Source: Azotosporobacter soli
GTDB lineage: Bacteria > Bacillota > Negativicutes > SG130
Direction: 5' to 3'
NCBI RefSeq assembly: GCF_030542965.1
Contig: NZ_JAUAOA010000006.1
Location: 62,001-126,000, forward strand
Length of the DNA stretch: 64,000 nucleotides
Of this stretch, positions 1-64,000 are shown one piece after another; positions within the stretch are counted from its first letter, which is position 1, and the number at the start of each line of letters is the position of its first letter. The notes below the pieces were generated by a model. That model had not been told where the DNA came from and ran no database searches. It saw nothing but the letters and a program-made list of their open reading frames with translations. The position numbers and the translations under genes were made by a program.

Positions 1-740
1 CGGCCAAGCAGCGTCGGATTCAATTTCACCGTTGTATGCAGGCCGCGCTCTTCCAAAAGGAAGCGGGCGATGCGGCCGATCTCATCCGGCGGGCAGCCGT
101 GCATCGTCGACAGCGTGACGCTGTTCGTGATTTGATCCGGAATCTCAATGTCGGCAAACTGCGGATATTCTTTTTGCAAAAACGCTCTGATCTCAGTGAG
201 TTCGGTCTTCGCATTCTGCATACGATCCATGAAACGCGTCATCTCCGGCGTCTTTACGCCTTCCAAATTGTAGCCGACGCTCATATTGAAGATCGTACCG
301 ACCGGCAGCGTCGCATCCCAGCCAAGGATGCGCGGCAGAATATGGATCAGCGCCCAGGCCTTGATATATTCCGGCGCGGACTGTTCCAGCTTGAGCTCCT
401 GCGACCATTCGACGTTATAGCCTTCGTCTTCCATATCGATGCAGGGTCGCGCAATTTCCAGTTCGTCCATGCACTGCACCGTTTTCAATTCGATAAAGCG
501 CGCACCCGACAGCCAGCTGCACAGGATGTTCTGCGTCAGCTGCGTATGCGGTCCGGCAGCCGGTCCAAGCGGCGTCGCCAGATAGTGACCGAACAAGTCC
601 TGCACCGCATAGGGTGCATCCGCCTTCGGCGTGTAAAAAAGAGAACGGTGAATGCCGAAAATGCTCTGATTCTCCTGGTATTCCTTCAATATCCATTCCA
701 GCAAGACCGGAAACGGTTGAACTTTCATGCTGTGTGACAT
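1..740 (-). CDS. ygfK: YgfK-type oxidoreductase (putative selenate reductase subunit), N-terminal part
   Basis: This is the first 246 residues of a gene that runs off the left edge. The ATG at 740 follows GAGGAGG. The translation aligns closely, from memory, with the start of E. coli YgfK: FGIHRSLFYTPKA near residue 28, GPAAGPHTQLTQNILCSW near 60, IDMEDEGYNVEWS near 100, SVGYNLEG near 153 and TLSTMHGCPPDEIGRI near 212. YgfK is a large FAD/Fe-S protein (about 1000 residues) with glutamate-synthase-like domains; the selenate reductase name is old. In recent work on gut bacteria it belongs to the gene set needed for anaerobic urate breakdown. It is the last gene seen of the ygeX-ssnA-permease operon, 46 bases after the permease stop. 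Only the family is certain; its substrate is not. Confidence 0.9.
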   Translation of the reverse strand, partial: MSHSMKVQPFPVLLEWILKEYQENQSIFGIHRSLFYTPKADAPYAVQDLFGHYLATPLGPAAGPHTQLTQNILCSWLSGARFIELKTVQCMDELEIARPCIDMEDEGYNVEWSQELKLEQSAPEYIKAWALIHILPRILGWDATLPVGTIFNMSVGYNLEGVKTPEMTRFMDRMQNAKTELTEIRAFLQKEYPQFADIEIPDQITNSVTLSTMHGCPPDEIGRIARFLLEERGLHTTVKLNPTLLG

Positions 741-786
741 GTTCGGTTTCCTCCTCTAACAACTGTTGTTGCCTGGCCGATAATTC

Positions 787-2118
787 TCAGGCCACTTTTT
801 CCAGTGTTTTTTTCAGTTTTAATTTTCCAATTTCGTTGAAGAAGGCATTGAGCAAAATCGCACTCAGTGTGCCGCCGGTAATCCCGCTGTGCAAGACGAT
901 GCGAGCCCATTCCGGCAACGCGTGATAAAAGTTAGGAACGGCAAGCGGCACCATGCTGACCCCAATGCTGACCGCCACGATTAACGTGTTCTTGTTGCCT
1001 TCATAATTGACCTTGGTCAGGGCGCGAATCCCGCTCGAAGCCACCATGCCGAACATCACGATGCCGGCGCCGCCAAGAACTGGGTTTGGAATCGCCGCAA
1101 CCACTGCAGCCGCTTTCGGAAACAAACCAAACAGGATCAGAATCAGACCGCCAGTCGCTACGACGAAGCGGCTTTTGACGCCGGTCAGGCTGACCAGTCC
1201 GACGTTTTGCGCAAAGGCGGTATGCGGAAAGCTGTTAAACAAGCCGCCGATCATGGTCGCCACGCCGTCGGTCTGCAAACCGCGCGTCAATTCCTTCGCT
1301 CCGACCGGCTTATCGACAATCTGCCCGATTGCAATGATGTCGCCGGTCGTCTCGGTCATCACGACCAGCATCACGACGGTCATCGCCAGAATGGATGAAA
1401 GTTCGAACGTCGGCATACCGAACGCAAACGGCATTGTAAATCCGATCCAATCCGCCTGGCCGACTTTAGAAAAATCGACGATGCCAAGCGGCATTGCAAG
1501 CAGCGTTCCGAAGACCAGTCCCAGCAAAACTGAAATGTTGCTAAGAAACCCGCTAACATATTTATTCAGCGTCAGGATAAAGGCCAGCACCGCAAAGGCC
1601 AGACCGATATTGGCGGGACTCGCGTAATTCGCAGCGGCTGAATTCCCTCCGGCCGCCCAATTAACAGCGACCGGCAGCAATGCGATGCCGATAATCGTAA
1701 TGATTGTGCCGGTGACGACGGCGGGAAAAAATCGCATCAGTCGGCTGAAAAATGGACTGAGCAGGTAGGTGATCAGCCCGGCAGCGATCGTCGCGCCAAA
1801 AATGCTGGTCAAACCATGTTCCTGGCCGATCAGAATCATCGGCGATACGGCGGCAAACGTCACGCCCTGCATGATCGGAAATTTGATGCCGACCGGTCCG
1901 ATACCGATCGCTTGGATGATTGTTGCAATGCCGGCGCAAAATAAGTCGGCATTGATCAGATAAATCACTTGCTCCTGTGACAGGTGCAATGCATTGGCTA
2001 AAATTAGCGGCACGGCCACCGCACCGGCGTACATCGCCAATACGTGCTGGAGACCGTAGGCGAATAACTGGCCAATGGGCAGCATTTCGTCTACTGGGTG
2101 AATCGTGTTCTCTTTCAC
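787..2118 (-). CDS. NCS2 family purine (urate/xanthine) permease
   Basis: This 443-residue membrane protein belongs to the nucleobase:cation symporter-2 family (XanQ, UacT, PbuX, PucK). The family signature QNVGLVSLTG lies near residue 304, the conserved QH of transmembrane segment 1 near residue 24, and TETTGD near 256. It should import xanthine or urate with a cation across the inner membrane. I place the start at the GTG at 2118, not the in-frame GTG at 2127, because GAGGTGA sits 8 bases before 2118. It lies between ssnA and ygfK in one operon, and its context (ygeX, ssnA, ygfK) points to urate or xanthine as substrate, but sequence alone cannot separate the two. Confidence 0.93.
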   Translation of the reverse strand: MKENTIHPVDEMLPIGQLFAYGLQHVLAMYAGAVAVPLILANALHLSQEQVIYLINADLFCAGIATIIQAIGIGPVGIKFPIMQGVTFAAVSPMILIGQEHGLTSIFGATIAAGLITYLLSPFFSRLMRFFPAVVTGTIITIIGIALLPVAVNWAAGGNSAAANYASPANIGLAFAVLAFILTLNKYVSGFLSNISVLLGLVFGTLLAMPLGIVDFSKVGQADWIGFTMPFAFGMPTFELSSILAMTVVMLVVMTETTGDIIAIGQIVDKPVGAKELTRGLQTDGVATMIGGLFNSFPHTAFAQNVGLVSLTGVKSRFVVATGGLILILFGLFPKAAAVVAAIPNPVLGGAGIVMFGMVASSGIRALTKVNYEGNKNTLIVAVSIGVSMVPLAVPNFYHALPEWARIVLHSGITGGTLSAILLNAFFNEIGKLKLKKTLEKVA

Positions 2119-2136
2119 TCTGATCACCTCTTTAGA

Positions 2137-3465
2137 TTAGAAGCGCTCCCATACCTTGGCGCTTAACCTGCGCGCCTCGGCGCAAATGGCCGCTTCATCG
2201 ATGCCGACCAGTTGGCGTTCTTCCATCCGCACCTGGCCGCCTACTACCGTGGTCACGACGCCGCGACCGGACATCCCGAACAGGATGTGTCCGTTGGCAT
2301 TGTCCGCCGACAGCGCGGTCGGCGGCTGATAATCGACTACGATCACATCGCCGTACGCGCCCGGCTTCAACTGTCCGAGCGGTTTGGGGAAATACTTGGC
2401 GGCGATCAATGCATTGTTTTCAAAGAGCATCGTCGGAATTTCGCCCCAGGCTGCGCCGGGATCCGCCTGTTGATGCTTATGCAATATGTTGGCTACCTTA
2501 TAGGACTCCAGCATGTCGCTCGTGTAGCCGTCCGTGCCAAGACCCATCAGGATTCCCTGCTCCAGCATGGAAAGCACCGGCGAGCAGCCTACGGCGTTGC
2601 CCATGTTCGATTCCGGATTATGAACCACCGCGGTTTTGCTCTCTTTCAGCAGTTGCCGCTCCGCGTCGTTGACATGAACACAGTGCACCGCAATCGATTT
2701 ATCGCCCAGAATGCCGAATTCGTTGAACCGTTCCACAACCCGCTTACCGTGCGTCTCCAAACTGTGTTCCTGATCGGAGAGCGCTTCCGCCGTGTGGACG
2801 TGAAACCCAGCATTGCTGTTTTGTTTCGCAGCAGCGCAACGTCTGAGCGTTTCATCGCTCAGCGTCATTGACGCATGCAGGCCAAACATGCCCCGAAGCA
2901 TCGGGTCATTGCCGTTATTGGCATGGTTGATGAAATCCATGTTTTCCCGGATTCCCTCTTCCATCACCGCCTGGCCGTCGCGATCCGAGACCTCATAGGC
3001 ATAGCAGCCGCGCAGGCCGATTTCCTTGCCGGCCTTGGCCAGCGTAAACAGGCTGTTTTTCACCGCAGCGGGACTGGCATGATGGTCGAAGATCGTCGTC
3101 GTACCGTTTTTAATGCAATCAATCATTACCGGCAATGCGCTGTAATAAACGTCTTCCGTCGTTAGCACCTTGTCGAGTCGCCACCAGAGCCGCTCCAATA
3201 TTTGAACGAAATTCTGCGGCGACGCATCCTTCAGAGCCATGCCGCGGGCAAACGTACTGTATAGATGCATGTGGCTGTTGATCAGGCCCGGCATAATGAC
3301 CCGACCTTTCGCATCGCTGAAGCGTGCAGCCGGATACTTCGCTTTCAATTCATCCGTTTTACCAACGGCAACAATCGTGTCGCCGTCAATTGCAACGCAG
3401 CCGTCCGCGAGAAACGGTTGAGCGGGATCGCGGGTAATCATGCTGCCATTTCCGATCAGAAGCAT
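2137..3465 (-). CDS. ssnA: SsnA-type amidohydrolase
   Basis: A 442-residue protein of the amidohydrolase superfamily (TRZ/ATZ group). Metal-binding HMH is at residues 65-67 (INSHMHLYST), a second ligand motif HVHTAE near 222, and the C-terminal catalytic Asp in GTDGYTSDM near 315. Overall it matches SsnA, a putative aminohydrolase that co-occurs with ygfK, ygeX, ygeY and xdhD in anaerobic purine degradation clusters. The likely role is hydrolysis of an amino- or ring-bearing purine catabolite in the cytoplasm; the substrate is unproven. The ATG at 3465 follows AAAGGAG. It ends 18 bases before the permease start and starts 24 bases after the ygeX stop, so the genes are co-transcribed. Confidence 0.92.
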   Translation of the reverse strand: MLLIGNGSMITRDPAQPFLADGCVAIDGDTIVAVGKTDELKAKYPAARFSDAKGRVIMPGLINSHMHLYSTFARGMALKDASPQNFVQILERLWWRLDKVLTTEDVYYSALPVMIDCIKNGTTTIFDHHASPAAVKNSLFTLAKAGKEIGLRGCYAYEVSDRDGQAVMEEGIRENMDFINHANNGNDPMLRGMFGLHASMTLSDETLRRCAAAKQNSNAGFHVHTAEALSDQEHSLETHGKRVVERFNEFGILGDKSIAVHCVHVNDAERQLLKESKTAVVHNPESNMGNAVGCSPVLSMLEQGILMGLGTDGYTSDMLESYKVANILHKHQQADPGAAWGEIPTMLFENNALIAAKYFPKPLGQLKPGAYGDVIVVDYQPPTALSADNANGHILFGMSGRGVVTTVVGGQVRMEERQLVGIDEAAICAEARRLSAKVWERF

Positions 3466-3489
3466 ATTTATTCTCCTTTGCAGACCGTT

Positions 3490-4707
3490 TTATTCTTTTG
3501 GTGCCGGGCACTCTCCCTGCCACGTGATGCTGCGATATTTAGCCGGATCGGTATCGCCTTCGGTGCTGAAGACCAAGATCCGTGACTGTTCATTCAAGCC
3601 GAGTCTGTCTTTCAAATCCTTCAGCGCCGGGTTCGTCATCAGTTCAACGACAAGCCCTGTCGTCACCGCTCCGGATTCGCCGGACACCACCTGTTTATCC
3701 TTGGAGAGCGGATTGCCGAGAATACGCATGCCGTTCGCCGCGACCCAGTCCGGACAGGAAACGAAAGCCTCGCTGTAATCGCGCAGGATGTTCCAGCCGA
3801 TGATATTGGCTTCGCCGCAGGCCAGACCGGCCATGATCGTGACCATATCGCCGCCCACCGCATGCGGTTTCCCGTCGTTGGCCAGACCGGATTTGTACAT
3901 GCAGTCGGCCTGATCCGATTCGACGATGACCACCTTAGGCTGTTCTTCGCCAAATGCGGCGGCGAAATATCCCTGCACCGCGCCTGCCAGCGATCCGACG
4001 CCCGCCTGGATGAAGATATGCGTCGGTTTTTTCACCTGGATTTCCTGCAGTTGCGTCAGCGCTTCGGCCGCCATCGTGCCGTACCCCTGCATGATCCAGG
4101 CCGGAATATCTTCGTAGCCTTCCCACGCAGTATCCTGGACAACGACCCAACCGTTTTTCTTGGCCCGTTCGGTGATCAGGCGAACCGCATCATCATAATT
4201 CAAGTCGGTGATGCTGGCATCCGCGCCTTCGGCTTGGATATTTTTAAGTCGAGTCTGCGAAGAACCTTTCGGCATATAAATTACCGATTTTTGTTTTAGG
4301 CGATTAGCGGTCCAAGCCACGCCGCGGCCATGATTTCCATCGGTTGCAGTGGCAAAGGTGATTTCGCCGAGCGCCTTACGCGTTTCGGACGACGTCAGTT
4401 CAGCGTAGCTCAGTTCACTGATATCCTTGCCCAGTTTTTCCGCCAGATAGCGGGCCATCGCGAACGAGCCTCCCAAGACTTTAAACGCGTTCAAGCCGAA
4501 GCGATACGATTCGTCTTTTACATATAAACCGGCAACACCGATATGCTTTGCCAGTTGTCCCAGATCTGCCAACGGCGTCGGTTTGTACTCGGGAAAACTC
4601 TCGTGAAATTTCTTCACTTTGCCGATTTCGCTCGGACTTAAGAAGGTGAGATCGGCTTTCGCCTGTCCGCGTTTGCCATTGGCAACCCATTTGATCTTAG
4701 CATCCAT
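3490..4707 (-). CDS. ygeX: 2,3-diaminopropionate ammonia-lyase
   Basis: 405 residues, fold type II PLP enzyme. The PLP lysine is K77 in FGLNAFKVLGGS and the catalytic aspartate lies in TATDGNHGRGVAW (D123); a glycine-rich phosphate site is at QAGVGSLAGAV near 236. The enzyme converts 2,3-diaminopropionate to pyruvate and two ammonia. In anaerobic urate catabolism this product is thought to come from the opened purine ring, so this step feeds carbon to pyruvate. It is the first gene of the operon, reading into ssnA 24 bases on. A sigma-54-type promoter lies about 50 bases upstream (4755-4771), with two palindromes further upstream. Length and motifs are normal for the family. Confidence 0.95.
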   Translation of the reverse strand: MDAKIKWVANGKRGQAKADLTFLSPSEIGKVKKFHESFPEYKPTPLADLGQLAKHIGVAGLYVKDESYRFGLNAFKVLGGSFAMARYLAEKLGKDISELSYAELTSSETRKALGEITFATATDGNHGRGVAWTANRLKQKSVIYMPKGSSQTRLKNIQAEGADASITDLNYDDAVRLITERAKKNGWVVVQDTAWEGYEDIPAWIMQGYGTMAAEALTQLQEIQVKKPTHIFIQAGVGSLAGAVQGYFAAAFGEEQPKVVIVESDQADCMYKSGLANDGKPHAVGGDMVTIMAGLACGEANIIGWNILRDYSEAFVSCPDWVAANGMRILGNPLSKDKQVVSGESGAVTTGLVVELMTNPALKDLKDRLGLNEQSRILVFSTEGDTDPAKYRSITWQGECPAPKE

Positions 4708-4754
4708 TCTCCATACCTCTCTTCTGCTCTCGCTATTTCCCTATTGCCTTATAA

Positions 4755-4771
4755 TGCAATAAGGATGCCAA
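4755..4771 (-). promoter_or_regulatory. Sigma-54-type promoter of ygeX
   Basis: On the minus strand this reads TTGGCATCCTTATTGCA. It matches the -24 (TGGCA) and -12 (TTGCA) elements, with the invariant GG and GC 12 bases apart as sigma-54 requires. It lies 48 bases before the ygeX ATG. Overlapping it, ATTGC/GCAAT (4743-4760) forms a short inverted repeat. The assignment rests on the motif only. Confidence 0.6.
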
Positions 4772-5063
4772 CTTTTCTCACACGTCGCCAAAGCGTTCTC
4801 TTTTCAACGCTGCAAGTCCCGACAGTGCAGTCAGATTCAGCGTTGCTCCTCTCTTTTTAAATTTGCTCCGTAAGACATTTTTTTCCGTCCGAGAAATTTT
4901 TCTCTGAAAGAGGCAAAGAATAAAGCGCTCTTTATTATCAATACGATAATTTGTATCATTTTGATAAGAAAGAAACGCCTAAAGTCTGTAAGCCTGCCAT
5001 TCCTTGGCCTAACTTCGTTCTCATGCATTTACGCCAATTATTTTTATCGTTTTGATAAAAGAA
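4772..5063. promoter_or_regulatory. Upstream region of ygeX with two TATC/GATA palindromes
   Basis: No gene is visible here. Two inverted repeats stand out. The first, 4936-4966, is a 31-base imperfect palindrome with outer arms TATCAA and TTGATA and inner GATA/TATC. The second, 5042-5060, is TTTTATC-GTTTT-GATAAAA. Both share TATC...GATA half-sites and lie about 165 and 270 bases upstream of the sigma-54-type promoter, a suitable place for enhancer-binding activator sites. The second could instead be a small hairpin after the feo terminator. Confidence 0.4.
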
Positions 5064-5104
5064 AGGAAAGGAGTCGCCTTGCAAGCAAGACGACTCCTTT
5101 CCTC
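5064..5104 (-). terminator. Rho-independent terminator of the feo operon
   Basis: The arms AGGAAAGGAGTCG and CGACTCCTTTCCT (13 base pairs) are followed on the minus strand by TTTCTTTTATC. It begins at the stop codon of the zinc-ribbon gene, the last gene of the operon. Confidence 0.85.
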
Positions 5105-5244
5105 TATTCTTCTTTCTCTGCGTCGCAGCCTGCGCAGCCGCAGCCGCAACATGGACGGGCTAAAGAGACGCCGCACTCCGTGCAGTATTCCTCCTTCGCC
5201 TGTGGTATTCGCCCGCAACCGGGACAGACGCGCACCTGCATCAT
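5104..5244 (-). CDS. Small double-zinc-ribbon-like Cys-rich protein
   Basis: 46 residues starting MMQVRVCPGCGR. It has CPGC and CTEC knuckles spaced like a zinc ribbon, then a Cys-rich tail CCGCGCAGC. The ATG at 5244 overlaps the TGA of the upstream FeoB-associated gene in an ATGATG arrangement, so the two are translationally coupled. Its place at the end of a ferrous iron operon suggests a metal-binding or redox accessory role; I know of no assigned function. The short length makes the prediction rest on coupling, on Cys pattern and on the terminator right after its stop. Confidence 0.65.
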   Translation of the reverse strand: MMQVRVCPGCGRIPQAKEEYCTECGVSLARPCCGCGCAGCDAEKEE

Positions 5245-5411
5245 TGGCCTTTCCCATCCGGCTTTGCGCTGGGACAACTTTTGCAGCCGCTGCAACCACT
5301 GCTATCGTTACTGCAATTGCAAACCACATCACCCTTACTTTGTTTCCACAAGAGGCGAGCTAAATAATACACTGCCATCAGGCCGATTGCCGCCAATACT
5401 ATTTTTTCCAC
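5241..5411 (-). CDS. FeoB-associated Cys-rich membrane protein
   Basis: 56 residues with a GTG start at 5411, 10 bases after the feoB stop; a weak GGTAG precedes it. One N-terminal membrane helix (about residues 4-22, IVLAAIGLMAVYYLARLLW) is followed by a Cys-rich tail CNCSNDSSGCSGCKSC. This is the pattern of the FeoB_associated family, a short protein encoded next to feoB in many Firmicutes. It probably sits in the membrane beside the FeoB channel. Its biochemical role is not established. Confidence 0.85.
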   Translation of the reverse strand: MEKIVLAAIGLMAVYYLARLLWKQSKGDVVCNCSNDSSGCSGCKSCPSAKPDGKGQ

Positions 5412-5421
5412 TTTCTACCTC

Positions 5422-7803
5422 CTAACTGCCGAGGCCTAGCAGTTTTCCACCGTTATAGACGAGGAAAGCAACCAACCAGGCCAGCGCTGTTGAATATCCC
5501 ATGCTGAATGCAGCCCATTTCCAGGAATTCGTTTCCCGTTTGATCGTCGCGATCACCGCCAGGCAGGGCGAGTAAATCAGCGTGAAAACCATCATCGTGT
5601 AGGCAACGAGAGGGTTGAACGTCGGATCGTCCGCTAACGCCTTTTTAAGCGATGTCCCGTTTTCTTTGCCGTCCCCTACACTGTAAATCGTCCCCAAACT
5701 GCTAACGACGACTTCTTTTGCGCTGAATCCGGCGATCAGCGAAACATTGATCTTCCAGTCGAAGCCGAGCGGCGCGGTCACCGGTGCAAAGAACTGACCC
5801 AACTTACCGGCATAGCTTTTCGCCAGTTTTTCGCTACCCTGTTCTTTTTCCAGTTTTTCCGTCGTCTCCGTCAACGCTTCCTTCAGTTCCAGATAGCGAC
5901 TGACAGCCGGAAACAGTTCACTGTGACCCTGTTGCACCGCAGCCAACTTAACCGCTTTTTCATCCGCAAGCGAAATGATCTGCGCTGCATCGTCTTCCGC
6001 TTCTTCTTCCTGCTTCTTAAAGCCTTCTTCGATTTCCGTCAGCTCGACGATCAAAGATTGCAACTCTTCACTGTCAGCCAGCTGCGCCAATTGAAGCGGC
6101 CCGGTCACCTCTTCCTGAACCTGAGCAGTAAAGGCAGCCGTCGCTTGCGCCGCAAGTGCATCGTAATCTTTGTCGAACTCGACCTGATTCGGATAGTTCG
6201 TCAGGAACCAGACGATGACCGAGACCGCCAGGATGATCGTACCCGCTTTGCGCACATACATCGAACTTTGGTTCCACATATGAATCATCACGCTGCGCAA
6301 GGTCGGGATTCGGTACGGCGGCAGTTCCATCACAAACGGTTCCGTATCCCCTTTAAAAAGTACCGAACGGAAAATGCGCGCCATCAAAACCGCCAGGAAA
6401 ATCCCAAGCAGATAAATGGAAAACAATACATTGCCCGCCATGTTTTCCGAAAAGAACGCCGCGATCAAGAGCGTGTAGATCGGCAAACGTGCGCTGCAAC
6501 TCATCAACGGGCTGACCAGGATCGTCACCATCCTGTCGCGCGGATTCTCGAGCGTTCGCGTTCCCATGATCGCCGGAATGCCGCAGCCGAAACCGAGCAT
6601 CAGCGGAATGAACGATTTGCCGTGCAAGCCTACTTTTTGCATGACCCGGTCCATGATGAACGCAGCTCTTGCCATATAACCGGTGCCTTCGAGCAGCGCT
6701 ATCGCAAAAAAGAGTAGCAGGATCTGCGGCAAAAACGAGAGCACCGAGCCTACGCCGCCAATCGCGCCGTCGACCACCAACGACTTCAGTTCGCCGTCCG
6801 GCAGATAACCGCCGACCAAGGCCGCAACCCATTCGACGCCGCTTGCGATCCATTCCTGAGGATAATGACCGATGCGGAAAACGAGGCTGAAAACCAGCCA
6901 CATCAGGCCAAGAAAGATCGGAATGCCGAGCACCCGATTCGTCAAGACCCGATCCACCTTGTCGGAAAACGTCAGGACGTCTTCATCCGGCGCAGTGACA
7001 ATCTCTTTATACACTTTGCCGATGAAACGATAGCGCCGGTCGGCAATCGCCAACTCCGGCTCCTCACCCAATTGATTTTCAAGCTGCTGACGCAGACGCG
7101 AAGCAGAGCGCAGCACTTCTTCGCCGCCAGCGACTTGCGCCATATCGGCAACCACTTCCTTGTCGTTTTCCAAGAGTTTAAGCGCCAACCAGCGCAGCGG
7201 AAAAGCCAGGACACGATCGGCTTGCGGCAATTTTTCCGTCAGCACCTCGATCGCCGTTTCAATTTCTGTGCCATAATCAACTTTGAACGATTTTTTCACG
7301 CCGTCTTGCGCGACTTGCGCCGCCGCCTGAAGGATTTCATCCATGCCTTGATTGCGACTGCCGACCGCACGCACCACTTCCACGCCAAGCAATTGGCGGA
7401 TCTTCTGTTCATGAATTTTGATATTGCGCGATTCCGCAACATCCGCCATATTCAAGACCAAAACCACCGGTCGTTCCAATTCCATGATTTGCATTGCAAG
7501 ATATAAATTGCGCTCTAAGTTTGACGCATCGAGCACATCGATGACCACATCCGGTTTTTCTTGAATGATGAAATTTCGCGCTACAACTTCTTCGGGCGAA
7601 TACGCAGTCAGACTATAGGTTCCCGGCAGATCGACAATGCGGAACTGCTGCTCGCGATAGCAGCGGCACCCTTCTTTCTTTTCGACCGTCACGCCGGAAT
7701 AATTCCCGACATGCTGGCGTGAGCCTGTCAGGTTATTGAATATCGTTGTCTTACCCGCGTTCGGATTTCCCGCCAATGCTGCGATCAATAATTGCTTCGT
7801 CAT
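5422..7803 (-). CDS. feoB: Ferrous iron transport protein B with long coiled-coil insert
   Basis: 793-residue inner-membrane Fe(II) transporter. The N-terminal G domain has G1 GNPNAGKT (12-19), G3 DLPG (58-61) and G4 NMAD (118-121). A helical GDI-like domain follows, then the membrane core with two Gate regions and the FeoB C-terminal domain; PLMLGFGCGIPAIMGTRTLE is the first Gate motif. Between the two Gate halves, residues about 539-661 form a charged, Glu-rich helical segment of some 120 residues where I recall most FeoB having about 20. The ATG at 7803 follows GGGGAGG. It is co-transcribed with two feoA genes upstream and two small Cys-rich genes downstream. Function is secure; the insert is unusual. 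Confidence 0.97.
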   Translation of the reverse strand: MTKQLLIAALAGNPNAGKTTIFNNLTGSRQHVGNYSGVTVEKKEGCRCYREQQFRIVDLPGTYSLTAYSPEEVVARNFIIQEKPDVVIDVLDASNLERNLYLAMQIMELERPVVLVLNMADVAESRNIKIHEQKIRQLLGVEVVRAVGSRNQGMDEILQAAAQVAQDGVKKSFKVDYGTEIETAIEVLTEKLPQADRVLAFPLRWLALKLLENDKEVVADMAQVAGGEEVLRSASRLRQQLENQLGEEPELAIADRRYRFIGKVYKEIVTAPDEDVLTFSDKVDRVLTNRVLGIPIFLGLMWLVFSLVFRIGHYPQEWIASGVEWVAALVGGYLPDGELKSLVVDGAIGGVGSVLSFLPQILLLFFAIALLEGTGYMARAAFIMDRVMQKVGLHGKSFIPLMLGFGCGIPAIMGTRTLENPRDRMVTILVSPLMSCSARLPIYTLLIAAFFSENMAGNVLFSIYLLGIFLAVLMARIFRSVLFKGDTEPFVMELPPYRIPTLRSVMIHMWNQSSMYVRKAGTIILAVSVIVWFLTNYPNQVEFDKDYDALAAQATAAFTAQVQEEVTGPLQLAQLADSEELQSLIVELTEIEEGFKKQEEEAEDDAAQIISLADEKAVKLAAVQQGHSELFPAVSRYLELKEALTETTEKLEKEQGSEKLAKSYAGKLGQFFAPVTAPLGFDWKINVSLIAGFSAKEVVVSSLGTIYSVGDGKENGTSLKKALADDPTFNPLVAYTMMVFTLIYSPCLAVIATIKRETNSWKWAAFSMGYSTALAWLVAFLVYNGGKLLGLGS

Positions 7804-7868
7804 GTTTCCTCCCCTGATTGAAAGTTAGGCAACCCTAACTTTTTTTACAAAAAATCAAACCTCTCACC

Positions 7869-8081
7869 TTAGCCGACTTCTATCTGGTGTGCCAAGCCCT
7901 GTTGAATCATCAAACGGCTTTCCCTGACTCCGACCAATACGCTGCCGCCGTTTCGACTGATCACACGCAAATCGGAACCGACCGTTAAACCCAGGTCGGC
8001 CAAGCGGACTCTCACTGCAGGCGAACCATGTATTTCAAGTATTTGAGCGGCTTGTCCCGCGTTTAACATCGTCAACGGCAT
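7869..8081 (-). CDS. feoA: FeoA family protein (second copy)
   Basis: 70 residues, an SH3-like FeoA domain: MPLTMLNAGQAAQILEI, then VRVRLADLGLTVGSDLRVI, the typical FeoA core. FeoA is a small cytoplasmic protein that helps FeoB-driven Fe(II) uptake. It lies 22 bases after the first feoA and 65 bases before feoB. GGGGTGA precedes the ATG. The two FeoA proteins differ clearly in sequence, so they are not a recent duplication. Confidence 0.9.
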   Translation of the reverse strand: MPLTMLNAGQAAQILEIHGSPAVRVRLADLGLTVGSDLRVISRNGGSVLVGVRESRLMIQQGLAHQIEVG

Positions 8082-8103
8082 ATGCTCACCCCATTTTTCC
8101 TTC

Positions 8104-8334
8104 TTATGCCACTTCGATCTGAATCAGATTCGCTTCTGATTTGCGCAGCGACAGGTTAAAACCTTTTACTTTGATCTCCATCGGATCGCCAAGCGGTGCG
8201 AACTTTTCCACCTTGACCATCGCGCCGGGCACGATACCCATATCAACAATCCGGCGGTGAATCACGCCGCGGCCGACAACTTTCGCAACAATCCCTTTTT
8301 CACCAGGCTCTAACTCACTAAGCGGCTTAACCAT
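8104..8334 (-). CDS. feoA: FeoA family protein (first copy)
   Basis: 76 residues with a FeoA domain: LSELEPGEKGIVAKVVGRG, then RRIVDMGIVPGAMVKVEKFAP and a C-terminal LRKSEANLIQIE. Role as for other FeoA: a partner of FeoB in ferrous iron uptake. Its start overlaps the end of the DtxR-family regulator by 8 bases, showing translational coupling and one transcript. Two tandem feoA genes before feoB are common in Firmicutes. Confidence 0.92.
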   Translation of the reverse strand: MVKPLSELEPGEKGIVAKVVGRGVIHRRIVDMGIVPGAMVKVEKFAPLGDPMEIKVKGFNLSLRKSEANLIQIEVA

Positions 8335-8770
8335 CTATACCCCTTCTTCCTTTTTCATATTCATCGATCAGTTCTTTTTCCGCCGGGCTGATAAACGCAT
8401 GCTGCAGCATGAAGCGCAAGAGTCCGTCCATCGTTTCCGGACTCAGAACATGTTCGAGCTTGCAGGCATCCTCGGCAGCCGTCTCCGGCGTAACGCCGAG
8501 AGCGCCGGTAAGAAAACTCGTCAAAACGCGATGGCGGTTGTGGATGCAGCGCGCCAGTTCTTTGCCCTGTTTCGACAAAGAGATGCTCTGATAAGGAGCA
8601 TAATGCACCAGTTCGCGCTTCGCCAAGCTTTGCAGCGCGCCGGTAACACTGGCCATCTTCACGCCCATCCGTTCCGCCACATCCTTGACGCGTACAACAT
8701 CACGGTCTTTGCCGATCTCGTAAATCGACTCCAGATAATTTTCCATGCTGGGCGAAACCGAACATTTCAT
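8327..8770 (-). CDS. DtxR/MntR family metal-dependent regulator
   Basis: 147 residues. A winged helix (about 8-70) contains EIGKDRDVVRVKDVAERMGV and TGALQSLAKRELVHY. A metal-binding and dimerisation domain follows, with the family residues in EDACKLEHVLSPETMDGLLRF (E, C, H ligands). The last SH3 domain of DtxR is absent, as in MntR and IdeR-short forms. It heads the feo operon and so most likely represses it when Fe(II) or Mn(II) is plentiful, autoregulating through the palindromes at 8792-8806 and 8848-8862. Whether it senses Fe or Mn cannot be told from sequence alone; the feo context favours iron. Confidence 0.9.
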   Translation of the reverse strand: MKCSVSPSMENYLESIYEIGKDRDVVRVKDVAERMGVKMASVTGALQSLAKRELVHYAPYQSISLSKQGKELARCIHNRHRVLTSFLTGALGVTPETAAEDACKLEHVLSPETMDGLLRFMLQHAFISPAEKELIDEYEKGRRGIDG

Positions 8771-8791
8771 TGACGTTCTCCCATCGTTCTT

Positions 8792-8869
8792 TGAGATTCA
8801 TTCTCACTGAGAGCTTAAAAAATAAAACCCTTTGCCATGATTATAATAAGAATCAATCTCAATTGTCAA
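8792..8869 (-). promoter_or_regulatory. feo operon promoter with two iron-box palindromes
   Basis: A sigma-A promoter on the minus strand has TTGACA at 8869-8864 and TATAAT at 8845-8840 with an 18-base spacer. Filling the spacer (8848-8862) is TTGAGATTGATTCTT, and after the start site (8792-8806) is a perfect inverted repeat TGAGATTCATTCTCA. Both resemble Fur/DtxR iron boxes (TGAGA...TCTCA). A repressor bound there would block both polymerase binding and escape. Confidence 0.75.
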
Positions 8870-8967
8870 TAACTATTTAGCCGGTATTTGTTTATACTGT
8901 TAACAAAAGGATTCTTCGTTCGGATGAAGAAGTCTTCTTACTAATCCGGACTCAGCAAGGAGGAACT

Positions 8968-9258
8968 ATGAAAAGCGAAGATCCTAACAGCAGTCGGCCG
9001 GTCGAGCAGCTAGAGCGCTTAGCCCGCCACCTGGAGGCCTTAAACATTGCCGACTATCTGGAATCGCTGGAAAAACCGCGGAAACTGATCGTGACGAATT
9101 TCATCGCCGGCATCTCCAGGGGCTTAGGCTTTGCAATCGGCACAACCATCGTATTCGCACTCGTCATTGATATTCTGCGCCGCATCATCTTGTTGCATTT
9201 GCCGTTTATAAGCGCCTCGCTCATCGACTTCCTTCGACTTATTGATCTGAAGAAATAA
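8968..9258 (+). CDS. DUF5665-type small membrane protein
   Basis: 96 residues. A charged N-terminal part (LERLARHLEALNIADYLESLEKP) is followed by a GISRGLGFAIGTTIVFALVIDILRR membrane helix and a second hydrophobic stretch LHLPFISASLIDFL. The order matches the DUF5665 family, found widely in spore-forming Firmicutes; no function is known to me. The ATG follows AAGGAGGAACT. It stands alone between the feo promoter region and a bidirectional terminator. Confidence 0.75.
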   Translation: MKSEDPNSSRPVEQLERLARHLEALNIADYLESLEKPRKLIVTNFIAGISRGLGFAIGTTIVFALVIDILRRIILLHLPFISASLIDFLRLIDLKK

Positions 9259-9280
9259 TAGACAGACCACCTGTTGATAA

Positions 9281-9322
9281 AAGAAGACTTGCCAACGTCG
9301 CAATGTTGGCAAGTCTTCTTTT
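9281..9322. terminator. Bidirectional terminator between DUF5665 gene and EamA transporter
   Basis: The arms AGAAGACTTGCCAAC and GTTGGCAAGTCTTCT enclose a short loop and are flanked by A-run and T-run on the two sides, so the hairpin can stop transcripts from both directions. The converging genes end at 9258 and 9338. Confidence 0.9.
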
Positions 9323-9337
9323 ATCAGTATCTTTTCG

Positions 9338-10234
9338 TTACGCCGTTTTACGCTCTGTGCGGATGAACGCCTTCGGCTGTTTATCAAGCAGCGACAGCGC
9401 GATGCCGATAACAATGACAACGATGCCGACGCTCTGCGTCCAGCTAACCTGTTCCTGCAGAAAGAAGATCGAAGCCGCCATCACGACCGGAAGTTCGACC
9501 GAGCCGAGCAGTGAAGCCAGTCCGCTTCCGATTTTCGGCACGCCTTTGGCGAACAGATAGACCGGCAATACCATGCCGAACAGGCCCATCGCGCCGCCCC
9601 AGCGCCACATGCCGCGCAGGATCGAGCCGTCCATCAAAAAATCGGGCGAAAAGATCAACAGCGAAACAAGGAACGCACCGGTCACCATCCAGGTGTTGCG
9701 CACCAAAGTCGGCAGTTCCAGCGCAGCATGGCCGCTAAAATTGATGAAGAGCGTATACGACAGTGCTGACAGCAAACCGAGTATGATGCCCGTGTAAGGC
9801 ACTGCCTGGCCACCGCTTAGACCGGCGGCCAGCAAGGTTCCGCCAAGGATGCAGACCAGCGCGATCCAGCGCCAAAAGCCGGGACGGCGTTTCTTCCAGG
9901 CCCAGTCGACCATCAACCCGATCCAGGTGAACTGAAAGAGCAAAATGACCGCGTAGGAAGCGGGCAGCTCTTTGAGTGACTGATAATAAAAGACGCCGGT
10001 GAGACCCGACAGCGCGCCGCCGCCCAACAACAAGAGCAGAGTCGGCAGCGGCACCGCCCAAAGCTGCCGCCAGCGAAACAGGCTGAGACACCAAAAAGTC
10101 AATGCGCCGAAGAACATCTGGCTGCAGACCACCTGCGCCGGATTGAAACCTTCACTGTAGGCCATTTTCGTAAATGTTGACAGAATCCCGTACGAAGCGG
10201 AACCAATCAAGACCAGTAACGCAGAAAACCACAT
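9338..10234 (-). CDS. EamA (DMT) family transporter
   Basis: 298 residues, ten predicted membrane helices in two EamA repeats (about 8-135 and 150-290), with GVFYYQSLKELPASYAVILLFQFTWIG and the equivalent GSGLASLLGSVELPVVMAASIFFLQE in the second half. EamA proteins of the drug/metabolite transporter group export amino acids or other small metabolites; the substrate is not evident. The ATG follows GAAGGAGG. A 170-base structured leader with a hairpin covering this ribosome site lies upstream (10235-10408), so expression is probably controlled by an RNA switch or by translation. Confidence 0.88.
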   Translation of the reverse strand: MWFSALLVLIGSASYGILSTFTKMAYSEGFNPAQVVCSQMFFGALTFWCLSLFRWRQLWAVPLPTLLLLLGGGALSGLTGVFYYQSLKELPASYAVILLFQFTWIGLMVDWAWKKRRPGFWRWIALVCILGGTLLAAGLSGGQAVPYTGIILGLLSALSYTLFINFSGHAALELPTLVRNTWMVTGAFLVSLLIFSPDFLMDGSILRGMWRWGGAMGLFGMVLPVYLFAKGVPKIGSGLASLLGSVELPVVMAASIFFLQEQVSWTQSVGIVVIVIGIALSLLDKQPKAFIRTERKTA

Positions 10235-10443
10235 AAAAAAAACCTCCTTCTTGCGGAGATTGGAAAAAGTCCCGTTGCATTTTTAACTCGCGAGCCCACT
10301 GCAATGCGCATGTCCTGCGCCGTCTCTTGGATTCCCAGATTTATCTTGCACTTGAAACCTTTCGGCAACCGCCGTTGCGTCGTTTATCCTTTTTACGGAA
10401 CACGCACCCGTCCTATTATAACTGCGCACGTGACGTGACACAA
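10235..10443 (-). promoter_or_regulatory. Promoter and structured 5' leader of the EamA transporter gene (possible riboswitch)
   Basis: The promoter has TATAAT at 10420-10415 and TTGTGT at 10443-10438 with a 17-base spacer. The leader of about 170 bases has clear local hairpins: CAAC-GGCG-GTTG, GCGCA-GGACA-TGCGC, and a GCATT/AATGC closing pair. Just before the gene, AATCTCC (10261-10255) pairs with GGAGGTT (10247-10241) across a 7-base loop, followed by eight T. This hairpin hides the ribosome site and also looks like an intrinsic terminator. I could not match the leader to a known class (lysine, SAM, cobalamin, c-di-GMP, guanidine and T-box were compared from memory). Confidence 0.5.
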
Positions 10444-10496
10444 GGACAATTAAGGCCCGTCTGCCGCTTTGTACGCTCGCTTCTTTTGATTATAAA

Positions 10497-10530
10497 GAAA
10501 AAGGACCGGGCAATCGCCGCGATCCTTGCT
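10497..10530 (-). terminator. Terminator of the DUF3298 gene
   Basis: On the minus strand AAGGATCG pairs with CGGTCCTT (one bulge) and a TTTTTC run follows, a few bases after the stop at 10534. Confidence 0.65.
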
Positions 10531-10533
10531 CTT

Positions 10534-11505
10534 TCACCACTTTTGTGCGCCGCCTTTATAAGTCTTGCCCTGCCATTTCAAATACGCGGTGCATTCAAAG
10601 TGCCGGTTATCGGCCATCGTGCTGGCGGTCGGCTGACGCACAATCGTCACCGACAGGTCGCTGCCCAAGTTGTACACCCAAGTATCGCCGGTGTACGCCG
10701 GGCGATCATAGGCGAGCTTCTGGTCGACCAGCGTTTCAAACACGCCGCGGAAACGGATGAATTCACCCGGCCGGATATCGATATGCCAAAACGGTTCTTC
10801 ACCGATCAGGATAAAGCCCGGTTCGATGTCGGCGACTTCACGCACCCATTCGCCGGCCAGATCGCGGTACGGAATCATAAAGCGGACAAAGCCGTTCGAG
10901 TACGGCGCGATTTCATACGGCGCATAATAAAGGACCAGACCGTCCTCAGTCAGATAGAATTTCTGCTGGTCGGTCACTTCGGGACGCACGAGAAGGTCGA
11001 GTTCTTTGCGTTCGATCGCTTCGTTCTTGACGCGCTCGGTCAGATACGTCTTATAGTCGAAGCCCGGCTTGAAGAGGTCCGCCAGTTTATAATTCTTTCC
11101 GGTATCGAGATTCACGGTCACTGCATTTTCAAACGGCATGCCATGCGCGCCGCCGATGAAGAGATAGCCGTTCTGCACCAGGCTGACCCAGGGGCCGCTG
11201 TCGTAATATACGCGATAATTTCCGGCAAAGCTCATGCTTTTCTTGATGCTTTCCGGCAACGCGGTTTGGCTGCGGTTCTCATCGCGCTGCTTAATGTAGT
11301 CCGCCATGATTCCCTGCAAATTTTTGACGAATTGCGCGTTCAGCGCCTCAAGCGCCGCCGGACTCGCGCCGCTGGTCACGACCGGCACCGTGCCCTTGAC
11401 GTCTTTGTATTGGATATCCTTGCCGACGATCGCCGCCGCTTCCGCCGCACTGTTCACGAAAAGCGGGCAAAGCGCGATTGCCAGTATGCCAAGCCATTTA
11501 TTCAT
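10534..11505 (-). CDS. Exported protein with DUF3298 domain and a COG3650-like tail
   Basis: 323 residues from the ATG at 11505, which has GAGGGG upstream; an earlier in-frame start would add 14 residues ahead of the signal. A signal peptide MNKWLGILAIALCPLFVNSA-AEA opens the protein. Residues about 30-195 resemble the DUF4163/DUF3298 pair of RsiV and PdaC: GGAHGMPFENAVTVNLDTGK, then FYLTEDGLVLYYAPYEIAPY. The last 90 residues resemble a small envelope domain (IGEEPFWHIDIRPG ... TMADNRHFECTAYLKWQGKTY) seen in COG3650-type lipoproteins. It should act outside the cytoplasmic membrane, perhaps binding a peptidoglycan or lysozyme-like ligand; this is inference. It is a single gene between two terminators. 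Confidence 0.75.
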   Translation of the reverse strand: MNKWLGILAIALCPLFVNSAAEAAAIVGKDIQYKDVKGTVPVVTSGASPAALEALNAQFVKNLQGIMADYIKQRDENRSQTALPESIKKSMSFAGNYRVYYDSGPWVSLVQNGYLFIGGAHGMPFENAVTVNLDTGKNYKLADLFKPGFDYKTYLTERVKNEAIERKELDLLVRPEVTDQQKFYLTEDGLVLYYAPYEIAPYSNGFVRFMIPYRDLAGEWVREVADIEPGFILIGEEPFWHIDIRPGEFIRFRGVFETLVDQKLAYDRPAYTGDTWVYNLGSDLSVTIVRQPTASTMADNRHFECTAYLKWQGKTYKGGAQKW

Positions 11506-11530
11506 CGTATCCCCTCTTTCTCCGTCTGGC

Positions 11531-11560
11531 AAAAAGGAGCCTGCCACGGGCAGACTCCTT
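11531..11560 (-). terminator. serS terminator
   Basis: On the minus strand AAGGAGTCTGCC pairs with GGCAGGCTCCTT (one mismatch), then TTT. It lies right after the serS stop at 11569. Confidence 0.85.
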
Positions 11561-11568
11561 GCAGCGTT

Positions 11569-12837
<1,269 letters not shown>

Positions 12838-13012
12838 CTATAATTCCTCCCTCTGCGCCGCTGGCTAAGCAGCCGCACTTATATCCCGCTCTCGACTTGA
12901 CATTTGTTCAGACCAACAGAAGAAAGACCCCCGCTTATCCGTCAACGAGAGTCATGCTATCCCGAAAAGAAAACGTTACTTTATTGTACACCAGTCGACT
13001 TACCCTTGTAAA
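12838..13012 (-). promoter_or_regulatory. serS promoter and leader with long-range stem
   Basis: TTTACA (13012-13007) and TACAAT (12988-12983), 18 bases apart, form the promoter. In the leader CTCTCGTTGAC (12951-12941) can pair with GTCAAGTCGAGAG (12901-12889), closing a loop of about 40 bases, and a TGCG-GCTG/CAGC-CGCA hairpin follows before the ribosome site. I see no terminator, so control, if any, would be at another step. Confidence 0.5.
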
Positions 13013-13021
13013 GCAGGCCTC

Positions 13022-14026
13022 TCAGGCGGTCTGATCATCTTCAGCGACGCCGGAAACAAGCCCCGCCGTCTGCACGAACGCCCGGAAACGTTCCGCCAGT
13101 TCGGGATCGAACTGCTGACCGCTGCAGCGCTCGATTTCTTCCAGCGCCTGCGCGGTGGAACGGGCAGCCGAGTAACAGCGCACGCTGGTCATCGCGTCAT
13201 ACGCATCGCAAATCGCCAGCATGCGGCTATGAAACGGAATCTGCGCGCCGCCGATCCCGTCCGGATAGCCTTTGCCATCGTAACGTTCATGATGATGACG
13301 CACCATATGCGCCAAGTCTTCGAAGCCGACCACTTCCTGCAGAATTTCCGCGCCCTTCGCAGAGTGGCGTTTGATCTCCTCATATTCCGGCTCGCTGAGC
13401 CGCCCCGGCTTATTCAGCACCTGTTCCGAAATGCCGATCTTGCCGACATCGTGGATCAGGCCGGCAATATAAGCCATGGTGATTTCTTCGGTCGGCAAAG
13501 AAAGGTATTCGGCAAAGCCGCCCATCAAGCCGGAAACATTGTCGCTGTGCAGCCTTGTATATTGATCCCGCGCATGAATCGCCTTGGTAAACGCATTCAA
13601 GATGCTGACATTCACTTCGCCGAGCTGAAATTCCATCCGTTTGAAGCGATTGATGCTGACATACGTCCCCACCGCATATTCGGCGCGGCCTTTCTCATCC
13701 TTAAGCAAAAAAGTGTTGACGAGGAACCAGCTGCCCTGCCCGGCCGAAGCCAGACGCAGGTAAACCTCGCGGCCGAGGACAGGAATCTCCTTGTCCATCG
13801 ATTCGACCAGCGGACCGACATATTCGCCGCAGCCTTTTACCTTGCGCCCTTCATGGAAGACCTTCAACAGAGAGCGCTGCAGGACCTCGCGCCGATTGAT
13901 CCGCCACATGTTGCACAGGGAGTCGTTAATAAAGGCCACTTTGAAATCTTTGTCGATGACCAGCATTCCATGAAACATATTTGATTCAATAGCGCCGCTG
14001 ATGCGCTGCAACAATTCTTCTGCCAT
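13022..14026 (-). CDS. PAS and HD-GYP domain protein, probable c-di-GMP phosphodiesterase
   Basis: 334 residues. A PAS domain covers about 10-130 (MLVIDKDFKVAFINDSLCNMW). HD-GYP spans about 140-320 with the catalytic HD pair at 192-193 (GLIHDVGKIGIS) and the HHERYDGKGYPDG signature at 245-257. Such proteins hydrolyse cyclic di-GMP to GMP in response to a PAS signal. There are no membrane helices, so it is cytoplasmic. The start ATG at 14026 has only a weak ribosome site (GAGGAG 13 bases before). It lies between the TrxB-like gene and serS, all on the minus strand, with gaps of about 110 and 185 bases. Confidence 0.9.
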   Translation of the reverse strand: MAEELLQRISGAIESNMFHGMLVIDKDFKVAFINDSLCNMWRINRREVLQRSLLKVFHEGRKVKGCGEYVGPLVESMDKEIPVLGREVYLRLASAGQGSWFLVNTFLLKDEKGRAEYAVGTYVSINRFKRMEFQLGEVNVSILNAFTKAIHARDQYTRLHSDNVSGLMGGFAEYLSLPTEEITMAYIAGLIHDVGKIGISEQVLNKPGRLSEPEYEEIKRHSAKGAEILQEVVGFEDLAHMVRHHHERYDGKGYPDGIGGAQIPFHSRMLAICDAYDAMTSVRCYSAARSTAQALEEIERCSGQQFDPELAERFRAFVQTAGLVSGVAEDDQTA

Positions 14027-14133
14027 GATTGCTCTTGCGTCTCCTCATCCTTAGTGTGTCTGCGGAGCATCGATATGTCTTTCCTTTATTCCCGCCGGGA
14101 TTAAAAACTCCTGCTCGAAGGCCCGTTTTTTAA

Positions 14134-15048
14134 TTAAACATTCTTTTGAATTTTATCGCTCGCCCCGTCCGCCGTTTTCCGGCTTTGCTGATCGAGATAC
14201 TGGATCGCGCTGAATACCGCGACCAGGCCTTCGCCGGTCGCCTTGGCGATCTGCCAGGGCTTGCCGGTGCAGTCGCCCGCCGCGAATACGCCGGGAATAT
14301 TCGTCGCCATGTCCCGTTTTACCAAAATCACATCGCCTGCGCCTAGTTCGAGTCCCGGCAGGATGTTTTCCACCGGATCGGAATGCCGCAGGATGAATAC
14401 GCCATCCACTTTCAGCGTCCCCTTGTCGGTGATCAGTTCATCCACCGTCTGCTTGCCGACGACTTCAAGCGGTTTGCTGTGCAGCACTTCCACCTTGTCA
14501 TTGACGCAAGGCGTTTCTTTGTACTGCGGCAGATAATGCACATTCAGGCAGATTTCGCTGAGATAATCGGCCTCGGACTCGCCCTCCGGCGTATACGAAA
14601 TAACCGCCACATCGCGACCCCGGTAGAGCATGCCGTCACAAGTGGCGCAATAGCTCACGCCGCGGCCGAGCAGTTCACGTTCGCCGCCAAGCAGTACCGC
14701 ACTGGTCACGCCGGTGGTCAGGATGATCGTCTTCGCCTCATAGGTCGCGTCGGGCGTCAGCAAGGTAAACATTTCATTGCCGGGGAAAATATTCATCACC
14801 TTTTCCTTGATCAGCGTCGGCTGATGTTTCAGGCAATGGTCGGCGAACTGTCGCATCATCTCCTGTCCGCTTAGCTCCGGCAGGCCCAGATAATTTTCCA
14901 CCGTATGCGCCTTCTGCAATTTTTGGCTGAAACTGCGGTGCTCAAAGAGCGCCACCTGTTTATTTCGGATGCGTCCGGTCAGCGCGGCCGATAGTCCGGC
15001 CGGTCCGCCGCCGATGACGGCTATATCAAAGACTGGTTTCTTCGTCAT
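14134..15048 (-). CDS. Thioredoxin reductase-like NAD(P)/FAD oxidoreductase
   Basis: 304 residues from the ATG at 15048 (GGAGGG 6 bases upstream). The FAD-binding GGGPAG lies at residues 13-18, the redox-active CATC at 134-137, and the C-terminal FAD motif GVFAAGDCTGKPWQIAKATGEG near 258-279. It belongs to the TrxB/AhpF-like group, but the middle NAD(P) GXGXXA motif is poorly kept (VAVISYTPEGESEADYLSE), as in ferredoxin- or flavin-dependent thioredoxin reductases (DFTR/FFTR-like). It probably reduces thioredoxin or a related dithiol protein with an electron donor other than NADPH; that detail is inference. Confidence 0.85.
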   Translation of the reverse strand: MTKKPVFDIAVIGGGPAGLSAALTGRIRNKQVALFEHRSFSQKLQKAHTVENYLGLPELSGQEMMRQFADHCLKHQPTLIKEKVMNIFPGNEMFTLLTPDATYEAKTIILTTGVTSAVLLGGERELLGRGVSYCATCDGMLYRGRDVAVISYTPEGESEADYLSEICLNVHYLPQYKETPCVNDKVEVLHSKPLEVVGKQTVDELITDKGTLKVDGVFILRHSDPVENILPGLELGAGDVILVKRDMATNIPGVFAAGDCTGKPWQIAKATGEGLVAVFSAIQYLDQQSRKTADGASDKIQKNV

Positions 15049-15172
15049 CACAATCCCTCCTTCCGGTCTCTATTATTTCCCTTGCCAATGCGTTAATTCC
15101 TGCTAACGGCAGCAGGGAATCGCGCCCTTTTGTCAAAATAGACAGTATCCGAGATAAAGGAGTGGATGCAAG

Positions 15173-15415
15173 GTGAAATTAACTGTAGAGTGTCCCGAAT
15201 GCAATGCCGATTTCAAGGTCGATGTTGAAGCGCTGGCTAAAAAAGTAGCACCGCTGAAATGCGCCAGTTGCGGCATGACCGCCGCTCCCGACATCCAGAC
15301 TGCTTATGAAAATGTCGGCAAAAGCCTCTCCGATCTTTGCTGCTGCTGCGACGAAACCGCCGAGCAATGGCTGCCAAAACAAGTGGAATCGGTAAAACAA
15401 GTAAAAGGCAAATAA
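15173..15415 (+). CDS. Small zinc-ribbon-like Cys-rich protein
   Basis: 80 residues with a GTG start at 15173 after AAAGGAG. CPEC near 8-11 and CASC near 30-33 make a zinc knuckle pair, and a CCCC run lies at about 56-59. I do not recognise the family. The divergent neighbour is the TrxB-like flavoprotein, 124 bases away, so a thiol or metal role is possible but unproven. A strong terminator follows at once. Confidence 0.7.
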   Translation: MKLTVECPECNADFKVDVEALAKKVAPLKCASCGMTAAPDIQTAYENVGKSLSDLCCCCDETAEQWLPKQVESVKQVKGK

Positions 15416-15419
15416 GATG

Positions 15420-15467
15420 AAACAAAGGAAACCCGGACAGCTATAGCTGCCCGGGTTTCCTTTGTTT
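15420..15467. terminator. Bidirectional terminator between the Cys-rich gene and cstA
   Basis: AAACAAAGGAAACCCGG pairs with CCGGGTTTCCTTTGTTT, with an inner AGC-TATA-GCT loop. It serves the converging genes ending at 15415 and 15475. Confidence 0.92.
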
Positions 15468-15474
15468 CATACCA

Positions 15475-17265
15475 CTATATTGCTTTTTGTTGCAACTGCG
15501 GTTTCTGATTTTGCTCATTGCGGATCTGTTGCCAAACGCGAATCGAATCGGCAATGACGAAGACCACAAGCACGATCATAATCGCACTGGCGCCGGCCAG
15601 CAGATAATTTTTCTGCGGCAGATAATTCGTCGTGATATTGAGATAACCGGCCGCAACGGTGGTTACCGCCAGGAAACACATCGGCGTAATCGTCGTCCAA
15701 GTATAACGCCCTTTGCCCATTCTGAACAGCACCGTCGTACCGATCGCCAAAGCCATGCTGGCCAGCAGTTGGTTCGCTACGCCGAACAGCGGCCAGATTG
15801 TCGAGATGGAACCGCCATAGACTAGGTAGCCCCAGGCAAACGACATCCCGCCGCTGGTCAGGACAATGCCGGGAATCCAATGCGTATTTTTCAGCGGTTT
15901 GTATACCATGCCGCCCAGTTCCTGCAGCAAGTAACGGCCGACGCGCGTTCCGGCGTCGATCGTCGTCAGGATGAACAAAGCCTCAAACATGATCGCGAAA
16001 TGATACCAGAACGCCAACATGCTTTCGAGACCGGGAATCTTGGAGAAGATATGCGCCATGCCGACCGCGAGCGATACCGCTCCGCCCGGACGTCCGGCAA
16101 CATTTTCGCCCACCATTTGCGAGAGCATCGGCAAGTCCTGAATCTGCATATTCAGCTTGGCAAAGACAGCCGGTACGGTATTGATCGCAAAATAATCGGC
16201 AGGCACCAGGCTGGTCGCTGCAATCAAAGCCATCAACGCGACGAAGGATTCGACCAGCATGCCGCCGAAGCCGACCGCACGGATTTCCGCTTCGCTGGTC
16301 AGCATCTTCGGCGTCGTGCCGGTGGCGATCAACGAATGGAAACCGGAAATCGCGCCGCAGGCGATTGTGATGAACATATACGGCCAAACCGGTCCCGGAA
16401 TGATCGGGCCGCCGCCGTTGATAAACGGCGTCAGCGCAGGCATTTGAATTTCCGGCTGGACAATGACGATGCCCAGAGCCAGCGCTAAAATCGTGCCGAT
16501 CTTCATGTAAGTGCTAAGATAGTCGCGCGGCGCGAGAAGCAGCCAGACCGGCAGCGCCGCCGCGACGAAGCCGTACGCGGCGAGCAGAATCGAAAGCTGA
16601 CCGCGGCTGAAGGTAAAATACGGCGCAAGCCAAGAGTTTTGCACCATCGGACCGACAAAAACGCCGATCAGGACCAGACTGACGCCGATGAACGACGCTT
16701 CGCCGATCTGGCCGGGGCGCAGATAGCGCAGATACAGACCGACAAAAATAGCGATCGGAATCGTCACCGCGACGGTAAACGTACCCCACGGACTGTCGTA
16801 CAATGCGTTGACTACCGCAATCGCAAGCCCCGCCATCGTGATGACGAGAATGAAGAGAACCGCGACGCTGGTCGCGAGGCCGGAAGCCTTGCCGATTTCC
16901 TTTTTGGCGATTTCCGCCACCGACAATCCGTCATGCCGGACCGAGGCAAAAAGGATGACCATGTCATGCACTGCACCGGCGAAGACCGCGCCGATCAAAA
17001 GCCAGATCGTACCCGGCAGATAACCGAACTGAGCGGCCAGAACCGGGCCAACCAGCGGACCGGCGCCCGCGATCGCGGCGAAATGATGCCCGAACGTCAC
17101 CCATTTGTTGGTCGGTACATAATCGCGCCCGTCGTTGTGACGCACCGCAGGCGTCGTGCGCGAAGCGTCGAGCGTCAGAACTTTGGCCGCCATAAAAGCG
17201 CCATAGTAACGATAGGCCAGCGTCAATACCAACGCTGCAATGATAACCAGATAAATCGCATTCAT
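15475..17265 (-). CDS. cstA: CstA/BtsT family transporter (pyruvate or peptide)
   Basis: 596 residues with about 16 membrane helices. The family motifs NDGRDYVPTNKWVTFGHHFAAIAGAGPLVGP are present near residue 44-75 and GFHSLIATGTTPK near 305. E. coli CstA and BtsT import pyruvate with protons (CstA is also linked to peptides). BtsT is switched on by a LytS/LytTR pair, and here just such a pair is encoded upstream, so pyruvate uptake is the best guess. Three LytTR-type direct repeats (17349-17399) lie ahead of the -10 TACAAT (17310-17305), whose -35 is poor, as expected for an activated promoter. GGAGGG lies 12 bases before the ATG. Confidence 0.93.
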   Translation of the reverse strand: MNAIYLVIIAALVLTLAYRYYGAFMAAKVLTLDASRTTPAVRHNDGRDYVPTNKWVTFGHHFAAIAGAGPLVGPVLAAQFGYLPGTIWLLIGAVFAGAVHDMVILFASVRHDGLSVAEIAKKEIGKASGLATSVAVLFILVITMAGLAIAVVNALYDSPWGTFTVAVTIPIAIFVGLYLRYLRPGQIGEASFIGVSLVLIGVFVGPMVQNSWLAPYFTFSRGQLSILLAAYGFVAAALPVWLLLAPRDYLSTYMKIGTILALALGIVIVQPEIQMPALTPFINGGGPIIPGPVWPYMFITIACGAISGFHSLIATGTTPKMLTSEAEIRAVGFGGMLVESFVALMALIAATSLVPADYFAINTVPAVFAKLNMQIQDLPMLSQMVGENVAGRPGGAVSLAVGMAHIFSKIPGLESMLAFWYHFAIMFEALFILTTIDAGTRVGRYLLQELGGMVYKPLKNTHWIPGIVLTSGGMSFAWGYLVYGGSISTIWPLFGVANQLLASMALAIGTTVLFRMGKGRYTWTTITPMCFLAVTTVAAGYLNITTNYLPQKNYLLAGASAIMIVLVVFVIADSIRVWQQIRNEQNQKPQLQQKAI

Positions 17266-17304
17266 AATAGCAATAAACCCTCCTTGCTTTTTTCAATAAG
17301 CTCT

Positions 17305-17399
17305 ATTGTAGAATACCTTCAAATAATCTATCTGGATAGCAATGAGGGCTGAACGGAACAAACTCCTCCCTGAACGGAAAGGGAGGAGTCTGAATGGAA
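17305..17399 (-). promoter_or_regulatory. Activated cstA promoter with three LytTR direct repeats
   Basis: On the minus strand the repeats are TTCCATTCAG (17399-17390), TTCCGTTCAG (17379-17370) and TTCCGTTCAG (17358-17349), 20-21 bases apart, i.e. two helix turns. Each fits the LytTR half-site consensus [TA][AC][CA]GTTN[AG][TG] (the first has one mismatch). They stand just upstream of a promoter with TACAAT at 17310-17305 and a weak -35 (AGATAG). This is the expected layout for LytT-type activation of cstA. Confidence 0.75.
17362..17389 (-). terminator. lytT terminator hairpin enclosing a LytTR site
   Basis: ACTCCTCCC and GGGAGGAGT form a perfect 9-base-pair stem with a 10-base loop, followed on the minus strand by TTTGTTCC. 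It comes 19 bases after the lytT stop. The loop holds the middle LytTR half-site. Confidence 0.65.
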
Positions 17400-17407
17400 A
17401 TACTATT

Positions 17408-18166
17408 CTAACAAAGACCGAGCGCTTCTTTCAATTCCTTGATCTGACTTTTGCTAACCGGGATCTCGAGTTCCGGACGACCGGTAAGGCGCAGCCAATA
17501 GGTTCCTTTGAACCAGGGCACCACTTCGCTGACCTTATCGAGATTGACGAGAAAACTTTTATGCACGCGCATCGCGGTCGTGGCACGCAAGCGCTGTTCG
17601 AGTTCGCCCAGACTGCCGTTATAGGCATATTCGCTGTTCGCGGTCAGCACGGTCACGCTTTTTCCCTGCGCCTGCGCACAAACCAATTCGTCATATTGGA
17701 TCAGGACAATCTTGCCGTCCTTTTCCACCGCCAGCTTGTTCACCCGCACCCGACTGCGTTCCAATTCGGCGTCAAGGCGCTGGTTCGCCTCTTTCCACTC
17801 TTCCGGTCGGTAGTTTTGTAGACGCTTAGCCGTCAGATGGACGCGCTCTTCTTCGAATGGCTTTAGCAGATAGTCGACGACGCCAAGTTCAAAAGCCTGC
17901 AGCGCATAACTGTCATAGGCGGTGGCGAAGACAACGAGCGCCTTCGGCACCACACCGCGCAGCACGCGCGCCGTTTCGAGGCCGTTCATGCCGCGCATCT
18001 CGATATCGAGAAACACGACATCCGGCTTGACCTGGGCCGCCAGCGTCACAGCAGCGGCTCCGCCGTCGGCCTCGCCGACCACTTCGACGCCGCTTTCCTT
18101 CCCCAGTAAATAAGCCAGTTCATCTCTGGCCGGCGCTTCGTCGTCGACGATAATCGCTTTAAGCAT
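17408..18166 (-). CDS. LytTR-type response regulator
   Basis: 252 residues from the ATG at 18166 (GGGGG 6 bases before; an ATG six bases earlier is also in frame). A receiver domain covers about 1-120, with the phosphoacceptor D54 in VVFLDIEMRGMNGLE. A LytTR DNA-binding domain covers about 145-250 (KIVLIQYDELVCAQAQGKSV ... MRVHKSFLVNLDKVSEV). It overlaps the end of the histidine kinase gene by 8 bases, so the two form one unit. The likely target is cstA next door through the LytTR sites at 17349-17399. Confidence 0.93.
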   Translation of the reverse strand: MLKAIIVDDEAPARDELAYLLGKESGVEVVGEADGGAAAVTLAAQVKPDVVFLDIEMRGMNGLETARVLRGVVPKALVVFATAYDSYALQAFELGVVDYLLKPFEEERVHLTAKRLQNYRPEEWKEANQRLDAELERSRVRVNKLAVEKDGKIVLIQYDELVCAQAQGKSVTVLTANSEYAYNGSLGELEQRLRATTAMRVHKSFLVNLDKVSEVVPWFKGTYWLRLTGRPELEIPVSKSQIKELKEALGLC

Positions 18167-19859
18167 GCTCATCCCCCTCTCCGCCGCCCTTCGGCAAACG
18201 CAACGAAACAGTCGTTCCCGCCCCCGGGCGGCTTTCGAGCGTCAGGCCGAAGGCTGCGCCGAACATGCCGCGTAGCCGTTCATGCACGTTAACCAGTCCG
18301 ATGCTCGCCGCATCCGGCGTCAGCAGCGGATGCTGCCGCGCCAAGTCGATTCCGACGCCGTCATCACTCACCTGAACGCAGACCTGCTCTCCTTCATCGC
18401 TCACGCGGATCCAGACCGTACCGCCGTTTTCCTTCGGCTGCAGCCCGTGGCGAATCGCATTCTCGACCAACGGCTGCACGGTCAGCGCAGGCAAGCGGCA
18501 GGCCTTGGCCGACTCCGCCACGTCCTCGCGCACGCACAATTTGTCGCCATGTCGCGCCTTTTCAATCGCAAGATAAGCATTCACCTGCTCCATTTCTTCG
18601 GCCACACTGATGAACGTCCCCGCCTTATGCAGGTTATAGCGAAAGATGGCGCCGAGCTTGAGCAGCAATTCGCGCGCCTGTTCCGGTTTCGTCCGCACCA
18701 GTGACGTAATCGTATTCAGCGTATTGAAGAAAAAATGCGGATTGATCTGCGCCTGCAGCGCGCGCAGTTCCGCTTTGGCGGTCAGTTTCGCCTGACGGTC
18801 GATTTCGGCCAGTTCCAGCTGCGTGGAAAAGAGATGCGCCAAGCCGTCCGCAAAGAGCATATCCACCTGGCTGATCGCCTCCGGACGCGTATAGTAAAGC
18901 TTCAGCGTTCCGACGACGCGCTCGCCCCGTTTGAGCGGCACGACCATCGCCGACGCCAAACGGCAACCGGTACAGGAACAGCCTATCGACTCCGCGTTTT
19001 GCGCAATGTAGGTTTTACCCTCCGCCAATACGTGACGCGTCGCGGCGGTCAAGCCATTGTAATGCGGCTGGCAGTGATGATGTTCTTCCGCGCCGATATA
19101 CGCCAACACCTTGACTTCATTCGTCACCGCGACCGCGTCATAGCCGCCCGCGGCAAAGATGATCTGTGCAGTGGCCAGACCGGAAGCCTCGTCGAGGCCG
19201 CGCCGCAAATAAGGCAGCGTCTTAGTCGCGATATCGAGCGCCTTGCGCGATTGCTCCGCCCCAGCGCGATCCTGAACATCCATCACGCTCTTGATGATCA
19301 GCATGAAGATGGCCAAACCGATCGAATTGGCGACGATCATCGGCAGCGCAATCTCTCCGACCAGACGTTGCGCCGCATCAAACGGCCTTGCCAAGAGCAG
19401 AATGATGCCCATCTGCATCATCTCGCCGACCATGCCCGCAAGCAAAGCCGCCCACCAGGGTACCGGGGCGCCGCCGAAGCGCCGCTGGACAAATCCGGCC
19501 AACAAACCTTCGCTCAGATTGGCGACCGCACAGGCGAGCGCCGTGAAACCGCCGAGAAAGAAGCGATGCCCGCCGGCAATTAGTCCGGCCAGCAGGCCCA
19601 TCGACGTTCCCCCGGTCAAGCCCGCTGCCATGACGCCGATAACCCGCGAATTGGCCAGCGCATCGTTGACCGGAATTCCCGCATAGGTACCGAAGATGCC
19701 CAAGAGACCGAATACCGCACTTAAGAGCAGTCGATCCCTGCTTCGTCCCTGTCGATAAACCAAACGTCTAAAAACCGCGGTCTGCGACAGCAAAAAGGCG
19801 ATGGTCGCGGCGACGCTCATCCGTTCCACCATCTCCAGCAATAATTCTCCGTTGCTCAT
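18159..19859 (-). CDS. LytS-type sensor histidine kinase
   Basis: 566 residues from the ATG at 19859 with GAGAGGTGA upstream; an earlier in-frame start would add 11 residues. A 5TM-5TMR_LYT membrane sensor covers about 5-190, then a GAF domain (about 210-350, with CSCTGC near 300), the His_kinase domain with the phosphoacceptor in QINPHFFFNTLNTI, and a HATPase with AIRHGL and DDGVGI. This is the LytS/BtsS family; BtsS senses extracellular pyruvate. The CSCTGC in the GAF domain could bind a metal or Fe-S cluster or sense redox; that is inference. It is followed by its regulator and cstA. Confidence 0.93.
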   Translation of the reverse strand: MSNGELLLEMVERMSVAATIAFLLSQTAVFRRLVYRQGRSRDRLLLSAVFGLLGIFGTYAGIPVNDALANSRVIGVMAAGLTGGTSMGLLAGLIAGGHRFFLGGFTALACAVANLSEGLLAGFVQRRFGGAPVPWWAALLAGMVGEMMQMGIILLLARPFDAAQRLVGEIALPMIVANSIGLAIFMLIIKSVMDVQDRAGAEQSRKALDIATKTLPYLRRGLDEASGLATAQIIFAAGGYDAVAVTNEVKVLAYIGAEEHHHCQPHYNGLTAATRHVLAEGKTYIAQNAESIGCSCTGCRLASAMVVPLKRGERVVGTLKLYYTRPEAISQVDMLFADGLAHLFSTQLELAEIDRQAKLTAKAELRALQAQINPHFFFNTLNTITSLVRTKPEQARELLLKLGAIFRYNLHKAGTFISVAEEMEQVNAYLAIEKARHGDKLCVREDVAESAKACRLPALTVQPLVENAIRHGLQPKENGGTVWIRVSDEGEQVCVQVSDDGVGIDLARQHPLLTPDAASIGLVNVHERLRGMFGAAFGLTLESRPGAGTTVSLRLPKGGGEGDEHA

Positions 19860-20101
19860 ACCGCTCACCTCTCGCATCAAACGCGCCGCCAATTATGACA
19901 GATCGCACCTCGTTTACTCATTGCTTCTATTATCAACGCGCCGGCCTGTTTTTTCAAGAAGAAGCTGAATGCAGCAAACAGGAGCAGTCACTTTCCCTTC
20001 TTTTTTCGTAGTATTTAGCGCGCTTTTCAGCATAAATTTGTAAGAAAAATATAGCCGCCATGCACGTCGGCCTGTAATTTTCATCTGTTAGACTAAGACT
20101 G

Positions 20102-20121
20102 TAGTCAGGAACACTTGACTA
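20102..20121. promoter_or_regulatory. Inverted repeat upstream of the exported protein gene
   Basis: TAGTCA (20102-20107) and TGACTA (20116-20121) form an inverted repeat about 35 bases before the gene at 20157. It may be an operator or the leader hairpin. The rest of 19860-20156, the divergent gap from lytS, shows no gene. Confidence 0.35.
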
Positions 20122-20156
20122 TAGACGCCAAAAAAACACAATAAGGAGTGACTCGT

Positions 20157-20774
20157 ATGAAAAAAATCATTTTCACCTTGCTGGGTATTTCTCTTTTAGG
20201 CTTTGCCAGCCTATGCAGCGCCGCTCCGGCGGCTCCCACAACAACGACCCCGGACGCTATGCAAAAGCCAGCTGCCGCAAGTGATTCGACTGCGGTACCC
20301 GCGAAAAAAGGTAAAATTGCCGTGATCTACGTTAATAATGCCAAACTGCCTTACGACAATGAAGTCGACAGCCAGTTTACAGCCAATCTGACTGAAAAAC
20401 TGGGTACAAACTATACCCTCCTTTCCGGCCAAACTTATCTCGATAAAATACAGCAGGCCGGCATCACCAATCTCGCCGATGCCAATTCCAGCGACATCGC
20501 GGCATTGTTTAAATCCGACGTTGCTGATTATTTGATCTACATGGAAGTCAAAACATTGGCGATGCAAACCCAACCAAATTCTCCCGCAACGCTAAGTGTC
20601 CCTTTGAAAATCATCGACCTGAAAAACAAGAAAGAACTCTACAATAAAACGCTTGCCGAAACCGTTTCCAATCCAGTGCCGGGCAAAACAAGCGATGCCA
20701 AGGCTCTTACCTTGACGTCCATAAATAATCTGCTCGTCAAAGTCGATGACGGCTTAAAAACAGCGTTTAATTAA
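20157..20774 (+). CDS. Exported protein of unknown function
   Basis: 205 residues from the ATG at 20157 (AAGGAG upstream). A signal peptide, about MKKIIFTLLGISLLGFASLCSA, is followed by a Pro/Thr-rich linker (about 23-45) and a compact domain of about 150 residues beginning KKGKIAVIYVNNAKLPYDNE. It has alternating beta/alpha features such as YLIYMEVKTLAM and LSVPLKIIDLKNKKELYNKTL, which recall TolB-N or LpoB-like envelope proteins that read a small variable signal, but I cannot assign a family. It is a single gene with its own terminator. Confidence 0.7.
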   Translation: MKKIIFTLLGISLLGFASLCSAAPAAPTTTTPDAMQKPAAASDSTAVPAKKGKIAVIYVNNAKLPYDNEVDSQFTANLTEKLGTNYTLLSGQTYLDKIQQAGITNLADANSSDIAALFKSDVADYLIYMEVKTLAMQTQPNSPATLSVPLKIIDLKNKKELYNKTLAETVSNPVPGKTSDAKALTLTSINNLLVKVDDGLKTAFN

Positions 20775-20792
20775 TTTTCCAGGGAAAATAGC

Positions 20793-20828
20793 GAAGAAGA
20801 CGGTAGCTGAAAAGCTGCCGTCTTCTTC
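20793..20828 (+). terminator. Terminator of the exported protein gene
   Basis: GAAGAAGACGG-T-AGCT pairs with AGCT-G-CCGTCTTCTTC around a GAAA loop, followed by TTTG. Confidence 0.85.
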
Positions 20829-20967
20829 TTTGTTCTCCTTCCTTTTCCTGCCTCAATTCGCTTCCTGTGTTTTTAACTGACGACGCGCTACACTTGACAG
20901 AAAGATAAAAATGGATTATTTCTATTTAAGAAGCACGTTATGAGATAACTTACACAGGAGGTCTTCT

Positions 20968-21654
20968 ATGTTTATACCCAGCTCACTCCCTCCGGCAACG
21001 CCGGTTTCGTTTATGGATTCGGTCGGCAGCTGGACTTCGTCTGTCGCACTGCCCGATTTAGGCGAGGTTTCTCCCGTTCTTAAAGAAACCTGGGATTTGC
21101 AGACGTTTGAAAATCTGCAAGAAGGCAAAGTGGCCGTTCCCGATGACGCTATCAATCAATTCCTGGCGGATTCGCTTAAAGATCAGACCGAGGTAAGCGA
21201 ACTAACGATCGCTTCGCGCGCCGACCAGACGCTGGCGATTCATGCCAAAACCAAAGCAATCGGTCGCATCGATCTGATTTGCAAAGTGGATCTTTTCGAA
21301 CACAACCGCGAGCATTCGCTGATCCGTCTGAAAGTGACCGACAAAAAATTGCCCGATCATCCGATCCTCTCCTGGATGTTTGCCCGCGTCAGTCTGGCGA
21401 TGGCCACCAAGCTGACCGGGCCGATCAAGCCCGGACATGGCGTCATCGTCACCATTAACGGCAACCTGGTTTCGGTCGATGTCCGCCAGGCTTTGCTCGA
21501 TTCCAACCTGGGCCAGGTCAATCTGTTCGGCTGGCAGCCGATCCACGCGCTGAGCATTCGCAGCGCTACACCGGAAGCCGGTCACCTGCTCTTGACGACC
21601 GACCTCACCGTGCCGGAAAACATCCGCAAACTCGTTTCGGCTTTCTTAGGTTAG
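20968..21654 (+). CDS. Conserved-looking hypothetical protein
   Basis: 228 residues after a perfect AGGAGG. No signal peptide or membrane helix is visible. The middle (about 75-125) has alternating strands (ELTIASRADQTLAIHAKTKA, IDLICKVDLFEHNREHSLIRL) and the end LTTDLTVPENIRKLVSAFLG. The sequence looks like a beta-rich lipid- or ligand-binding fold of the kind seen in DUF2140/LmeA-like proteins, but this is a weak guess. I do not recognise it. Confidence 0.6.
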   Translation: MFIPSSLPPATPVSFMDSVGSWTSSVALPDLGEVSPVLKETWDLQTFENLQEGKVAVPDDAINQFLADSLKDQTEVSELTIASRADQTLAIHAKTKAIGRIDLICKVDLFEHNREHSLIRLKVTDKKLPDHPILSWMFARVSLAMATKLTGPIKPGHGVIVTINGNLVSVDVRQALLDSNLGQVNLFGWQPIHALSIRSATPEAGHLLLTTDLTVPENIRKLVSAFLG

Positions 21655-21797
21655 GCTCTTCGTCCCATGCGGCAACTTTGCCGGATGGGACTTCTCCTTA
21701 TAACCGCCCTGTCATCACCTTGTCAGCTTCCCGTCATAGCCTGCACGGCAAAAGAGGAGTATGCTAGTTACAGGTCGATTCACAAGGAGGTTTCACA

Positions 21798-21869
21798 ATG
21801 CGTTTTTTCTTGTTTGCCATCGCTCTGCTTTGCCTGTTTCTCAGCACGACCGGACAAATTCACGTTTGA
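21798..21869 (+). CDS. Tiny hydrophobic ORF (23 residues)
   Basis: MRFFLFAIALLCLFLSTTG..., a single hydrophobic helix. The ATG at 21798 follows CAAGGAGG with ideal spacing. The stop lies 19 bases before the next tiny ORF, which has its own strong ribosome site. Two consecutive strong sites argue that this is translated, but it could be a leader peptide. No relative is known to me. Confidence 0.4.
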   Translation: MRFFLFAIALLCLFLSTTGQIHV

Positions 21870-21888
21870 TTGAAAAGGAGGCGTTCGC

Positions 21889-22011
21889 ATGGATAGCTAT
21901 TTATCGGACTGGTTCATCAGCGATTGGATCCTCTTCCCCGTCTCACTGGACCCGGAAGCCATCGCCGCCACAGTTTCGCACGCTCCAGCCCCACTCAAAC
22001 ACAATATATAG
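21889..22011 (+). CDS. Tiny ORF (40 residues) ending in an NrdR box
   Basis: 40 residues, MDSYLSDWFISDWILFPVSL then a Pro/Ala-rich end. The ATG follows AAAAGGAGG. It is acidic and aromatic at the start, without a clear helix or signal. Its TAG stop is part of the NrdR box at 21999-22014, so the box marks the end of this unit and the beginning of the next gene's control region. Function unknown. Confidence 0.4.
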   Translation: MDSYLSDWFISDWILFPVSLDPEAIAATVSHAPAPLKHNI

Positions 22012-22046
22012 TGTCTCACGAATAAAAAATAAACAATATATTGTTT
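21999..22046. promoter_or_regulatory. Pair of NrdR boxes
   Basis: Two 16-base palindromes, ACACAATATATAGTGT (21999-22014) and AAACAATATATTGTTT (22031-22046), match the NrdR box consensus (acaCwAtATaTwGwgt). They are 32 bases apart start to start, three helix turns, the usual arrangement for the NrdR repressor of ribonucleotide reductase genes. They lie 74-120 bases before the gene at 22120. Confidence 0.8.
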
Positions 22047-22119
22047 TTCCGGCAGGAATTTTTCTCTGCAGCGCGAATACTAAACCAGAGAAGAGAAATC
22101 CACTTGGGAGGCATTGACA

Positions 22120-22395
22120 ATGACATTGGTAAATGACGTTCTGGTATCCTATCCCGACGCGATCAGCCCAAAAGAAGCAGCCGCTTATCTGGCCGAAGAA
22201 AAGGAACAGTGGCGCGCAAAGGGCAAGGAACTCGGCAAAATGATTCTGACGCTCGACGGCAACGAGGTCGTCATCCAAAGTTCGGAGAAATCTCCGATTA
22301 AGCGCATTCGCCGGATCACCGGTTATCTGAGCGAATCCAGCAACTTTAACGCCGCGAAACAAGCCGAGCTAGATGCAAGGGTGATCCACTCCTAG
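22120..22395 (+). CDS. Short NrdD-tail-like protein
   Basis: 91 residues from the ATG at 22120, after GGGAGG. The last 30 residues, from IKRIRRITGYL to AELDARVIHS, resemble the C-terminal end of anaerobic ribonucleotide reductase NrdD (R-R-x-x-GYL ... K ... RV-H), but the zinc Cys residues are missing and there is no glycyl-radical or catalytic domain. The first 60 residues are charged and mostly helical. A pair of NrdR boxes upstream supports a role in deoxyribonucleotide supply, perhaps as a partner of NrdD. The tail resemblance is from memory of the family. Confidence 0.55.
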   Translation: MTLVNDVLVSYPDAISPKEAAAYLAEEKEQWRAKGKELGKMILTLDGNEVVIQSSEKSPIKRIRRITGYLSESSNFNAAKQAELDARVIHS

Positions 22396-22430
22396 CATCG
22401 CCCTTGTATACACGATAGATGCCCTGCAAA

Positions 22431-22464
22431 GAAACGGCCGACGCCCCCCTGCGTCAGCCGTTTC
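22431..22464 (+). terminator. Terminator of the NrdD-tail-like gene
   Basis: GAAACGGC-C-GACGC pairs with GCGTC-A-GCCGTTTC across CCCCCT, followed by TTTCTTCTTT. Confidence 0.85.
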
Positions 22465-22561
22465 TTTCTTCTTTAAAAAACATCTTTTAGGCAGGTTATC
22501 CGGCAACTCTGTCGAAGACCCATCCTTATATCCATTTTCAAAGCATAAAGGAGTCCTTTTT

Positions 22562-23476
22562 ATGAGTACACTTCGTTCCAATCTTTTCTTAACGCTCGCC
22601 GCGGTGATTTGGGGCTTGGCCTTTGTCGCACAGCGCGTCGGTATGGATTACGTCGGCCCGTTCACCTTTAACGGCGTACGCTTTGCGCTCGGCGCGCTGT
22701 CTTTGCTGCCGCTGCTCTTTTACTTCAAAAATGATCCGCAGCCTAAAGCGGCGCCGCTTGGCCGCAGTACGGTTCTTTGGGCCGGTCTTGTCGCCGGACT
22801 GCTTTTATTTTCCGGCGCTTCGCTGCAGCAAGTCGGACTGATCTATACGACAGCTGGAAAAGCCGCGTTCATTACCTGCCTCTACATCATTCTCGTGCCG
22901 ATCGCCGGCCTTTGGCTGAAACAACGCGTCGATACCGCGACCTGGCTCGGCGCTTTGCTTGCGCTGAGCGGTTTGTACCTCTTATGCGTCAAAGAAGGAT
23001 TCTCGATTGCGTTCGGCGATTTGCTCCAGCTGATCGGCGCTGTCTTTTGGACCGGACACATCTTATGGATTGATCATTTCTCGAAAAAAGTGAACGTATT
23101 CAAACTTTGCTTTGTCCAGTTCATCACCTGTTCCGCACTCAGCCTGACTACGGCAGCACTATGCGAAACGATCACCCTCTCCAGCCTGCAGCAGGCCATT
23201 GTTCCGATTCTGTACGGCGGCTTCTTCTCGGTCGGCATCGCCTACACGCTGCAAGTCGTCGGGCAGCGCCACGCCTCACCGGCGCATGCCGCGCTCATCC
23301 TCAGCCTGGAAACAGTCTTCGCCGCCCTCGGCGGCTACCTCCTGCTCGACGAAAAACTCGGCCGCTACGAGCTCCTTGGCTGCGCCCTGATGCTCGCAGG
23401 CATGCTGCTTTCACAGCTAAAAACAATCCTAGCCAGCCGAAAACAAGATTCTGACCTTTTAGGTCAGGAAGTCTAA
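22562..23476 (+). CDS. EamA (DMT) family transporter
   Basis: 304 residues, ten predicted helices in two EamA repeats. Typical features are AAVIWGLAFVAQRVGMDYVGP at the start, FLLFSGASLQQVGLIYTTAGKAAFIT-like motifs in the first half and SPAHAALILSLETVFAALGGYLLLDE in the second. It is most like the RhaT/YdcZ-type permeases of Firmicutes. Substrate unknown. The ATG follows AAAGGAG. It is not closely alike to the EamA protein at 9338. A terminator follows at 23494. Confidence 0.9.
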   Translation: MSTLRSNLFLTLAAVIWGLAFVAQRVGMDYVGPFTFNGVRFALGALSLLPLLFYFKNDPQPKAAPLGRSTVLWAGLVAGLLLFSGASLQQVGLIYTTAGKAAFITCLYIILVPIAGLWLKQRVDTATWLGALLALSGLYLLCVKEGFSIAFGDLLQLIGAVFWTGHILWIDHFSKKVNVFKLCFVQFITCSALSLTTAALCETITLSSLQQAIVPILYGGFFSVGIAYTLQVVGQRHASPAHAALILSLETVFAALGGYLLLDEKLGRYELLGCALMLAGMLLSQLKTILASRKQDSDLLGQEV

Positions 23477-23493
23477 CGACAGAAGTGTACGAG

Positions 23494-23537
23494 AAAAAAC
23501 GAGGTCAACGGATTATTTTTCCGTCGACCTCGTTTTT
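23494..23537 (+). terminator. Terminator of the second EamA gene
   Basis: AAAACGAGGTC-A-ACGG pairs with CCGT-C-GACCTCGTTTT, followed by TTC. Confidence 0.85.
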
Positions 23538-23811
23538 CTTTGTTTCACGCGCATAGCGATTGCAACGACTTTTCTTTCAACAGGGAAAAGCGGCAATTCC
23601 GGCGGCACAGCTATTTCAAGCTAACTACAATCAAAAAAAACAAACTGGACACAAAATGAAAAGACACGAAGAAGCGAAGAGGGCCGATCCCATCGGCCCT
23701 CTAGGAAGAGAGGAAGAGTAATAATAAACTCTTCCCCCTTTCCCTTCTTCAACTCTTCGTGTAAAAACGTTCCTCTTGATTTCGTTTTGTCGACGGGCGA
23801 CCGTTTTCCTT
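23538..23811 (-). repeat. Gene-free stretch with a multi-branched palindromic element (23664-23762)
   Basis: No gene is visible here. At 23664-23762 outer arms ACACGAAGA and TCTTCGTGT enclose two further perfect hairpins: GAGGGCCGAT/ATCGGCCCTC (23679-23701) and GGAAGAGT/ACTCTTCC (23712-23735). On the minus strand it ends the serC unit and may act as a terminator. The outer arms resemble a well-known class of short dispersed repeats built on CTTCGTGT/ACACGAAG-like words, and a second, diverged example lies at 46055-46124. Confidence 0.5.
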
Positions 23812-24897
23812 TTATCCGTTACGTTTTTGAAAATCAAGCATGAAATCACGCAGCGCCTGGCAACCTTCGTGCGGCATCGCGTTGTAAACCGAGGCCCGCA
23901 GTCCGCCGACCGAGCGATGGCCTTTTAGCCCGTCGAGTCCGGCTTTTGTCGCTTCGGTAACGAAAGCTTTTTCCAGCTCTTCGCTCGGCAAGCGGAAGGT
24001 GATGTTCATCAGCGAACGGCTGCCGACTTCGGCATGGCCGCGATAAAAACCGCCGCTTTCGTCAATCGTATTATAAATCAGCGCCGCCTTGGCTTCGTTC
24101 TTCGCCTGCATTGCCGTGAGCCCGCCCTGCTCCTTGATCCAGCGCAACACCAAGTTGACCATATAGACCGAAAAGACCGGCGGCGTGTTGTAGAGCGAAT
24201 CGCTGTCCGCATGCGTGTCGTAACGCAGCATCGTCGGAATCGTTTTCGGATTGTTGCCGAGCAATTCTTTGCGAATGACCACGACGGTCACGCCGGCCGG
24301 GCCCAGGTTCTTCTGCGCTCCGGCATAGATGATCGCGAACTTCTTCGCATCAAACGGTTTGCAGAGCATGTCGGAAGACATGTCGGCCACCAGCAGCGCG
24401 TCGCCCACTTCGGGGAATTCGTGCCACTGCGTACCGAAGATGGTGTTGTTGGATGTCATATGGACATAAGCGGGCTTATCACTCAGGACGATTTCCGCCT
24501 GCTGCGGCACACGCGTATAATTGCCTTCCGCGGTCGTCGCCGCCACATGGGTCTTGCCGATCAGCTTGGCTTCCTTCAAGGCTTTTTCCGACCAGACGCC
24601 GCTTAGGATGTAATCGGCTGTCGCGCCTTGCGGCAGATAGTTCAGCGGCAGCATCGAAAATTGCGTGCTGGCGCCGCCCTGGAGAAAGAGGACGCGATAA
24701 TCGTCGCCCAGTCCGAGCAATTCTTTCATGTTCGCTTCCGCTTCCTTGTTGATCGCCTCATACGGTTTGGAACGATGGCTCATCTCCAAAATCGACATGC
24801 CTTGGCCTTCAAAGTCGAGCAGCTGCTTTTGCACTTCTTCCAAGACAGCAAGCGGCAAGGTCGCGGGACCGGCACTGAAATTATAAATACGTTTCAC
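23812..24897 (-). CDS. serC: Phosphoserine aminotransferase
   Basis: 361 residues, class V aminotransferase, normal SerC length. It opens RIYNFSAGPATLPLAVLEEVQ; PLP lysine lies in YAGAQKNLGPAGVTVVVIRK near residue 195-200. It turns 3-phosphohydroxypyruvate and glutamate into phosphoserine and 2-oxoglutarate, the second step of serine synthesis. The start is a GTG at 24897 after AGGAGG. It follows the DUF1015 gene by 30 bases and serA by about 1.5 kb, all on the minus strand and probably one operon under the T-box of serA. No serB is seen here. Confidence 0.96.
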   Translation of the reverse strand: MKRIYNFSAGPATLPLAVLEEVQKQLLDFEGQGMSILEMSHRSKPYEAINKEAEANMKELLGLGDDYRVLFLQGGASTQFSMLPLNYLPQGATADYILSGVWSEKALKEAKLIGKTHVAATTAEGNYTRVPQQAEIVLSDKPAYVHMTSNNTIFGTQWHEFPEVGDALLVADMSSDMLCKPFDAKKFAIIYAGAQKNLGPAGVTVVVIRKELLGNNPKTIPTMLRYDTHADSDSLYNTPPVFSVYMVNLVLRWIKEQGGLTAMQAKNEAKAALIYNTIDESGGFYRGHAEVGSRSLMNITFRLPSEELEKAFVTEATKAGLDGLKGHRSVGGLRASVYNAMPHEGCQALRDFMLDFQKRNG

Positions 24898-24927
24898 GAA
24901 AATTCCTCCTAATTTTACCGCAGCTCT

Positions 24928-26190
24928 TTATTGGTCGGTAAAGCGGCAGGGGGTCATATGCACCACCATGGCATCGCGCAGCTTGGGCTCGAACCAGGTG
25001 GACTTGGGCGGCATGATCAAGTTGGCGTCGGAAATTTCCATCAGCGCCTTGATCGAGGTCGGATAGAGCGAGAAAGCCACTTGGTATTCGCCCTGATCCA
25101 CCAGCCGTTCCAATTCTTTAATGCCCCGGATGCCGCCGACAAAACCAATCCGTTTATCGGTGCGCGGGTTTTCAATTCCTAAGATAGGCTTCAATAAATT
25201 CTCCTGTAAGATGCTGACGTCAAGACGTTGCAATGGATTGGCTTCGTCATAACTGTCAGCCTTGGCCACCAGCTTGTACCAAGCCTTGTCCAGGTACATG
25301 CCGAAATAATGCGGGTATTCGGCCCGGCAATCTTTGCGCGAGCAGGGATGGATCTCAAACTTTTCCTGCACTTGTTCCAGGAATGCTGTCTGGGACAAGC
25401 CATTCAAATCTTTGACGACGCGATTATAATCGAGGATCTTCATCATGTTATGCGGGAAGAGAACCGCCAGGAAGCGGTTGTAAGGCTCTTCGCCTGTATG
25501 ATTCGGATTCTCGCTGCGGCACTTGTCATACACGCGCGCGGCAGCTGCTGCGCGATGATGCCCGTCTGCGATATAGAGCGTCTCGATCCGGCCAAACGCT
25601 TCTTCGATCGCGCGAATCCGCTCCGGTTCGGAAACAACATAGAGCGTATGCACGATGCCGTCCTCAGTCGTGAACTCGTGCGCCGGCGTCTGCGCCATCG
25701 CCTGCGCCATCAGCGCATTGACCGTTTCGCTCGCGCGATAGGTGAGAAAGATCGCGCCGGTCTGCGCTTCGGTCGCGAGAATATGATTGACGCGGTCCTG
25801 TTCTTTGTCCGGCCGGGTCAGTTCGTGCTTCTTGATGATATTGTTCTTGTATTCTTCGACCGAAGCGGCGACGACCAGGCCGACCTGTTTATGATTGTCC
25901 ATTTGCTGCTTATATACATAAAAGCAAGGCTGCGCATCCGGCACGAGTAGGCCCGTGGCAATGAATTCCTTCATATTGCTTGCGGCCTTTGCATAGACTT
26001 CCGGCGCATGCGGGTCGATGCCCGCATCCAGTTCGGCTTCCGCCCGCGTCACGCGTAAAAAGCTGTCCTTATTCGCGGCAATCATCTGCCGCGCCTCTTT
26101 CGTATCCATCACATCATACGGCAGGGATACTACCCTCTCCGCCGAATCTTTCGCAGGCCGTAGCCCGCAAAACGGTTTTACACTTGCCAT
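24928..26190 (-). CDS. DUF1015 family protein, conserved serine-operon partner
   Basis: 420 residues with the family features KPFCGLRPAKDSAERVVSLPYDVMDTKEARQ at the N-terminus, IADGHHRAAAAARVYDKCR near 210 (a histidine-rich nucleotide-kinase-like motif) and MPPKSTWFEPKLRDAMVVH at the end. DUF1015 proteins are found beside serA and serC in many Firmicutes and archaea; archaeal relatives act as ADP- or ATP-dependent serine kinases. Here it lies between serA and serC, which supports a role in serine or phosphoserine metabolism, perhaps serine kinase. Its ATG follows TAGGAGGG. Confidence 0.85.
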   Translation of the reverse strand: MASVKPFCGLRPAKDSAERVVSLPYDVMDTKEARQMIAANKDSFLRVTRAEAELDAGIDPHAPEVYAKAASNMKEFIATGLLVPDAQPCFYVYKQQMDNHKQVGLVVAASVEEYKNNIIKKHELTRPDKEQDRVNHILATEAQTGAIFLTYRASETVNALMAQAMAQTPAHEFTTEDGIVHTLYVVSEPERIRAIEEAFGRIETLYIADGHHRAAAAARVYDKCRSENPNHTGEEPYNRFLAVLFPHNMMKILDYNRVVKDLNGLSQTAFLEQVQEKFEIHPCSRKDCRAEYPHYFGMYLDKAWYKLVAKADSYDEANPLQRLDVSILQENLLKPILGIENPRTDKRIGFVGGIRGIKELERLVDQGEYQVAFSLYPTSIKALMEISDANLIMPPKSTWFEPKLRDAMVVHMTPCRFTDQ

Positions 26191-26406
26191 ATCGTTTCCC
26201 TCCTACGGAATATTTTTATTTTATCATTTGCAACTCTCAGCATGCGACAGACGCCCCGCAGCGCAGGACAGCCCTGTCGAATGCCCTGCCTCTATTTTAT
26301 CGCCTATCCCGTCCTTTGCCTATAGTGAAATATTGTTTCCGTCCGGAATACAGACGTACGGCAGAGAAGTCGCAGACAAAACCGCAGGAGCCTCTTCGCT
26401 TTTACC

Positions 26407-27993
26407 CTACATACCGGAAAAATTGATCAGCTTGGAGTCGAGGATACCGTCTACCGCTTTGATCTTCAAGAGCACCGATGCCGGCACGTCGGAATCGACG
26501 CCCATTACCATGATACTTGTGCCTTCGACATCGGTCTTGCCAACCTGCATACTGTTGATATTGATGCCGTCCGCACCAAGGATCGTGCCGACTTTGCCGA
26601 TGATACCCGGCCGATTGTAATGCGGCCCGATTAGGAGCCAGCCTTTCGGATCGACATCGACGCGGTAGCCGTCTATTGTCACAATGCGTCCCTCTTCTTT
26701 GCCGAACAGCGTACCGGACACCGTATGCAGGTGCTTGTCGGTATGCACTTTGACCGTGATCAGATCGGCAAAATTCGCTTTTTCCTTGCTGCGCACCTCT
26801 CTGACTTTAATGCCGCGCGATTTCGCGATAAACGGCGCATTCACATAATTGACATGTTCGGTCAGGATGCTGCCGAGCAGACCTTTGATCACCGCGGTGG
26901 TCAGCATCTTAGTATCGACTTCGCCGATGTCGCCGTTGTATTCGACATCCACTGCATTGATGCGTCCGTCGGCCAGATGGATCGCCAGACAGCCCATCTT
27001 CTCCGCAAGATTGAAGTAAGGCTTGATGACTTCAAGCACATGCGACTGCAGCGGCGCCATATTAACCGCGGTCGAAATCGGCTCTCCTTTCAATACCGCG
27101 ATAATGCCATGCGCCACATCAACCGCGACGCCAACCTGCGCTTCCGCGGTCGAAGCGCCAAGATGCGGCGTCAGGATAATATTCGGCGCTTTTAAAAGCG
27201 GATTATCGGCTTCGACCGGCTCTTTTGCAAACACGTCGACCGCCGCTCCGGCGACAATGCCGTCGGTCAGCGCTTGCGCCAGATCCGCTTCGTTAATGAT
27301 GCCGCCGCGCGCGCAGTTGATCAAGCGCACGCTGGGCTTCATCTTGGCAAAGGACTCTTTGTTCAGCAGATTCTTTGTTTCTGGCGTCAGCGGCATATGC
27401 AGCGTAATGAAGTCGGCGCGCGGGAAGATATCTGCCAGTTCAACCAGCTCGATGCCCATGTTTTCCGCTTGTTCTGCGCTAATGAACGGATCGTAGGCGA
27501 TTACCTTCATTTCCATCGCCAACGAACGTTTCGCAACGCCGCCGCCGATGCGGCCAAGGCCGATGATGCCAAGCGTCTTGCCGCGCAATTCGACGCCCAT
27601 CAATTTGCTGCGCAGCCACTTGCCCTCGCGCATTCCAGCATGACCTTGCGGAATATTGCGCGCCATGCTGAGCATCATCGCCATCGTGTGCTCCGTCGCG
27701 GCTACAGTGTTTCCTTCCGGCGCGTTCAAAACTACGATGCCTTTTTGCGTCGCGGCTTCGACGTCGATGTTGTCGACGCCGACCCCGGCCCGGCCAATGA
27801 CCTTCAAACGTTCGGCTACCGCGATAACCGCTTTCGTAACCTTGGTTTCACTGCGCACGACCAGCGCGTCATACTCCGGAATAATGCGGATCAACTCTTC
27901 CGCCGGCAGATTCGTCTTCACATCCACCTCAAACTGTTCGCGTAAAATCGCTACCCCTTGCTCCGATACCGGATCGCTGACTAAAATTTTCAT
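26407..27993 (-). CDS. serA: D-3-phosphoglycerate dehydrogenase
   Basis: 528 residues, the long SerA type. The start is the ATG at 27993, with GGAGGG 7 bases ahead; an earlier in-frame ATG would add five residues that overlap that site. The NAD domain carries GIIGLGRIGGGVA near 145 and the catalytic residues in NCARGGIINE and LTPHLGAST. ASB and ACT domains follow (about 320-528), ending YRVDVDPKGWLLIGPHYNRPGIIGKVG, so the enzyme is likely serine-inhibited. It oxidises 3-phosphoglycerate, the entry to serine synthesis. A T-box leader and a strong promoter lie upstream; DUF1015 and serC follow downstream. Confidence 0.97.
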   Translation of the reverse strand: MKILVSDPVSEQGVAILREQFEVDVKTNLPAEELIRIIPEYDALVVRSETKVTKAVIAVAERLKVIGRAGVGVDNIDVEAATQKGIVVLNAPEGNTVAATEHTMAMMLSMARNIPQGHAGMREGKWLRSKLMGVELRGKTLGIIGLGRIGGGVAKRSLAMEMKVIAYDPFISAEQAENMGIELVELADIFPRADFITLHMPLTPETKNLLNKESFAKMKPSVRLINCARGGIINEADLAQALTDGIVAGAAVDVFAKEPVEADNPLLKAPNIILTPHLGASTAEAQVGVAVDVAHGIIAVLKGEPISTAVNMAPLQSHVLEVIKPYFNLAEKMGCLAIHLADGRINAVDVEYNGDIGEVDTKMLTTAVIKGLLGSILTEHVNYVNAPFIAKSRGIKVREVRSKEKANFADLITVKVHTDKHLHTVSGTLFGKEEGRIVTIDGYRVDVDPKGWLLIGPHYNRPGIIGKVGTILGADGININSMQVGKTDVEGTSIMVMGVDSDVPASVLLKIKAVDGILDSKLINFSGM

Positions 27994-28103
27994 GTTGCAT
28001 CCCTCCATCTATCTGCTTGAAGCTTTATTTTTATTTCCACCCCGTAGTTTGCAGCCTGATTGCGTGTGGAAACACCCCGCCTGAAAAATTCGGCCGCGTA
28101 GAA

Positions 28104-28325
28104 TAAAAAAGCTCTCGTCCCTGCACTAAACAGGGACGAGAGCATACTCCCGCGTTGCCACCCAAATTGCCGGAAAACCGGCCAACTCGTTCCGCTGTAT
28201 GGGGCGGTCCCCTTTGACTCGTCGCCAATTGCTCCCGGGCGGAATCATACGTCTGAAGCACCGGCTTACACCAACCGCCGGCTCTCTTGGCCTTCAGCAC
28301 TTACGACATCCCGTTCTTTGCAAAA
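28104..28325 (-). promoter_or_regulatory. T-box leader of serA
   Basis: On the minus strand the leader shows the T-box landmarks: AGAGAG and a GGTTGGTGTAAGCC distal loop in stem I, then the antiterminator element GGGTGGCAACGCGGG (28163-28149), then a perfect intrinsic terminator (28111-28143, arms GCTCTCGTCCCTG and CAGGGACGAGAGC) with TTTTTTATTC. Uncharged tRNA should relieve termination. I could not fix the specifier codon with certainty; TCC (28243-28241), a serine codon, lies at the base of stem I and would fit the serA context. Confidence 0.93.
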
Positions 28326-28347
28326 TTTCATTTTTCAATTGAAACTG

Positions 28348-28376
28348 ATTATACAGCCTCTCCCGACGCAAGTCAA
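28348..28376 (-). promoter_or_regulatory. serA promoter
   Basis: TTGACT (28376-28371) and TATAAT (28353-28348) with a 17-base spacer, close to the sigma-A consensus. It lies about 22 bases before the T-box. Confidence 0.85.
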
Positions 28377-28596
28377 GTGTGTTTTTCACAAAAACATTCC
28401 TTTTTATATTTTACACTTTTCTTCTTTCTACTCGCACTTCTTTCCTTTTTCCGCCTTTTTCGCGCGCTAAACCTCTTGCGTCGGCAGTAATTTATCGTAC
28501 GCCGCAAACAGGAAATTCCTCTTGCCGTCCAGAATAGGAGGAGTATTGCGTCCATGCCAAGCACGGACGACACTGATTACGCAGCAGGAGGATTTC
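28377..28596. other. Gap between the serA promoter and the flavin reductase gene
   Basis: No gene or strong structure is visible except T- and A-rich tracts near 28381-28450. The promoter of the gene at 28597 should lie here, but I cannot pick it out. Confidence 0.5.
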
Positions 28597-29100
28597 ATGC
28601 AACAAGAACTTTCTTATAATGAATATGCCAAAGAAGCGGTAGAAATTCTCAGTAAAGGCGCTTTTTTGACTACCGCGGCCAACGGCGCGCAGAACACGAT
28701 GACAATTGCCTGGGGCAGCATCGGCTATATCTGGCAGCGTCCGGTCTTCATGGTCATGGTCCGGCCCTCGCGCCACAGCTACCAAATGCTTGAAGCAAGC
28801 GGCGAATTCACGGTAAGCCTGCCGCTTAAGGACATGAAAGAAGCGCTCGCCGTCTGCGGTTCAAAATCGGGTCGCGAGCTCGACAAGTTTGCTGCGGCCG
28901 GTCTGAAGGCCGCGCCGAGCCGGAACGTCGCCGCACCGATCATCGAAGGCTGCGGTCTGCATTACGAATGCCGCGTCGTCTTCAAGCAAACGATGGATCC
29001 AGCTCATTTGGATCCATCCATCGCCGCACAAAAATATGCCAGCGGCGATTTTCACACGTTATATTTCGGTGAAATCCTGGCCTGTTACAAAGACGCTTGA
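28597..29100 (+). CDS. Flavin reductase-like (FMN-binding split barrel) protein
   Basis: 167 residues from the ATG at 28597, after GCAGGAGG. The fold is shown by KGAFLTTAANGAQNTMTIAWGSIGYIW at about 21-48, HSYQMLEASGEFTVSLP near 60-75 and IEGCGLHYECRVVFKQTMD at about 115-133. It belongs to the flavin reductase/FMN-binding family of anaerobes (FlaRed), probably reducing FMN or carrying flavin-dependent electron transfer. No partner gene is obvious. It is monocistronic, followed by the MBL hydrolase 78 bases on. Confidence 0.85.
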   Translation: MQQELSYNEYAKEAVEILSKGAFLTTAANGAQNTMTIAWGSIGYIWQRPVFMVMVRPSRHSYQMLEASGEFTVSLPLKDMKEALAVCGSKSGRELDKFAAAGLKAAPSRNVAAPIIEGCGLHYECRVVFKQTMDPAHLDPSIAAQKYASGDFHTLYFGEILACYKDA

Positions 29101-29177
29101 CACCGCACTCTTACATCTTACTACGCTTTACGCCTGTAGCAGCCTCCATACTACACGCATAGGGGAGGTCTATGTTC

Positions 29178-30011
29178 ATGAAAGCAACCGTTATCATCGA
29201 CAATCAGGTTCCGGTGAATGCCAAACGGCCGTTTCGCGCCGAACACGGGCAAGCGCTGCTCCTGGAAACAAAAGGACGACTTATTTTGTTCGATGCGGGC
29301 CAATCCGAGCTTGTCATCCACAATCTCAGTCTCCTGGGCGTCCGGCCTGCCGATCTCGACGCGATCGTCATCAGTCACGGGCATTATGATCACACCGGCG
29401 GCTTGTCGGCGATCCTGACGCACGCACGCAAGCGCCTGCCGGTCTACATCCATCCGCAGGCATTCGTGCCTCGCTTTTCCGAATCGGAAACACGCCGTTT
29501 CATCGGCATACCGTTCAGCCAGGAACTTCTCGTCCAGCTCGGCGCCGACTTTCAACTTGTCACAGAGCCGCTCGCGCTGGACGATGACCTTTGGCTAAGC
29601 GGCCCGATCCCGCGTGAGAGTGGATTCGAGCAGACGCCGTCATCCTTTATCCGCATCGCCGAGCAGGGCTGCGCCTGTCACGACTCCGTCATTGACGACA
29701 TGTCCTTATACGTCAAAACCGCTGCAGGTCTCGTCGTGATTTCAGGCTGCGCGCATGCCGGCATTATTAATACGATTATGCACGGCCTATCCGTCACTGA
29801 CAGTCTGCGACTCTACGGCATCATCGGCGGCACGCATCTTGGTCCTGCGCCGCTTGCGCAGCAGGAGGAAACACTCCGTCAGCTGGCGGATTTCTCGCCT
29901 ACTTTCATCGCGGCCAACCACTGTACCGGCTTCGCAATGCTAAGCCGACTCGCCAACCAATTCGGCGAAAAGTTCACGCCCGCCTTTGTCGGTACGCAGC
30001 TGGAATTTTAG
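29178..30011 (+). CDS. MBL fold metallo-hydrolase
   Basis: 277 residues from the ATG at 29178 (GGGGAGG about 9 bases ahead; the ATG at 29172 is in frame but too close). The metallo-beta-lactamase motif SHGHYDHTGG lies near residue 69-78, with further ligands in SGCAHAGIIN near 192 and ANHCTGF near 250. It is like the TTHA/YmaE group of MBL proteins involved in 7,8-dihydropterin-6-methyl-4-(beta-D-ribofuranosyl)-aminobenzene phosphate synthesis and related hydrolyses; the substrate is uncertain. Followed by a terminator at 30014. Confidence 0.85.
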   Translation: MKATVIIDNQVPVNAKRPFRAEHGQALLLETKGRLILFDAGQSELVIHNLSLLGVRPADLDAIVISHGHYDHTGGLSAILTHARKRLPVYIHPQAFVPRFSESETRRFIGIPFSQELLVQLGADFQLVTEPLALDDDLWLSGPIPRESGFEQTPSSFIRIAEQGCACHDSVIDDMSLYVKTAAGLVVISGCAHAGIINTIMHGLSVTDSLRLYGIIGGTHLGPAPLAQQEETLRQLADFSPTFIAANHCTGFAMLSRLANQFGEKFTPAFVGTQLEF

Positions 30012-30013
30012 TC

Positions 30014-30055
30014 AAAAAAGTGTCTGTCGCTAAATTCGCGACAGACACTTTTTTT
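30014..30055 (+). terminator. Terminator shared with the convergent gene
   Basis: AAAAAGTGTCTGTCGC pairs with GCGACAGACACTTTTT, with A-run before and T-run after, so it can act both ways between the gene ending at 30011 and the one ending at 30062. Confidence 0.9.
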
Positions 30056-30061
30056 GGCTCC

Positions 30062-30373
30062 TTAAAAACTGCACTCGACGCAGTAGCGACCTCTGACTTC
30101 CTTGATCGCTTGAAGGGCTCCATTAAAATAATCGTCGTCCGTCTTACCGTCTTCGGCAGGCATCAAACCGCACATGACCTGGCACGAATCGAGCAACGTC
30201 CCTTTATATTCTTCAAAGACTTCATGCTGGTATTTGCCGCTGAATACGTTGCTGTCCACCAATTCAACCAACGTCACCACCGCCGCATACGACTGCAGCC
30301 GTTCCATTTCCGACTGATCTTTCAGCAAGCGTACAACCATCTCTAATTTTTCTAAACATAGTTTGACTCTCAT
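30062..30373 (-). CDS. Hypothetical protein
   Basis: 103 residues. AGGAGG precedes the ATG. It looks helical, starting MRVKLCLEKLEMVVRLLKD and ending EVRGRYCVECSF with two Cys. No family recognised. It stands alone between terminators. Confidence 0.55.
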   Translation of the reverse strand: MRVKLCLEKLEMVVRLLKDQSEMERLQSYAAVVTLVELVDSNVFSGKYQHEVFEEYKGTLLDSCQVMCGLMPAEDGKTDDDYFNGALQAIKEVRGRYCVECSF

Positions 30374-30466
30374 TTTGATCGCCTCCTATCTTTGGTATTT
30401 ATTCGTATTCAGCATAGGCGCAAGAAATTCCTCTTTTCCGTCAGAAGATTCAGTTTTCTCCAGAAA

Positions 30467-30503
30467 AATAAAAAGCCGCGCCGCTTAAAAGCGACCACGG
30501 CCT
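30467..30503 (-). terminator. Terminator of the DUF2225 gene
   Basis: On the minus strand GGCCG-T-GGTCGCTT pairs with AAGCG-GCGCGGC and is followed by TTTTTATTTTTC. Confidence 0.75.
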
Positions 30504-30508
30504 TTATA

Positions 30509-31228
30509 TCATTCGCCCAATTGCTCTTCGCTCACTTCTTCTCCGGCTAAGCGCTTCAAGCGATCCCGCTCTTCACGCGCCGCATGCCAAGCATCGCGCG
30601 CCATATCCATCAGACGTTTTTCAAACTTCGCCTGCGGATTGGAGACGACCTTGTTGAAATAAAGCAGCGACTGTTCCGCCTTGCCTGTGCGGCGCAATAA
30701 TTCGCCGACCAGGTAAAGCAGATTAAGCTCCGACATGCCGCCGATCGGAAAGCGTTCTTTCGCCATCGCAGCGTCAAACAGCTCCGCCGCTTTAGCAAGC
30801 GCCAGTTGCTCTTCTTCTTCCTGCTCCCCTTCACGATAGAGCCAGCCTAAACGTAGATATAAGCCGGCCAACTTGCTGTTTTGCTGTTTTGTCAGCCCAG
30901 CAAAAAAGATCGCCAGTTTATAGGTCGCTATCGCCTGCTCGCGTGTACGAATCCCGCTAAAATCTACGCTGACCTCCCGACCAGCCAAGAATTTCTTAAC
31001 CAGTTCCACCGCTGTAGATGAGATTTCGCCAAACTCCGCTTCCTGCGCCGCATAGCCGCAGTTCGGACAGACCCAGACGCTGTAATAATAGGGATTCACA
31101 TCCCGGTAGTGCATGCAAAAGTCGCTGTCCTGTTTTTCCGTTATCAGACGGGACCGCACCTTCGTCACATGAATTTTTTCTTCACACACCTTACAGATCC
31201 GTTCCGCTTCGTATAATGCATCCGCCAT
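30509..31228 (-). CDS. DUF2225 protein (zinc-ribbon and TPR-like)
   Basis: 239 residues from the ATG at 31228, preceded by GGGGGTG; a GTG nine bases earlier is in frame but less likely. The N-terminus has CKVCEEK and a CPNCGYAAQEAEF motif near 54-65, together a zinc-binding unit, then a helical TPR-like part with LYLRLGWLYREGEQEEEEQLALAKAAEL. DUF2225 occurs in many Firmicutes; its role is not known to me. It lies downstream of cydC with a gap of 67 bases. Confidence 0.8.
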   Translation of the reverse strand: MADALYEAERICKVCEEKIHVTKVRSRLITEKQDSDFCMHYRDVNPYYYSVWVCPNCGYAAQEAEFGEISSTAVELVKKFLAGREVSVDFSGIRTREQAIATYKLAIFFAGLTKQQNSKLAGLYLRLGWLYREGEQEEEEQLALAKAAELFDAAMAKERFPIGGMSELNLLYLVGELLRRTGKAEQSLLYFNKVVSNPQAKFEKRLMDMARDAWHAAREERDRLKRLAGEEVSEEQLGE

Positions 31229-31294
31229 GTTTTTCACACCCCCGCCTTATAACTTTACCACAAACGTCAGCCACTGCCTACAGGCAGTCTGTTT

Positions 31295-33022
31295 TTATCG
31301 CATTAAATCAAACGGCAGCGTGTCGCGCTGCTGCAGCCACATCTGGCGGAAAAGGCTGCGCCTGCCCAGCAATTCCTGCATGCTGCCTCGTTCGGCCACC
31401 CGTCCGCGCTCAAGCAGAATGATTTCATCCGCCTCTTTTAAGCCTACCGTCAAGCGATGCGTTATCAGCAGCACACCGCAAACTCGCTGCGCCTCATCCA
31501 GCGCCGCCAAAACTTTTTCTTCCAGCAACGCGTCAAGGCCGACTGTCGCCTCATCCCAGATGAGAAACGGCGCTTTTTTTAGGAAGCTGCGCGCAAGCGC
31601 GACACGCTGCCGCTCGCCGCCCGACAGGCTTTTCCCTTGCGCACCGACAAGCGTCTTCATTCCCTCCGGCAGCGCTGCCGCCACTTCGCTCAGTTGCGCA
31701 GCCGCTGCCGCAGCGTCGACCGCGGCCTCGTCCGCGTGCGGCTCAGCCAAACGAATGTTGTCTTCCAGGCTGGCCTGAAACAAATGGCCTGCCTGCGGTA
31801 CTAAGCTTACTGAGTCCAGCGGAAGCATCGCGACGCTTCGCCCGTCCAAAGAAATCGTCCCCGCTTGTTTCGGCAGAAAGCCGAGCAGCACATTGAGCAG
31901 CGTCGTCTTGCCTGAACCGCTCGCCCCGACAATCGCTACCCGTCGCCCCGGTTCGAGAAAAAAAGAGATATCCTCGATGCCCGCTTCGTCCGGACCATGC
32001 CGATAGCTTAGCGCGCTTACGCTTACTTTTTTCACTCGCGTTCTTTGCGGCGCTGCGTCAGCCTCCTTCGACTGAGAAAAGCGCAGGAGACCGCGCAAAC
32101 GCCGCCATGCGGTCAGACTTTCCGCCAGATAGTATACCGCTGCCGGCAAGAGCAGGACCGCTTCGAACGCACTTTGCACGCCAAGCACCAGCGGCGCCAG
32201 GTGTACGCCCGCCAACCTCCCCTGCTCGACCAGCAGTATGCCCAAGACCAACAAGAAAAAGAATGTCAGCTGCAGCAGCAAATTGCCGTAGCTTTCACCG
32301 CGGACAAGAATCTTTGACGCGCGGCTTTGCGCTTCGATCAGCCTCCGGCTGGCATGTTCCAGCAGCGTCTGGCGTTCCTGACAGCGGTTCGCCGCCCAAA
32401 GGCTTTCCATGCCAAGCACCGTTTCCAGAATCTGTTCACGCAGGCGAAGCCGCTCCAAACTCAACTCGGTCGTGACTTTCTTTTGCCGCTGCTTCGTCAG
32501 CCAGGGCAGCAAAAGACCGGCGCTCAGAAAGGCGGTCGTGATCAATGCGGGCAACTGCCAGGCAAGCGGCAAAAGAAAATAACAGACTGGTCCCAGCACC
32601 GCAAGCGAAATCCCGAGCGGCAGGAGCGAGCGCAGATAAAATTCTTTCAGGATTTCAACATCCTCGACCACCGTCGTAAGCCAGTCTGCACGATCACGCG
32701 CCAAAAACTGCGTCCACGGCAACGCTTCAAGCCCTTGATAGCAGCGAACCCGAACCGATTCCAACAAGCGAAACGTCGCATCGTGCGAGACATAGCGCTC
32801 CGCATAACGGCAGACGGCTCGCGCCAGACCGAAAAAACGCACGCCGACAATGACCGGCGACAATTCTGCTGCCGATGGATGCAGCGCCGCAGCCGAAATC
32901 AGATACGCCGACAGCACCATCAGACCCGTCCCGGACACAACCGTCCCCCAGCCAAAAAAAAGCGCGCTCAGCATAACCGGCCAGGCGCTTCCCAGCAAAC
33001 GAATCAATTCCCAATATCCCAT
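31295..33022 (-). CDS. cydC: CydC, cysteine/glutathione exporter half-transporter
   Basis: 575 residues from the ATG at 33022, which has GGGGGG upstream and lies inside the end of cydD (19-base overlap); a longer in-frame reading would start 87 bases earlier with atypical sequence. Six membrane helices, then an ABC domain with Walker A GASGSGKTT near 370, signature LSGGERQRVALARSFL and Walker B FLIWDEATVGLD. With CydD it forms a heterodimeric exporter of Cys and glutathione needed to assemble cytochrome bd and b-type haems. The cydAB operon lies at 39612-41992. Confidence 0.95.
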   Translation of the reverse strand: MGYWELIRLLGSAWPVMLSALFFGWGTVVSGTGLMVLSAYLISAAALHPSAAELSPVIVGVRFFGLARAVCRYAERYVSHDATFRLLESVRVRCYQGLEALPWTQFLARDRADWLTTVVEDVEILKEFYLRSLLPLGISLAVLGPVCYFLLPLAWQLPALITTAFLSAGLLLPWLTKQRQKKVTTELSLERLRLREQILETVLGMESLWAANRCQERQTLLEHASRRLIEAQSRASKILVRGESYGNLLLQLTFFFLLVLGILLVEQGRLAGVHLAPLVLGVQSAFEAVLLLPAAVYYLAESLTAWRRLRGLLRFSQSKEADAAPQRTRVKKVSVSALSYRHGPDEAGIEDISFFLEPGRRVAIVGASGSGKTTLLNVLLGFLPKQAGTISLDGRSVAMLPLDSVSLVPQAGHLFQASLEDNIRLAEPHADEAAVDAAAAAAQLSEVAAALPEGMKTLVGAQGKSLSGGERQRVALARSFLKKAPFLIWDEATVGLDALLEEKVLAALDEAQRVCGVLLITHRLTVGLKEADEIILLERGRVAERGSMQELLGRRSLFRQMWLQQRDTLPFDLMR

Positions 33023-34743
33023 GCTGCCCCCCGAAACGCCCGCACCAACGCGGCATATTTTCCCTGCGCGGCAAGAAGTTGCGCATGACTGCCCTCTTCC
33101 ACCACGCAACCCTTTTCCATAACCAAGATGCGATCGGCCCGTGCGACCGTGTTCATCCGGTGCGCCAGGATCAGCACTGAACGACCTTGCAGCAAACCCT
33201 GCAGCGTTTCTTCGATCCGCTGTTCCTGCTGCGGATCAAGACCGGCGGTCGCTTCATCCAAAATGATCAACCCGGCATCTTGCAGGAAGGCGCGGGCGAG
33301 CGCCACCCTTCGCGCTTCGCCGCCGCTAAGGCTTCGCCCCGCTTCGCCGATCAGCGTGTCGTATCCTTCGTGTAGCCCCTCTGCCAGCTGCGCCAGACCG
33401 GCCGCACGCGCGGCCTCTTCCACTTCGGCGCGGCTGGCCGTTGGTCTGGCTAACGCGATGTTTTCAGCCAGCGACGCCCGCAGTAAGAACGGACTTTGCG
33501 GCACATAGGCCACATTCGCCAACCAGTGCTGGCGCCGAATCGCCGCGAGCGGCAACCCGTTCACCAAGATCTCGCCGCTTTCAGGCCGGTCGAAGGCCAA
33601 AAGCAAACCTGCCAGCGTACTTTTCCCCGCACCGCTGTCGCCGACGAGCGCAAGGCTCTCACCGGCTCGCAGCTTAAAAGAAATCCCCTGCAAAGCTGCG
33701 CCGCGTTGCGCCTCATACTGATAACGCATCTGCCGGACTTCGAGCTCGATGCGCTGCAGCTCGGGTTCCAAATCGCCCTCCTCTTGCCGTCCTGCCGTCT
33801 GTTGCAGACAACCGAAGATCTCGAATGCCGCCGCCTTGCCGGACAAACCGGCATGAAACTGCGCGCCGAGTTGGCGCAGCGGCAAATAAAACTCCGGCGC
33901 CAGCAGCAAGACGAACAAGGCCTGATAAAAATCAAGCCAGCCAAACAAAAGCCGGAGCCCGACCGTCACCGCGACGATCGCGGTGCTGATCGTCGCGGCC
34001 AGTTCCAGGACAAGCGCGGATAAGAAAGCGACACGCAGCACTTCCAGATTGCTCTGGCGAAACCGTGCGCTCAGACGGGCAATCACCGCCGCCTGTTCCT
34101 TGCTGCGCCCAAAGATCTTTAAGATAAACAGGCCCTGCAAGACATCAAAGAAATGTCCGCCGAGCCGGGTCAGCGTCTTCCACTGCTTGCGGCTAAGCGC
34201 TTCGGCCCGTCGCCCGATCAGCAGCATAAAGACCGGAATCAGCGGCGCCGTGATCAAAAGCAGGATCGTACTCGTCGTATCGAGCGGCCCTACGCGCAGC
34301 AGCACGCAAAGCGGCACCAGCACCGCCGTCGCCAGTTGCGGCAGAAAGCGGGAAAAGTACGCTTCCAGATTATCGATCCCCTCCTGCAGCAGCGTGACCC
34401 AGTCGCCTGCCGAACGCGCATTCGCGGCCCAAGGCCCGAACGTCAGCAATCGTTGCAAAAGTTGACGGCGCAGCCGTTCCTTGACGCCGGCCGCCAGATC
34501 GTGCCCCATTTGCTGCACACACCAGCCGTGTCCGCTGCGCAGCAGCATGATTAAAAGCAACCAAGCCAGCCTCGTCTTATTTTCCGCCAGGTAATGCTCG
34601 TGCAAAAATACCTGCTCAATGATTTGCGCAATCAGATCCGCCTGCAAAACGGCCAGCACACCGCCGAGAAAGCTCAAGGCGGCTAAGAAAAAAAAATGCC
34701 TTCGATCCTGCTTCGCTTCACGCAGCAAGTTTGGTTCTATCAT
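33004..34743 (-). CDS. cydD: CydD, cysteine/glutathione exporter half-transporter
   Basis: 579 residues. Six membrane helices (about 20-300) are followed by an ABC domain with Walker A GDSGAGKST, signature LSGGEARRVALARAFL and Walker B LIILDEATAGLD. GGAGGATTGGC precedes the ATG. It overlaps cydC, showing co-translation. The two are the maturation exporter for cytochrome bd, placed 5 kb from cydAB rather than in one operon. Confidence 0.95.
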   Translation of the reverse strand: MIEPNLLREAKQDRRHFFFLAALSFLGGVLAVLQADLIAQIIEQVFLHEHYLAENKTRLAWLLLIMLLRSGHGWCVQQMGHDLAAGVKERLRRQLLQRLLTFGPWAANARSAGDWVTLLQEGIDNLEAYFSRFLPQLATAVLVPLCVLLRVGPLDTTSTILLLITAPLIPVFMLLIGRRAEALSRKQWKTLTRLGGHFFDVLQGLFILKIFGRSKEQAAVIARLSARFRQSNLEVLRVAFLSALVLELAATISTAIVAVTVGLRLLFGWLDFYQALFVLLLAPEFYLPLRQLGAQFHAGLSGKAAAFEIFGCLQQTAGRQEEGDLEPELQRIELEVRQMRYQYEAQRGAALQGISFKLRAGESLALVGDSGAGKSTLAGLLLAFDRPESGEILVNGLPLAAIRRQHWLANVAYVPQSPFLLRASLAENIALARPTASRAEVEEAARAAGLAQLAEGLHEGYDTLIGEAGRSLSGGEARRVALARAFLQDAGLIILDEATAGLDPQQEQRIEETLQGLLQGRSVLILAHRMNTVARADRILVMEKGCVVEEGSHAQLLAAQGKYAALVRAFRGAAWDIGN

Positions 34744-34789
34744 GCCAATCCTCCACTCGCTTCTTCACGTCTTTTATATTCAACAAAAT

Positions 34790-34825
34790 GGCGGCAACCC
34801 CTTTCGGAGTCTGCCGCCGTTTTTA
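34790..34825 (-). terminator. Terminator between amino acid permease and cydD
   Basis: On the minus strand ACGGCGGCA pairs with TGCCGCCAT, followed by TTTTGTTG. Confidence 0.8.
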
Positions 34826-36229
34826 TCAGGCCGTATTGTCGCGTACCATTTCCGCCGCTTTTTCCAGCCGCGCTTCCCGCAGTTTATACCAAAGAAACGG
34901 ACCGAGCAAAAAAGGAATGCCCAGATACAGTGAATTCTGCAGATCCTCGGTGAACGCCATCACGACGAGACAAGCGACCTGCGCCCAGATACCGAAATAT
35001 GTCAGGTAAGGGAACCAAGGCGTACGGAATTTAAGTTGCCGCGCATCGCCGCCCGCTTCTTCCAAACGCCGACGAAATTTAAGCTGACACCAGCAGATGG
35101 ATATCCAGGCAATCGCGCCGGAAAAGCCGGAGAGCGCCAATAAATACGTATAGAGCGTCGAACTGGTATCGATCGTATAAGCCACAACGCCGACCCAGCA
35201 GGCCAGGACGGAAGCGGCGGTCGCGTTCTGCGGCACGCCCTTCGCATTGACGCGGCCGAGAAATTCCGGCGCCATCCCTTCTTTCGAGAGCGCGTAGAGC
35301 GCACGGCTGCAGCCGTAAAGACCGGAATTGGAACAGGAAATCGCCGCGGTCAAGACCACGAAGGAGAAGAGCGCGCCGGCCCACTCCAGGCCGTAGGAAT
35401 TGAGAGCCGCTGCAAAGACGCTCTGTTCCAGGCTGGCCTGACTCCAGGGATAGATGCTGACCAAGAGCAGCATCGGCACCAGGTAGAGCGCTACGATACG
35501 CCAACTGATGCTGCGGATCGCCATCGGAATGCTCTTTTCCGGATTCTTGCTCTCACCGGCCGCCAGTCCAATGATCTCAGAGCCTTGAAAATTGACGAGG
35601 ATCAGAACCATCGTCAACAAGATGGCCCAAGAACCATTCGGCGTAAAGCCGCCGTCGCCAAGCAGAATCGAACTGCCGAGAAACGTATGCTGGCCTAGCA
35701 CGCCGAAAAAGATCAGTCCGCCCAGTACGACGAACATGATCAGCGCGACCACTTTGATCAGCGCCAACCAGAATTCCATTTCACCAAAAGTTTCCACGCA
35801 GGAAAGGTTGATGACCGTGATCATCAAGCCGAATAAGACCGCCCACCACATCGTGCTGATCGCGGGAAAATAACCGTTCATGATGATGCCGCCGGCAATC
35901 ATCTCCGAGGGGACATAGGTGACCCATGTCATCCAGTAGCACCAGCCGACGCCGCAGGCCCAAGCCGGTGAGATATATTCCTTGGCATAGGTGACGAAAG
36001 AACTGCCGAGCGGCACAGCCACTGCCAGTTCCCCCAAACAGAGCATCACGGCGAATACGATCAGGCCGCCAAGCAAATAGGAAAGTACGGACGCCGGTCC
36101 GGCCTTGCTGATCACATAACCCGTCCCAAGAAAATATCCGCTGCCAATGATGCCGCCCAAAGCAATCAACTGCAGATGACGATTTTTCAAACCCCGCACC
36201 AATTCATTTTGTGGGCCGGTCTCTTTCAT
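34826..36229 (-). CDS. APC family amino acid permease
   Basis: 467 residues, 12 membrane helices. It has the AAT signature LVRGLKNRHLQLIALGGIIGSGYFLGTGYVISKAGP near the start and FVVLTAAISCSNSGLYGCSRALYALSKEG in helix 8, close to YbxG/AapA/GabP-type permeases. The substrate is likely an amino acid (perhaps a hydroxy or aliphatic amino acid), taken up with a proton. GGGGGA precedes the ATG at 36229. Promoter: TTGCAT (36358-36353) and TATCAT (36335-36330), 17 bases apart. Confidence 0.9.
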   Translation of the reverse strand: MKETGPQNELVRGLKNRHLQLIALGGIIGSGYFLGTGYVISKAGPASVLSYLLGGLIVFAVMLCLGELAVAVPLGSSFVTYAKEYISPAWACGVGWCYWMTWVTYVPSEMIAGGIIMNGYFPAISTMWWAVLFGLMITVINLSCVETFGEMEFWLALIKVVALIMFVVLGGLIFFGVLGQHTFLGSSILLGDGGFTPNGSWAILLTMVLILVNFQGSEIIGLAAGESKNPEKSIPMAIRSISWRIVALYLVPMLLLVSIYPWSQASLEQSVFAAALNSYGLEWAGALFSFVVLTAAISCSNSGLYGCSRALYALSKEGMAPEFLGRVNAKGVPQNATAASVLACWVGVVAYTIDTSSTLYTYLLALSGFSGAIAWISICWCQLKFRRRLEEAGGDARQLKFRTPWFPYLTYFGIWAQVACLVVMAFTEDLQNSLYLGIPFLLGPFLWYKLREARLEKAAEMVRDNTA

Positions 36230-36329
36230 CTAACATCCCCCTTTGTTTTTCCGCATCCTGAGCACATCTACTATCGTTGCACCGTATCCGGCGATCGTTC
36301 GACTGTTTATATCTTTTCGTCCGCTATTC

Positions 36330-36358
36330 ATGATACGCCGTTCAAGTGTGATATGCAA
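36330..36358 (-). promoter_or_regulatory. Promoter of the amino acid permease gene
   Basis: On the minus strand TTGCAT, a 17-base spacer and TATCAT; about 100 bases ahead of the gene. Confidence 0.5.
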
Positions 36359-36369
36359 GCAAAAATAAT

Positions 36370-37503
36370 TTAAAAACCGAGCCCCGGCGCCGCGAGTTCC
36401 CAGGCATTGTCCTTTTCGCGCCACAGCCATAAACCACCCCATAATCGGCGCGCCGCGTCAAGCGTCAGATAAAGCTCGTTGCCTTTTTTAGCGGCCGCTG
36501 CATAGCTGCCTTCGCAGACCACCTGCCCCGTCGCGGCATTGAACACGATCGTTTTCCCGAGCGCCGCGGCAAGGGGCGCGGCAGGCGCCCAAAGCTGACC
36601 CTGCACGTTTACGATTTGACCGTTCACGTCCTTCCCGTTGACGCGCAGACGATGCAAGCGCGCAAGCATCGTCTGACGTCCGGCAGCAGAAGAAAGAACG
36701 GCCGCCACCTGCGCTTCGCTTAAAAAGCCCTCCACGCCGAGCGCGGCAAGCTGCCGCATGACGTCAAGCACGCTGTTTTCCCCGCCCCGGCAGCCGTAAA
36801 CATCCGGGTAAACGCCGACCGTGATGCGTCCGTCTGCCGCCGCGCTGACCTTCGTCAATTCATAAACGATTCGGACCGGCGTGCCGTAGTCGACCTGCGG
36901 AAAAAGTTCTTCTACATCCGCTTCCTGCATTCTTACGCAGCCGTTTGACACGACGCCGCCAATCTGCCAGGGCGCATTGGTTCCATGAATGCCATACATC
37001 GGCGCAAAGCCAAGCCAGCGATAACCAAGCGGATTATTCGGCCCCGAAGCAACCGGACGGCTGCCTTTCGGCGGATACCACCAGGGATTGACCTCTTTTT
37101 GAAAGACCGTGAACACGCCGACCGGCGTCGGATTGGCCCTGCGTCCAACTGCGACCGGGTAAGTCTTGACCAGTTTGCCGTCCTTGTACCAGTCGAGCGT
37201 CCGGCTGGGGATGTGGACAACTATTTTCTGCCTTGCGCCGACGCTCATCGGCGGCAAAAGAAGCGGCGTCGCCGCCCGCGTTTCCCGCAGCGACAACCCC
37301 GCACTTTCCCTCGTCACACTTGGCGGCGGTGCCGTCTGCGGCTCCCGATGCTGCCAAAACCAAAAGCCGCCTCCGGCCAATAAACCTAAACTAACGACCA
37401 GCCCCAGCAGCAACAGGCGATTCCAAAGGCGCGCGCGGCTAAAACGCTTGCGCCGGGCACGCGTCGCCCGACGCGAAAGATAAAATTCCTCTTCTTCCTG
37501 CAA
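36370..37503 (-). CDS. L,D-transpeptidase with Cu-amine-oxidase-like tail
   Basis: 377 residues if it starts at the TTG (37503), nine bases after AGGAGG. A basic N-terminal segment then one membrane helix (about 29-50, RLLLLGLVVSLGLLAGGGFW) anchors it, with the YkuD domain (about 92-210) outside. The active-site motif is HGTNAPWQIGGVVSNGCVRM, with catalytic Cys about residue 189. The tail (about 285-377, NGKDVNGQIVNVQGQLWAPAAPLAAALG) is like the copper amine oxidase N-terminal stalk domain. It probably cross-links or anchors peptidoglycan. An earlier GTG in frame (37557) lacks a ribosome site. Confidence 0.85.
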   Translation of the reverse strand: MQEEEEFYLSRRATRARRKRFSRARLWNRLLLLGLVVSLGLLAGGGFWFWQHREPQTAPPPSVTRESAGLSLRETRAATPLLLPPMSVGARQKIVVHIPSRTLDWYKDGKLVKTYPVAVGRRANPTPVGVFTVFQKEVNPWWYPPKGSRPVASGPNNPLGYRWLGFAPMYGIHGTNAPWQIGGVVSNGCVRMQEADVEELFPQVDYGTPVRIVYELTKVSAAADGRITVGVYPDVYGCRGGENSVLDVMRQLAALGVEGFLSEAQVAAVLSSAAGRQTMLARLHRLRVNGKDVNGQIVNVQGQLWAPAAPLAAALGKTIVFNAATGQVVCEGSYAAAAKKGNELYLTLDAARRLWGGLWLWREKDNAWELAAPGLGF

Positions 37504-37589
37504 GTCCGCTGCCCTCCTTTTTCCTGCACTTCTGCTTACCCCTATTCGCCGACGCACGCCCGCCTTCCTGCAATGGACGTCCGAATCGA

Positions 37590-37632
37590 AAAGAAGAGCC
37601 TATCTCTGTATTCGAGACAGGCCCTTCTTCTG
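37590..37632 (-). terminator. Terminator of the Dcu transporter gene
   Basis: AAGAAGAGCCTATCTC pairs (with bulges) with GAGACAGGCCCTTCTT around TGTATTC, between the stop at 37634 and the L,D-transpeptidase start. Confidence 0.65.
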
Positions 37633-37633
37633 A

Positions 37634-38980
37634 CTACAGTAATATCTTAGAGAGCAGGAAACCGGTCGCACAGCCGGTTGCGACGCCGATCAAACCCGGG
37701 ATGATAAAGCTATGATTGATGATGAACTTTCCAATGCGCGTCGTGCCGGAACGGTCAAAACCGATGCAGGCCAGATCGCTCGGGTACGTCGGCAGTACGA
37801 AATAACCGTACGCCGCCGGGAAAAAGGCCACCATAATTTTGGGGTCAACGCCCAGGCTGATGCCCATCGGCGCAATCGCAGCCAACGCGGCCGCCTGGCT
37901 GTTAACCAGTTTCGATACCAAGAACAAGACGATTGCATACGTCCACGGCTTTGTCGCCACGACGCCAGCCAAGACTTCTTTTAACAGCTTAAAATGTGAT
38001 TCAAAGAAAGTGTCCGCCATCCAGGCTACGCCGAAGACGGAAATAACCGCGACCATGCCGGCCTTGAAGATCGCCCCGTTCGGTACTTCCCGCGGCACGA
38101 CCTTGCAGGCCATCAAGATGACGGCGCCGGCAATCAGCATCAGCATCTGAATCACGAGATTCATCGAGAGCGGTTGAATCTTGCCGGGCGGTCCGAAATG
38201 CGGCCGCAGATCGGCAAACGCGCCAAGCACGACGACCACCGCGATCGTGGCAAAGAAAATGCCGGTCGCCCAGTACGCTTCCTTAGGGAACACTTTGTTC
38301 AATAAAGTATTCTCCGTGCCGCCGTAAATATATTCCTTCAGTTCCGCATCCTTCAGTTTTTCCTGGAACTCTTCATCCTTGTCCAGATCTTTGCCGCGCC
38401 GCAGACTCCAAAGCGCCGCCATTAAAACACCGGCAAACGATGCCGGAACCGCAACAGAGAGCAGTTCCAAAAGGCCGATCGCCTTGCCGAAACCGTGCGC
38501 CTGCGCCAAAATCGTAACCATCGAGACGACCGCGACCGATACCGGCGACGCGCAAATCCCCATCTGCGATGCTACCGAAGCGACCGCCATCGGTCGTTCC
38601 GGTCGGATGTTCTTATTGATTGCAATGTCATAAATAATCGGAAACATCGTATAAACGACATGGCCCGTACCACACAAAAACGTCAGCGTCCAGGTCGTAA
38701 CCGGCGCTAAAATCGTGATGTACGATGGATGTTTGCGCAGTAAGCGTTCCGCAAACTGCATCATGACATTAAGACCGCCTGCCGTTTGCAGCACCGAAGC
38801 ACAGGCAATAACCGACATAATCGTCAGCATTACGTCTACCGGCGGTTTTCCCGGTTGAAGACCAAAACCAAAAGAAAGAATAAACAACCCGATGCCGCTG
38901 ATCAGTCCAAGCCCCATGCCGCCGAAGCGCGTGCCCAGCAATAGGCAGGCCAGAATCACGATAAACTCTAATATAAGCAT
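37634..38980 (-). CDS. Anaerobic C4-dicarboxylate transporter (DcuA/DcuB family)
   Basis: 448 residues, about 11 membrane helices. It opens [38 protein letters not shown] and contains [26 protein letters not shown] near 130 and [29 protein letters not shown] near 405, all typical of DcuA/DcuB. It should exchange fumarate, malate, aspartate or succinate across the inner membrane under anaerobic conditions. The region upstream (39009-39112) contains strong inverted repeats. GGAGG lies 13 bases before the ATG. Confidence 0.95.
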   Translation of the reverse strand: [448 protein letters not shown]

Positions 38981-39008
38981 GATAAGTATGAATCCTCCTT
39001 CGCAAATC

Positions 39009-39112
39009 CATTAGGCATCTATTTGTACCAAACGTTTGCCTAATGATAGCGCGAAAATTCACATGCTTCCACGTTTTTTAAGTTTTTTAAACGTTACTGT
39101 TCATAAACAGTA
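39009..39112. promoter_or_regulatory. Palindromes upstream of the Dcu gene
   Basis: Three elements lie in 39009-39112. CATTAGGCA (39009-39017) and TGCCTAATG (39037-39045) form a perfect inverted repeat, which encloses CAAACGTTTG, a perfect 10-base palindrome (39029-39038). A further perfect palindrome ACTGTT-CATA-AACAGT lies at 39096-39111. They stand 30-130 bases before the gene and look like regulator sites, or for the first a leader hairpin. I could not assign a regulator. Confidence 0.5.
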
Positions 39113-39152
39113 TTTTAATGTTCGCGTAAGACGAGCATTAATTGTGCGTCCT

Positions 39153-39422
39153 TTACGAGACGCCTTGTTTGTAGCAGCCCTGCGCAAGTGCGCTGTACAA
39201 TTGTCGCATACGCCGGCTGTCCTGACGCTGCGTCAGATACTCGACGAAATGCAGCGGCCGCTGGTTGGCATCGCGCGCCGTCAGGCCGACTAAGATGCCG
39301 CTCGCCACTAAAAAATCCATACTGCAAAACAGAGGGTATGCGTCCTCGAATCGCCCTGCCAAAACAGCTTGTTTAAACAGTTCCTTCACGCTACTCAACC
39401 TTTCACTTTCGATTTTGCCCAT
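39153..39422 (-). CDS. Short hypothetical protein
   Basis: 89 residues from an ATG at 39422 or fewer from a later GTG (GTGAAGGAACTG) after AAAGGTT. The sequence VKELFKQAVLAGRFEDAYPLFCSMDFLVASGILVGL looks helical with a hydrophobic patch. No relative known to me. It might be a small regulatory peptide of the neighbouring carrier, but this is only a guess. Confidence 0.4.
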   Translation of the reverse strand: MGKIESERLSSVKELFKQAVLAGRFEDAYPLFCSMDFLVASGILVGLTARDANQRPLHFVEYLTQRQDSRRMRQLYSALAQGCYKQGVS

Positions 39423-39570
39423 CCGCGCAGCCGATGAACACTCGTTTCAGATGAAAGATTTCTCTTTTTTCTTGCATTCCCCTGCTCCATTTTTTCATTT
39501 TTCTTCAAACTTCGCTTTATGTAAGTTTCTTTTGCTTTTTCGTTATCTGCCGCTTAAAAAACTAAAAGAA

Positions 39571-39606
39571 AAACCGCTGCAACAGTGTTACGCTGTGCAG
39601 CGGTTT
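39571..39606 (-). terminator. cydAB terminator
   Basis: AAACCGCTGCA and TGCAGCGGTTT flank a 14-base loop; on the minus strand TTCTTTTAG follows. It sits right after cydB. Confidence 0.88.
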
Positions 39607-39611
39607 GCTCT

Positions 39612-40619
39612 TTAATATTCCAGATGCTTGGCGGTGACCCGTTTGCGGAAGATCCAGTAACTCCAGCCCTGGTAAATCAAGACGATCGGCACCATCAGCG
39701 CCGCCGCCCAGGTCATCAAGGACAGCGTATACGGTGTAGAGGACGCATTGTAAATCGTCAGGCTCCAGTTCGGATTGAGACTAGAGACCATCAGGCGCGG
39801 GAACAATCCGGCAAAGACCGCCAATGTCGTCAGGATGATCGCGCCGCCGCTGGCGACAAAGCCGATGCCCGGCCGATCCACCCAACTGCCGATATAGCCG
39901 ACGAGGAAAACCGCGACTGCGCCCCAGAGCGCCGCAGCAGCCAAGGTACTTTGGAAGAGGTCGGTATTCGAGTAACCCAAGACGACCCAGCTCAAAAACA
40001 CCACGGCGGTCAGCACGCCAATGCGTCTTGCCGCAGCAATGACCCGCGTTACTAGCGGTCCTTCTTCCAGCTTAAGGCTTAAGAAGAGTGCGCCGTGAAA
40101 GAGGAAGACCAGAAGAAAAGCGGCTCCCCCCAGCAACGTGTACGGATTCAGTAAATCAAAGAAAGTCCCCACATATTGCATCTTCGCATTGATCGGCACC
40201 CCTTTGATCAGATTGGAAACCGCGACGCCCCAAAGCAACGCCGGCACGGCGCTGCCGATGAAAATGCACCAGTCCCAGCAGCTGCGCCAGACAGGATTCT
40301 CATCCTTGCTGCGGAACTCGAACGCCACGCCGCGCAGGATCAGCGCCAGCAGCATCAAAAAGAGCGCCAGGTAAAAACCGCTGAAAAGCGTCGCATAGAC
40401 GTGTGGAAACGCGGCGAACAGCGCTCCGCCAGCCGTGATCATCCACACTTCATTGCCATCCCAGACCGGTCCGATGGTGTTGATCACCATGCGCCGCTCG
40501 ACGTCATTCTTGCCGATGAACGGCAAGAGCATCCCGACGCCATAATCAAAACCTTCCAAGAAAAAGAAACCTGTAAACAGAACGCCCACCAAGATGAACC
40601 AAATGATGTTCAGTTCCAT
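39612..40619 (-). CDS. cydB: Cytochrome bd ubiquinol oxidase subunit II
   Basis: 335 residues with eight membrane helices. It begins ELNIIWFILVGVLFTGFFFLEGFDYGVGMLLPFIGKND and contains RRMVINTIGPVWDGNEVW near 42-60, both diagnostic of CydB. It forms the oxygen-reducing bd oxidase with CydA, using menaquinol or ubiquinol. It starts 10 bases before the end of cydA, after AAGGAGG. Confidence 0.97.
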   Translation of the reverse strand: MELNIIWFILVGVLFTGFFFLEGFDYGVGMLLPFIGKNDVERRMVINTIGPVWDGNEVWMITAGGALFAAFPHVYATLFSGFYLALFLMLLALILRGVAFEFRSKDENPVWRSCWDWCIFIGSAVPALLWGVAVSNLIKGVPINAKMQYVGTFFDLLNPYTLLGGAAFLLVFLFHGALFLSLKLEEGPLVTRVIAAARRIGVLTAVVFLSWVVLGYSNTDLFQSTLAAAALWGAVAVFLVGYIGSWVDRPGIGFVASGGAIILTTLAVFAGLFPRLMVSSLNPNWSLTIYNASSTPYTLSLMTWAAALMVPIVLIYQGWSYWIFRKRVTAKHLEY

Positions 40620-41992
40620 AATACCGCCTCCTTCTCTTCCGGCACTACCGCTGCAGCAGCATCATCCGGCCCTTTTAAGATGAACTTGCGCGTCAGATAT
40701 ACGGCCGCCATTGCCAACACGCCGTAAATCAACGTAAAACCGATCATCGAAAACCAGATTTCCGCACTGGTCACATTCGTGGAAGCCGCCTGGCTGACTT
40801 TTTGCAAACCGACGACTATCCAAGGCTGGCGTCCCGCTTCAGTGACAAACCAGCCGCAGGAATTTGCCAGGTACGGCAGCGGCAGACTCCAAAGCATGAT
40901 CTTCAAGTAAAGCGGCGTTTCGGCCAATTTATTGCGATACCAAAGCCACAGACCGCTTGCACCGAGCAGGATCATCAGCACGCCCGCTCCAGCCATGATT
41001 CTAAAGCTCCAGAAAAGAGGCGTCACCTGCGGAATGTAGTTGCCCGGCCCGTATTTTTGTTCCGAAAGCAATTGCATTTCCTTTATTCCTTTGATTTCAC
41101 CGGAGGGCTTGTCGTAGACCAACAGCGAGAGAAAGGCAGGAACATTGATTTCAAACGTGTTTTTTTGCGCCTGTTCGTCAATCACAGCCACAATGCCGAA
41201 CGGCGCCGGATCGGCCGATTCCCAAAGCGCTTCGATCGCCGCCAGTTTCATCGGTTGCTGCTTGCCGACATATTGCGCCTGCAAGTGGCCGCTCGCAGCG
41301 GTTGCCAATGCCGCAACCAGCAGACAGGTCAGACTGATCTGCATCGACGCTTTCGCCAAATCCTGGTAGCGTCCCTTCAGAAGGTAATATGCGCTAATCG
41401 CGCTGATAAAGATACCGGCGGTAACAAGTCCCGCCAACAGCGTGTGCGGAAATTGTCCCCAAACATATTTATTGGTAAGCAGCGCGGTAAAATCAACCAT
41501 TTCGGCACGGCCATTTTGAATGACATAGCCGGCCGGCGATTGCATGAACGAGTTGGCGACCAGAATCCAAAAAGCCGAGAGATTGCTGCCAAACGCCACC
41601 AGCCAGATGCAGGCGGCATGCAGACGCGGCGACAGCCGATCCCAGCCAAAGATCCACAGGCCAAGGAACGTCGATTCAAGAAAAAAGGCCGTCAGTGCTT
41701 CGAGTGCGAGCGGCGCGCCGAAAATATCGCCCATGAAGCGCGAATACTCCGCCCAGTTCATGCCGAAATGGAACTCCTGAACAATCCCCGTCACGACCCC
41801 CATCGCGAAATTCACTAAAAACAGTTTGCCCCAAAATTGCGTCATTTTCTTGTACAACGGGTTTCCGGTCCGGACATACATCGTTTCCATAATGGCCAGC
41901 AGAATCGACAACCCCAAGGTAAGGGGGACAAAAAGAAAATGGTACGTTGATGTGATGCCGAACTGCCAGCGAGCCAATAACACTTCACTCAT
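40610..41992 (-). CDS. cydA: Cytochrome bd ubiquinol oxidase subunit I
   Basis: 460 residues from the ATG at 41992; a longer reading would start 48 bases upstream inside rrf2. It has the short Q-loop form (Firmicute-like, against about 520 in E. coli). LARWQFGITSTYHFLFVPLTLGLS holds the haem ligand His near residue 19-20; the Q-loop near LLVYDKPSGEIKGIKEMQLLSEQKYGPGNYIPQVT. Its ATG overlaps the rrf2 stop by 8 bases, coupling translation. This is the only terminal oxidase in the window, for oxygen removal in an anaerobe. Confidence 0.97.
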   Translation of the reverse strand: MSEVLLARWQFGITSTYHFLFVPLTLGLSILLAIMETMYVRTGNPLYKKMTQFWGKLFLVNFAMGVVTGIVQEFHFGMNWAEYSRFMGDIFGAPLALEALTAFFLESTFLGLWIFGWDRLSPRLHAACIWLVAFGSNLSAFWILVANSFMQSPAGYVIQNGRAEMVDFTALLTNKYVWGQFPHTLLAGLVTAGIFISAISAYYLLKGRYQDLAKASMQISLTCLLVAALATAASGHLQAQYVGKQQPMKLAAIEALWESADPAPFGIVAVIDEQAQKNTFEINVPAFLSLLVYDKPSGEIKGIKEMQLLSEQKYGPGNYIPQVTPLFWSFRIMAGAGVLMILLGASGLWLWYRNKLAETPLYLKIMLWSLPLPYLANSCGWFVTEAGRQPWIVVGLQKVSQAASTNVTSAEIWFSMIGFTLIYGVLAMAAVYLTRKFILKGPDDAAAAVVPEEKEAVLWN

Positions 41993-42425
41993 CCTTGTTT
42001 TCCTCCTTTTTTGCCATTTCTTCCGCCGCGAGGCGGTCAAACGTCACTGCCGTCAAACCGTCGAGCAGCGTTTGCTGCACTCGATCGAGCGCTCGATGCA
42101 CGGAACAATGATTCGCGCACTGTCGACTGCATTCCGCCGTATCTTCCAGACAGCGCTGGATGGACACCGGCCCCTCCATCGCAGTCACGACGTCAAGCAA
42201 ACTGATTTCCTGCGGCGCTTTCAGTAATGCAAAGCCGCCTTCGATGCCGCGATACGATCGCGTCAGACCCGCTAAGGTCAGTTGTCGCATGATTTTTTGC
42301 AGGAAACGAACCGGAATTCTTTGTTCCTGAGCAATCACTTGCCCGCTGATAATGCTGCCCGGAGGCCGGCAACTCAGATAAAGTACGACGCGAAAACCAT
42401 AGTCCGTCGCCTGATTCAATTGCAT
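41985..42425 (-). CDS. Rrf2 family regulator with Cys-rich Fe-S site
   Basis: 146 residues. A winged helix (about 5-65, ISGQVIAQEQRIPVRFLQKIMRQLTLAGL) is followed by four Cys: C92, C99, C103 and C107, likely an Fe-S cluster site. Rrf2 members such as IscR, NsrR and RsrR use this to sense O2, NO, iron or redox state. As the first gene of rrf2-cydA-cydB with an operator at the start site, it is probably a repressor of its own operon, lifted by oxygen or NO. Which signal is not shown. Confidence 0.9.
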   Translation of the reverse strand: MQLNQATDYGFRVVLYLSCRPPGSIISGQVIAQEQRIPVRFLQKIMRQLTLAGLTRSYRGIEGGFALLKAPQEISLLDVVTAMEGPVSIQRCLEDTAECSRQCANHCSVHRALDRVQQTLLDGLTAVTFDRLAAEEMAKKEENKDE

Positions 42426-42440
42426 GCTCTACCCCTTTTC

Positions 42441-42496
42441 ATACCGCACCGGTATAGTATTAATTAAATTCTATCGCGCTCTTGCTTTTTCGTCAA
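42441..42496 (-). promoter_or_regulatory. Promoter and Rrf2 operator of the cydAB operon
   Basis: TTGACG (42496-42491) and TAGAAT (42473-42468) with a 17-base spacer form a good promoter. Just after the expected start site lies a perfect palindrome ATACCG-CAC-CGGTAT (42441-42455), 16 bases before the ATG of rrf2 at 42425. That position suits a repressor operator, most likely for the Rrf2 protein encoded right there. Confidence 0.7.
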
Positions 42497-42509
42497 CTGT
42501 TTTTTCTTA

Positions 42510-42547
42510 AAAAGGCATGCACGAACAAGATTCATGCATGCCTTTTT
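42510..42547 (-). terminator. Glycogen operon terminator
   Basis: AAAAAGGCATGCA pairs with TGCATGCCTTTTT around a loop; it lies directly downstream of the fusion gene stop, with T's on both sides. Confidence 0.85.
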
Positions 42548-45500
42548 TTAACGTTGGTATGCTTTGGCCAATGCGGCCATCTGGCTTTGTAAATGCGCGG
42601 TCAGATATTCGTCGCGACAGCGCCAGCGCCAGTTTTCGCCGCCCACCGTGCCCGGCGTATTCATGCGCGTATTCGACTCCAGTCGCAGCAGGTCCTGCAT
42701 CGGAATGATCACGGTGTTTGCATTACCGGCATAGGCATATTCGATCAGCGACCAGCATACCTCGCGCGCGGTAGCATCGGGCGCTGCGCCGACTTCGCGA
42801 CGGATCGCCTCGGCCAGCAGCGGTTCCTCTTCCATCAGTTCGACGAACCAGCCCCAAGTAGTGTCATTGTCGTGTGTTCCGCTGTACGTCACGCTGTTAC
42901 GCGGGCAGATGACCGGATGGCAGCGCCCGTTGTCCGCGAGGACAAAGGAAAAGTGAAGCACCTGGATGCCGGGGAAATTGAACGCATGCTTCAGGTCTTG
43001 AACCTCCGGCGTGATCACGCCCAAATCTTCTACAATCAGCGGCAGTTCGCCGAAATGATTCTGCACGACGCGGAAAAACTCCGCCCCGGGTCCCTTGCGC
43101 CAGTTTCCAACCACCGCGGTCTTCTCTTTGCCGTCCACTTCCCAATAGGCCTCAAAGCCCCTGAAGTGATCGACTCGTATGATATCGACCAGCTGCAGGA
43201 GTACGCGAAAGCGTTCACGCCACCAATGATATTCATCCTTGGCCATTTCCGTCCAACGATAATGTGGATTGCCCCATAATTGCCCGGTCGCGCTGAAATA
43301 ATCGGGTGGTACCCCAGCAACCTTGGCCGCCCGTCCATCCGCGCTCAGTTCGAACAGTTTCTGATTGGCCCAGACGTCGCTGCTGTCATGTGCGACAAAG
43401 ATCGGCAGGTCGCCGACGATCTGAATGCCTTTCCTGTTCGCATAAACGCGTAGCGCTTGCCATTGGTGGAAAAAGACGTATTGGCAGAAATAATGGTATT
43501 CCATCTCCGCCGCCAGTTCCGCGGCCCAGCGCTCCAGCGCCGCTTCATCCCGCTCAGCCAACCCGCCCGGCCACTGCGTCCAGGGCAGGCCGGGAAACTG
43601 TTTTTTAAGCGCCATGAAAAGCGCATAGTCTTTCAGCCAGCCATGCTGGTCCGCAACAAACGACACATAATCATCCGGCATCGGATGCTTGGGAAAGCTC
43701 TCGTACGCCTTGCGCAGCAGCGTTTCGCGCAGCGCTGCAGTGCGGTCAAAATCGACGCGGTCTGGATCGAATTCCTCGCTCGTCTTTAGGTCGCTGCTGC
43801 TCAGCAAGCCTTTACTGACCAAGCGGCCCAGAGAAATCAAGAGCGGATTGCCGGCAAAAGCCGAGGGACACTGATACGGCGACTGCCCGAAACCGACCGG
43901 ATTTAGCGGCAGCACCTGCCATAATTTTTGCCCGGCCGCATGCAGAAAATCTACGAATTCATAAGCCTCTTTTCCCATATCGCCGCTGCCGAATTTTCCC
44001 GGCAGCGATGTCGGGTGCAGCAATACGCCGCAAGCGCGGTCAAAGCTGCATTTTTCCAATTGCAGCAAGACCTTGCCTTCCAGTGGCTTTAGCGTAAGCG
44101 TGAGGCAACCGCCTTCGATCTTGTACTCGCTGCTTTCATCCAACAGGTCTTTCATGCTGCCGCGACACCAGCTGCGCAGATCGAGCTTGACCGTGATCGC
44201 ACTCAAGACATGGCGGTTAAGCAGGATCAGCGCGGTATTATCGTCTCTCACCTGGCCGAAAGCATCCCGCCCGTTGACGATTTGACGCACATAAGCGTAG
44301 ACGTCTTTATGCGCGGGCAGCGAGACCCATTCGCCTGTCCTAAAGACCGCATAACGGTTGCGCAGCGCCACGATCAGCTTGTGCCAATCGAGCAGTTCCT
44401 CGTGTTCCTTGCCCCAGGGATAAGTTCCTCTGTTGAACGGATCCTTAAAGCCCTCCAAACCGACTTCATCGCCGTAATAGATCGACGGCACACCAGGAAA
44501 CGTCATCTGCCAAATGAGCAAGAGTTTCAAGCGCGCCATCGCCAACTTTCGTCTGACGAGCGGCAAACGGTATCTCGACTGTTCCAGACTGGTCAGGCTG
44601 TCCTGTTCCGGCGCTTCGCCGAGCAGCGTCATGATGCGCGGCACGTCATGACTGCCGATTAGGTTCATCAGCGCATAGAATATCTCTTTCGGATAATTTT
44701 CATACAGACTCATCAGCAGGCGGTGCGTCTGTTTCGCATCGGCATGCCCGAGCAGGAATTCCATCACCGCTTTGCGAAACGGATAATTCATCGTACTGTC
44801 CAGTTCATCGCCGTGCAGATATTGACGCAGCTGCCCATAGCTATGCTTGCGCGACGCATCTTCCCACACCTCGCCAATCAGGACGGAGTCGGGATCGGTT
44901 TCCTTCATCACGCGGTGAATCTTCTTGATGAACATATCCGGCAGTTCATCGGCTACGTCGAGTCGCCAGCCTTTGGCTCCCAGCTTGAGCCAATGACGGA
45001 TGACGCTGTCCTGATCTTCGATAATGTAATCCATATAGGACGGTTCGAGTTCTTCGACATTCGGCAGCGTGTCAACGCCCCACCAGCATTCATATTTATT
45101 CGGATAATCGTAGAAACGATACCATTTGTAATACGGCGACTGCACGGACTGATACGCGCCCGGTCCCGGGTAGTGTTCGTCCTTATTGAAGTAAATGCTG
45201 TCGCTGCCGGTGTGGCTGAAGACGCCATCCAAAAGGATGTAGATGCCCATTTCTTTCGCGGCTTCGCATAGTTCTGCGAACTCTTCATTGTCGCCGAGCA
45301 TCGGATCGATATTCTTGTAATCGCCGACATCATAGCGATGATTGCTCGGTGAAGCGAATATCGGATTCAGATAAATGACGCTGATGCCCAGCTCTTTTAA
45401 ATACGGCAGACGTTTGCGGATCCCTTTCAAATTGCCGCCGAAAAAATCATACGCAACGATCCGTTTCGTTTCCGGATCCCGCACATAATACGGCGTGTTA

Positions 45501-46012
45501 TCCCAATGCGAATGAAGCAGGCTGCCCTGTTTCGGATTCTGCACCTTGCCGGACGGTTCACCGTTGCAAAAACGATCCGGGAAGATTTGGTACATGACCG
45601 CGTCTTTGTACCAATCGGGCGTAGCCAACGCAGGCATATGCACCGAGATTTGAAAAGAGGCCGGATCTTGCTCCCAGACCTGGCCAACGCCGCCCAGCAG
45701 GTCGGCTTGGTTGCCGTAGTAAATCGTCCGCTCGGCATTCGTAATAATGAAATAGTACCAAAGCAGGCAGGGTTGCTCCGGCAACGTCAACCGCACTTCA
45801 TAAAGGCGCTTTTGCTTGCCGTCTTCTTTTAAGATGAGCGGCAGCAGTCTCTCACCGACGCCGTCTTGCCAAATGCGCAGCTTTACTTCTTTCGTCTTCA
45901 GCTGCGTCGCCACTTCAAGGCGCAGGATTACGACTTCGCCGCAGGGTACTGCGCCAAACGGACTGCGGTAAAAGCCGACCTGCGAATCGTGCATGATTTG
46001 TTCGCTTTTCAT
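42548..46012 (-). CDS. Fused GH13 amylase/neopullulanase and GH77 4-alpha-glucanotransferase
   Basis: 1154 residues from the ATG at 46012 (GGGGG upstream; the longer in-frame reading begins with an unlikely Cys/Arg-rich stretch). Residues 1-130 look like a CBM-type N-terminal domain. GH13 follows with region I DGVFSHTG, region II GWRLDVADE (nucleophile D), region III GEVWED (acid E) and region IV GSHDVPR. From about residue 655, beginning CSFDRACGVLLHPTSLPGKFG, a complete GH77 (MalQ) domain runs to the end with DLPIFVAHDSSDVW, DHFRGFEAYWEV, EDLGVITPEV and YSGTHDNDTTWGWF. The first half debranches or cuts alpha-glucan and the second shuttles glucans, so one protein could process glycogen breakdown products. 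Last gene of the operon. Confidence 0.93.
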   Translation of the reverse strand: MKSEQIMHDSQVGFYRSPFGAVPCGEVVILRLEVATQLKTKEVKLRIWQDGVGERLLPLILKEDGKQKRLYEVRLTLPEQPCLLWYYFIITNAERTIYYGNQADLLGGVGQVWEQDPASFQISVHMPALATPDWYKDAVMYQIFPDRFCNGEPSGKVQNPKQGSLLHSHWDNTPYYVRDPETKRIVAYDFFGGNLKGIRKRLPYLKELGISVIYLNPIFASPSNHRYDVGDYKNIDPMLGDNEEFAELCEAAKEMGIYILLDGVFSHTGSDSIYFNKDEHYPGPGAYQSVQSPYYKWYRFYDYPNKYECWWGVDTLPNVEELEPSYMDYIIEDQDSVIRHWLKLGAKGWRLDVADELPDMFIKKIHRVMKETDPDSVLIGEVWEDASRKHSYGQLRQYLHGDELDSTMNYPFRKAVMEFLLGHADAKQTHRLLMSLYENYPKEIFYALMNLIGSHDVPRIMTLLGEAPEQDSLTSLEQSRYRLPLVRRKLAMARLKLLLIWQMTFPGVPSIYYGDEVGLEGFKDPFNRGTYPWGKEHEELLDWHKLIVALRNRYAVFRTGEWVSLPAHKDVYAYVRQIVNGRDAFGQVRDDNTALILLNRHVLSAITVKLDLRSWCRGSMKDLLDESSEYKIEGGCLTLTLKPLEGKVLLQLEKCSFDRACGVLLHPTSLPGKFGSGDMGKEAYEFVDFLHAAGQKLWQVLPLNPVGFGQSPYQCPSAFAGNPLLISLGRLVSKGLLSSSDLKTSEEFDPDRVDFDRTAALRETLLRKAYESFPKHPMPDDYVSFVADQHGWLKDYALFMALKKQFPGLPWTQWPGGLAERDEAALERWAAELAAEMEYHYFCQYVFFHQWQALRVYANRKGIQIVGDLPIFVAHDSSDVWANQKLFELSADGRAAKVAGVPPDYFSATGQLWGNPHYRWTEMAKDEYHWWRERFRVLLQLVDIIRVDHFRGFEAYWEVDGKEKTAVVGNWRKGPGAEFFRVVQNHFGELPLIVEDLGVITPEVQDLKHAFNFPGIQVLHFSFVLADNGRCHPVICPRNSVTYSGTHDNDTTWGWFVELMEEEPLLAEAIRREVGAAPDATAREVCWSLIEYAYAGNANTVIIPMQDLLRLESNTRMNTPGTVGGENWRWRCRDEYLTAHLQSQMAALAKAYQR

Positions 46013-46054
46013 CCGGACACCCCCTAGTCTTGCCTGACATCTTCTTTGATGTGC

Positions 46055-46124
46055 AAAGAACACAGAGCGAAGGAAAGCGCAAAAAGCCATTGTCCTTTTC
46101 CGACTGCCCATCTCTGTGTTCTTT
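46055..46124. repeat. Palindromic intergenic element between glgA and the fusion gene
   Basis: AAAGAACACAGAG (46055-46067) and CTCTGTGTTCTTT (46112-46124) are a perfect 13-base inverted repeat enclosing a loop that itself holds AAGGA/TCCTT. It occupies the 126-base gap between two operon genes. It belongs to the same sort of CTCTGTGTT-like dispersed element as 23664-23762, and may modulate RNA stability between glgA and the fusion gene. Confidence 0.55.
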
Positions 46125-46138
46125 TATTTCTCACACGC

Positions 46139-47602
46139 TTACTTTTTACCTGCGATTTCCGCATAGACTTCCTGGTACTGCCTGGCCGACTCTTGCCAGC
46201 TGAAATTGCGCTGCATCGCATTCTTGATGATCTTTTCCCAGGTAGGCCGGTCTTCATAAAGCTCGAGCGCCCGCTCCATCGTTTCCATTAGCTCATGCGC
46301 ATTGTAGTTGGCGAAGCTGAAACCGGTTCCTTCGCCGGTATGGCTGTTGTAAGGCGTCACGGTATCCTTCAGGCCGCCGGTTTCGCGCACGATCGGCAAG
46401 CAACCGTAACGCATGGCGATCAATTGTCCGATGCCGCATGGCTCATAGAGCGACGGCATCAGGAAGAGATCAGCGCCCGCATAGACTTGCCGCGCCAGGC
46501 GATCGTCAAAGATGATGTTGGCCGACAGTTTTCCGGGGAATTGCCAGGCCAGATATTTAAAGAAATTTTCATAGCGCGCTTCGCCGGTTCCGACGACGAC
46601 AAACTGTACGCCATATTTCTCCTGACCGGTCTGGCGCAAATGCTTCACCATGTCATTCAGCGCATATTCTACCAGATCCATGCCCTTTGGCCCGACCAGC
46701 CTTGAAACCACCGCAATCAGCGGCACGTCCTTGACCGGTAACTTCAGTTGCTGTTGCAGCTTACTCTTATTCTCGCGGCGTTTTTCGATGCAGCTTGCAT
46801 CATAGTTGACAAAAAGCGCTTTGTCGACGGCTGGATTGTAATCATCATAATCAATACCATTCGTGATGCCGCTCAGATCTTCCCGACGCTTACGCAATAA
46901 GCCGTCAAGCTGCTCGCCGTAAAACGGATCCTGAATCTCCTGCGCATAGGTACGGCTTACCGTCGTGATGCGATCGGCGTAGGCCAGACCGCCCTTCATA
47001 TAGTTGACCGCATCGAAAAACTCGAGACCGTCCGGCTGAAAATACTGCCACTCGAGTCCCAAGATATCCGCCATAACCACCTGCGGAAAAACGCCTTGAT
47101 AACGCAGGTTATGCACCGTGAATACGGTTTTTACGCCTTGATACTCGGGACGCTCGGCATAATTCGCCTTCAGCAGTACCGGCACTACGGCCGCATGCCA
47201 ATCATGGCAGTGCAGGACTTCGGGCATGAAATCGATCTTGTCGAGCCCTTCCAGTACCGCACGACTGAAAAAGGCGAAGCGCTCGGCATCGTCGCCGTAG
47301 CCGTAAAAGCCATGCCGTTTGAAGTAATATTCATTGTCGACAAAGTAAAATGTGATGCCCTGATATTCGAGCATATAGATGCCGCAATATTGTTGGCGCC
47401 AGCCGACCGGCACCGTGAATTCGGCTTTTAACGTCATCTGTTCCTGAAACGAAGCAGGAATGTCCTGATATTTAGGCAGGATTACTCTGACGTCGAGACC
47501 TTTCTGACGCAGCTCTTTCGGCAGGGAGCCTATCACGTCTCCCAAACCTCCCGTTTTGGCGAAAGGAACCGCTTCGGCGGCCACAAACAGAACCTTAGTC
47601 AT
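46139..47602 (-). CDS. glgA: Glycogen synthase
   Basis: 487 residues, GT5 family. The ADP-glucose binding loop PFAKTGGLGDVIGSLPKEL lies at residues 13-31, HNLRYQG near 165, SRLVGPKG near 305 and PSLYEPCGIGQL near 380, so donor-binding lysines K16 and the K of SRLVGPKG are kept. It extends alpha-1,4-glucan from ADP-glucose in the cytoplasm. Its start is one base after the glgD stop (TGAGATG). This is the catalytic-type copy; compare the diverged glgA2 at 54696. Confidence 0.95.
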   Translation of the reverse strand: MTKVLFVAAEAVPFAKTGGLGDVIGSLPKELRQKGLDVRVILPKYQDIPASFQEQMTLKAEFTVPVGWRQQYCGIYMLEYQGITFYFVDNEYYFKRHGFYGYGDDAERFAFFSRAVLEGLDKIDFMPEVLHCHDWHAAVVPVLLKANYAERPEYQGVKTVFTVHNLRYQGVFPQVVMADILGLEWQYFQPDGLEFFDAVNYMKGGLAYADRITTVSRTYAQEIQDPFYGEQLDGLLRKRREDLSGITNGIDYDDYNPAVDKALFVNYDASCIEKRRENKSKLQQQLKLPVKDVPLIAVVSRLVGPKGMDLVEYALNDMVKHLRQTGQEKYGVQFVVVGTGEARYENFFKYLAWQFPGKLSANIIFDDRLARQVYAGADLFLMPSLYEPCGIGQLIAMRYGCLPIVRETGGLKDTVTPYNSHTGEGTGFSFANYNAHELMETMERALELYEDRPTWEKIIKNAMQRNFSWQESARQYQEVYAEIAGKK

Positions 47603-47603
47603 C

Positions 47604-48722
47604 TCAGATCACTCTCCCCTTTTTGATTACCAGCGGATAATTGCTCTCTCCCTTCAACTGTTTACCGGCCGTAACGCGAACCGATTTATCGCAGATGACA
47701 TTATCAAGCACTACGCCCGCTTCAATCACGCCCTGTTGCATAATGATGCTGTTTTTCACATAGGCGCCTTTATGCACCTTGACTCCTCTAAACAAAATGC
47801 TGTTTTCCACGCGGCCTTCGAGATGGCAGCCGCCGGCAACCAATGAATTGGACACGTCCGCTGTTGCCCCGTATTTGGACGGCGGTTCGTCCTTAACCTT
47901 CGTATAAACCAAACCGCTCTTGAAAAACAGTTCGCGCCAGATGGCAGGCTGCAACAGCGCCATGCTGTGCTGAAAATAGCTCTGCAGCGAAATGATTCGC
48001 CCGACATAGCCCGGATGATGAAAACCGAAAATTTTCAAACGCTGACAATTTTTAATCACGCAATGCTTAATGAAGTCATAGTCGCCGCGTGAAATGCATT
48101 CGTTGATCATCTCGACAAGCAGTGCTTTTTCCATCACGAAGACTTCCATCGCCATCTTGCGGCAGCCTTTGATCGCTTCAAATTCGCGGATGTCGGTCAC
48201 CCGTCCTTCGGCATCGGTTTCCAAAACATGTGACTTGCTGCAGTCCGCAGCGTCGCAATCCGCTTCGCCGTACATCGCGGTAATATCGGCGCCGGTTCGT
48301 TTGTGAAATTCCAGCACCTCGCGAAAATCGAAATTACAGATCATATTGGCGCCCGAAATCACCACATACTTTTGCCGGCTTTGCGAGATATAATCCAGAT
48401 TCGCATATAAATTCTCCACGTCGCCGCGGTGCATCTGCATCGGCAATTTAGAATATGCGGGCGGCAAAATAAACAGCCCGTCCCGCTTGCGCGCCAGATC
48501 CCACTCTTTGCCGGAGCGCAAATGATCCATCAACGAACGGTATTTATGCTGGATAAAAATCCCCACGTTATCGATACCGGAATTCACCATGTTCGACAAC
48601 GTAAAGTCGACGAGACGGTATCGCCCGCCGTAAGGAACTGCCGCCAGCGGTCTGACCCTCGTAATATCGCCCAAATAATCTTCCGCTTCATTCATGTTGA
48701 TGATGCCCATCATGTCCATCAT
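47604..48722 (-). CDS. glgD: Glucose-1-phosphate adenylyltransferase subunit GlgD
   Basis: 372 residues, nucleotidyltransferase with a left-handed beta-helix tail (from about 285). It opens [44 protein letters not shown], lacking the catalytic Gly-rich loop of GlgC. GlgD occurs with GlgC in Firmicutes and forms a heterotetramer with more active enzyme; alone it is regulatory. Its ATG overlaps the glgC stop by 4 bases (ATGA). Confidence 0.95.
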
Positions 48723-50074
48723 TGCTTCTCCCCCCCACTGCCGCCGTCCTTATTTGTACGATGTTCGACCGGAAGGCCCGGCTTTTTTACGATTTTTAAA
48801 TGTTGGGGTGGCATTTTAACGATTTCATTTGGCGCCATTTTTACCGGCATTGATCCCCCTGCGTTCAGGTCGTCGTCCTCTTCTTCACTGCTGCTGCGGC
48901 CGGTCGATAAATTGGCGGTCACCTGGCTGTGCGCCGGTACGATGATGTCCCCCGACACGACAAGAATCTCCTGCCTGCCGTCCTGGCACGGCGCACCGAT
49001 CTGCGCTCCCGTTCTGACCAGCGTCTTGCGACCGACGATTACCTTGTCAATGCTGACCTGATCTTCGATATGCACGCCGGCCATGATGATCGAGTTTTTT
49101 ATTTTCACCCCTTTGCCGATATAGACATCGGGAAATATGATCGAATTTTCCACTTCACCAAATACCATACAGCCTTCGCTGACAATCGAGTTCTTGACTC
49201 TCGAGCCGGCCGCCATATAATGCGGCGGTCTTGGCGGGTTGACGGAATAAATCCGCCAAGACCGGTCATATAGGCGTAATGCGGAGTCTTCATCCAAAAG
49301 GTCCATATTGGCTTCCCAGTAGCTTTCAACGGTCCCGACATCCTTCCAGTAGCCACTGAAGGGGTAAGCCACCATTTTCATGTTTTCACGCAGCATTTTC
49401 GGAATCACATCTTTGCCGAAGTCGTGACTCGAAGCCGGATTTGCCTCGTCTTCGAGCAGCTGGCGGCGTAGCGCCTTCCAGTTGAAGATGTAGATGCCCA
49501 TCGAAGCGAGATTGCTTTTCGCCTCTTTCGGCTTCTCTTCAAACTCGACGATCCGCTTCTCCGCATCGGTGTTCATGATCCCGAAACGGCTGGTTTCTTC
49601 CCAGGGAACCTCGATAACGGCGATCGTCGCATCCGCTTCTTTCGTCACATGGTATTCCAGCATCAGCGAATAATCCATCTTATAGATATGGTCGCCCGAC
49701 AAAATCAGGACATTCTCCGGATTGAAACGATCGATGAAATTCAGATTCTGACAGATCGCATCGGCCGTCCCCTTATACCATTCGCCGCCTTGCTCTTTGA
49801 CGTACGGCGGCAGGACAAACACGCCGCCATGCTGACGATCGAGATCCCAGGCGCTGCCGATGCCGATATAACTGTTCAAGGCCAAGGGCTTATACTGCGT
49901 CAAGACGCCTACCGTATCGATGCCGGAATTATAACAGTTGCTCAGCGTAAAATCGATGATGCGAAACTTGCCGCCGAACGGCACGGCCGGCTTAGCAATC
50001 TTTTGCGTCAGGATGCCGAGCCGGCTTCCTTGCCCTCCCGCCAGCAACATGGCCATACATTTCTTCTTATGCAT
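48719..50074 (-). CDS. glgC: Glucose-1-phosphate adenylyltransferase
   Basis: 451 residues. The catalytic N-terminus [38 protein letters not shown] (residues 9-46) carries the triphosphate loop and lysines; [12 protein letters not shown] (100s) and [13 protein letters not shown] near 145 follow. It makes ADP-glucose from glucose-1-phosphate and ATP, the committed step of glycogen synthesis. The C-terminus has an extra segment (about 394-451) rich in Ser/Glu/Asp and then Pro, absent from usual 380-residue GlgC. GGGGAGAGG precedes the ATG. Confidence 0.96.
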
Positions 50075-50120
50075 AGTCTGCCTCTCCCCTCACCTTAATC
50101 TATTGCATTTCCTTCATCTC

Positions 50121-52025
50121 TTAGCCCTTCTGCTTTTGGGCCCGCAAATACAACGTTGCGAGCGGCGGCAGTTTAAGGCGCAGAGAATAGGGCTGGTTCT
50201 GCCACTTTAGTTTTTCGGCCTGCAAGACTTCGTTCGTCTCACCTGCACCGCCGTATTCTTTACGATCGCTGTTGAAAACTTCCTCGTAAGAAGCCAGTTC
50301 CGGCACACCGATCCGATAATCATAACGCACTTCGGGCGTGAAGTTGCAGACGACCAACAAGGTCTCTCCGGTCTTTGGCGAACGCCTGGCAAAAACGATG
50401 ATGCTTTGCTGGTAGTCGCTGCAATCAATCCAATAAAAACCGCTCCAGTCAAAGTCTTTTTGCCATAACGCCGACTGCCCCCGGTAAAAATAATTCAAAT
50501 CCCGGCAATAGGTTTGCAGACGATGATGCATCTCGTGTTCAAGTAAATGCCAGTCCAAGCTGGCTTTGTCATCCCACTCGATAAATTGGCCGATTTCGCC
50601 GCCCATGAAGAGCAGCTTTTTGCCCGGATGCGCCAGCCAATAACCATAGAACGCACGCAGATTGGCGAATTTCTGCCAGTAGTCGCCGGGCATTTTATTG
50701 AGCAGGGAGCGCTTCCCATGCACCACTTCATCATGCGACAACGCGAGAATATAGTTCTCGGAAAAAGCGTACATGAAGGAAAACGTCACCAACTGATGAT
50801 ACCATTTGCGATGGATCGGATCGGTCTCCATATAGCGCAGCATATCGTTCATCCAGCCCATGTTCCACTTGAAGTTGAAACCGAGTCCGCCGGTGTCCGT
50901 CGGCCACGATACCATCGGCCACGACGTCGATTCTTCCGCCATCATCAACGCTTTCGGATAGTATTGAAAGATGATCGCGTTGAGATGACGGAGAAAGGCG
51001 ATCCCCTCCAGATTGCCGTTGCCGCCGTAGCGGTTCGGCAGCCATTCGCCGTCTTCGCGCCCATAATCCAGATAGAGGATATTGGAAACGGCGTCAACCC
51101 GAAAACCATCGATATGATAAACGTCCTGCCAGAAGATCGCATTTGAGATCAAAAAACTTTGCACCTGCGTGCGGCCGTAATCAAAATTAGACGTTCCCCA
51201 GCCCTGGTTCTCCCCTTTAACGCTGCATTCCGGCTCATAACAATGCGTGCCGTCAAAGAGGCGTAGACCATGATCGTCCTTGCAAAAATGCCCCGGTACC
51301 CAATCGAGGATCACGCCAAGACCATGTTGGTGACACTTGTCTACCAGATACATGAAATCTTCCGGGCTCCCGTAGCGACTGGTGAAGGAGTAATAGCCCG
51401 TAGCCTGGTAACCCCAGGATCCGTCAAACGGATGCTCGACGACCGGCAACAGCTCGATATGCGTGTAGCCCATTTCCGCTGCATACGCCGGCAGCAAATC
51501 GCCGATATCGCGACAATTCAGCGGCTCTCCCTCCGGCGTGCGCCGCCAGGAACCGAGATGCACTTCATAAATGAGCATCGGTTTTTCATACGGGCTACTC
51601 TCTTGCTTTGCCGTCTGCCATTCTTCATCGTTCCATTCATAGTTGCCGAGTTCATAGACAACCGAAGCGGTCCCGGGGCGCATTTCCGACCAGAACGCAT
51701 AGGGATCGGATTTCAGCCAGCGCCAACCGTCCGCCTTTTCCACATCATACTTGTACTGCACGCCCGCTTCCAGCTCCGGTACGAAGAGGCTCCAGAGTCC
51801 GGCCCCCGCCACTTTGCTCATCACATGCCGTTCGCCGTTCCACGCGTTAAATTCCCCTACGACCCGCACGGATCTGGCGTTGGGTGCCCAGACAACGAAG
51901 CGGACGCCCTTTACGCCTTTTTGCTCCAGCAGATGTGCGCCAAGCAAGCGGTAACTTTGATAGTTGCAGCCTTTGTTAAACAAGTAGATCGTTTCCTTGT
52001 CAAGGGGTGCCGGTTTAAAAACCAT
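50121..52025 (-). CDS. glgB: 1,4-alpha-glucan branching enzyme
   Basis: 634 residues from the ATG at 52025 (AAAGGAGGCGGTGAG upstream); a longer reading starts 36 bases earlier. An N-terminal CBM48 (about 30-110, [23 protein letters not shown]) is followed by GH13 with [19 protein letters not shown] (nucleophile D), [10 protein letters not shown] (acid E) and [13 protein letters not shown], and a C-terminal beta domain. It makes alpha-1,6 branches in glycogen. Between glgP and glgC in one operon. Confidence 0.96.
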
Positions 52026-52107
52026 CTCACCGCCTCCTTTGCAGTTTGCCGCACGCGGCATTATTTCTAAAAAAACGATCGTCGCAGCGATTTTTAGCTA
52101 TGACCGG

Positions 52108-54552
52108 CTATTTTTTCCGCTTGCCCAATACATTGACCGGCCAGATCTTCCAGATATCTTCCGCGTATTCCATGATCGTCCGGTCACTCGAAAAGATGCC
52201 GGAGTTTGCAATGTTTTGCAAGCTCTTTTTCGCCCACGCGTCCTTGTCGCGATAAGCCAGATCAACATCGCTCTGTGCCTTCGCATAGGCGGAAAAATCC
52301 TTCAGCACGAAGAATTCGTCATTGTTATGCAAAAGATAGCTGTACAGCGGCTGGAATTCGCCGCGGTCGACGCCGAGATAATCGCTCGACAGCTGCTCCA
52401 TCACCGTCTTGAGACGCAGGTCGTTGTTATAGACATCCCAGGCGTTGTAGCCGCCGCGGTTATAGTAGTCAAAGACCTGGTCGCTCGTCAGACCGAAGAT
52501 GAAGATATTCTCGTCGCCGACCTCCTGGCGTATCTCGACGTTCGCGCCGTCCATCGTCCCGATCGTCACTGCGCCGTTCATCATGAACTTCATGTTGCCG
52601 GTTCCGGACGCTTCTTTGCTGGCCGTCGAGATCTGCTCGCTTAGATCGGCACCGGGGAAGACGACTTCACCGAGCGAGACGCTGTAGTTCTCAAGGAACA
52701 ACACCTTCAATTTGTCCTTGATGCGTTTGTCATTGTTGATTTTCGCCGCCATCGTGCAGGCGAGTTTGATCGTCTGTTTAGCGATGTAATAACCGGGCGC
52801 CGCCTTACCTGCAAAGATAAAGGTTCGCGGCACAATATCGAGATCCGGATTTTCTTGCAGACGGTTGTACAAATCCATGATGTGCAGCAAATTCAAAATC
52901 TGCCGCTTATACGAATGGATGCGCTTAATTTGAACGTCAAAGAGCGAGTTAGGATCGACCGTAACACCGTTCTGGTCTTTAATGTATTTTGCCAGCGCCT
53001 TCTTGTTGTTTTGTTTTACGCGGCGCAGTTGCTCAAGCACGCGCTTATCATCCGCATGCTTGCTCAACTCTTTTAAATCCATCGGATTATAGACCCAGGT
53101 CTCGCCGATCGTTTCATTGAGCAACGCGCTTAGTTTAGGATTCGCCTTCACCAGCCAGCGCCGGTGCGTGATTCCGTTGGTCTTGTTGTTGAATTTGCCG
53201 GGATAGAACTGGTTGTAGTCGGCCATGATGTGATTCTTCAGGATATCGGTATGGATCGCGGCCACGCCATTTACGCTGTAACTGCCGACTACCGACAGGC
53301 GGGCCATGTGAATGAGGCCGTCCGCAATGATCGCCATATTGGCGATGCGATCCCAATTGCCCGGATACTGTTTCCATAACTCTTTGCAAAACTGCTCATT
53401 AATCTCATGCACGATCATGTAGATGCGCGGCAGCAGCTGCTTGAACATATCGATCGGCCATGTCTCGAGCGCTTCCGGCATGATCGTGTGATTGGTGTAC
53501 GAGATCGTACGGCGCGTGATGTCCCAGGCCGCATCCCAGCCTAGTCCCTCCTGATCCATCAGCAGACGCATCAGTTCCGGCACGGCGACCGCCGGATGCG
53601 TGTCGTTGATATGGATCGCGACCTTGTCGGGCAGCAGGCGGATGTCTTCGTATTTTTTCTTGAAGCGGCGCACAATGCTCTGCAGACCGGCGGACGTGAA
53701 AAAATATTGCTGCTTTAGACGCAGCAGACGGCCCTCGTAAAAATTATCCTGCGGATAGAGGATTTTAGAGATCATGCCGACGGATGCGCGGTACTCCATC
53801 GCCTGCAGATATTCGCCCCGGTTGAACGAAGCCAGATCGAATGTGTCATTGATCGATTCGGCGTTCCAGAGGCGCAGCGTATTGACATTATTGTTACGAT
53901 AGCCAATGATCGGCACGTCATATGGAACGGCTGCGACTGCTTCATAATTCTCATGTATGCAGTTCAAGCGTCCGTCCTGCTCCTCCATCCGGATATTGCC
54001 GCCAAAATGCACTTCCACAGCCTTATCCGGCTTTCTAAACTCCCAGACATAACCGTCTTTTAGCCAGTTGTCCGGCAGCTCCGCCTGGTTATTGTCGAGG
54101 ATCCGCTGTTCGAACAAGCCGTATTTGTAGCGAATGCCGCAGCCATGTCCCGGCAGCTGCAGCGCCGCCAGTGATTCCATGAAACACGCCGCCAAGCGCC
54201 CCAAACCGCCATTGCCAAGCCCCGGATCCGGCTCTTCCTTCTCCAGTTCTTCCAAACTGATACCAAGCTCGCTCAGAGCTTCCTGGCAGGTCTCTTTCAG
54301 TCCCATGTTGATCAGATACATATCGAGGAATTTGCCGAGCAGGAACTCCATCGAGAAATAATACATTTGTTTCTCTTCTTTTTCCGTGTACTGATCGTTG
54401 CTTTGCACCCAATCCATACTGATGTTGTCACGCATAACGCGCGCCAACGCGACATATTTATCGGTCACGCTGGCGTCACTGATGCTTTTGCCAAACATGG
54501 ACTGCAACTTGGTAACGAAGGCCTCTTTAAACGCTTCTTTATTTCTTAACAT
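52108..54552 (-). CDS. glgP: Glycogen/maltodextrin phosphorylase
   Basis: 814 residues, GT35 family. GGLGRLAACFMESLAALQLPG is near residue 114; the PLP lysine lies in KEASGTGNMKFMMNGAVTIGTMDGANVEI near 650-660. It releases glucose-1-phosphate from glycogen with phosphate. Its place in the same operon as the synthesis genes means making and breaking glycogen are controlled together here. GGGGGA precedes the ATG. Confidence 0.96.
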   Translation of the reverse strand: MLRNKEAFKEAFVTKLQSMFGKSISDASVTDKYVALARVMRDNISMDWVQSNDQYTEKEEKQMYYFSMEFLLGKFLDMYLINMGLKETCQEALSELGISLEELEKEEPDPGLGNGGLGRLAACFMESLAALQLPGHGCGIRYKYGLFEQRILDNNQAELPDNWLKDGYVWEFRKPDKAVEVHFGGNIRMEEQDGRLNCIHENYEAVAAVPYDVPIIGYRNNNVNTLRLWNAESINDTFDLASFNRGEYLQAMEYRASVGMISKILYPQDNFYEGRLLRLKQQYFFTSAGLQSIVRRFKKKYEDIRLLPDKVAIHINDTHPAVAVPELMRLLMDQEGLGWDAAWDITRRTISYTNHTIMPEALETWPIDMFKQLLPRIYMIVHEINEQFCKELWKQYPGNWDRIANMAIIADGLIHMARLSVVGSYSVNGVAAIHTDILKNHIMADYNQFYPGKFNNKTNGITHRRWLVKANPKLSALLNETIGETWVYNPMDLKELSKHADDKRVLEQLRRVKQNNKKALAKYIKDQNGVTVDPNSLFDVQIKRIHSYKRQILNLLHIMDLYNRLQENPDLDIVPRTFIFAGKAAPGYYIAKQTIKLACTMAAKINNDKRIKDKLKVLFLENYSVSLGEVVFPGADLSEQISTASKEASGTGNMKFMMNGAVTIGTMDGANVEIRQEVGDENIFIFGLTSDQVFDYYNRGGYNAWDVYNNDLRLKTVMEQLSSDYLGVDRGEFQPLYSYLLHNNDEFFVLKDFSAYAKAQSDVDLAYRDKDAWAKKSLQNIANSGIFSSDRTIMEYAEDIWKIWPVNVLGKRKK

Positions 54553-54695
54553 TACATCGTCCCCCTACCTGTGAAAATCTCGTCCAGCAACCAAGGTCTT
54601 GACTGACTTTCTTCCGTCTCTTGCTTGGCAAATCCTGCCTGCATCCGTTATTTTTGCAATTTTCAATCATTTTTTAATTATTTTAACTTTTTTCG

Positions 54696-56111
54696 CTACT
54701 CCTGCGTCAATTGCTGATACAAGCTGCAATATTCCTTCACCGGCTGCTGCCAGCTGTTATCGCGCTTCATCGCATTGCGCACGATCTGTTCCCACGCCTT
54801 GCGGTTGCCGTACAGGTCGACCGCCTGGCGCACGGCAGCGATCATCTCCTGCGCGTCATAACGCGAGTAAACAAAACCGCACCCTTCGCCGGTCATCGCA
54901 TTGTAAGCCGCGACCGTATCGGTTACCTTACCGCAACCGCGCACCACCGGCAGACTGCCGTAGCGCATCGCGATCAGCTGCGACAAACCGCACGCTTCGC
55001 TGCGTGAGGGGATCAAGAACAAATCCGACCCGGCATAAATCCGCCGCACCACTTCTTCTTCGCCGCTTTCCAAAAAGACCAGCTTGCCGCGATAGCGAAG
55101 CGACGCCTCCGTGAGTCTGAGCCGCTCTTCGATTCCGCCGTATCCGGCAATGACCAACTGGATGTTCAGCGCCATCATTTCCGCCAGTACAGGCAGCAAA
55201 AGTTCGAAACCCTGATCTTTTTCGCCGCGCGACACCATACCGACCAACGGGATATCGCCCCGCACGGGCAGTTCCAACGCCTCTTGTAAATCCAGTTTGT
55301 TCTGCAGCCTTTTTTTCAGCGCGCGATTATGGTACTGCGCATAAATGTAGGGATCACTGCTGGGATTGTATTCCTTATAATCAAGACCGTAGGGAATGGC
55401 GCTTATTTTCGGTAGCGGCATTGCGGCAAGCGGCGCCGCCTGGGCAACCGCAGTCATTTCGCGGATGCCGCTTTGACTGACCGTCGTCAACTGGTCCGCC
55501 ATCCGTATCCCCGCCTGCAGGAACGTGAAGCCGCCTTCTTCCTTCAGACCGAGCGCGTTCACCTTCTCCGGCGGCAAACCGAGCATATCTTCGAAGAAAT
55601 CGCCGGAAACAGCTCCTTGAAAGCGAGCGTTATGCACTGTGAACACGGTTCGCATGCTTTGATATTCCGGCCGCTGCCGGTAAAATTCCTGCAGCATCAC
55701 GCCAACCAGCCCGGTATGCCAGTCGTGGCAGTGGATGACCTTCGGCCAAAACTGTAAGAGCGGCAACGCTTCCAGAACGGCGCGGCAAAAGAATGCGTAG
55801 CGCTCGCCGTCATCCGCATAACCATAAACATCCGGCCGGTCGAAATAATAGTCATTGCCGATAAAATAAAAGCTAACGCCTTCATGCTCAACCTGTTCAA
55901 CTTTCGCAATCTGCCTGCGCCAACCGAGTTCCACCGTGACTTCGCCGAGCAGCTTCGCCTCCAACGTGAGGCTCTGGTAACGCGGCATGATCACCCTGAC
56001 GTCATTCCCTTTGCGCCGCAGCTCCTGCGGCAAACTACCGACGACGACGCCTAAATCGCCGACTTGGCAAAACGGAGCAGCTTCGGCGGCCGCCAATAAG
56101 ATACCTTCCAT
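54696..56111 (-). CDS. Second GT5 glycogen synthase-like protein with degenerate donor site
   Basis: 471 residues, clearly GlgA-like over its full length (HDWHTGLVGVMLQEFYRQRPEYQSMRTVFTVHNARFQGAV, PSRSEACGLSQLIAMRYGS). The ADP-glucose loop is altered: K16 of GlgA (KTGGLGDV) is Q (CQVGDLGVV), G19 is D and D22 is V. The donor-site motif SRLVGPKG reads SRGEKDQG, so that lysine is lost too. RETGGL is RGCGKV. The catalytic His and Glu/Cys of the C-terminal part remain. It may be inactive, regulatory, or use another donor. It is the first gene of the glycogen operon. Confidence 0.88.
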   Translation of the reverse strand: MEGILLAAAEAAPFCQVGDLGVVVGSLPQELRRKGNDVRVIMPRYQSLTLEAKLLGEVTVELGWRRQIAKVEQVEHEGVSFYFIGNDYYFDRPDVYGYADDGERYAFFCRAVLEALPLLQFWPKVIHCHDWHTGLVGVMLQEFYRQRPEYQSMRTVFTVHNARFQGAVSGDFFEDMLGLPPEKVNALGLKEEGGFTFLQAGIRMADQLTTVSQSGIREMTAVAQAAPLAAMPLPKISAIPYGLDYKEYNPSSDPYIYAQYHNRALKKRLQNKLDLQEALELPVRGDIPLVGMVSRGEKDQGFELLLPVLAEMMALNIQLVIAGYGGIEERLRLTEASLRYRGKLVFLESGEEEVVRRIYAGSDLFLIPSRSEACGLSQLIAMRYGSLPVVRGCGKVTDTVAAYNAMTGEGCGFVYSRYDAQEMIAAVRQAVDLYGNRKAWEQIVRNAMKRDNSWQQPVKEYCSLYQQLTQE

Positions 56112-56267
56112 CTTTGATCCACCTCTTTTTCGCCGCCTGACAGCGGTCGATGTTCTGATTCAAAAGTAGACTGTCAATATCTGTCTTTCGACATCTTACT
56201 TTATCTTCCTTTAATTAGAGACATTTCTTCTTTTTTCTCACGCTTTTCTCTTACACTTTCTTTCTTT
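56112..56267. promoter_or_regulatory. Upstream region of the glycogen operon
   Basis: A candidate -35 TTGACA lies at 56177-56172, but a matching -10 is weak (AACATC, 56154-56149). No terminator separates the Spo0E-like gene from the glycogen operon, so some read-through is possible. Confidence 0.3.
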
Positions 56268-56462
56268 TTATCTGCCAAAAGCCGCTTTATTGCAACTTTT
56301 TCTTTCCAATTTTTGCAACAATCTCTGATATGCAACGATCACTTCATCGAGCCGCCGACTGGCTTCGAGCACTTCCATGCTGGCCAGCCCTTTTTCATCA
56401 GCCAGGCGGTGCAATTGTTTCCGGCGGCAGTCGATCTTCCGTTCCAGTACGCCAAAATTCAC
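56268..56462 (-). CDS. Spo0E-like aspartyl-phosphate phosphatase
   Basis: 64 residues from a GTG start at 56462, with GAGGAGG 8 bases ahead; an earlier ATG in frame (56486) has no site. The family pattern is clear: LERKIDCRRKQLHRLADEKG then EVLEASRRLDEVIVAYQRLLQK, including the conserved S-R-x-LD. Spo0E-type proteins dephosphorylate Spo0A-P and hold back sporulation, so the host is a spore former. Confidence 0.85.
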   Translation of the reverse strand: MNFGVLERKIDCRRKQLHRLADEKGLASMEVLEASRRLDEVIVAYQRLLQKLERKSCNKAAFGR

Positions 56463-56576
56463 TAAACAATCCCTCCTCGCATCCACGCTCTTGCACTTCG
56501 TCAGAAACGATTCTCTATGCAGTAATTTGACGGATTCCCTTTTTTTTCCTGCCGCTTTTGCCGTTTTTTTAAATTA

Positions 56577-56621
56577 AAGAAAGACGGACGCGCAGCTTTT
56601 CGCTGCGCGTCCGTCTTTCTT
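56577..56621 (-). terminator. Terminator of the nucleoside ABC transporter operon
   Basis: AAAGACGGACGCGCAGC pairs with GCTGCGCGTCCGTCTTT around TTTTC, with flanking A/T runs. It lies 20 bases past the stop of the last permease gene. Confidence 0.92.
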
Positions 56622-56641
56622 GCGCCTTCATTTCTTTGCTT

Positions 56642-57556
56642 CTATTTTTCTTCGCGTGAATAAGGAATTCCGACCGCCGCCGGAGGCTGCGTTTTACGCA
56701 CTACGCCAGCCAGTACGAATAACGTGAGCAGATAAGGCAGCATTTTAATAAACTGATACGGAATAATCTTGTTTTGCACGACCCGCAGGCTGAACGCTTC
56801 GGCAAAGCCAAAGAGAAAAGCGGCCGTCAACGTGCCGAACGGTTTCCAATTGCCGAAGATCATCGCCGCGAGCGCGATGAAGCCTTTTCCCTGCGTCATG
56901 CCCTCGACGTACATTCCCGTATGCTCAATAGCCAGATACGCGCCCGCCAGACCGGCAAAGGCCCCACTGATCAAAACGCCGCCGTAGCGGTACCATTGCA
57001 CCTTGACGCCGAGCGTATCGGCCGCCAGGGGATTTTCACCGACCGCTTTCAAGCGCAGACCGAAAACTGTGCGTTCCAGCACCCAATACGTGACGAAGAC
57101 CAGCGCCAAACCGAGGAGGATGATCGGCGAGACGCCAGCCGCAAGCGGCCGGAAAAATTCGATATTCGCCAGAACAGGAATATCAATGTGCGGCAAACTT
57201 TCGACATGCGGGCTGGTCGTCGCCATCCCATACAGCGCGATGCTGAAAAAGCGAGCCAGGCCATAGGCCAGGATATTGATCGCCACGCCCGAAACGATTT
57301 GGTCAACGCCATAGGTAACCGTAACGAACGCGTGCACGAGCGCCATCAGCATCGCCATGCCGATTGCCCAGATGACACCGACTTCCGGTCCGCCATGCAG
57401 CGATCCGTATGCCCCCCAAAAAGCGCCGGTCAGCATCATGCCTTCCAAGCCTATATTCGTTACGCCGCTGCGCTCCGAGTAAATGGCGCCGATACCGGTG
57501 ATCAGGATCGGCATCGTCATGCGCAGCGCTGAGGCTAGCATTTCCATGATATCCAT
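56642..57556 (-). CDS. ABC transporter permease for nucleosides (YufQ/NupC-like)
   Basis: 304 residues, BPD_transp_2 family, eight or nine membrane helices. [34 protein letters not shown]-like motifs appear near 15-50, and [32 protein letters not shown] near 205-235. One of two permeases of a BMP-type nucleoside importer (compare B. subtilis YufQ). It follows YufP-like by 3 bases. Confidence 0.93.
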   Translation of the reverse strand: [304 protein letters not shown]

Positions 57557-57559
57557 CGC

Positions 57560-58669
57560 TTACGCCTCCTTCTTTTCCCAGATGCGGATGTATCGGCCGA
57601 GAATATTCGCCGCCACAACCACACTGAGGATGATGATGCCCTGCATGATGACGACGCTTTCCATCGGCACGCCTAAAAAGGTTTGAATGCCTTCTGCACC
57701 GCGGCTGAGAAAGCCGAATAAAAGCGCCGACAGCACAATGCCGAGCGGATTGTTATTGCCCATCAGCGCAACCGCAATGCCGTTGAAGCCGAGACTTTTC
57801 GGAAAATCAAGATCCATGAAGCCGTAAAAGCAGAGAAGGTGCGACAGACCGACCAGGCCTGCAATGGCGCCGCTCAAAAGAAAGCCGCGCAGATATACGC
57901 CCGCCGGTTTGATGCCCGAAGCTTCGGCCGCGCCCGGATTTTGTCCGACGGCGCGGATTTCAAAGCCGAACGGCGTACGCTGGATCAGATAGTAGATGCC
58001 GACCGCCAGTGCGATCGCCAGCAGGAAAAACCAGTTCACGTACACATAGCTTGGCAGTTCGACGCCAAACAAGCCCATCAAGCCATGCAATTTCGGCATC
58101 AGCGCCGATTCTGCGATCTTAGCCGTTCGAATCAGCGGCGAGCCCAGCCCTTCCGGAATATTTTGGTTCTGATCCATGAACACATCGGCCACCAGATAAT
58201 GAATCAAAGAGTAGGCGATGTAATTGAGCATGATCGTACTGATGACTTCATGCACGCCGCGTTTCAGTTTCAGATAAATCGCAATCGCCGACCAGAGCAT
58301 GCCGCCGGCCATTGCCGCAACGATCGCAAGCGGCAAATGAATAAACATCGGTAAGTTGGTAAAACTAAAGCCGACCAGTGCGGCGCAAAACGCGCCCATG
58401 AAATACTGCCCTTCAACGCCGATATTAAAAAGACCGAGGCGAAAACCGACCGCCACGGAAAGGCCGGAAAAAATGAGCGGCGTCGCATTGAACAGGATCG
58501 CCGCCATACTGTCCATGCGGCTAAAACTGAACTCGACCATCGTCGCATATACTTCAAGCGGATTCTTGTCGATCGCTAACATCAGAAAGGAACTGACAAT
58601 CATCGCGAACAGTACGGCCGCCAGCGGCGTCAAGATTTGCAGCCATAAGATCTTCGTCTTTTTATTCAT
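57560..58669 (-). CDS. ABC transporter permease for nucleosides (YufP-like)
   Basis: 369 residues with about 10 membrane helices. FNIGVEGQYFMGAFCAAL near 80-97 and GIKPAGVYLRGFLLSGAIAGLVGLSHL near 245-270 are typical of this family. Second permease of the nucleoside importer. The ATG overlaps the ATPase gene by 8 bases, after GGAGG. Confidence 0.94.
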   Translation of the reverse strand: MNKKTKILWLQILTPLAAVLFAMIVSSFLMLAIDKNPLEVYATMVEFSFSRMDSMAAILFNATPLIFSGLSVAVGFRLGLFNIGVEGQYFMGAFCAALVGFSFTNLPMFIHLPLAIVAAMAGGMLWSAIAIYLKLKRGVHEVISTIMLNYIAYSLIHYLVADVFMDQNQNIPEGLGSPLIRTAKIAESALMPKLHGLMGLFGVELPSYVYVNWFFLLAIALAVGIYYLIQRTPFGFEIRAVGQNPGAAEASGIKPAGVYLRGFLLSGAIAGLVGLSHLLCFYGFMDLDFPKSLGFNGIAVALMGNNNPLGIVLSALLFGFLSRGAEGIQTFLGVPMESVVIMQGIIILSVVVAANILGRYIRIWEKKEA

Positions 58670-60194
58670 GGATAGCCTCGCCTCCTTTCTGGCTGGCGCC
58701 CAGCATATACTGGCCGATTTCTTCTATGTCCAACTCACCCGGCACGAATTCTTTCACGATTTCCCCGTTATACATGATGCCGACGCGGTCGGATACAGAA
58801 AGCACTTCTTCCAGGTCCGCCGAGATCAGGAGTACTCCTTTGCAGCGGTTGCGAGCCTCGATCAGCTGTTTTTGCACAAACTCGATCGCGCCGATATCAA
58901 GACCACGCACCGGCTGCGATGCAATGATGAAATCAGGATCCTGACTGAGTTCGCGCGCCAGAACGACTTTTTGCTGATTGCCGCCGGAAAGATTGCGGAT
59001 CGCCATGTCATAGGAGCTGAGGCGAATATCGAATTCTTTGATCTTGCGCGCGGTGAATTCCTTGATTGCTGCAATATTAAGCTTCCAAGCCGATCCTGCC
59101 GCCGGTTCGCGGTGCAGGCCGAGCACCGCATTTTCCCAAACCGTCATCGGCAGAACTACCGCACGATGATGGCGGTCTTCCGGGATATAGCCGACGCCGA
59201 TATGGCGGATCGCGCTCACGCTTTTTCCTTTGATATCTTCGCCCTTGATCAGAATCTCGCCCGCATCATAGCGGGTCAATCCCATGATCGTTTCGACCAG
59301 TTCACGCTGTCCGTTGCCTTCGACGCCGGCCACGCCGTAAATTTCGCCGCGCCGGACGGTCAGACTCAGTTGATTCAAGCTGTAATGCGTCGATTCGCCT
59401 TTAACGCTGACATTTTTCATTTGCAAAACGGCCTCGGTTGCCGTGCAGGCCGGTTTCTCAAGTTGAAAGAGCACCGGACGGCCGACCATCATTTCCGCCA
59501 GCTGTTTCTTGCTCGTTTCCGCTCCCCTTACCGTACCGATCGCTTTGCCGCGGCGCAATACGGTGATCTGATCGGAAATGCGCAGAACTTCATTCAGTTT
59601 GTGGCTGATGAACAAAATGACTTTGCCCTCTGCTTTCAAACGATTCAGATTGACAAACAGCTCTTCCACTTCCTGCGGCGTCAACACGGCCGTAGGTTCG
59701 TCGAGAATCAAGATATCCGCGCCCCGATACAAGACTTTGAGAATCTCTACCCTTTGCTGGTGGCCGACCGAAAGTTCGCCCACCGGCTTGTCCAAATCCA
59801 ATTTAAAATCATATAAGCGGCAGAGTTCTTCCACCTTGGCCCGAGCCTTGGCGAAATCAATGACCCCGCCTTTCGCTTCTTCAAAGCCCAGAATAATATT
59901 CTGCACCACGGTAAAACGATTGACCAGCATAAAATGCTGATGCACCATGCCGATGCCTTTTAGGATCGCATCGCGCGGCCCGACGAGCTGCAACTTCTCG
60001 CCGCGCAGCCAGACTTCGCCTTCGTCCTGATGATACAGGCCGGTGATGATATTCATCAACGTGCTTTTGCCCGCGCCGTTTTCTCCGACCAGCGCATGCA
60101 CTTCGCCCTTTAGCGCGATTAAAGAAATGCTATCGTTCGCGACCAGTCCGGGAAACCGTTTTGTAATCCCTTTTAATTCTAATATCTTCTCCAC
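58662..60194 (-). CDS. ABC transporter ATP-binding protein for nucleosides (YufO-like)
   Basis: 510 residues, two ABC domains in tandem. The first has Walker A GENGAGKST near residue 37, signature LSVGHQQRVEIL and Walker B LILDEPTAVL; the second has a degraded Walker A (GVEGNGQRE), signature NLSGGNQQKVVLAREL and DFIIASQPVRGLD, where the Walker B acidic residues are lost. Such half-degenerate tandem ATPases are normal for this carrier type. A GTG start at 60194. Confidence 0.94.
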   Translation of the reverse strand: MEKILELKGITKRFPGLVANDSISLIALKGEVHALVGENGAGKSTLMNIITGLYHQDEGEVWLRGEKLQLVGPRDAILKGIGMVHQHFMLVNRFTVVQNIILGFEEAKGGVIDFAKARAKVEELCRLYDFKLDLDKPVGELSVGHQQRVEILKVLYRGADILILDEPTAVLTPQEVEELFVNLNRLKAEGKVILFISHKLNEVLRISDQITVLRRGKAIGTVRGAETSKKQLAEMMVGRPVLFQLEKPACTATEAVLQMKNVSVKGESTHYSLNQLSLTVRRGEIYGVAGVEGNGQRELVETIMGLTRYDAGEILIKGEDIKGKSVSAIRHIGVGYIPEDRHHRAVVLPMTVWENAVLGLHREPAAGSAWKLNIAAIKEFTARKIKEFDIRLSSYDMAIRNLSGGNQQKVVLARELSQDPDFIIASQPVRGLDIGAIEFVQKQLIEARNRCKGVLLISADLEEVLSVSDRVGIMYNGEIVKEFVPGELDIEEIGQYMLGASQKGGEAIHE

Positions 60195-60262
60195 AGTAAC
60201 TCTCCTTCTTTACAAAGGCTTTCTTGCTGACTTAGAAACCGGTTACAAACTGCGATATGAAA

Positions 60263-60291
60263 CGGGGGCTGACAACGTTCACCAGCCCCCG
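60263..60291 (-). terminator. Partial terminator between the binding protein and ATPase genes
   Basis: CGGGGGCTG and CAGCCCCCG form a strong stem after the lipoprotein gene, with a weak T-tract. It probably raises the amount of binding protein over the other subunits by cutting or slowing transcription. Confidence 0.6.
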
Positions 60292-60326
60292 GCTCATCTC
60301 TTGCCTTCTGCGCTACAGTGCGCGGA

Positions 60327-61391
60327 CTATTTCAGATCCTTCTTGCTGGCGGGCACTTTGATCTCGCCTGCAATGATCTTGGCTTTTATTTCTTCCAGTT
60401 TACCTTTGATGTCGCCGATCATATTCTTGTTGTATTCGTTCTCAGCATAGCCGACGCCGTCTTCCTTGACGCCAAACTCTTGATAGCCGCCTTTGAACTT
60501 GTTGTCGAGCACGCTCTTAATCGCGTTGAAAACAGCGGTATCGACGCGTTTCAGCATGCTAGTCAGGATGAACGGACGCTGTGCGTCGGTTGCCGTCAAC
60601 GATTGGTCGGAGTCTACGCCAATCGCCAGTTTTTTCTGCGAAGCCACTGCCTCGATCACGCCGATGCCGGACGCGCCGGAAGCATGGTAGACAACATCAA
60701 CGCCGTCTTTGATCTGCTTCAGCGTCAATTCCTTGCCTTTCACAGGATCTTTGAACGCTTCGCCGGTCGTGCCGATATAATCGGACATGACGACGATATT
60801 CGGATTAATGAATTTAGCGCCCGCCGTGTAACCGATTTCAAACTTTTCAATCGTCGGAATCTGCATGCCGCCGACAAAACCTACTTTACCGGTCTTGCTT
60901 TTCAGCGCAGCCGCTGCGCCGGTCAGGAACGAGCCTTCCTGTTCTTTAAAGAGCAGGCAGGAAATATTGCTGCTGTCTTTCAGCTCCGGTACATATCCAT
61001 CGATGAGAGCAAACTTGGTCTGCGGAAAATCTTTGGCAACTTTAGCAACCGCATCGGTAAAGATGAAGCCTACGCCAAAAATGATATCATACTTTTCCTG
61101 TGCCAAAAGGCGCAGCAGTTGTTCACGGTTTTCACCGCCGGAAGCCGGTTCGAGATATTTGACTTCAATTTTGTCGCCAAACTCTTTCGTCGCTTTTTCC
61201 AGACCCGCATACGCAGCGTCGTTAAAGGACTTATCACCGCGTCCGCCAACGTCAAACACCAAACCAACCTTGATTTTCTTAGCACCGTCCGCCGGTTTCG
61301 CTTCTTCCTTCTTGCCGCAGCCGCTAATAAACGCGGTCGACAACATCAGCACGGCTAACAGACAGGCCAACATCCACTTCATGTTCTTCAT
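60327..61391 (-). CDS. BMP family nucleoside-binding lipoprotein
   Basis: 354 residues. A lipoprotein signal with lipobox ISGC (Cys about residue 25) is followed by the BMP (PnrA-like) fold: VGLVFDVGGRGDKSFNDAAYAGL near 41-63 and VDVVYHASGASGIGVIEAV near 220. Extracytoplasmic receptor for nucleosides such as inosine, guanosine or adenosine, working with the ABC transporter downstream. GGAGG precedes the ATG at 61391. A terminator-like hairpin follows. Confidence 0.95.
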   Translation of the reverse strand: MKNMKWMLACLLAVLMLSTAFISGCGKKEEAKPADGAKKIKVGLVFDVGGRGDKSFNDAAYAGLEKATKEFGDKIEVKYLEPASGGENREQLLRLLAQEKYDIIFGVGFIFTDAVAKVAKDFPQTKFALIDGYVPELKDSSNISCLLFKEQEGSFLTGAAAALKSKTGKVGFVGGMQIPTIEKFEIGYTAGAKFINPNIVVMSDYIGTTGEAFKDPVKGKELTLKQIKDGVDVVYHASGASGIGVIEAVASQKKLAIGVDSDQSLTATDAQRPFILTSMLKRVDTAVFNAIKSVLDNKFKGGYQEFGVKEDGVGYAENEYNKNMIGDIKGKLEEIKAKIIAGEIKVPASKKDLK

Positions 61392-61741
61392 GTTTTTCCT
61401 CCTTGTTTTTTCGCTCCTCCGTCGCCTTCAAAGCGACAGCTTGATTCGTATACAAATATACTACATTTCCTTAGAAAAATCCTCTTGCGCGCATAAACTT
61501 TTCGCTTTTTTCTAAAAACAATTGTATTTCGTCAAATAAGGTACACCATTTGCAAATCCTGACCGTTCGCTGATTTTTTTTAGCTTGTTTCTATTTATTA
61601 TGTATACTTTACAATGAGCAAGGCACTTGCACGCCGCTTCTCTTTGAAACCGCTTTCTTGTTATGTGTTTCTTACGCCGCCTTTTTCACAAAAAAAATCC
61701 TCCCCTTATTCCGCTCCTTTAGTATGTTGTCTTTTCGATAA
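61392..61741. other. Gap between divergent nucleoside importer and ccpN
   Basis: No gene is visible. A promoter for the lipoprotein gene is likely near GTAGTATATT (minus strand, about 61470-61460). A GTCGC/GCGAC hairpin lies in its leader, about 25-45 bases before the ATG. I looked for a purine riboswitch and found none of its core motifs. Confidence 0.4.
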
Positions 61742-61752
61742 TATGATATACT
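61742..61752 (+). promoter_or_regulatory. CcpN-type operator
   Basis: TATGATATACT exactly matches TRTGHYATAYW, the CcpN-binding consensus as I remember it from B. subtilis gapB/pckA. It lies in the AT-rich promoter of ccpN itself, so self-repression is likely. Confidence 0.6.
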
Positions 61753-61799
61753 ATATTTATATTAGCGCCTATTAATGAATCGTAAGGAGGTGATTCCCC

Positions 61800-62432
61800 A
61801 TCGAACTTTCAGCCCGACAACTTCTTATCCTGGAAATGATTAAAGAGTCCGGCCCGATCACCAGCAGCGCCATTGCAGGACGTCTTAACCTGAGCCGCGC
61901 CGCTTTGCGCAGCGATTTGGCGATTTTGACGAGTTCCGGCCTGGCCGAGGCCAAACCGAAAGTAGGCTATTACTTCACCGGGAAAAACCCAAAAATGATC
62001 AGCCCCGCCCTCTTTGATGATCTACAGGTAAAAACGATCCACTCTCCGCCCATCGTCATTCACGGCACAAAATCCGTTTATGAAGCCATCGTAACAATGT
62101 TTCGCGAAGACGTCGGCACCATCTTTGTCGTCTCGGAAGAAGACGGTCTTGACGGCGTTTTGTCGCGCAAGGATTTGATCAAGGCCGCCATGGGCAACCA
62201 CAATATCACCGAACTTCCGGTCAGCGTCGCGATGACGCGCATGCCGAACATCATTTTCACCACACCGGACGAAACGGTTTTGAACGCCGCGAAGAAACTG
62301 CTGACGCATCAAATCGACGCGTTGCCCGTTGTCGTTCCGCTGCCAACCGCCTCCGGCTCCGTCTATCGGGTAGTCGGACGCTTCACCAAGACCAATCTGA
62401 CTCGTCTGTTTGTCCAACTGGCCGAAGAGTAG
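61800..62432 (+). CDS. ccpN: CcpN-like HTH/CBS regulator of gluconeogenesis
   Basis: 210 residues if it starts at the ATC at 61800; a later ATG at 61836 would drop the conserved start IELSARQLLILE that matches B. subtilis CcpN (IELNKRQ). The ribosome site AAGGAGGTGAT lies 9 bases before the ATC, and an in-frame TGA at 61791 leaves no ATG, GTG or TTG between. The HTH (SSAIAGRLNLSRAALRSDL) is followed by two CBS domains (about 75-205), which in CcpN sense ATP/ADP. CcpN represses gluconeogenic genes in the presence of glucose. It is followed by PDRP and PPDK. Confidence 0.85.
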   Translation: MELSARQLLILEMIKESGPITSSAIAGRLNLSRAALRSDLAILTSSGLAEAKPKVGYYFTGKNPKMISPALFDDLQVKTIHSPPIVIHGTKSVYEAIVTMFREDVGTIFVVSEEDGLDGVLSRKDLIKAAMGNHNITELPVSVAMTRMPNIIFTTPDETVLNAAKKLLTHQIDALPVVVPLPTASGSVYRVVGRFTKTNLTRLFVQLAEE

Positions 62433-62455
62433 ATTTTAAGACGGGAGGTTTTAGC

Positions 62456-63274
62456 GTGTCCAATCCCACCGTTTATATCTTATCCGATTCCGTCGGCGAA
62501 ACCGGTGAACTCGTTCTCAAAGCTGCGCTGAGCCAATTCGGCGGCATTCATCTCAACATCATCCGCAAATCCTTCTTGACGACGGAACTGCAACTGGCGG
62601 AAGCGCTGGAAGAAGTCGAAGCCAATCAGGCAGCCGTCATCTACACGCTCGTGCGGCCGGAATTGATGAATTATCTGGAGCAGCGTCTGCACAAATCCGG
62701 CATTCCGCATGCCGATCTGATGGGCCCGGTCATCGACGTATTGGCCTCGCTGACAAACCTCACGCCGCGTAACGAACCCGGTCTGATCCGCAAGGTGGAC
62801 GACGCTTATTTTACCAAGATCGAAGCGATCGAATTTGCCGTCAAGTTTGATGACGGCAAGGACCCGCGCGGTCTTTTGAAGTCGGACATCGTAATCACCG
62901 GCGTTTCCCGCACATCCAAGACCCCACTATGCATGTATTTGGCGCACAAAGGCCTCAAGGCCGCCAATATTCCGCTCGTCATCGACATTGCGCCGCCGGA
63001 GGAATTGTTCCTCGTTCCGCCCTCGAAAGTCGTCGGTCTGACGATAAAACCCTCTTTATTAATGGAGATTCGCAAAGAACGTTTGAAGACGATGGGCCTT
63101 GGCGTCGGCGGAAAATCCGATTACGCAAGCCTGGAGCGCATCCTGGAGGAACTGAAGTATGCCGAAGACATCATGCGCCGCATCGGTTGTCCGATCCTGG
63201 ACGTAACCAGCAAGGCGACAGAAGAAACGGCTGCCCGCGTGCTCGATATCTACCGTAAAGGAGTGATTGAATAA
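62456..63274 (+). CDS. Pyruvate, phosphate dikinase regulatory protein (PDRP)
   Basis: 272 residues with a GTG start after GGGAGG. The P-loop-like GVSRTSKTP lies at residues 149-157. DUF299 family: adds phosphate to a threonine next to the catalytic His of PPDK (inactivation, from ADP) and also removes it (with phosphate). Its stop overlaps the ppdK start by one base (TAATG), so the regulator and enzyme are co-translated. The CcpN gene lies just upstream. Confidence 0.95.
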   Translation: MSNPTVYILSDSVGETGELVLKAALSQFGGIHLNIIRKSFLTTELQLAEALEEVEANQAAVIYTLVRPELMNYLEQRLHKSGIPHADLMGPVIDVLASLTNLTPRNEPGLIRKVDDAYFTKIEAIEFAVKFDDGKDPRGLLKSDIVITGVSRTSKTPLCMYLAHKGLKAANIPLVIDIAPPEELFLVPPSKVVGLTIKPSLLMEIRKERLKTMGLGVGGKSDYASLERILEELKYAEDIMRRIGCPILDVTSKATEETAARVLDIYRKGVIE

Positions 63275-64000
63275 TGGCAAAGTACGTATATCTGTTTCAT
63301 GAAGGTGGCGCCGAAATGCGTTCCCTCTTGGGAGGCAAAGGCGCCAATCTGGCTGAGATGACCAAGATCGGTTTGCCGGTTCCCCCGGGAATGACAATCA
63401 GTACCGAAGCCTGCCGCGAATATTATGAAAGCGGCCAGCAACTCCCCGACGGTTTGGCGGAAGAAATCAAGCGTAACCTGGTCACGCTCGAAAAAAACGT
63501 CGGCAAGGAGCTTGGCAATGTCGACAACCCGCTTTTGATTTCCGTTCGTTCCGGCGCCGTCTTCTCGATGCCGGGTATGATGGACACCATTCTCAATCTC
63601 GGTCTTAACGAGCAGACCGTTAAAAGCATGGCGCGCTTGACCGGCAATCTCTGTTTCGCCTATGACTCCTACCGCCGTTTCATTCAAATGTTCAGCGATG
63701 TGGTGCTCGAAATCCCCAAACATGATTTTGAACATATCCTGAGCAAAGAAAAAGAACGCCAGGGCGTCACCTACGATCAGGAACTGTCCGCCGACGCGCT
63801 GCGTTCGCTGATCGACCAGTTCAAATCATTGGTCAAAGAACGGCTTGGCCGTCCTTTCCCCGAAGACCCGATGGAACAGCTGTTCATGGCCGTAGAAGCG
63901 GTCTTTCGTTCCTGGAACAACGACCGCGCCATTATATATCGCAACCTGAATAAAATCGACCACAATCTCGGGACCGCGGTCAACATCCAATCGATGGTTT
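63274..64000 (+). CDS. ppdK: Pyruvate, phosphate dikinase, N-terminal part
   Basis: 242 residues to the window edge. It opens MAKYVYLFHEGGAEMRSLLGGKGANLAEMTKIGLPVPPGMTIST and has LLISVRSGAVFSMPGMMDTILNLG near 90-110, the typical ATP-grasp start of PPDK. The enzyme converts pyruvate, ATP and phosphate to PEP, AMP and PPi and can run either way. As partner of PDRP and CcpN it forms the PEP/pyruvate switch. Confidence 0.97.
   Translation, partial: MAKYVYLFHEGGAEMRSLLGGKGANLAEMTKIGLPVPPGMTISTEACREYYESGQQLPDGLAEEIKRNLVTLEKNVGKELGNVDNPLLISVRSGAVFSMPGMMDTILNLGLNEQTVKSMARLTGNLCFAYDSYRRFIQMFSDVVLEIPKHDFEHILSKEKERQGVTYDQELSADALRSLIDQFKSLVKERLGRPFPEDPMEQLFMAVEAVFRSWNNDRAIIYRNLNKIDHNLGTAVNIQSMV

Follow-up and report, generated by a model that had tools for sequence, protein, structure and literature searches.

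The gene described here lies within a stretch of 64,000 nucleotides of the Azotosporobacter soli genome (the window, to which all coordinates refer). As judged from its sequence, it encodes an autonomous, stand-alone glycyl radical domain (GRD) of the class III ribonucleotide reductase (RNR) type, carried on a private N-terminal domain. The following features were assigned to the locus.

21999..22014, no strand assigned: NrdR box 1, ACACAATATATAGTGT, with 0 mismatches to ACACWATATNTWGTGT
22015..22030, no strand assigned: spacer of 16 bp between the NrdR boxes, read from the sequence
22031..22046, no strand assigned: NrdR box 2, AAACAATATATTGTTT, a perfect palindrome with 2 mismatches to the consensus
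22106..22111, + strand: RBS-like GGGAGG, 8 nt ahead of the ATG, read from the sequence
22120..22395, + strand: ORF of the putative 91-residue stand-alone glycyl-radical-domain protein (P0001), conserved over its full length in many genomes
22120..22287, + strand: N-terminal domain, residues 1-56 (AlphaFold2 model, mean pLDDT 83; alignment A1)
22288..22392, + strand: predicted glycyl radical domain, residues 57-91, with IKRIRRITGYLSESSNFNAAKQAELDARVIH (PF13597 match; identity to NrdD tails)
22321..22323, + strand: GGT codon of Gly68, aligned with the NrdD radical glycine and invariant in 30/30 homologues
22428..22467, + strand: hairpin with a T-rich 3' arm, a likely terminator (fold -24.8 kcal/mol, z -5.9 against shuffles)

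The two 16-base palindromes were found exactly where an earlier note, made from the letters alone, had placed them, and their start-to-start distance is 32 bp. The ORF is a real gene, as evidenced by the RBS-like element, the downstream hairpin and full-length homologues with about 40-60% identity in about 30 genomes. The hairpin was absent from the list given by a simple consensus terminator scan. An ORF of 228 aa (20968-21654), whose family was not recognised, is located upstream on the same strand, and an EamA-like transporter ORF (22562-23476) comes after the gene. No apparent link to RNR was seen for either.

The resemblance of the protein's tail to the C-terminus of NrdD, which the earlier note had pointed out, proved to be significant. 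Residues 57-90 matched positions 530-562 of the 562 positions of the NRDD profile PF13597 with an E value of 3.4e-7, above the gathering cut-off. The predicted radical domain displayed 55-59% identity to the tails of the NrdDs of its own genome, and its IKRIRRITGYLSESSNFNAAKQAELDARVIH could be aligned with IRRVRRITGYLSTMERFNDAKTKELKERTSH and VRRVRRITGYLSTVDRFNSAKRAELDSRIDH of these two enzymes. This alignment puts Gly68, within RRITGYLS, at the glycyl-radical position. The radical glycine is the key to the function of the tail and had no place in the earlier account, in which the Cys of NrdD was said to be lacking. That Cys is indeed absent, but both NrdDs of the same genome also have Thr, not Cys, before the radical glycine (RRITGYLS); Cys at that position is confined to another NrdD type (RRTCGYLG). 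The missing tail Cys was therefore rejected as a distinctive feature. The true absence is that of the zinc-finger cysteines: the 91 residues contain no cysteine at all, so that the CxxC...CPxC zinc finger of NrdD is missing, and its place is occupied by the cysteine-free N-terminal domain. The catalytic barrel of NrdD, with its active-site and finger-loop cysteines, is missing as well, and the protein reached 28 bits with TIGR02487, whose cut-off is 326. No Gly_radical domain of the pyruvate formate-lyase (PFL) type was found among its Pfam matches up to E 10, and for this reason the protein was not filed as GrcA.

The N-terminal domain was predicted by AlphaFold2 to consist of strands, a helix (residues 17-33) and a hairpin (38-56). 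The radical loop was modelled with low confidence, and the model carries no docking information. Structure searches with it were uninformative, both with Foldseek (best E 0.36) and with VIA-align (best Z 5.4, to a ToxR periplasmic domain), residues 1-63 being effectively the part tested. Searches of phages and plasmids returned no full-length homologue.

The statement that no full RNR gene is near holds for the window, in whose 64 kb none was found, but not for the genome. An nrdR-nrdD-nrdG operon, a second nrdD and a class II nrdJ are present on other contigs, and both NrdDs are intact.

NrdR proteins bind best to boxes with spacers of 14-17 bp (PMC12051234), and the 16-bp spacer of the window pair falls inside this range. 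Two signs of NrdR regulon membership were found for the gene, namely an upstream box pair with a spacer of 14-17 bp and nrdR in the genome. A census of the whole 3.78-Mb genome was carried out at up to 2 mismatches, with the pattern read backwards as control. The site at 21999 was the only one with 0 mismatches, the sole 1-mismatch site was located upstream of the class II nrdJ, and the second nrdD (nrdD2) was preceded by a 2-mismatch site. Since the reversed pattern gave about the same total number of matches, lone 2-mismatch sites are unspecific and carry little weight. The nrdR-nrdD-nrdG operon (G000:C7) has a weaker pair of boxes, with 3 mismatches each and also with a 32-bp offset. Conservation in relatives was then far above chance, as the earlier reading required: of the 91 distinct upstream regions of small GRD genes, 37 contained a box with at most 2 mismatches, against 0.28 expected from dinucleotide shuffles, and at 3 mismatches 52 did so, against 2.8. 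Some of these genes have no recognisable box. The recurrence ahead of the relatives' small genes supports the prediction that the window pair are NrdR boxes.

The homologues form a family of small GRD proteins of 85-110 aa in Negativicutes and Clostridia, often with NrdR boxes upstream. Such a protein was present in 39 of 60 genomes of the same class (Negativicutes). In the alignment of 30 homologues (A1), the residues I60, R62, RRITGYLS (64-71), F76, N77, A79, K80, E83, R87 and H90 were invariant in 30/30. A scan of GTDB species genomes revealed further stand-alone GRDs in Ruminococcus albus, Sporomusa acidovorans, Lucifera butyrica, Desulforamulus putei, Erysipelothrix and many Clostridia; this wider set was picked with a glycine-containing pattern and is thus unusable as an argument for glycine invariance. 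In the literature, of which mainly open-access papers were covered, no earlier account of an NrdD radical domain that stands alone was found. The suggestion that the protein belongs to the anaerobic RNR system as a small, so far undescribed component is supported by the tail match together with the recurring boxes.

Three short proteins (L215, L216 and L217; G012:C45, G035:C118 and G035:C38) consist of the small-GRD N-terminal domain only and end where the radical domain would start (..SYEKPIIQLIPAKYVKE*). Weaker matches to such proteins were seen in G050:C236, G039:C69 and G019:C1. The L215 and L217 copies adjoin TetR-like or efflux-like ORFs. These proteins may serve a different purpose, or they may be relics.

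A second line of evidence came from the NrdDs of related genomes. In 14 of the 60 relatives a "headless" NrdD was found, whose match to PF13597 ends at position 530-539. The headless ORFs stop soon after the zinc finger, near the position of the glycine (for example CPGCKKAQVRRVKKA-stop, against CPNCATASIRRVRRITGYL in an intact enzyme), and retain the finger-loop GCRT motif with its cysteine. Further cases, each with a small GRD, were R. albus 8, R. albus KH2T6, a Roseburia and an Oscillospiraceae MAG, and in a sample of the phylum two headless genomes had the headless nrdD and small GRD genes in tandem. In total, about 20 genomes with headless NrdDs were found and every one of them encodes a small GRD of the corresponding type. 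Among the relatives this corresponds to 14/14, given 39/60 carriers (hypergeometric p 9e-4, a figure made optimistic by kinship). In the phylum sample 3/3 headless genomes were among 6/61 small-GRD carriers, related genomes not being independent samples. On an NrdD tree built without the tail (a quick tree with SH-aLRT support only), at least 9 changes are needed to account for the headless state, which occurs in both major NrdD types; well-supported branches make 5 of these changes unavoidable.

RNR is essential for the de novo synthesis of DNA precursors. In four genomes of about 99% completeness (G011, G013, G046 and G056), the sole RNR found was a headless NrdD plus a small GRD; neither PF02867 (class I and II) nor TIGR02505 (monomeric class II) matched anything in them, and no other NrdD was found. 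Because an essential enzyme would otherwise have no radical source, the radical in these four genomes is very probably supplied by the small protein. Related bacteria with a headless NrdD likewise appear to rely on it. One NrdD, with a decayed tail RRNGYLSIKEE (L185, G050:C151), counts against such dependence: a stand-alone GRD was not found in that genome, which is 89% complete and has an intact second NrdD.

Other unusual NrdDs were also observed. In G044, which has two small GRD genes, the radical glycine of a full-length NrdD (L166, G044:C1, about 332512-334176) is replaced by Ser (RRITSYLTTVDRFNDAK), which was counted in favour of a radical supplied in trans. There are, however, enzymes with alanyl, seryl and threonyl radicals (PMC11528403), and this NrdD is not proven dead. 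NrdD ORFs of 1122-1209 aa (L219, G021:C45:65105-68221; G110:C4; G131:C110) have their NRDD match split by a large insertion, probably an intein. Two NrdD-related proteins (L060 in G057 and L194 in G045) have a C-terminal glutaredoxin-like domain with Cys-x-x-Cys, and a radical site was not located in them.

The small GRDs also follow the type of the NrdD in their genome. Three types of NrdD tail were distinguished, GYLS, GYLV and CGYLG. Where the NrdD tails of a genome are of one type only, GYLS or GYLV, its small GRD is of that type in 33/33 cases, and G044, whose NrdDs are of both these types, has both types of small GRD. None was found in the 9 genomes with only the CGYLG-type (RRTCGYLG) NrdD. 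Linkage to the activase gene nrdG was observed as well: the operon headless nrdD - grd - nrdG occurs in G056 and G038, and in G011 grd lies ahead of nrdG. In Desulfallas sp. Bu1-1 a small GRD is fused in frame to nrdG, and no nrdG was seen adjoining the nrdR-nrdD genes of this organism. In the AlphaFold model of the fusion the GRD had pLDDT <50, and the model gave no docking evidence. The larger alignments were left out for the fusion because the small proteins were misaligned in them (seen directly in A2, and from the identities in A6 and A7).

Known systems offer a precedent. When oxygen cuts PFL at its radical glycine, YfiD replaces the lost end (PMC8683613). GrcA/YfiD and phage T4 Y06I are likewise small proteins with a copy of the radical-loop C-terminus of a glycyl radical enzyme, the partner being encoded separately. 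A partner that ends near the radical glycine also has its parallel, since the headless NrdD resembles the mimic of cleaved PFL that was obtained by placing a stop codon at Gly734 (PMC8683613). The small GRD differs from GrcA/YfiD in its NrdD-type tail, which gave no PFL-type Gly_radical match, in its ties to NrdR and nrdG, and in a partner that is permanently headless in many relatives. Its N-terminal domain is predicted to be folded, whereas the N-terminal half of YfiD is disordered. With the class III NrdD it shares the last about 34 residues and the radical glycine motif RRITGYL, but it is a separate gene, and the catalytic barrel, the ATP-cone and the zinc finger are missing from it. In the split class II NrdJa/NrdJb, a C-terminal RNR domain also comes from its own gene and acts in trans (PMC5704485; PMC9669993); NrdJb, however, provides a B12 enzyme with its redox cysteine/zinc domain and has no radical site. 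NrdD is encoded in pieces in split phage nrdD genes too (PMC3653736), but these result from introns, inteins or fragmentation, whereas the small GRD is autonomous, conserved and provided with an N-domain of its own. Spare parts have been validated only for PFL; others were suggested to exist and the question was left open (PMC8683613).

The headless NrdDs and the linkage to nrdG suggest a mechanism for the small protein. NrdG would install the radical on Gly68, the Gly68 loop would enter the barrel of an NrdD without a glycyl domain of its own, and the radical would be handed to the catalytic cysteine of that NrdD. Cleavage by oxygen at the radical glycine would leave an NrdD with about the same end point as the headless ones. 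The small protein could then take the place of the missing tail, in the way that GrcA/YfiD serves PFL. Its co-regulation with the RNR genes by NrdR would ensure that the part is made when dNTP synthesis is needed. In dependent lineages the NrdD tail would have been lost and the small protein would have become indispensable, as one of the two polypeptides that make up their class III RNR, the headless NrdD being the genetically fixed counterpart of the cleaved enzyme. A trans-acting radical-domain role for the family is very likely. The reading that explains the data best, an autonomous GRD supplying the radical to NrdD in trans, for repair in the window genome and as an obligate subunit where NrdD is headless, is as a whole likely. 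For its local part, the repair of oxygen-cleaved NrdD, which is the likeliest role in the window genome, the expectation is only reasonably good. As a point against it, that genome has a class II RNR besides its two intact NrdDs and may not need a spare part.

A different role in this genome can be envisaged, that of a dedicated, exchangeable radical carrier that serves intact NrdD too, in a two-component radical system and not in damage repair. NrdR control ties the small gene to dNTP demand and not to an oxygen regulator, and in the four near-complete headless-only genomes a radical supplied in trans must sustain normal growth. However, the GRD of an intact NrdD fills the site and would have to be displaced, and YfiD is activated by the PFL activase solely when cleaved PFL is present (PMC8683613), which makes such a carrier rather unlikely. 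The operon linkage to nrdG, the fusion with NrdG and the NrdR boxes upstream would equally suit a regulator or decoy, a tail mimic that binds NrdG (or NrdD) and limits NrdD activation with no catalytic radical of its own. Yet the glycine is invariant in 30/30 homologues, genomes whose sole RNR is a headless NrdD would be left with no radical site, and it would be unexplained why a small GRD always accompanies GRD loss; a decoy is thus improbable. As for a decaying, functionless fragment of a duplicated nrdD, the shortness of the protein and the restriction of the NrdD match to its end might suggest one. Its conserved N-terminal domain is foreign to NrdD, about 40-60% identity is kept across families, and the gene has its own upstream boxes, RBS and downstream hairpin. 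This origin was rejected on conservation and gene structure, and hardly any weight is left to it.

The preferred reading, trans supply of the radical to NrdD, can be extended tentatively. Class III RNR in anaerobic Bacillota might widely be a two-subunit enzyme, whose storage radical would reside on a small, diffusible, exchangeable, NrdG-activated protein; headless NrdD and GRD together would then constitute a new subclass, with the window protein as the same carrier for intact NrdDs. This broader proposal is speculative and less likely than not.

If the preferred reading is true, the small protein would be the first spare part for an enzyme essential to DNA synthesis, and anaerobes would have an oxygen-recovery route for dNTP synthesis. 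The drawing of class III RNR would change, and on several occasions a repair part would have become an obligate subunit. The headless NrdDs point to a dependence of dNTP synthesis, in some anaerobes, on a radical-bearing subunit of ~100 residues, which Pfam can label only as NrdD.
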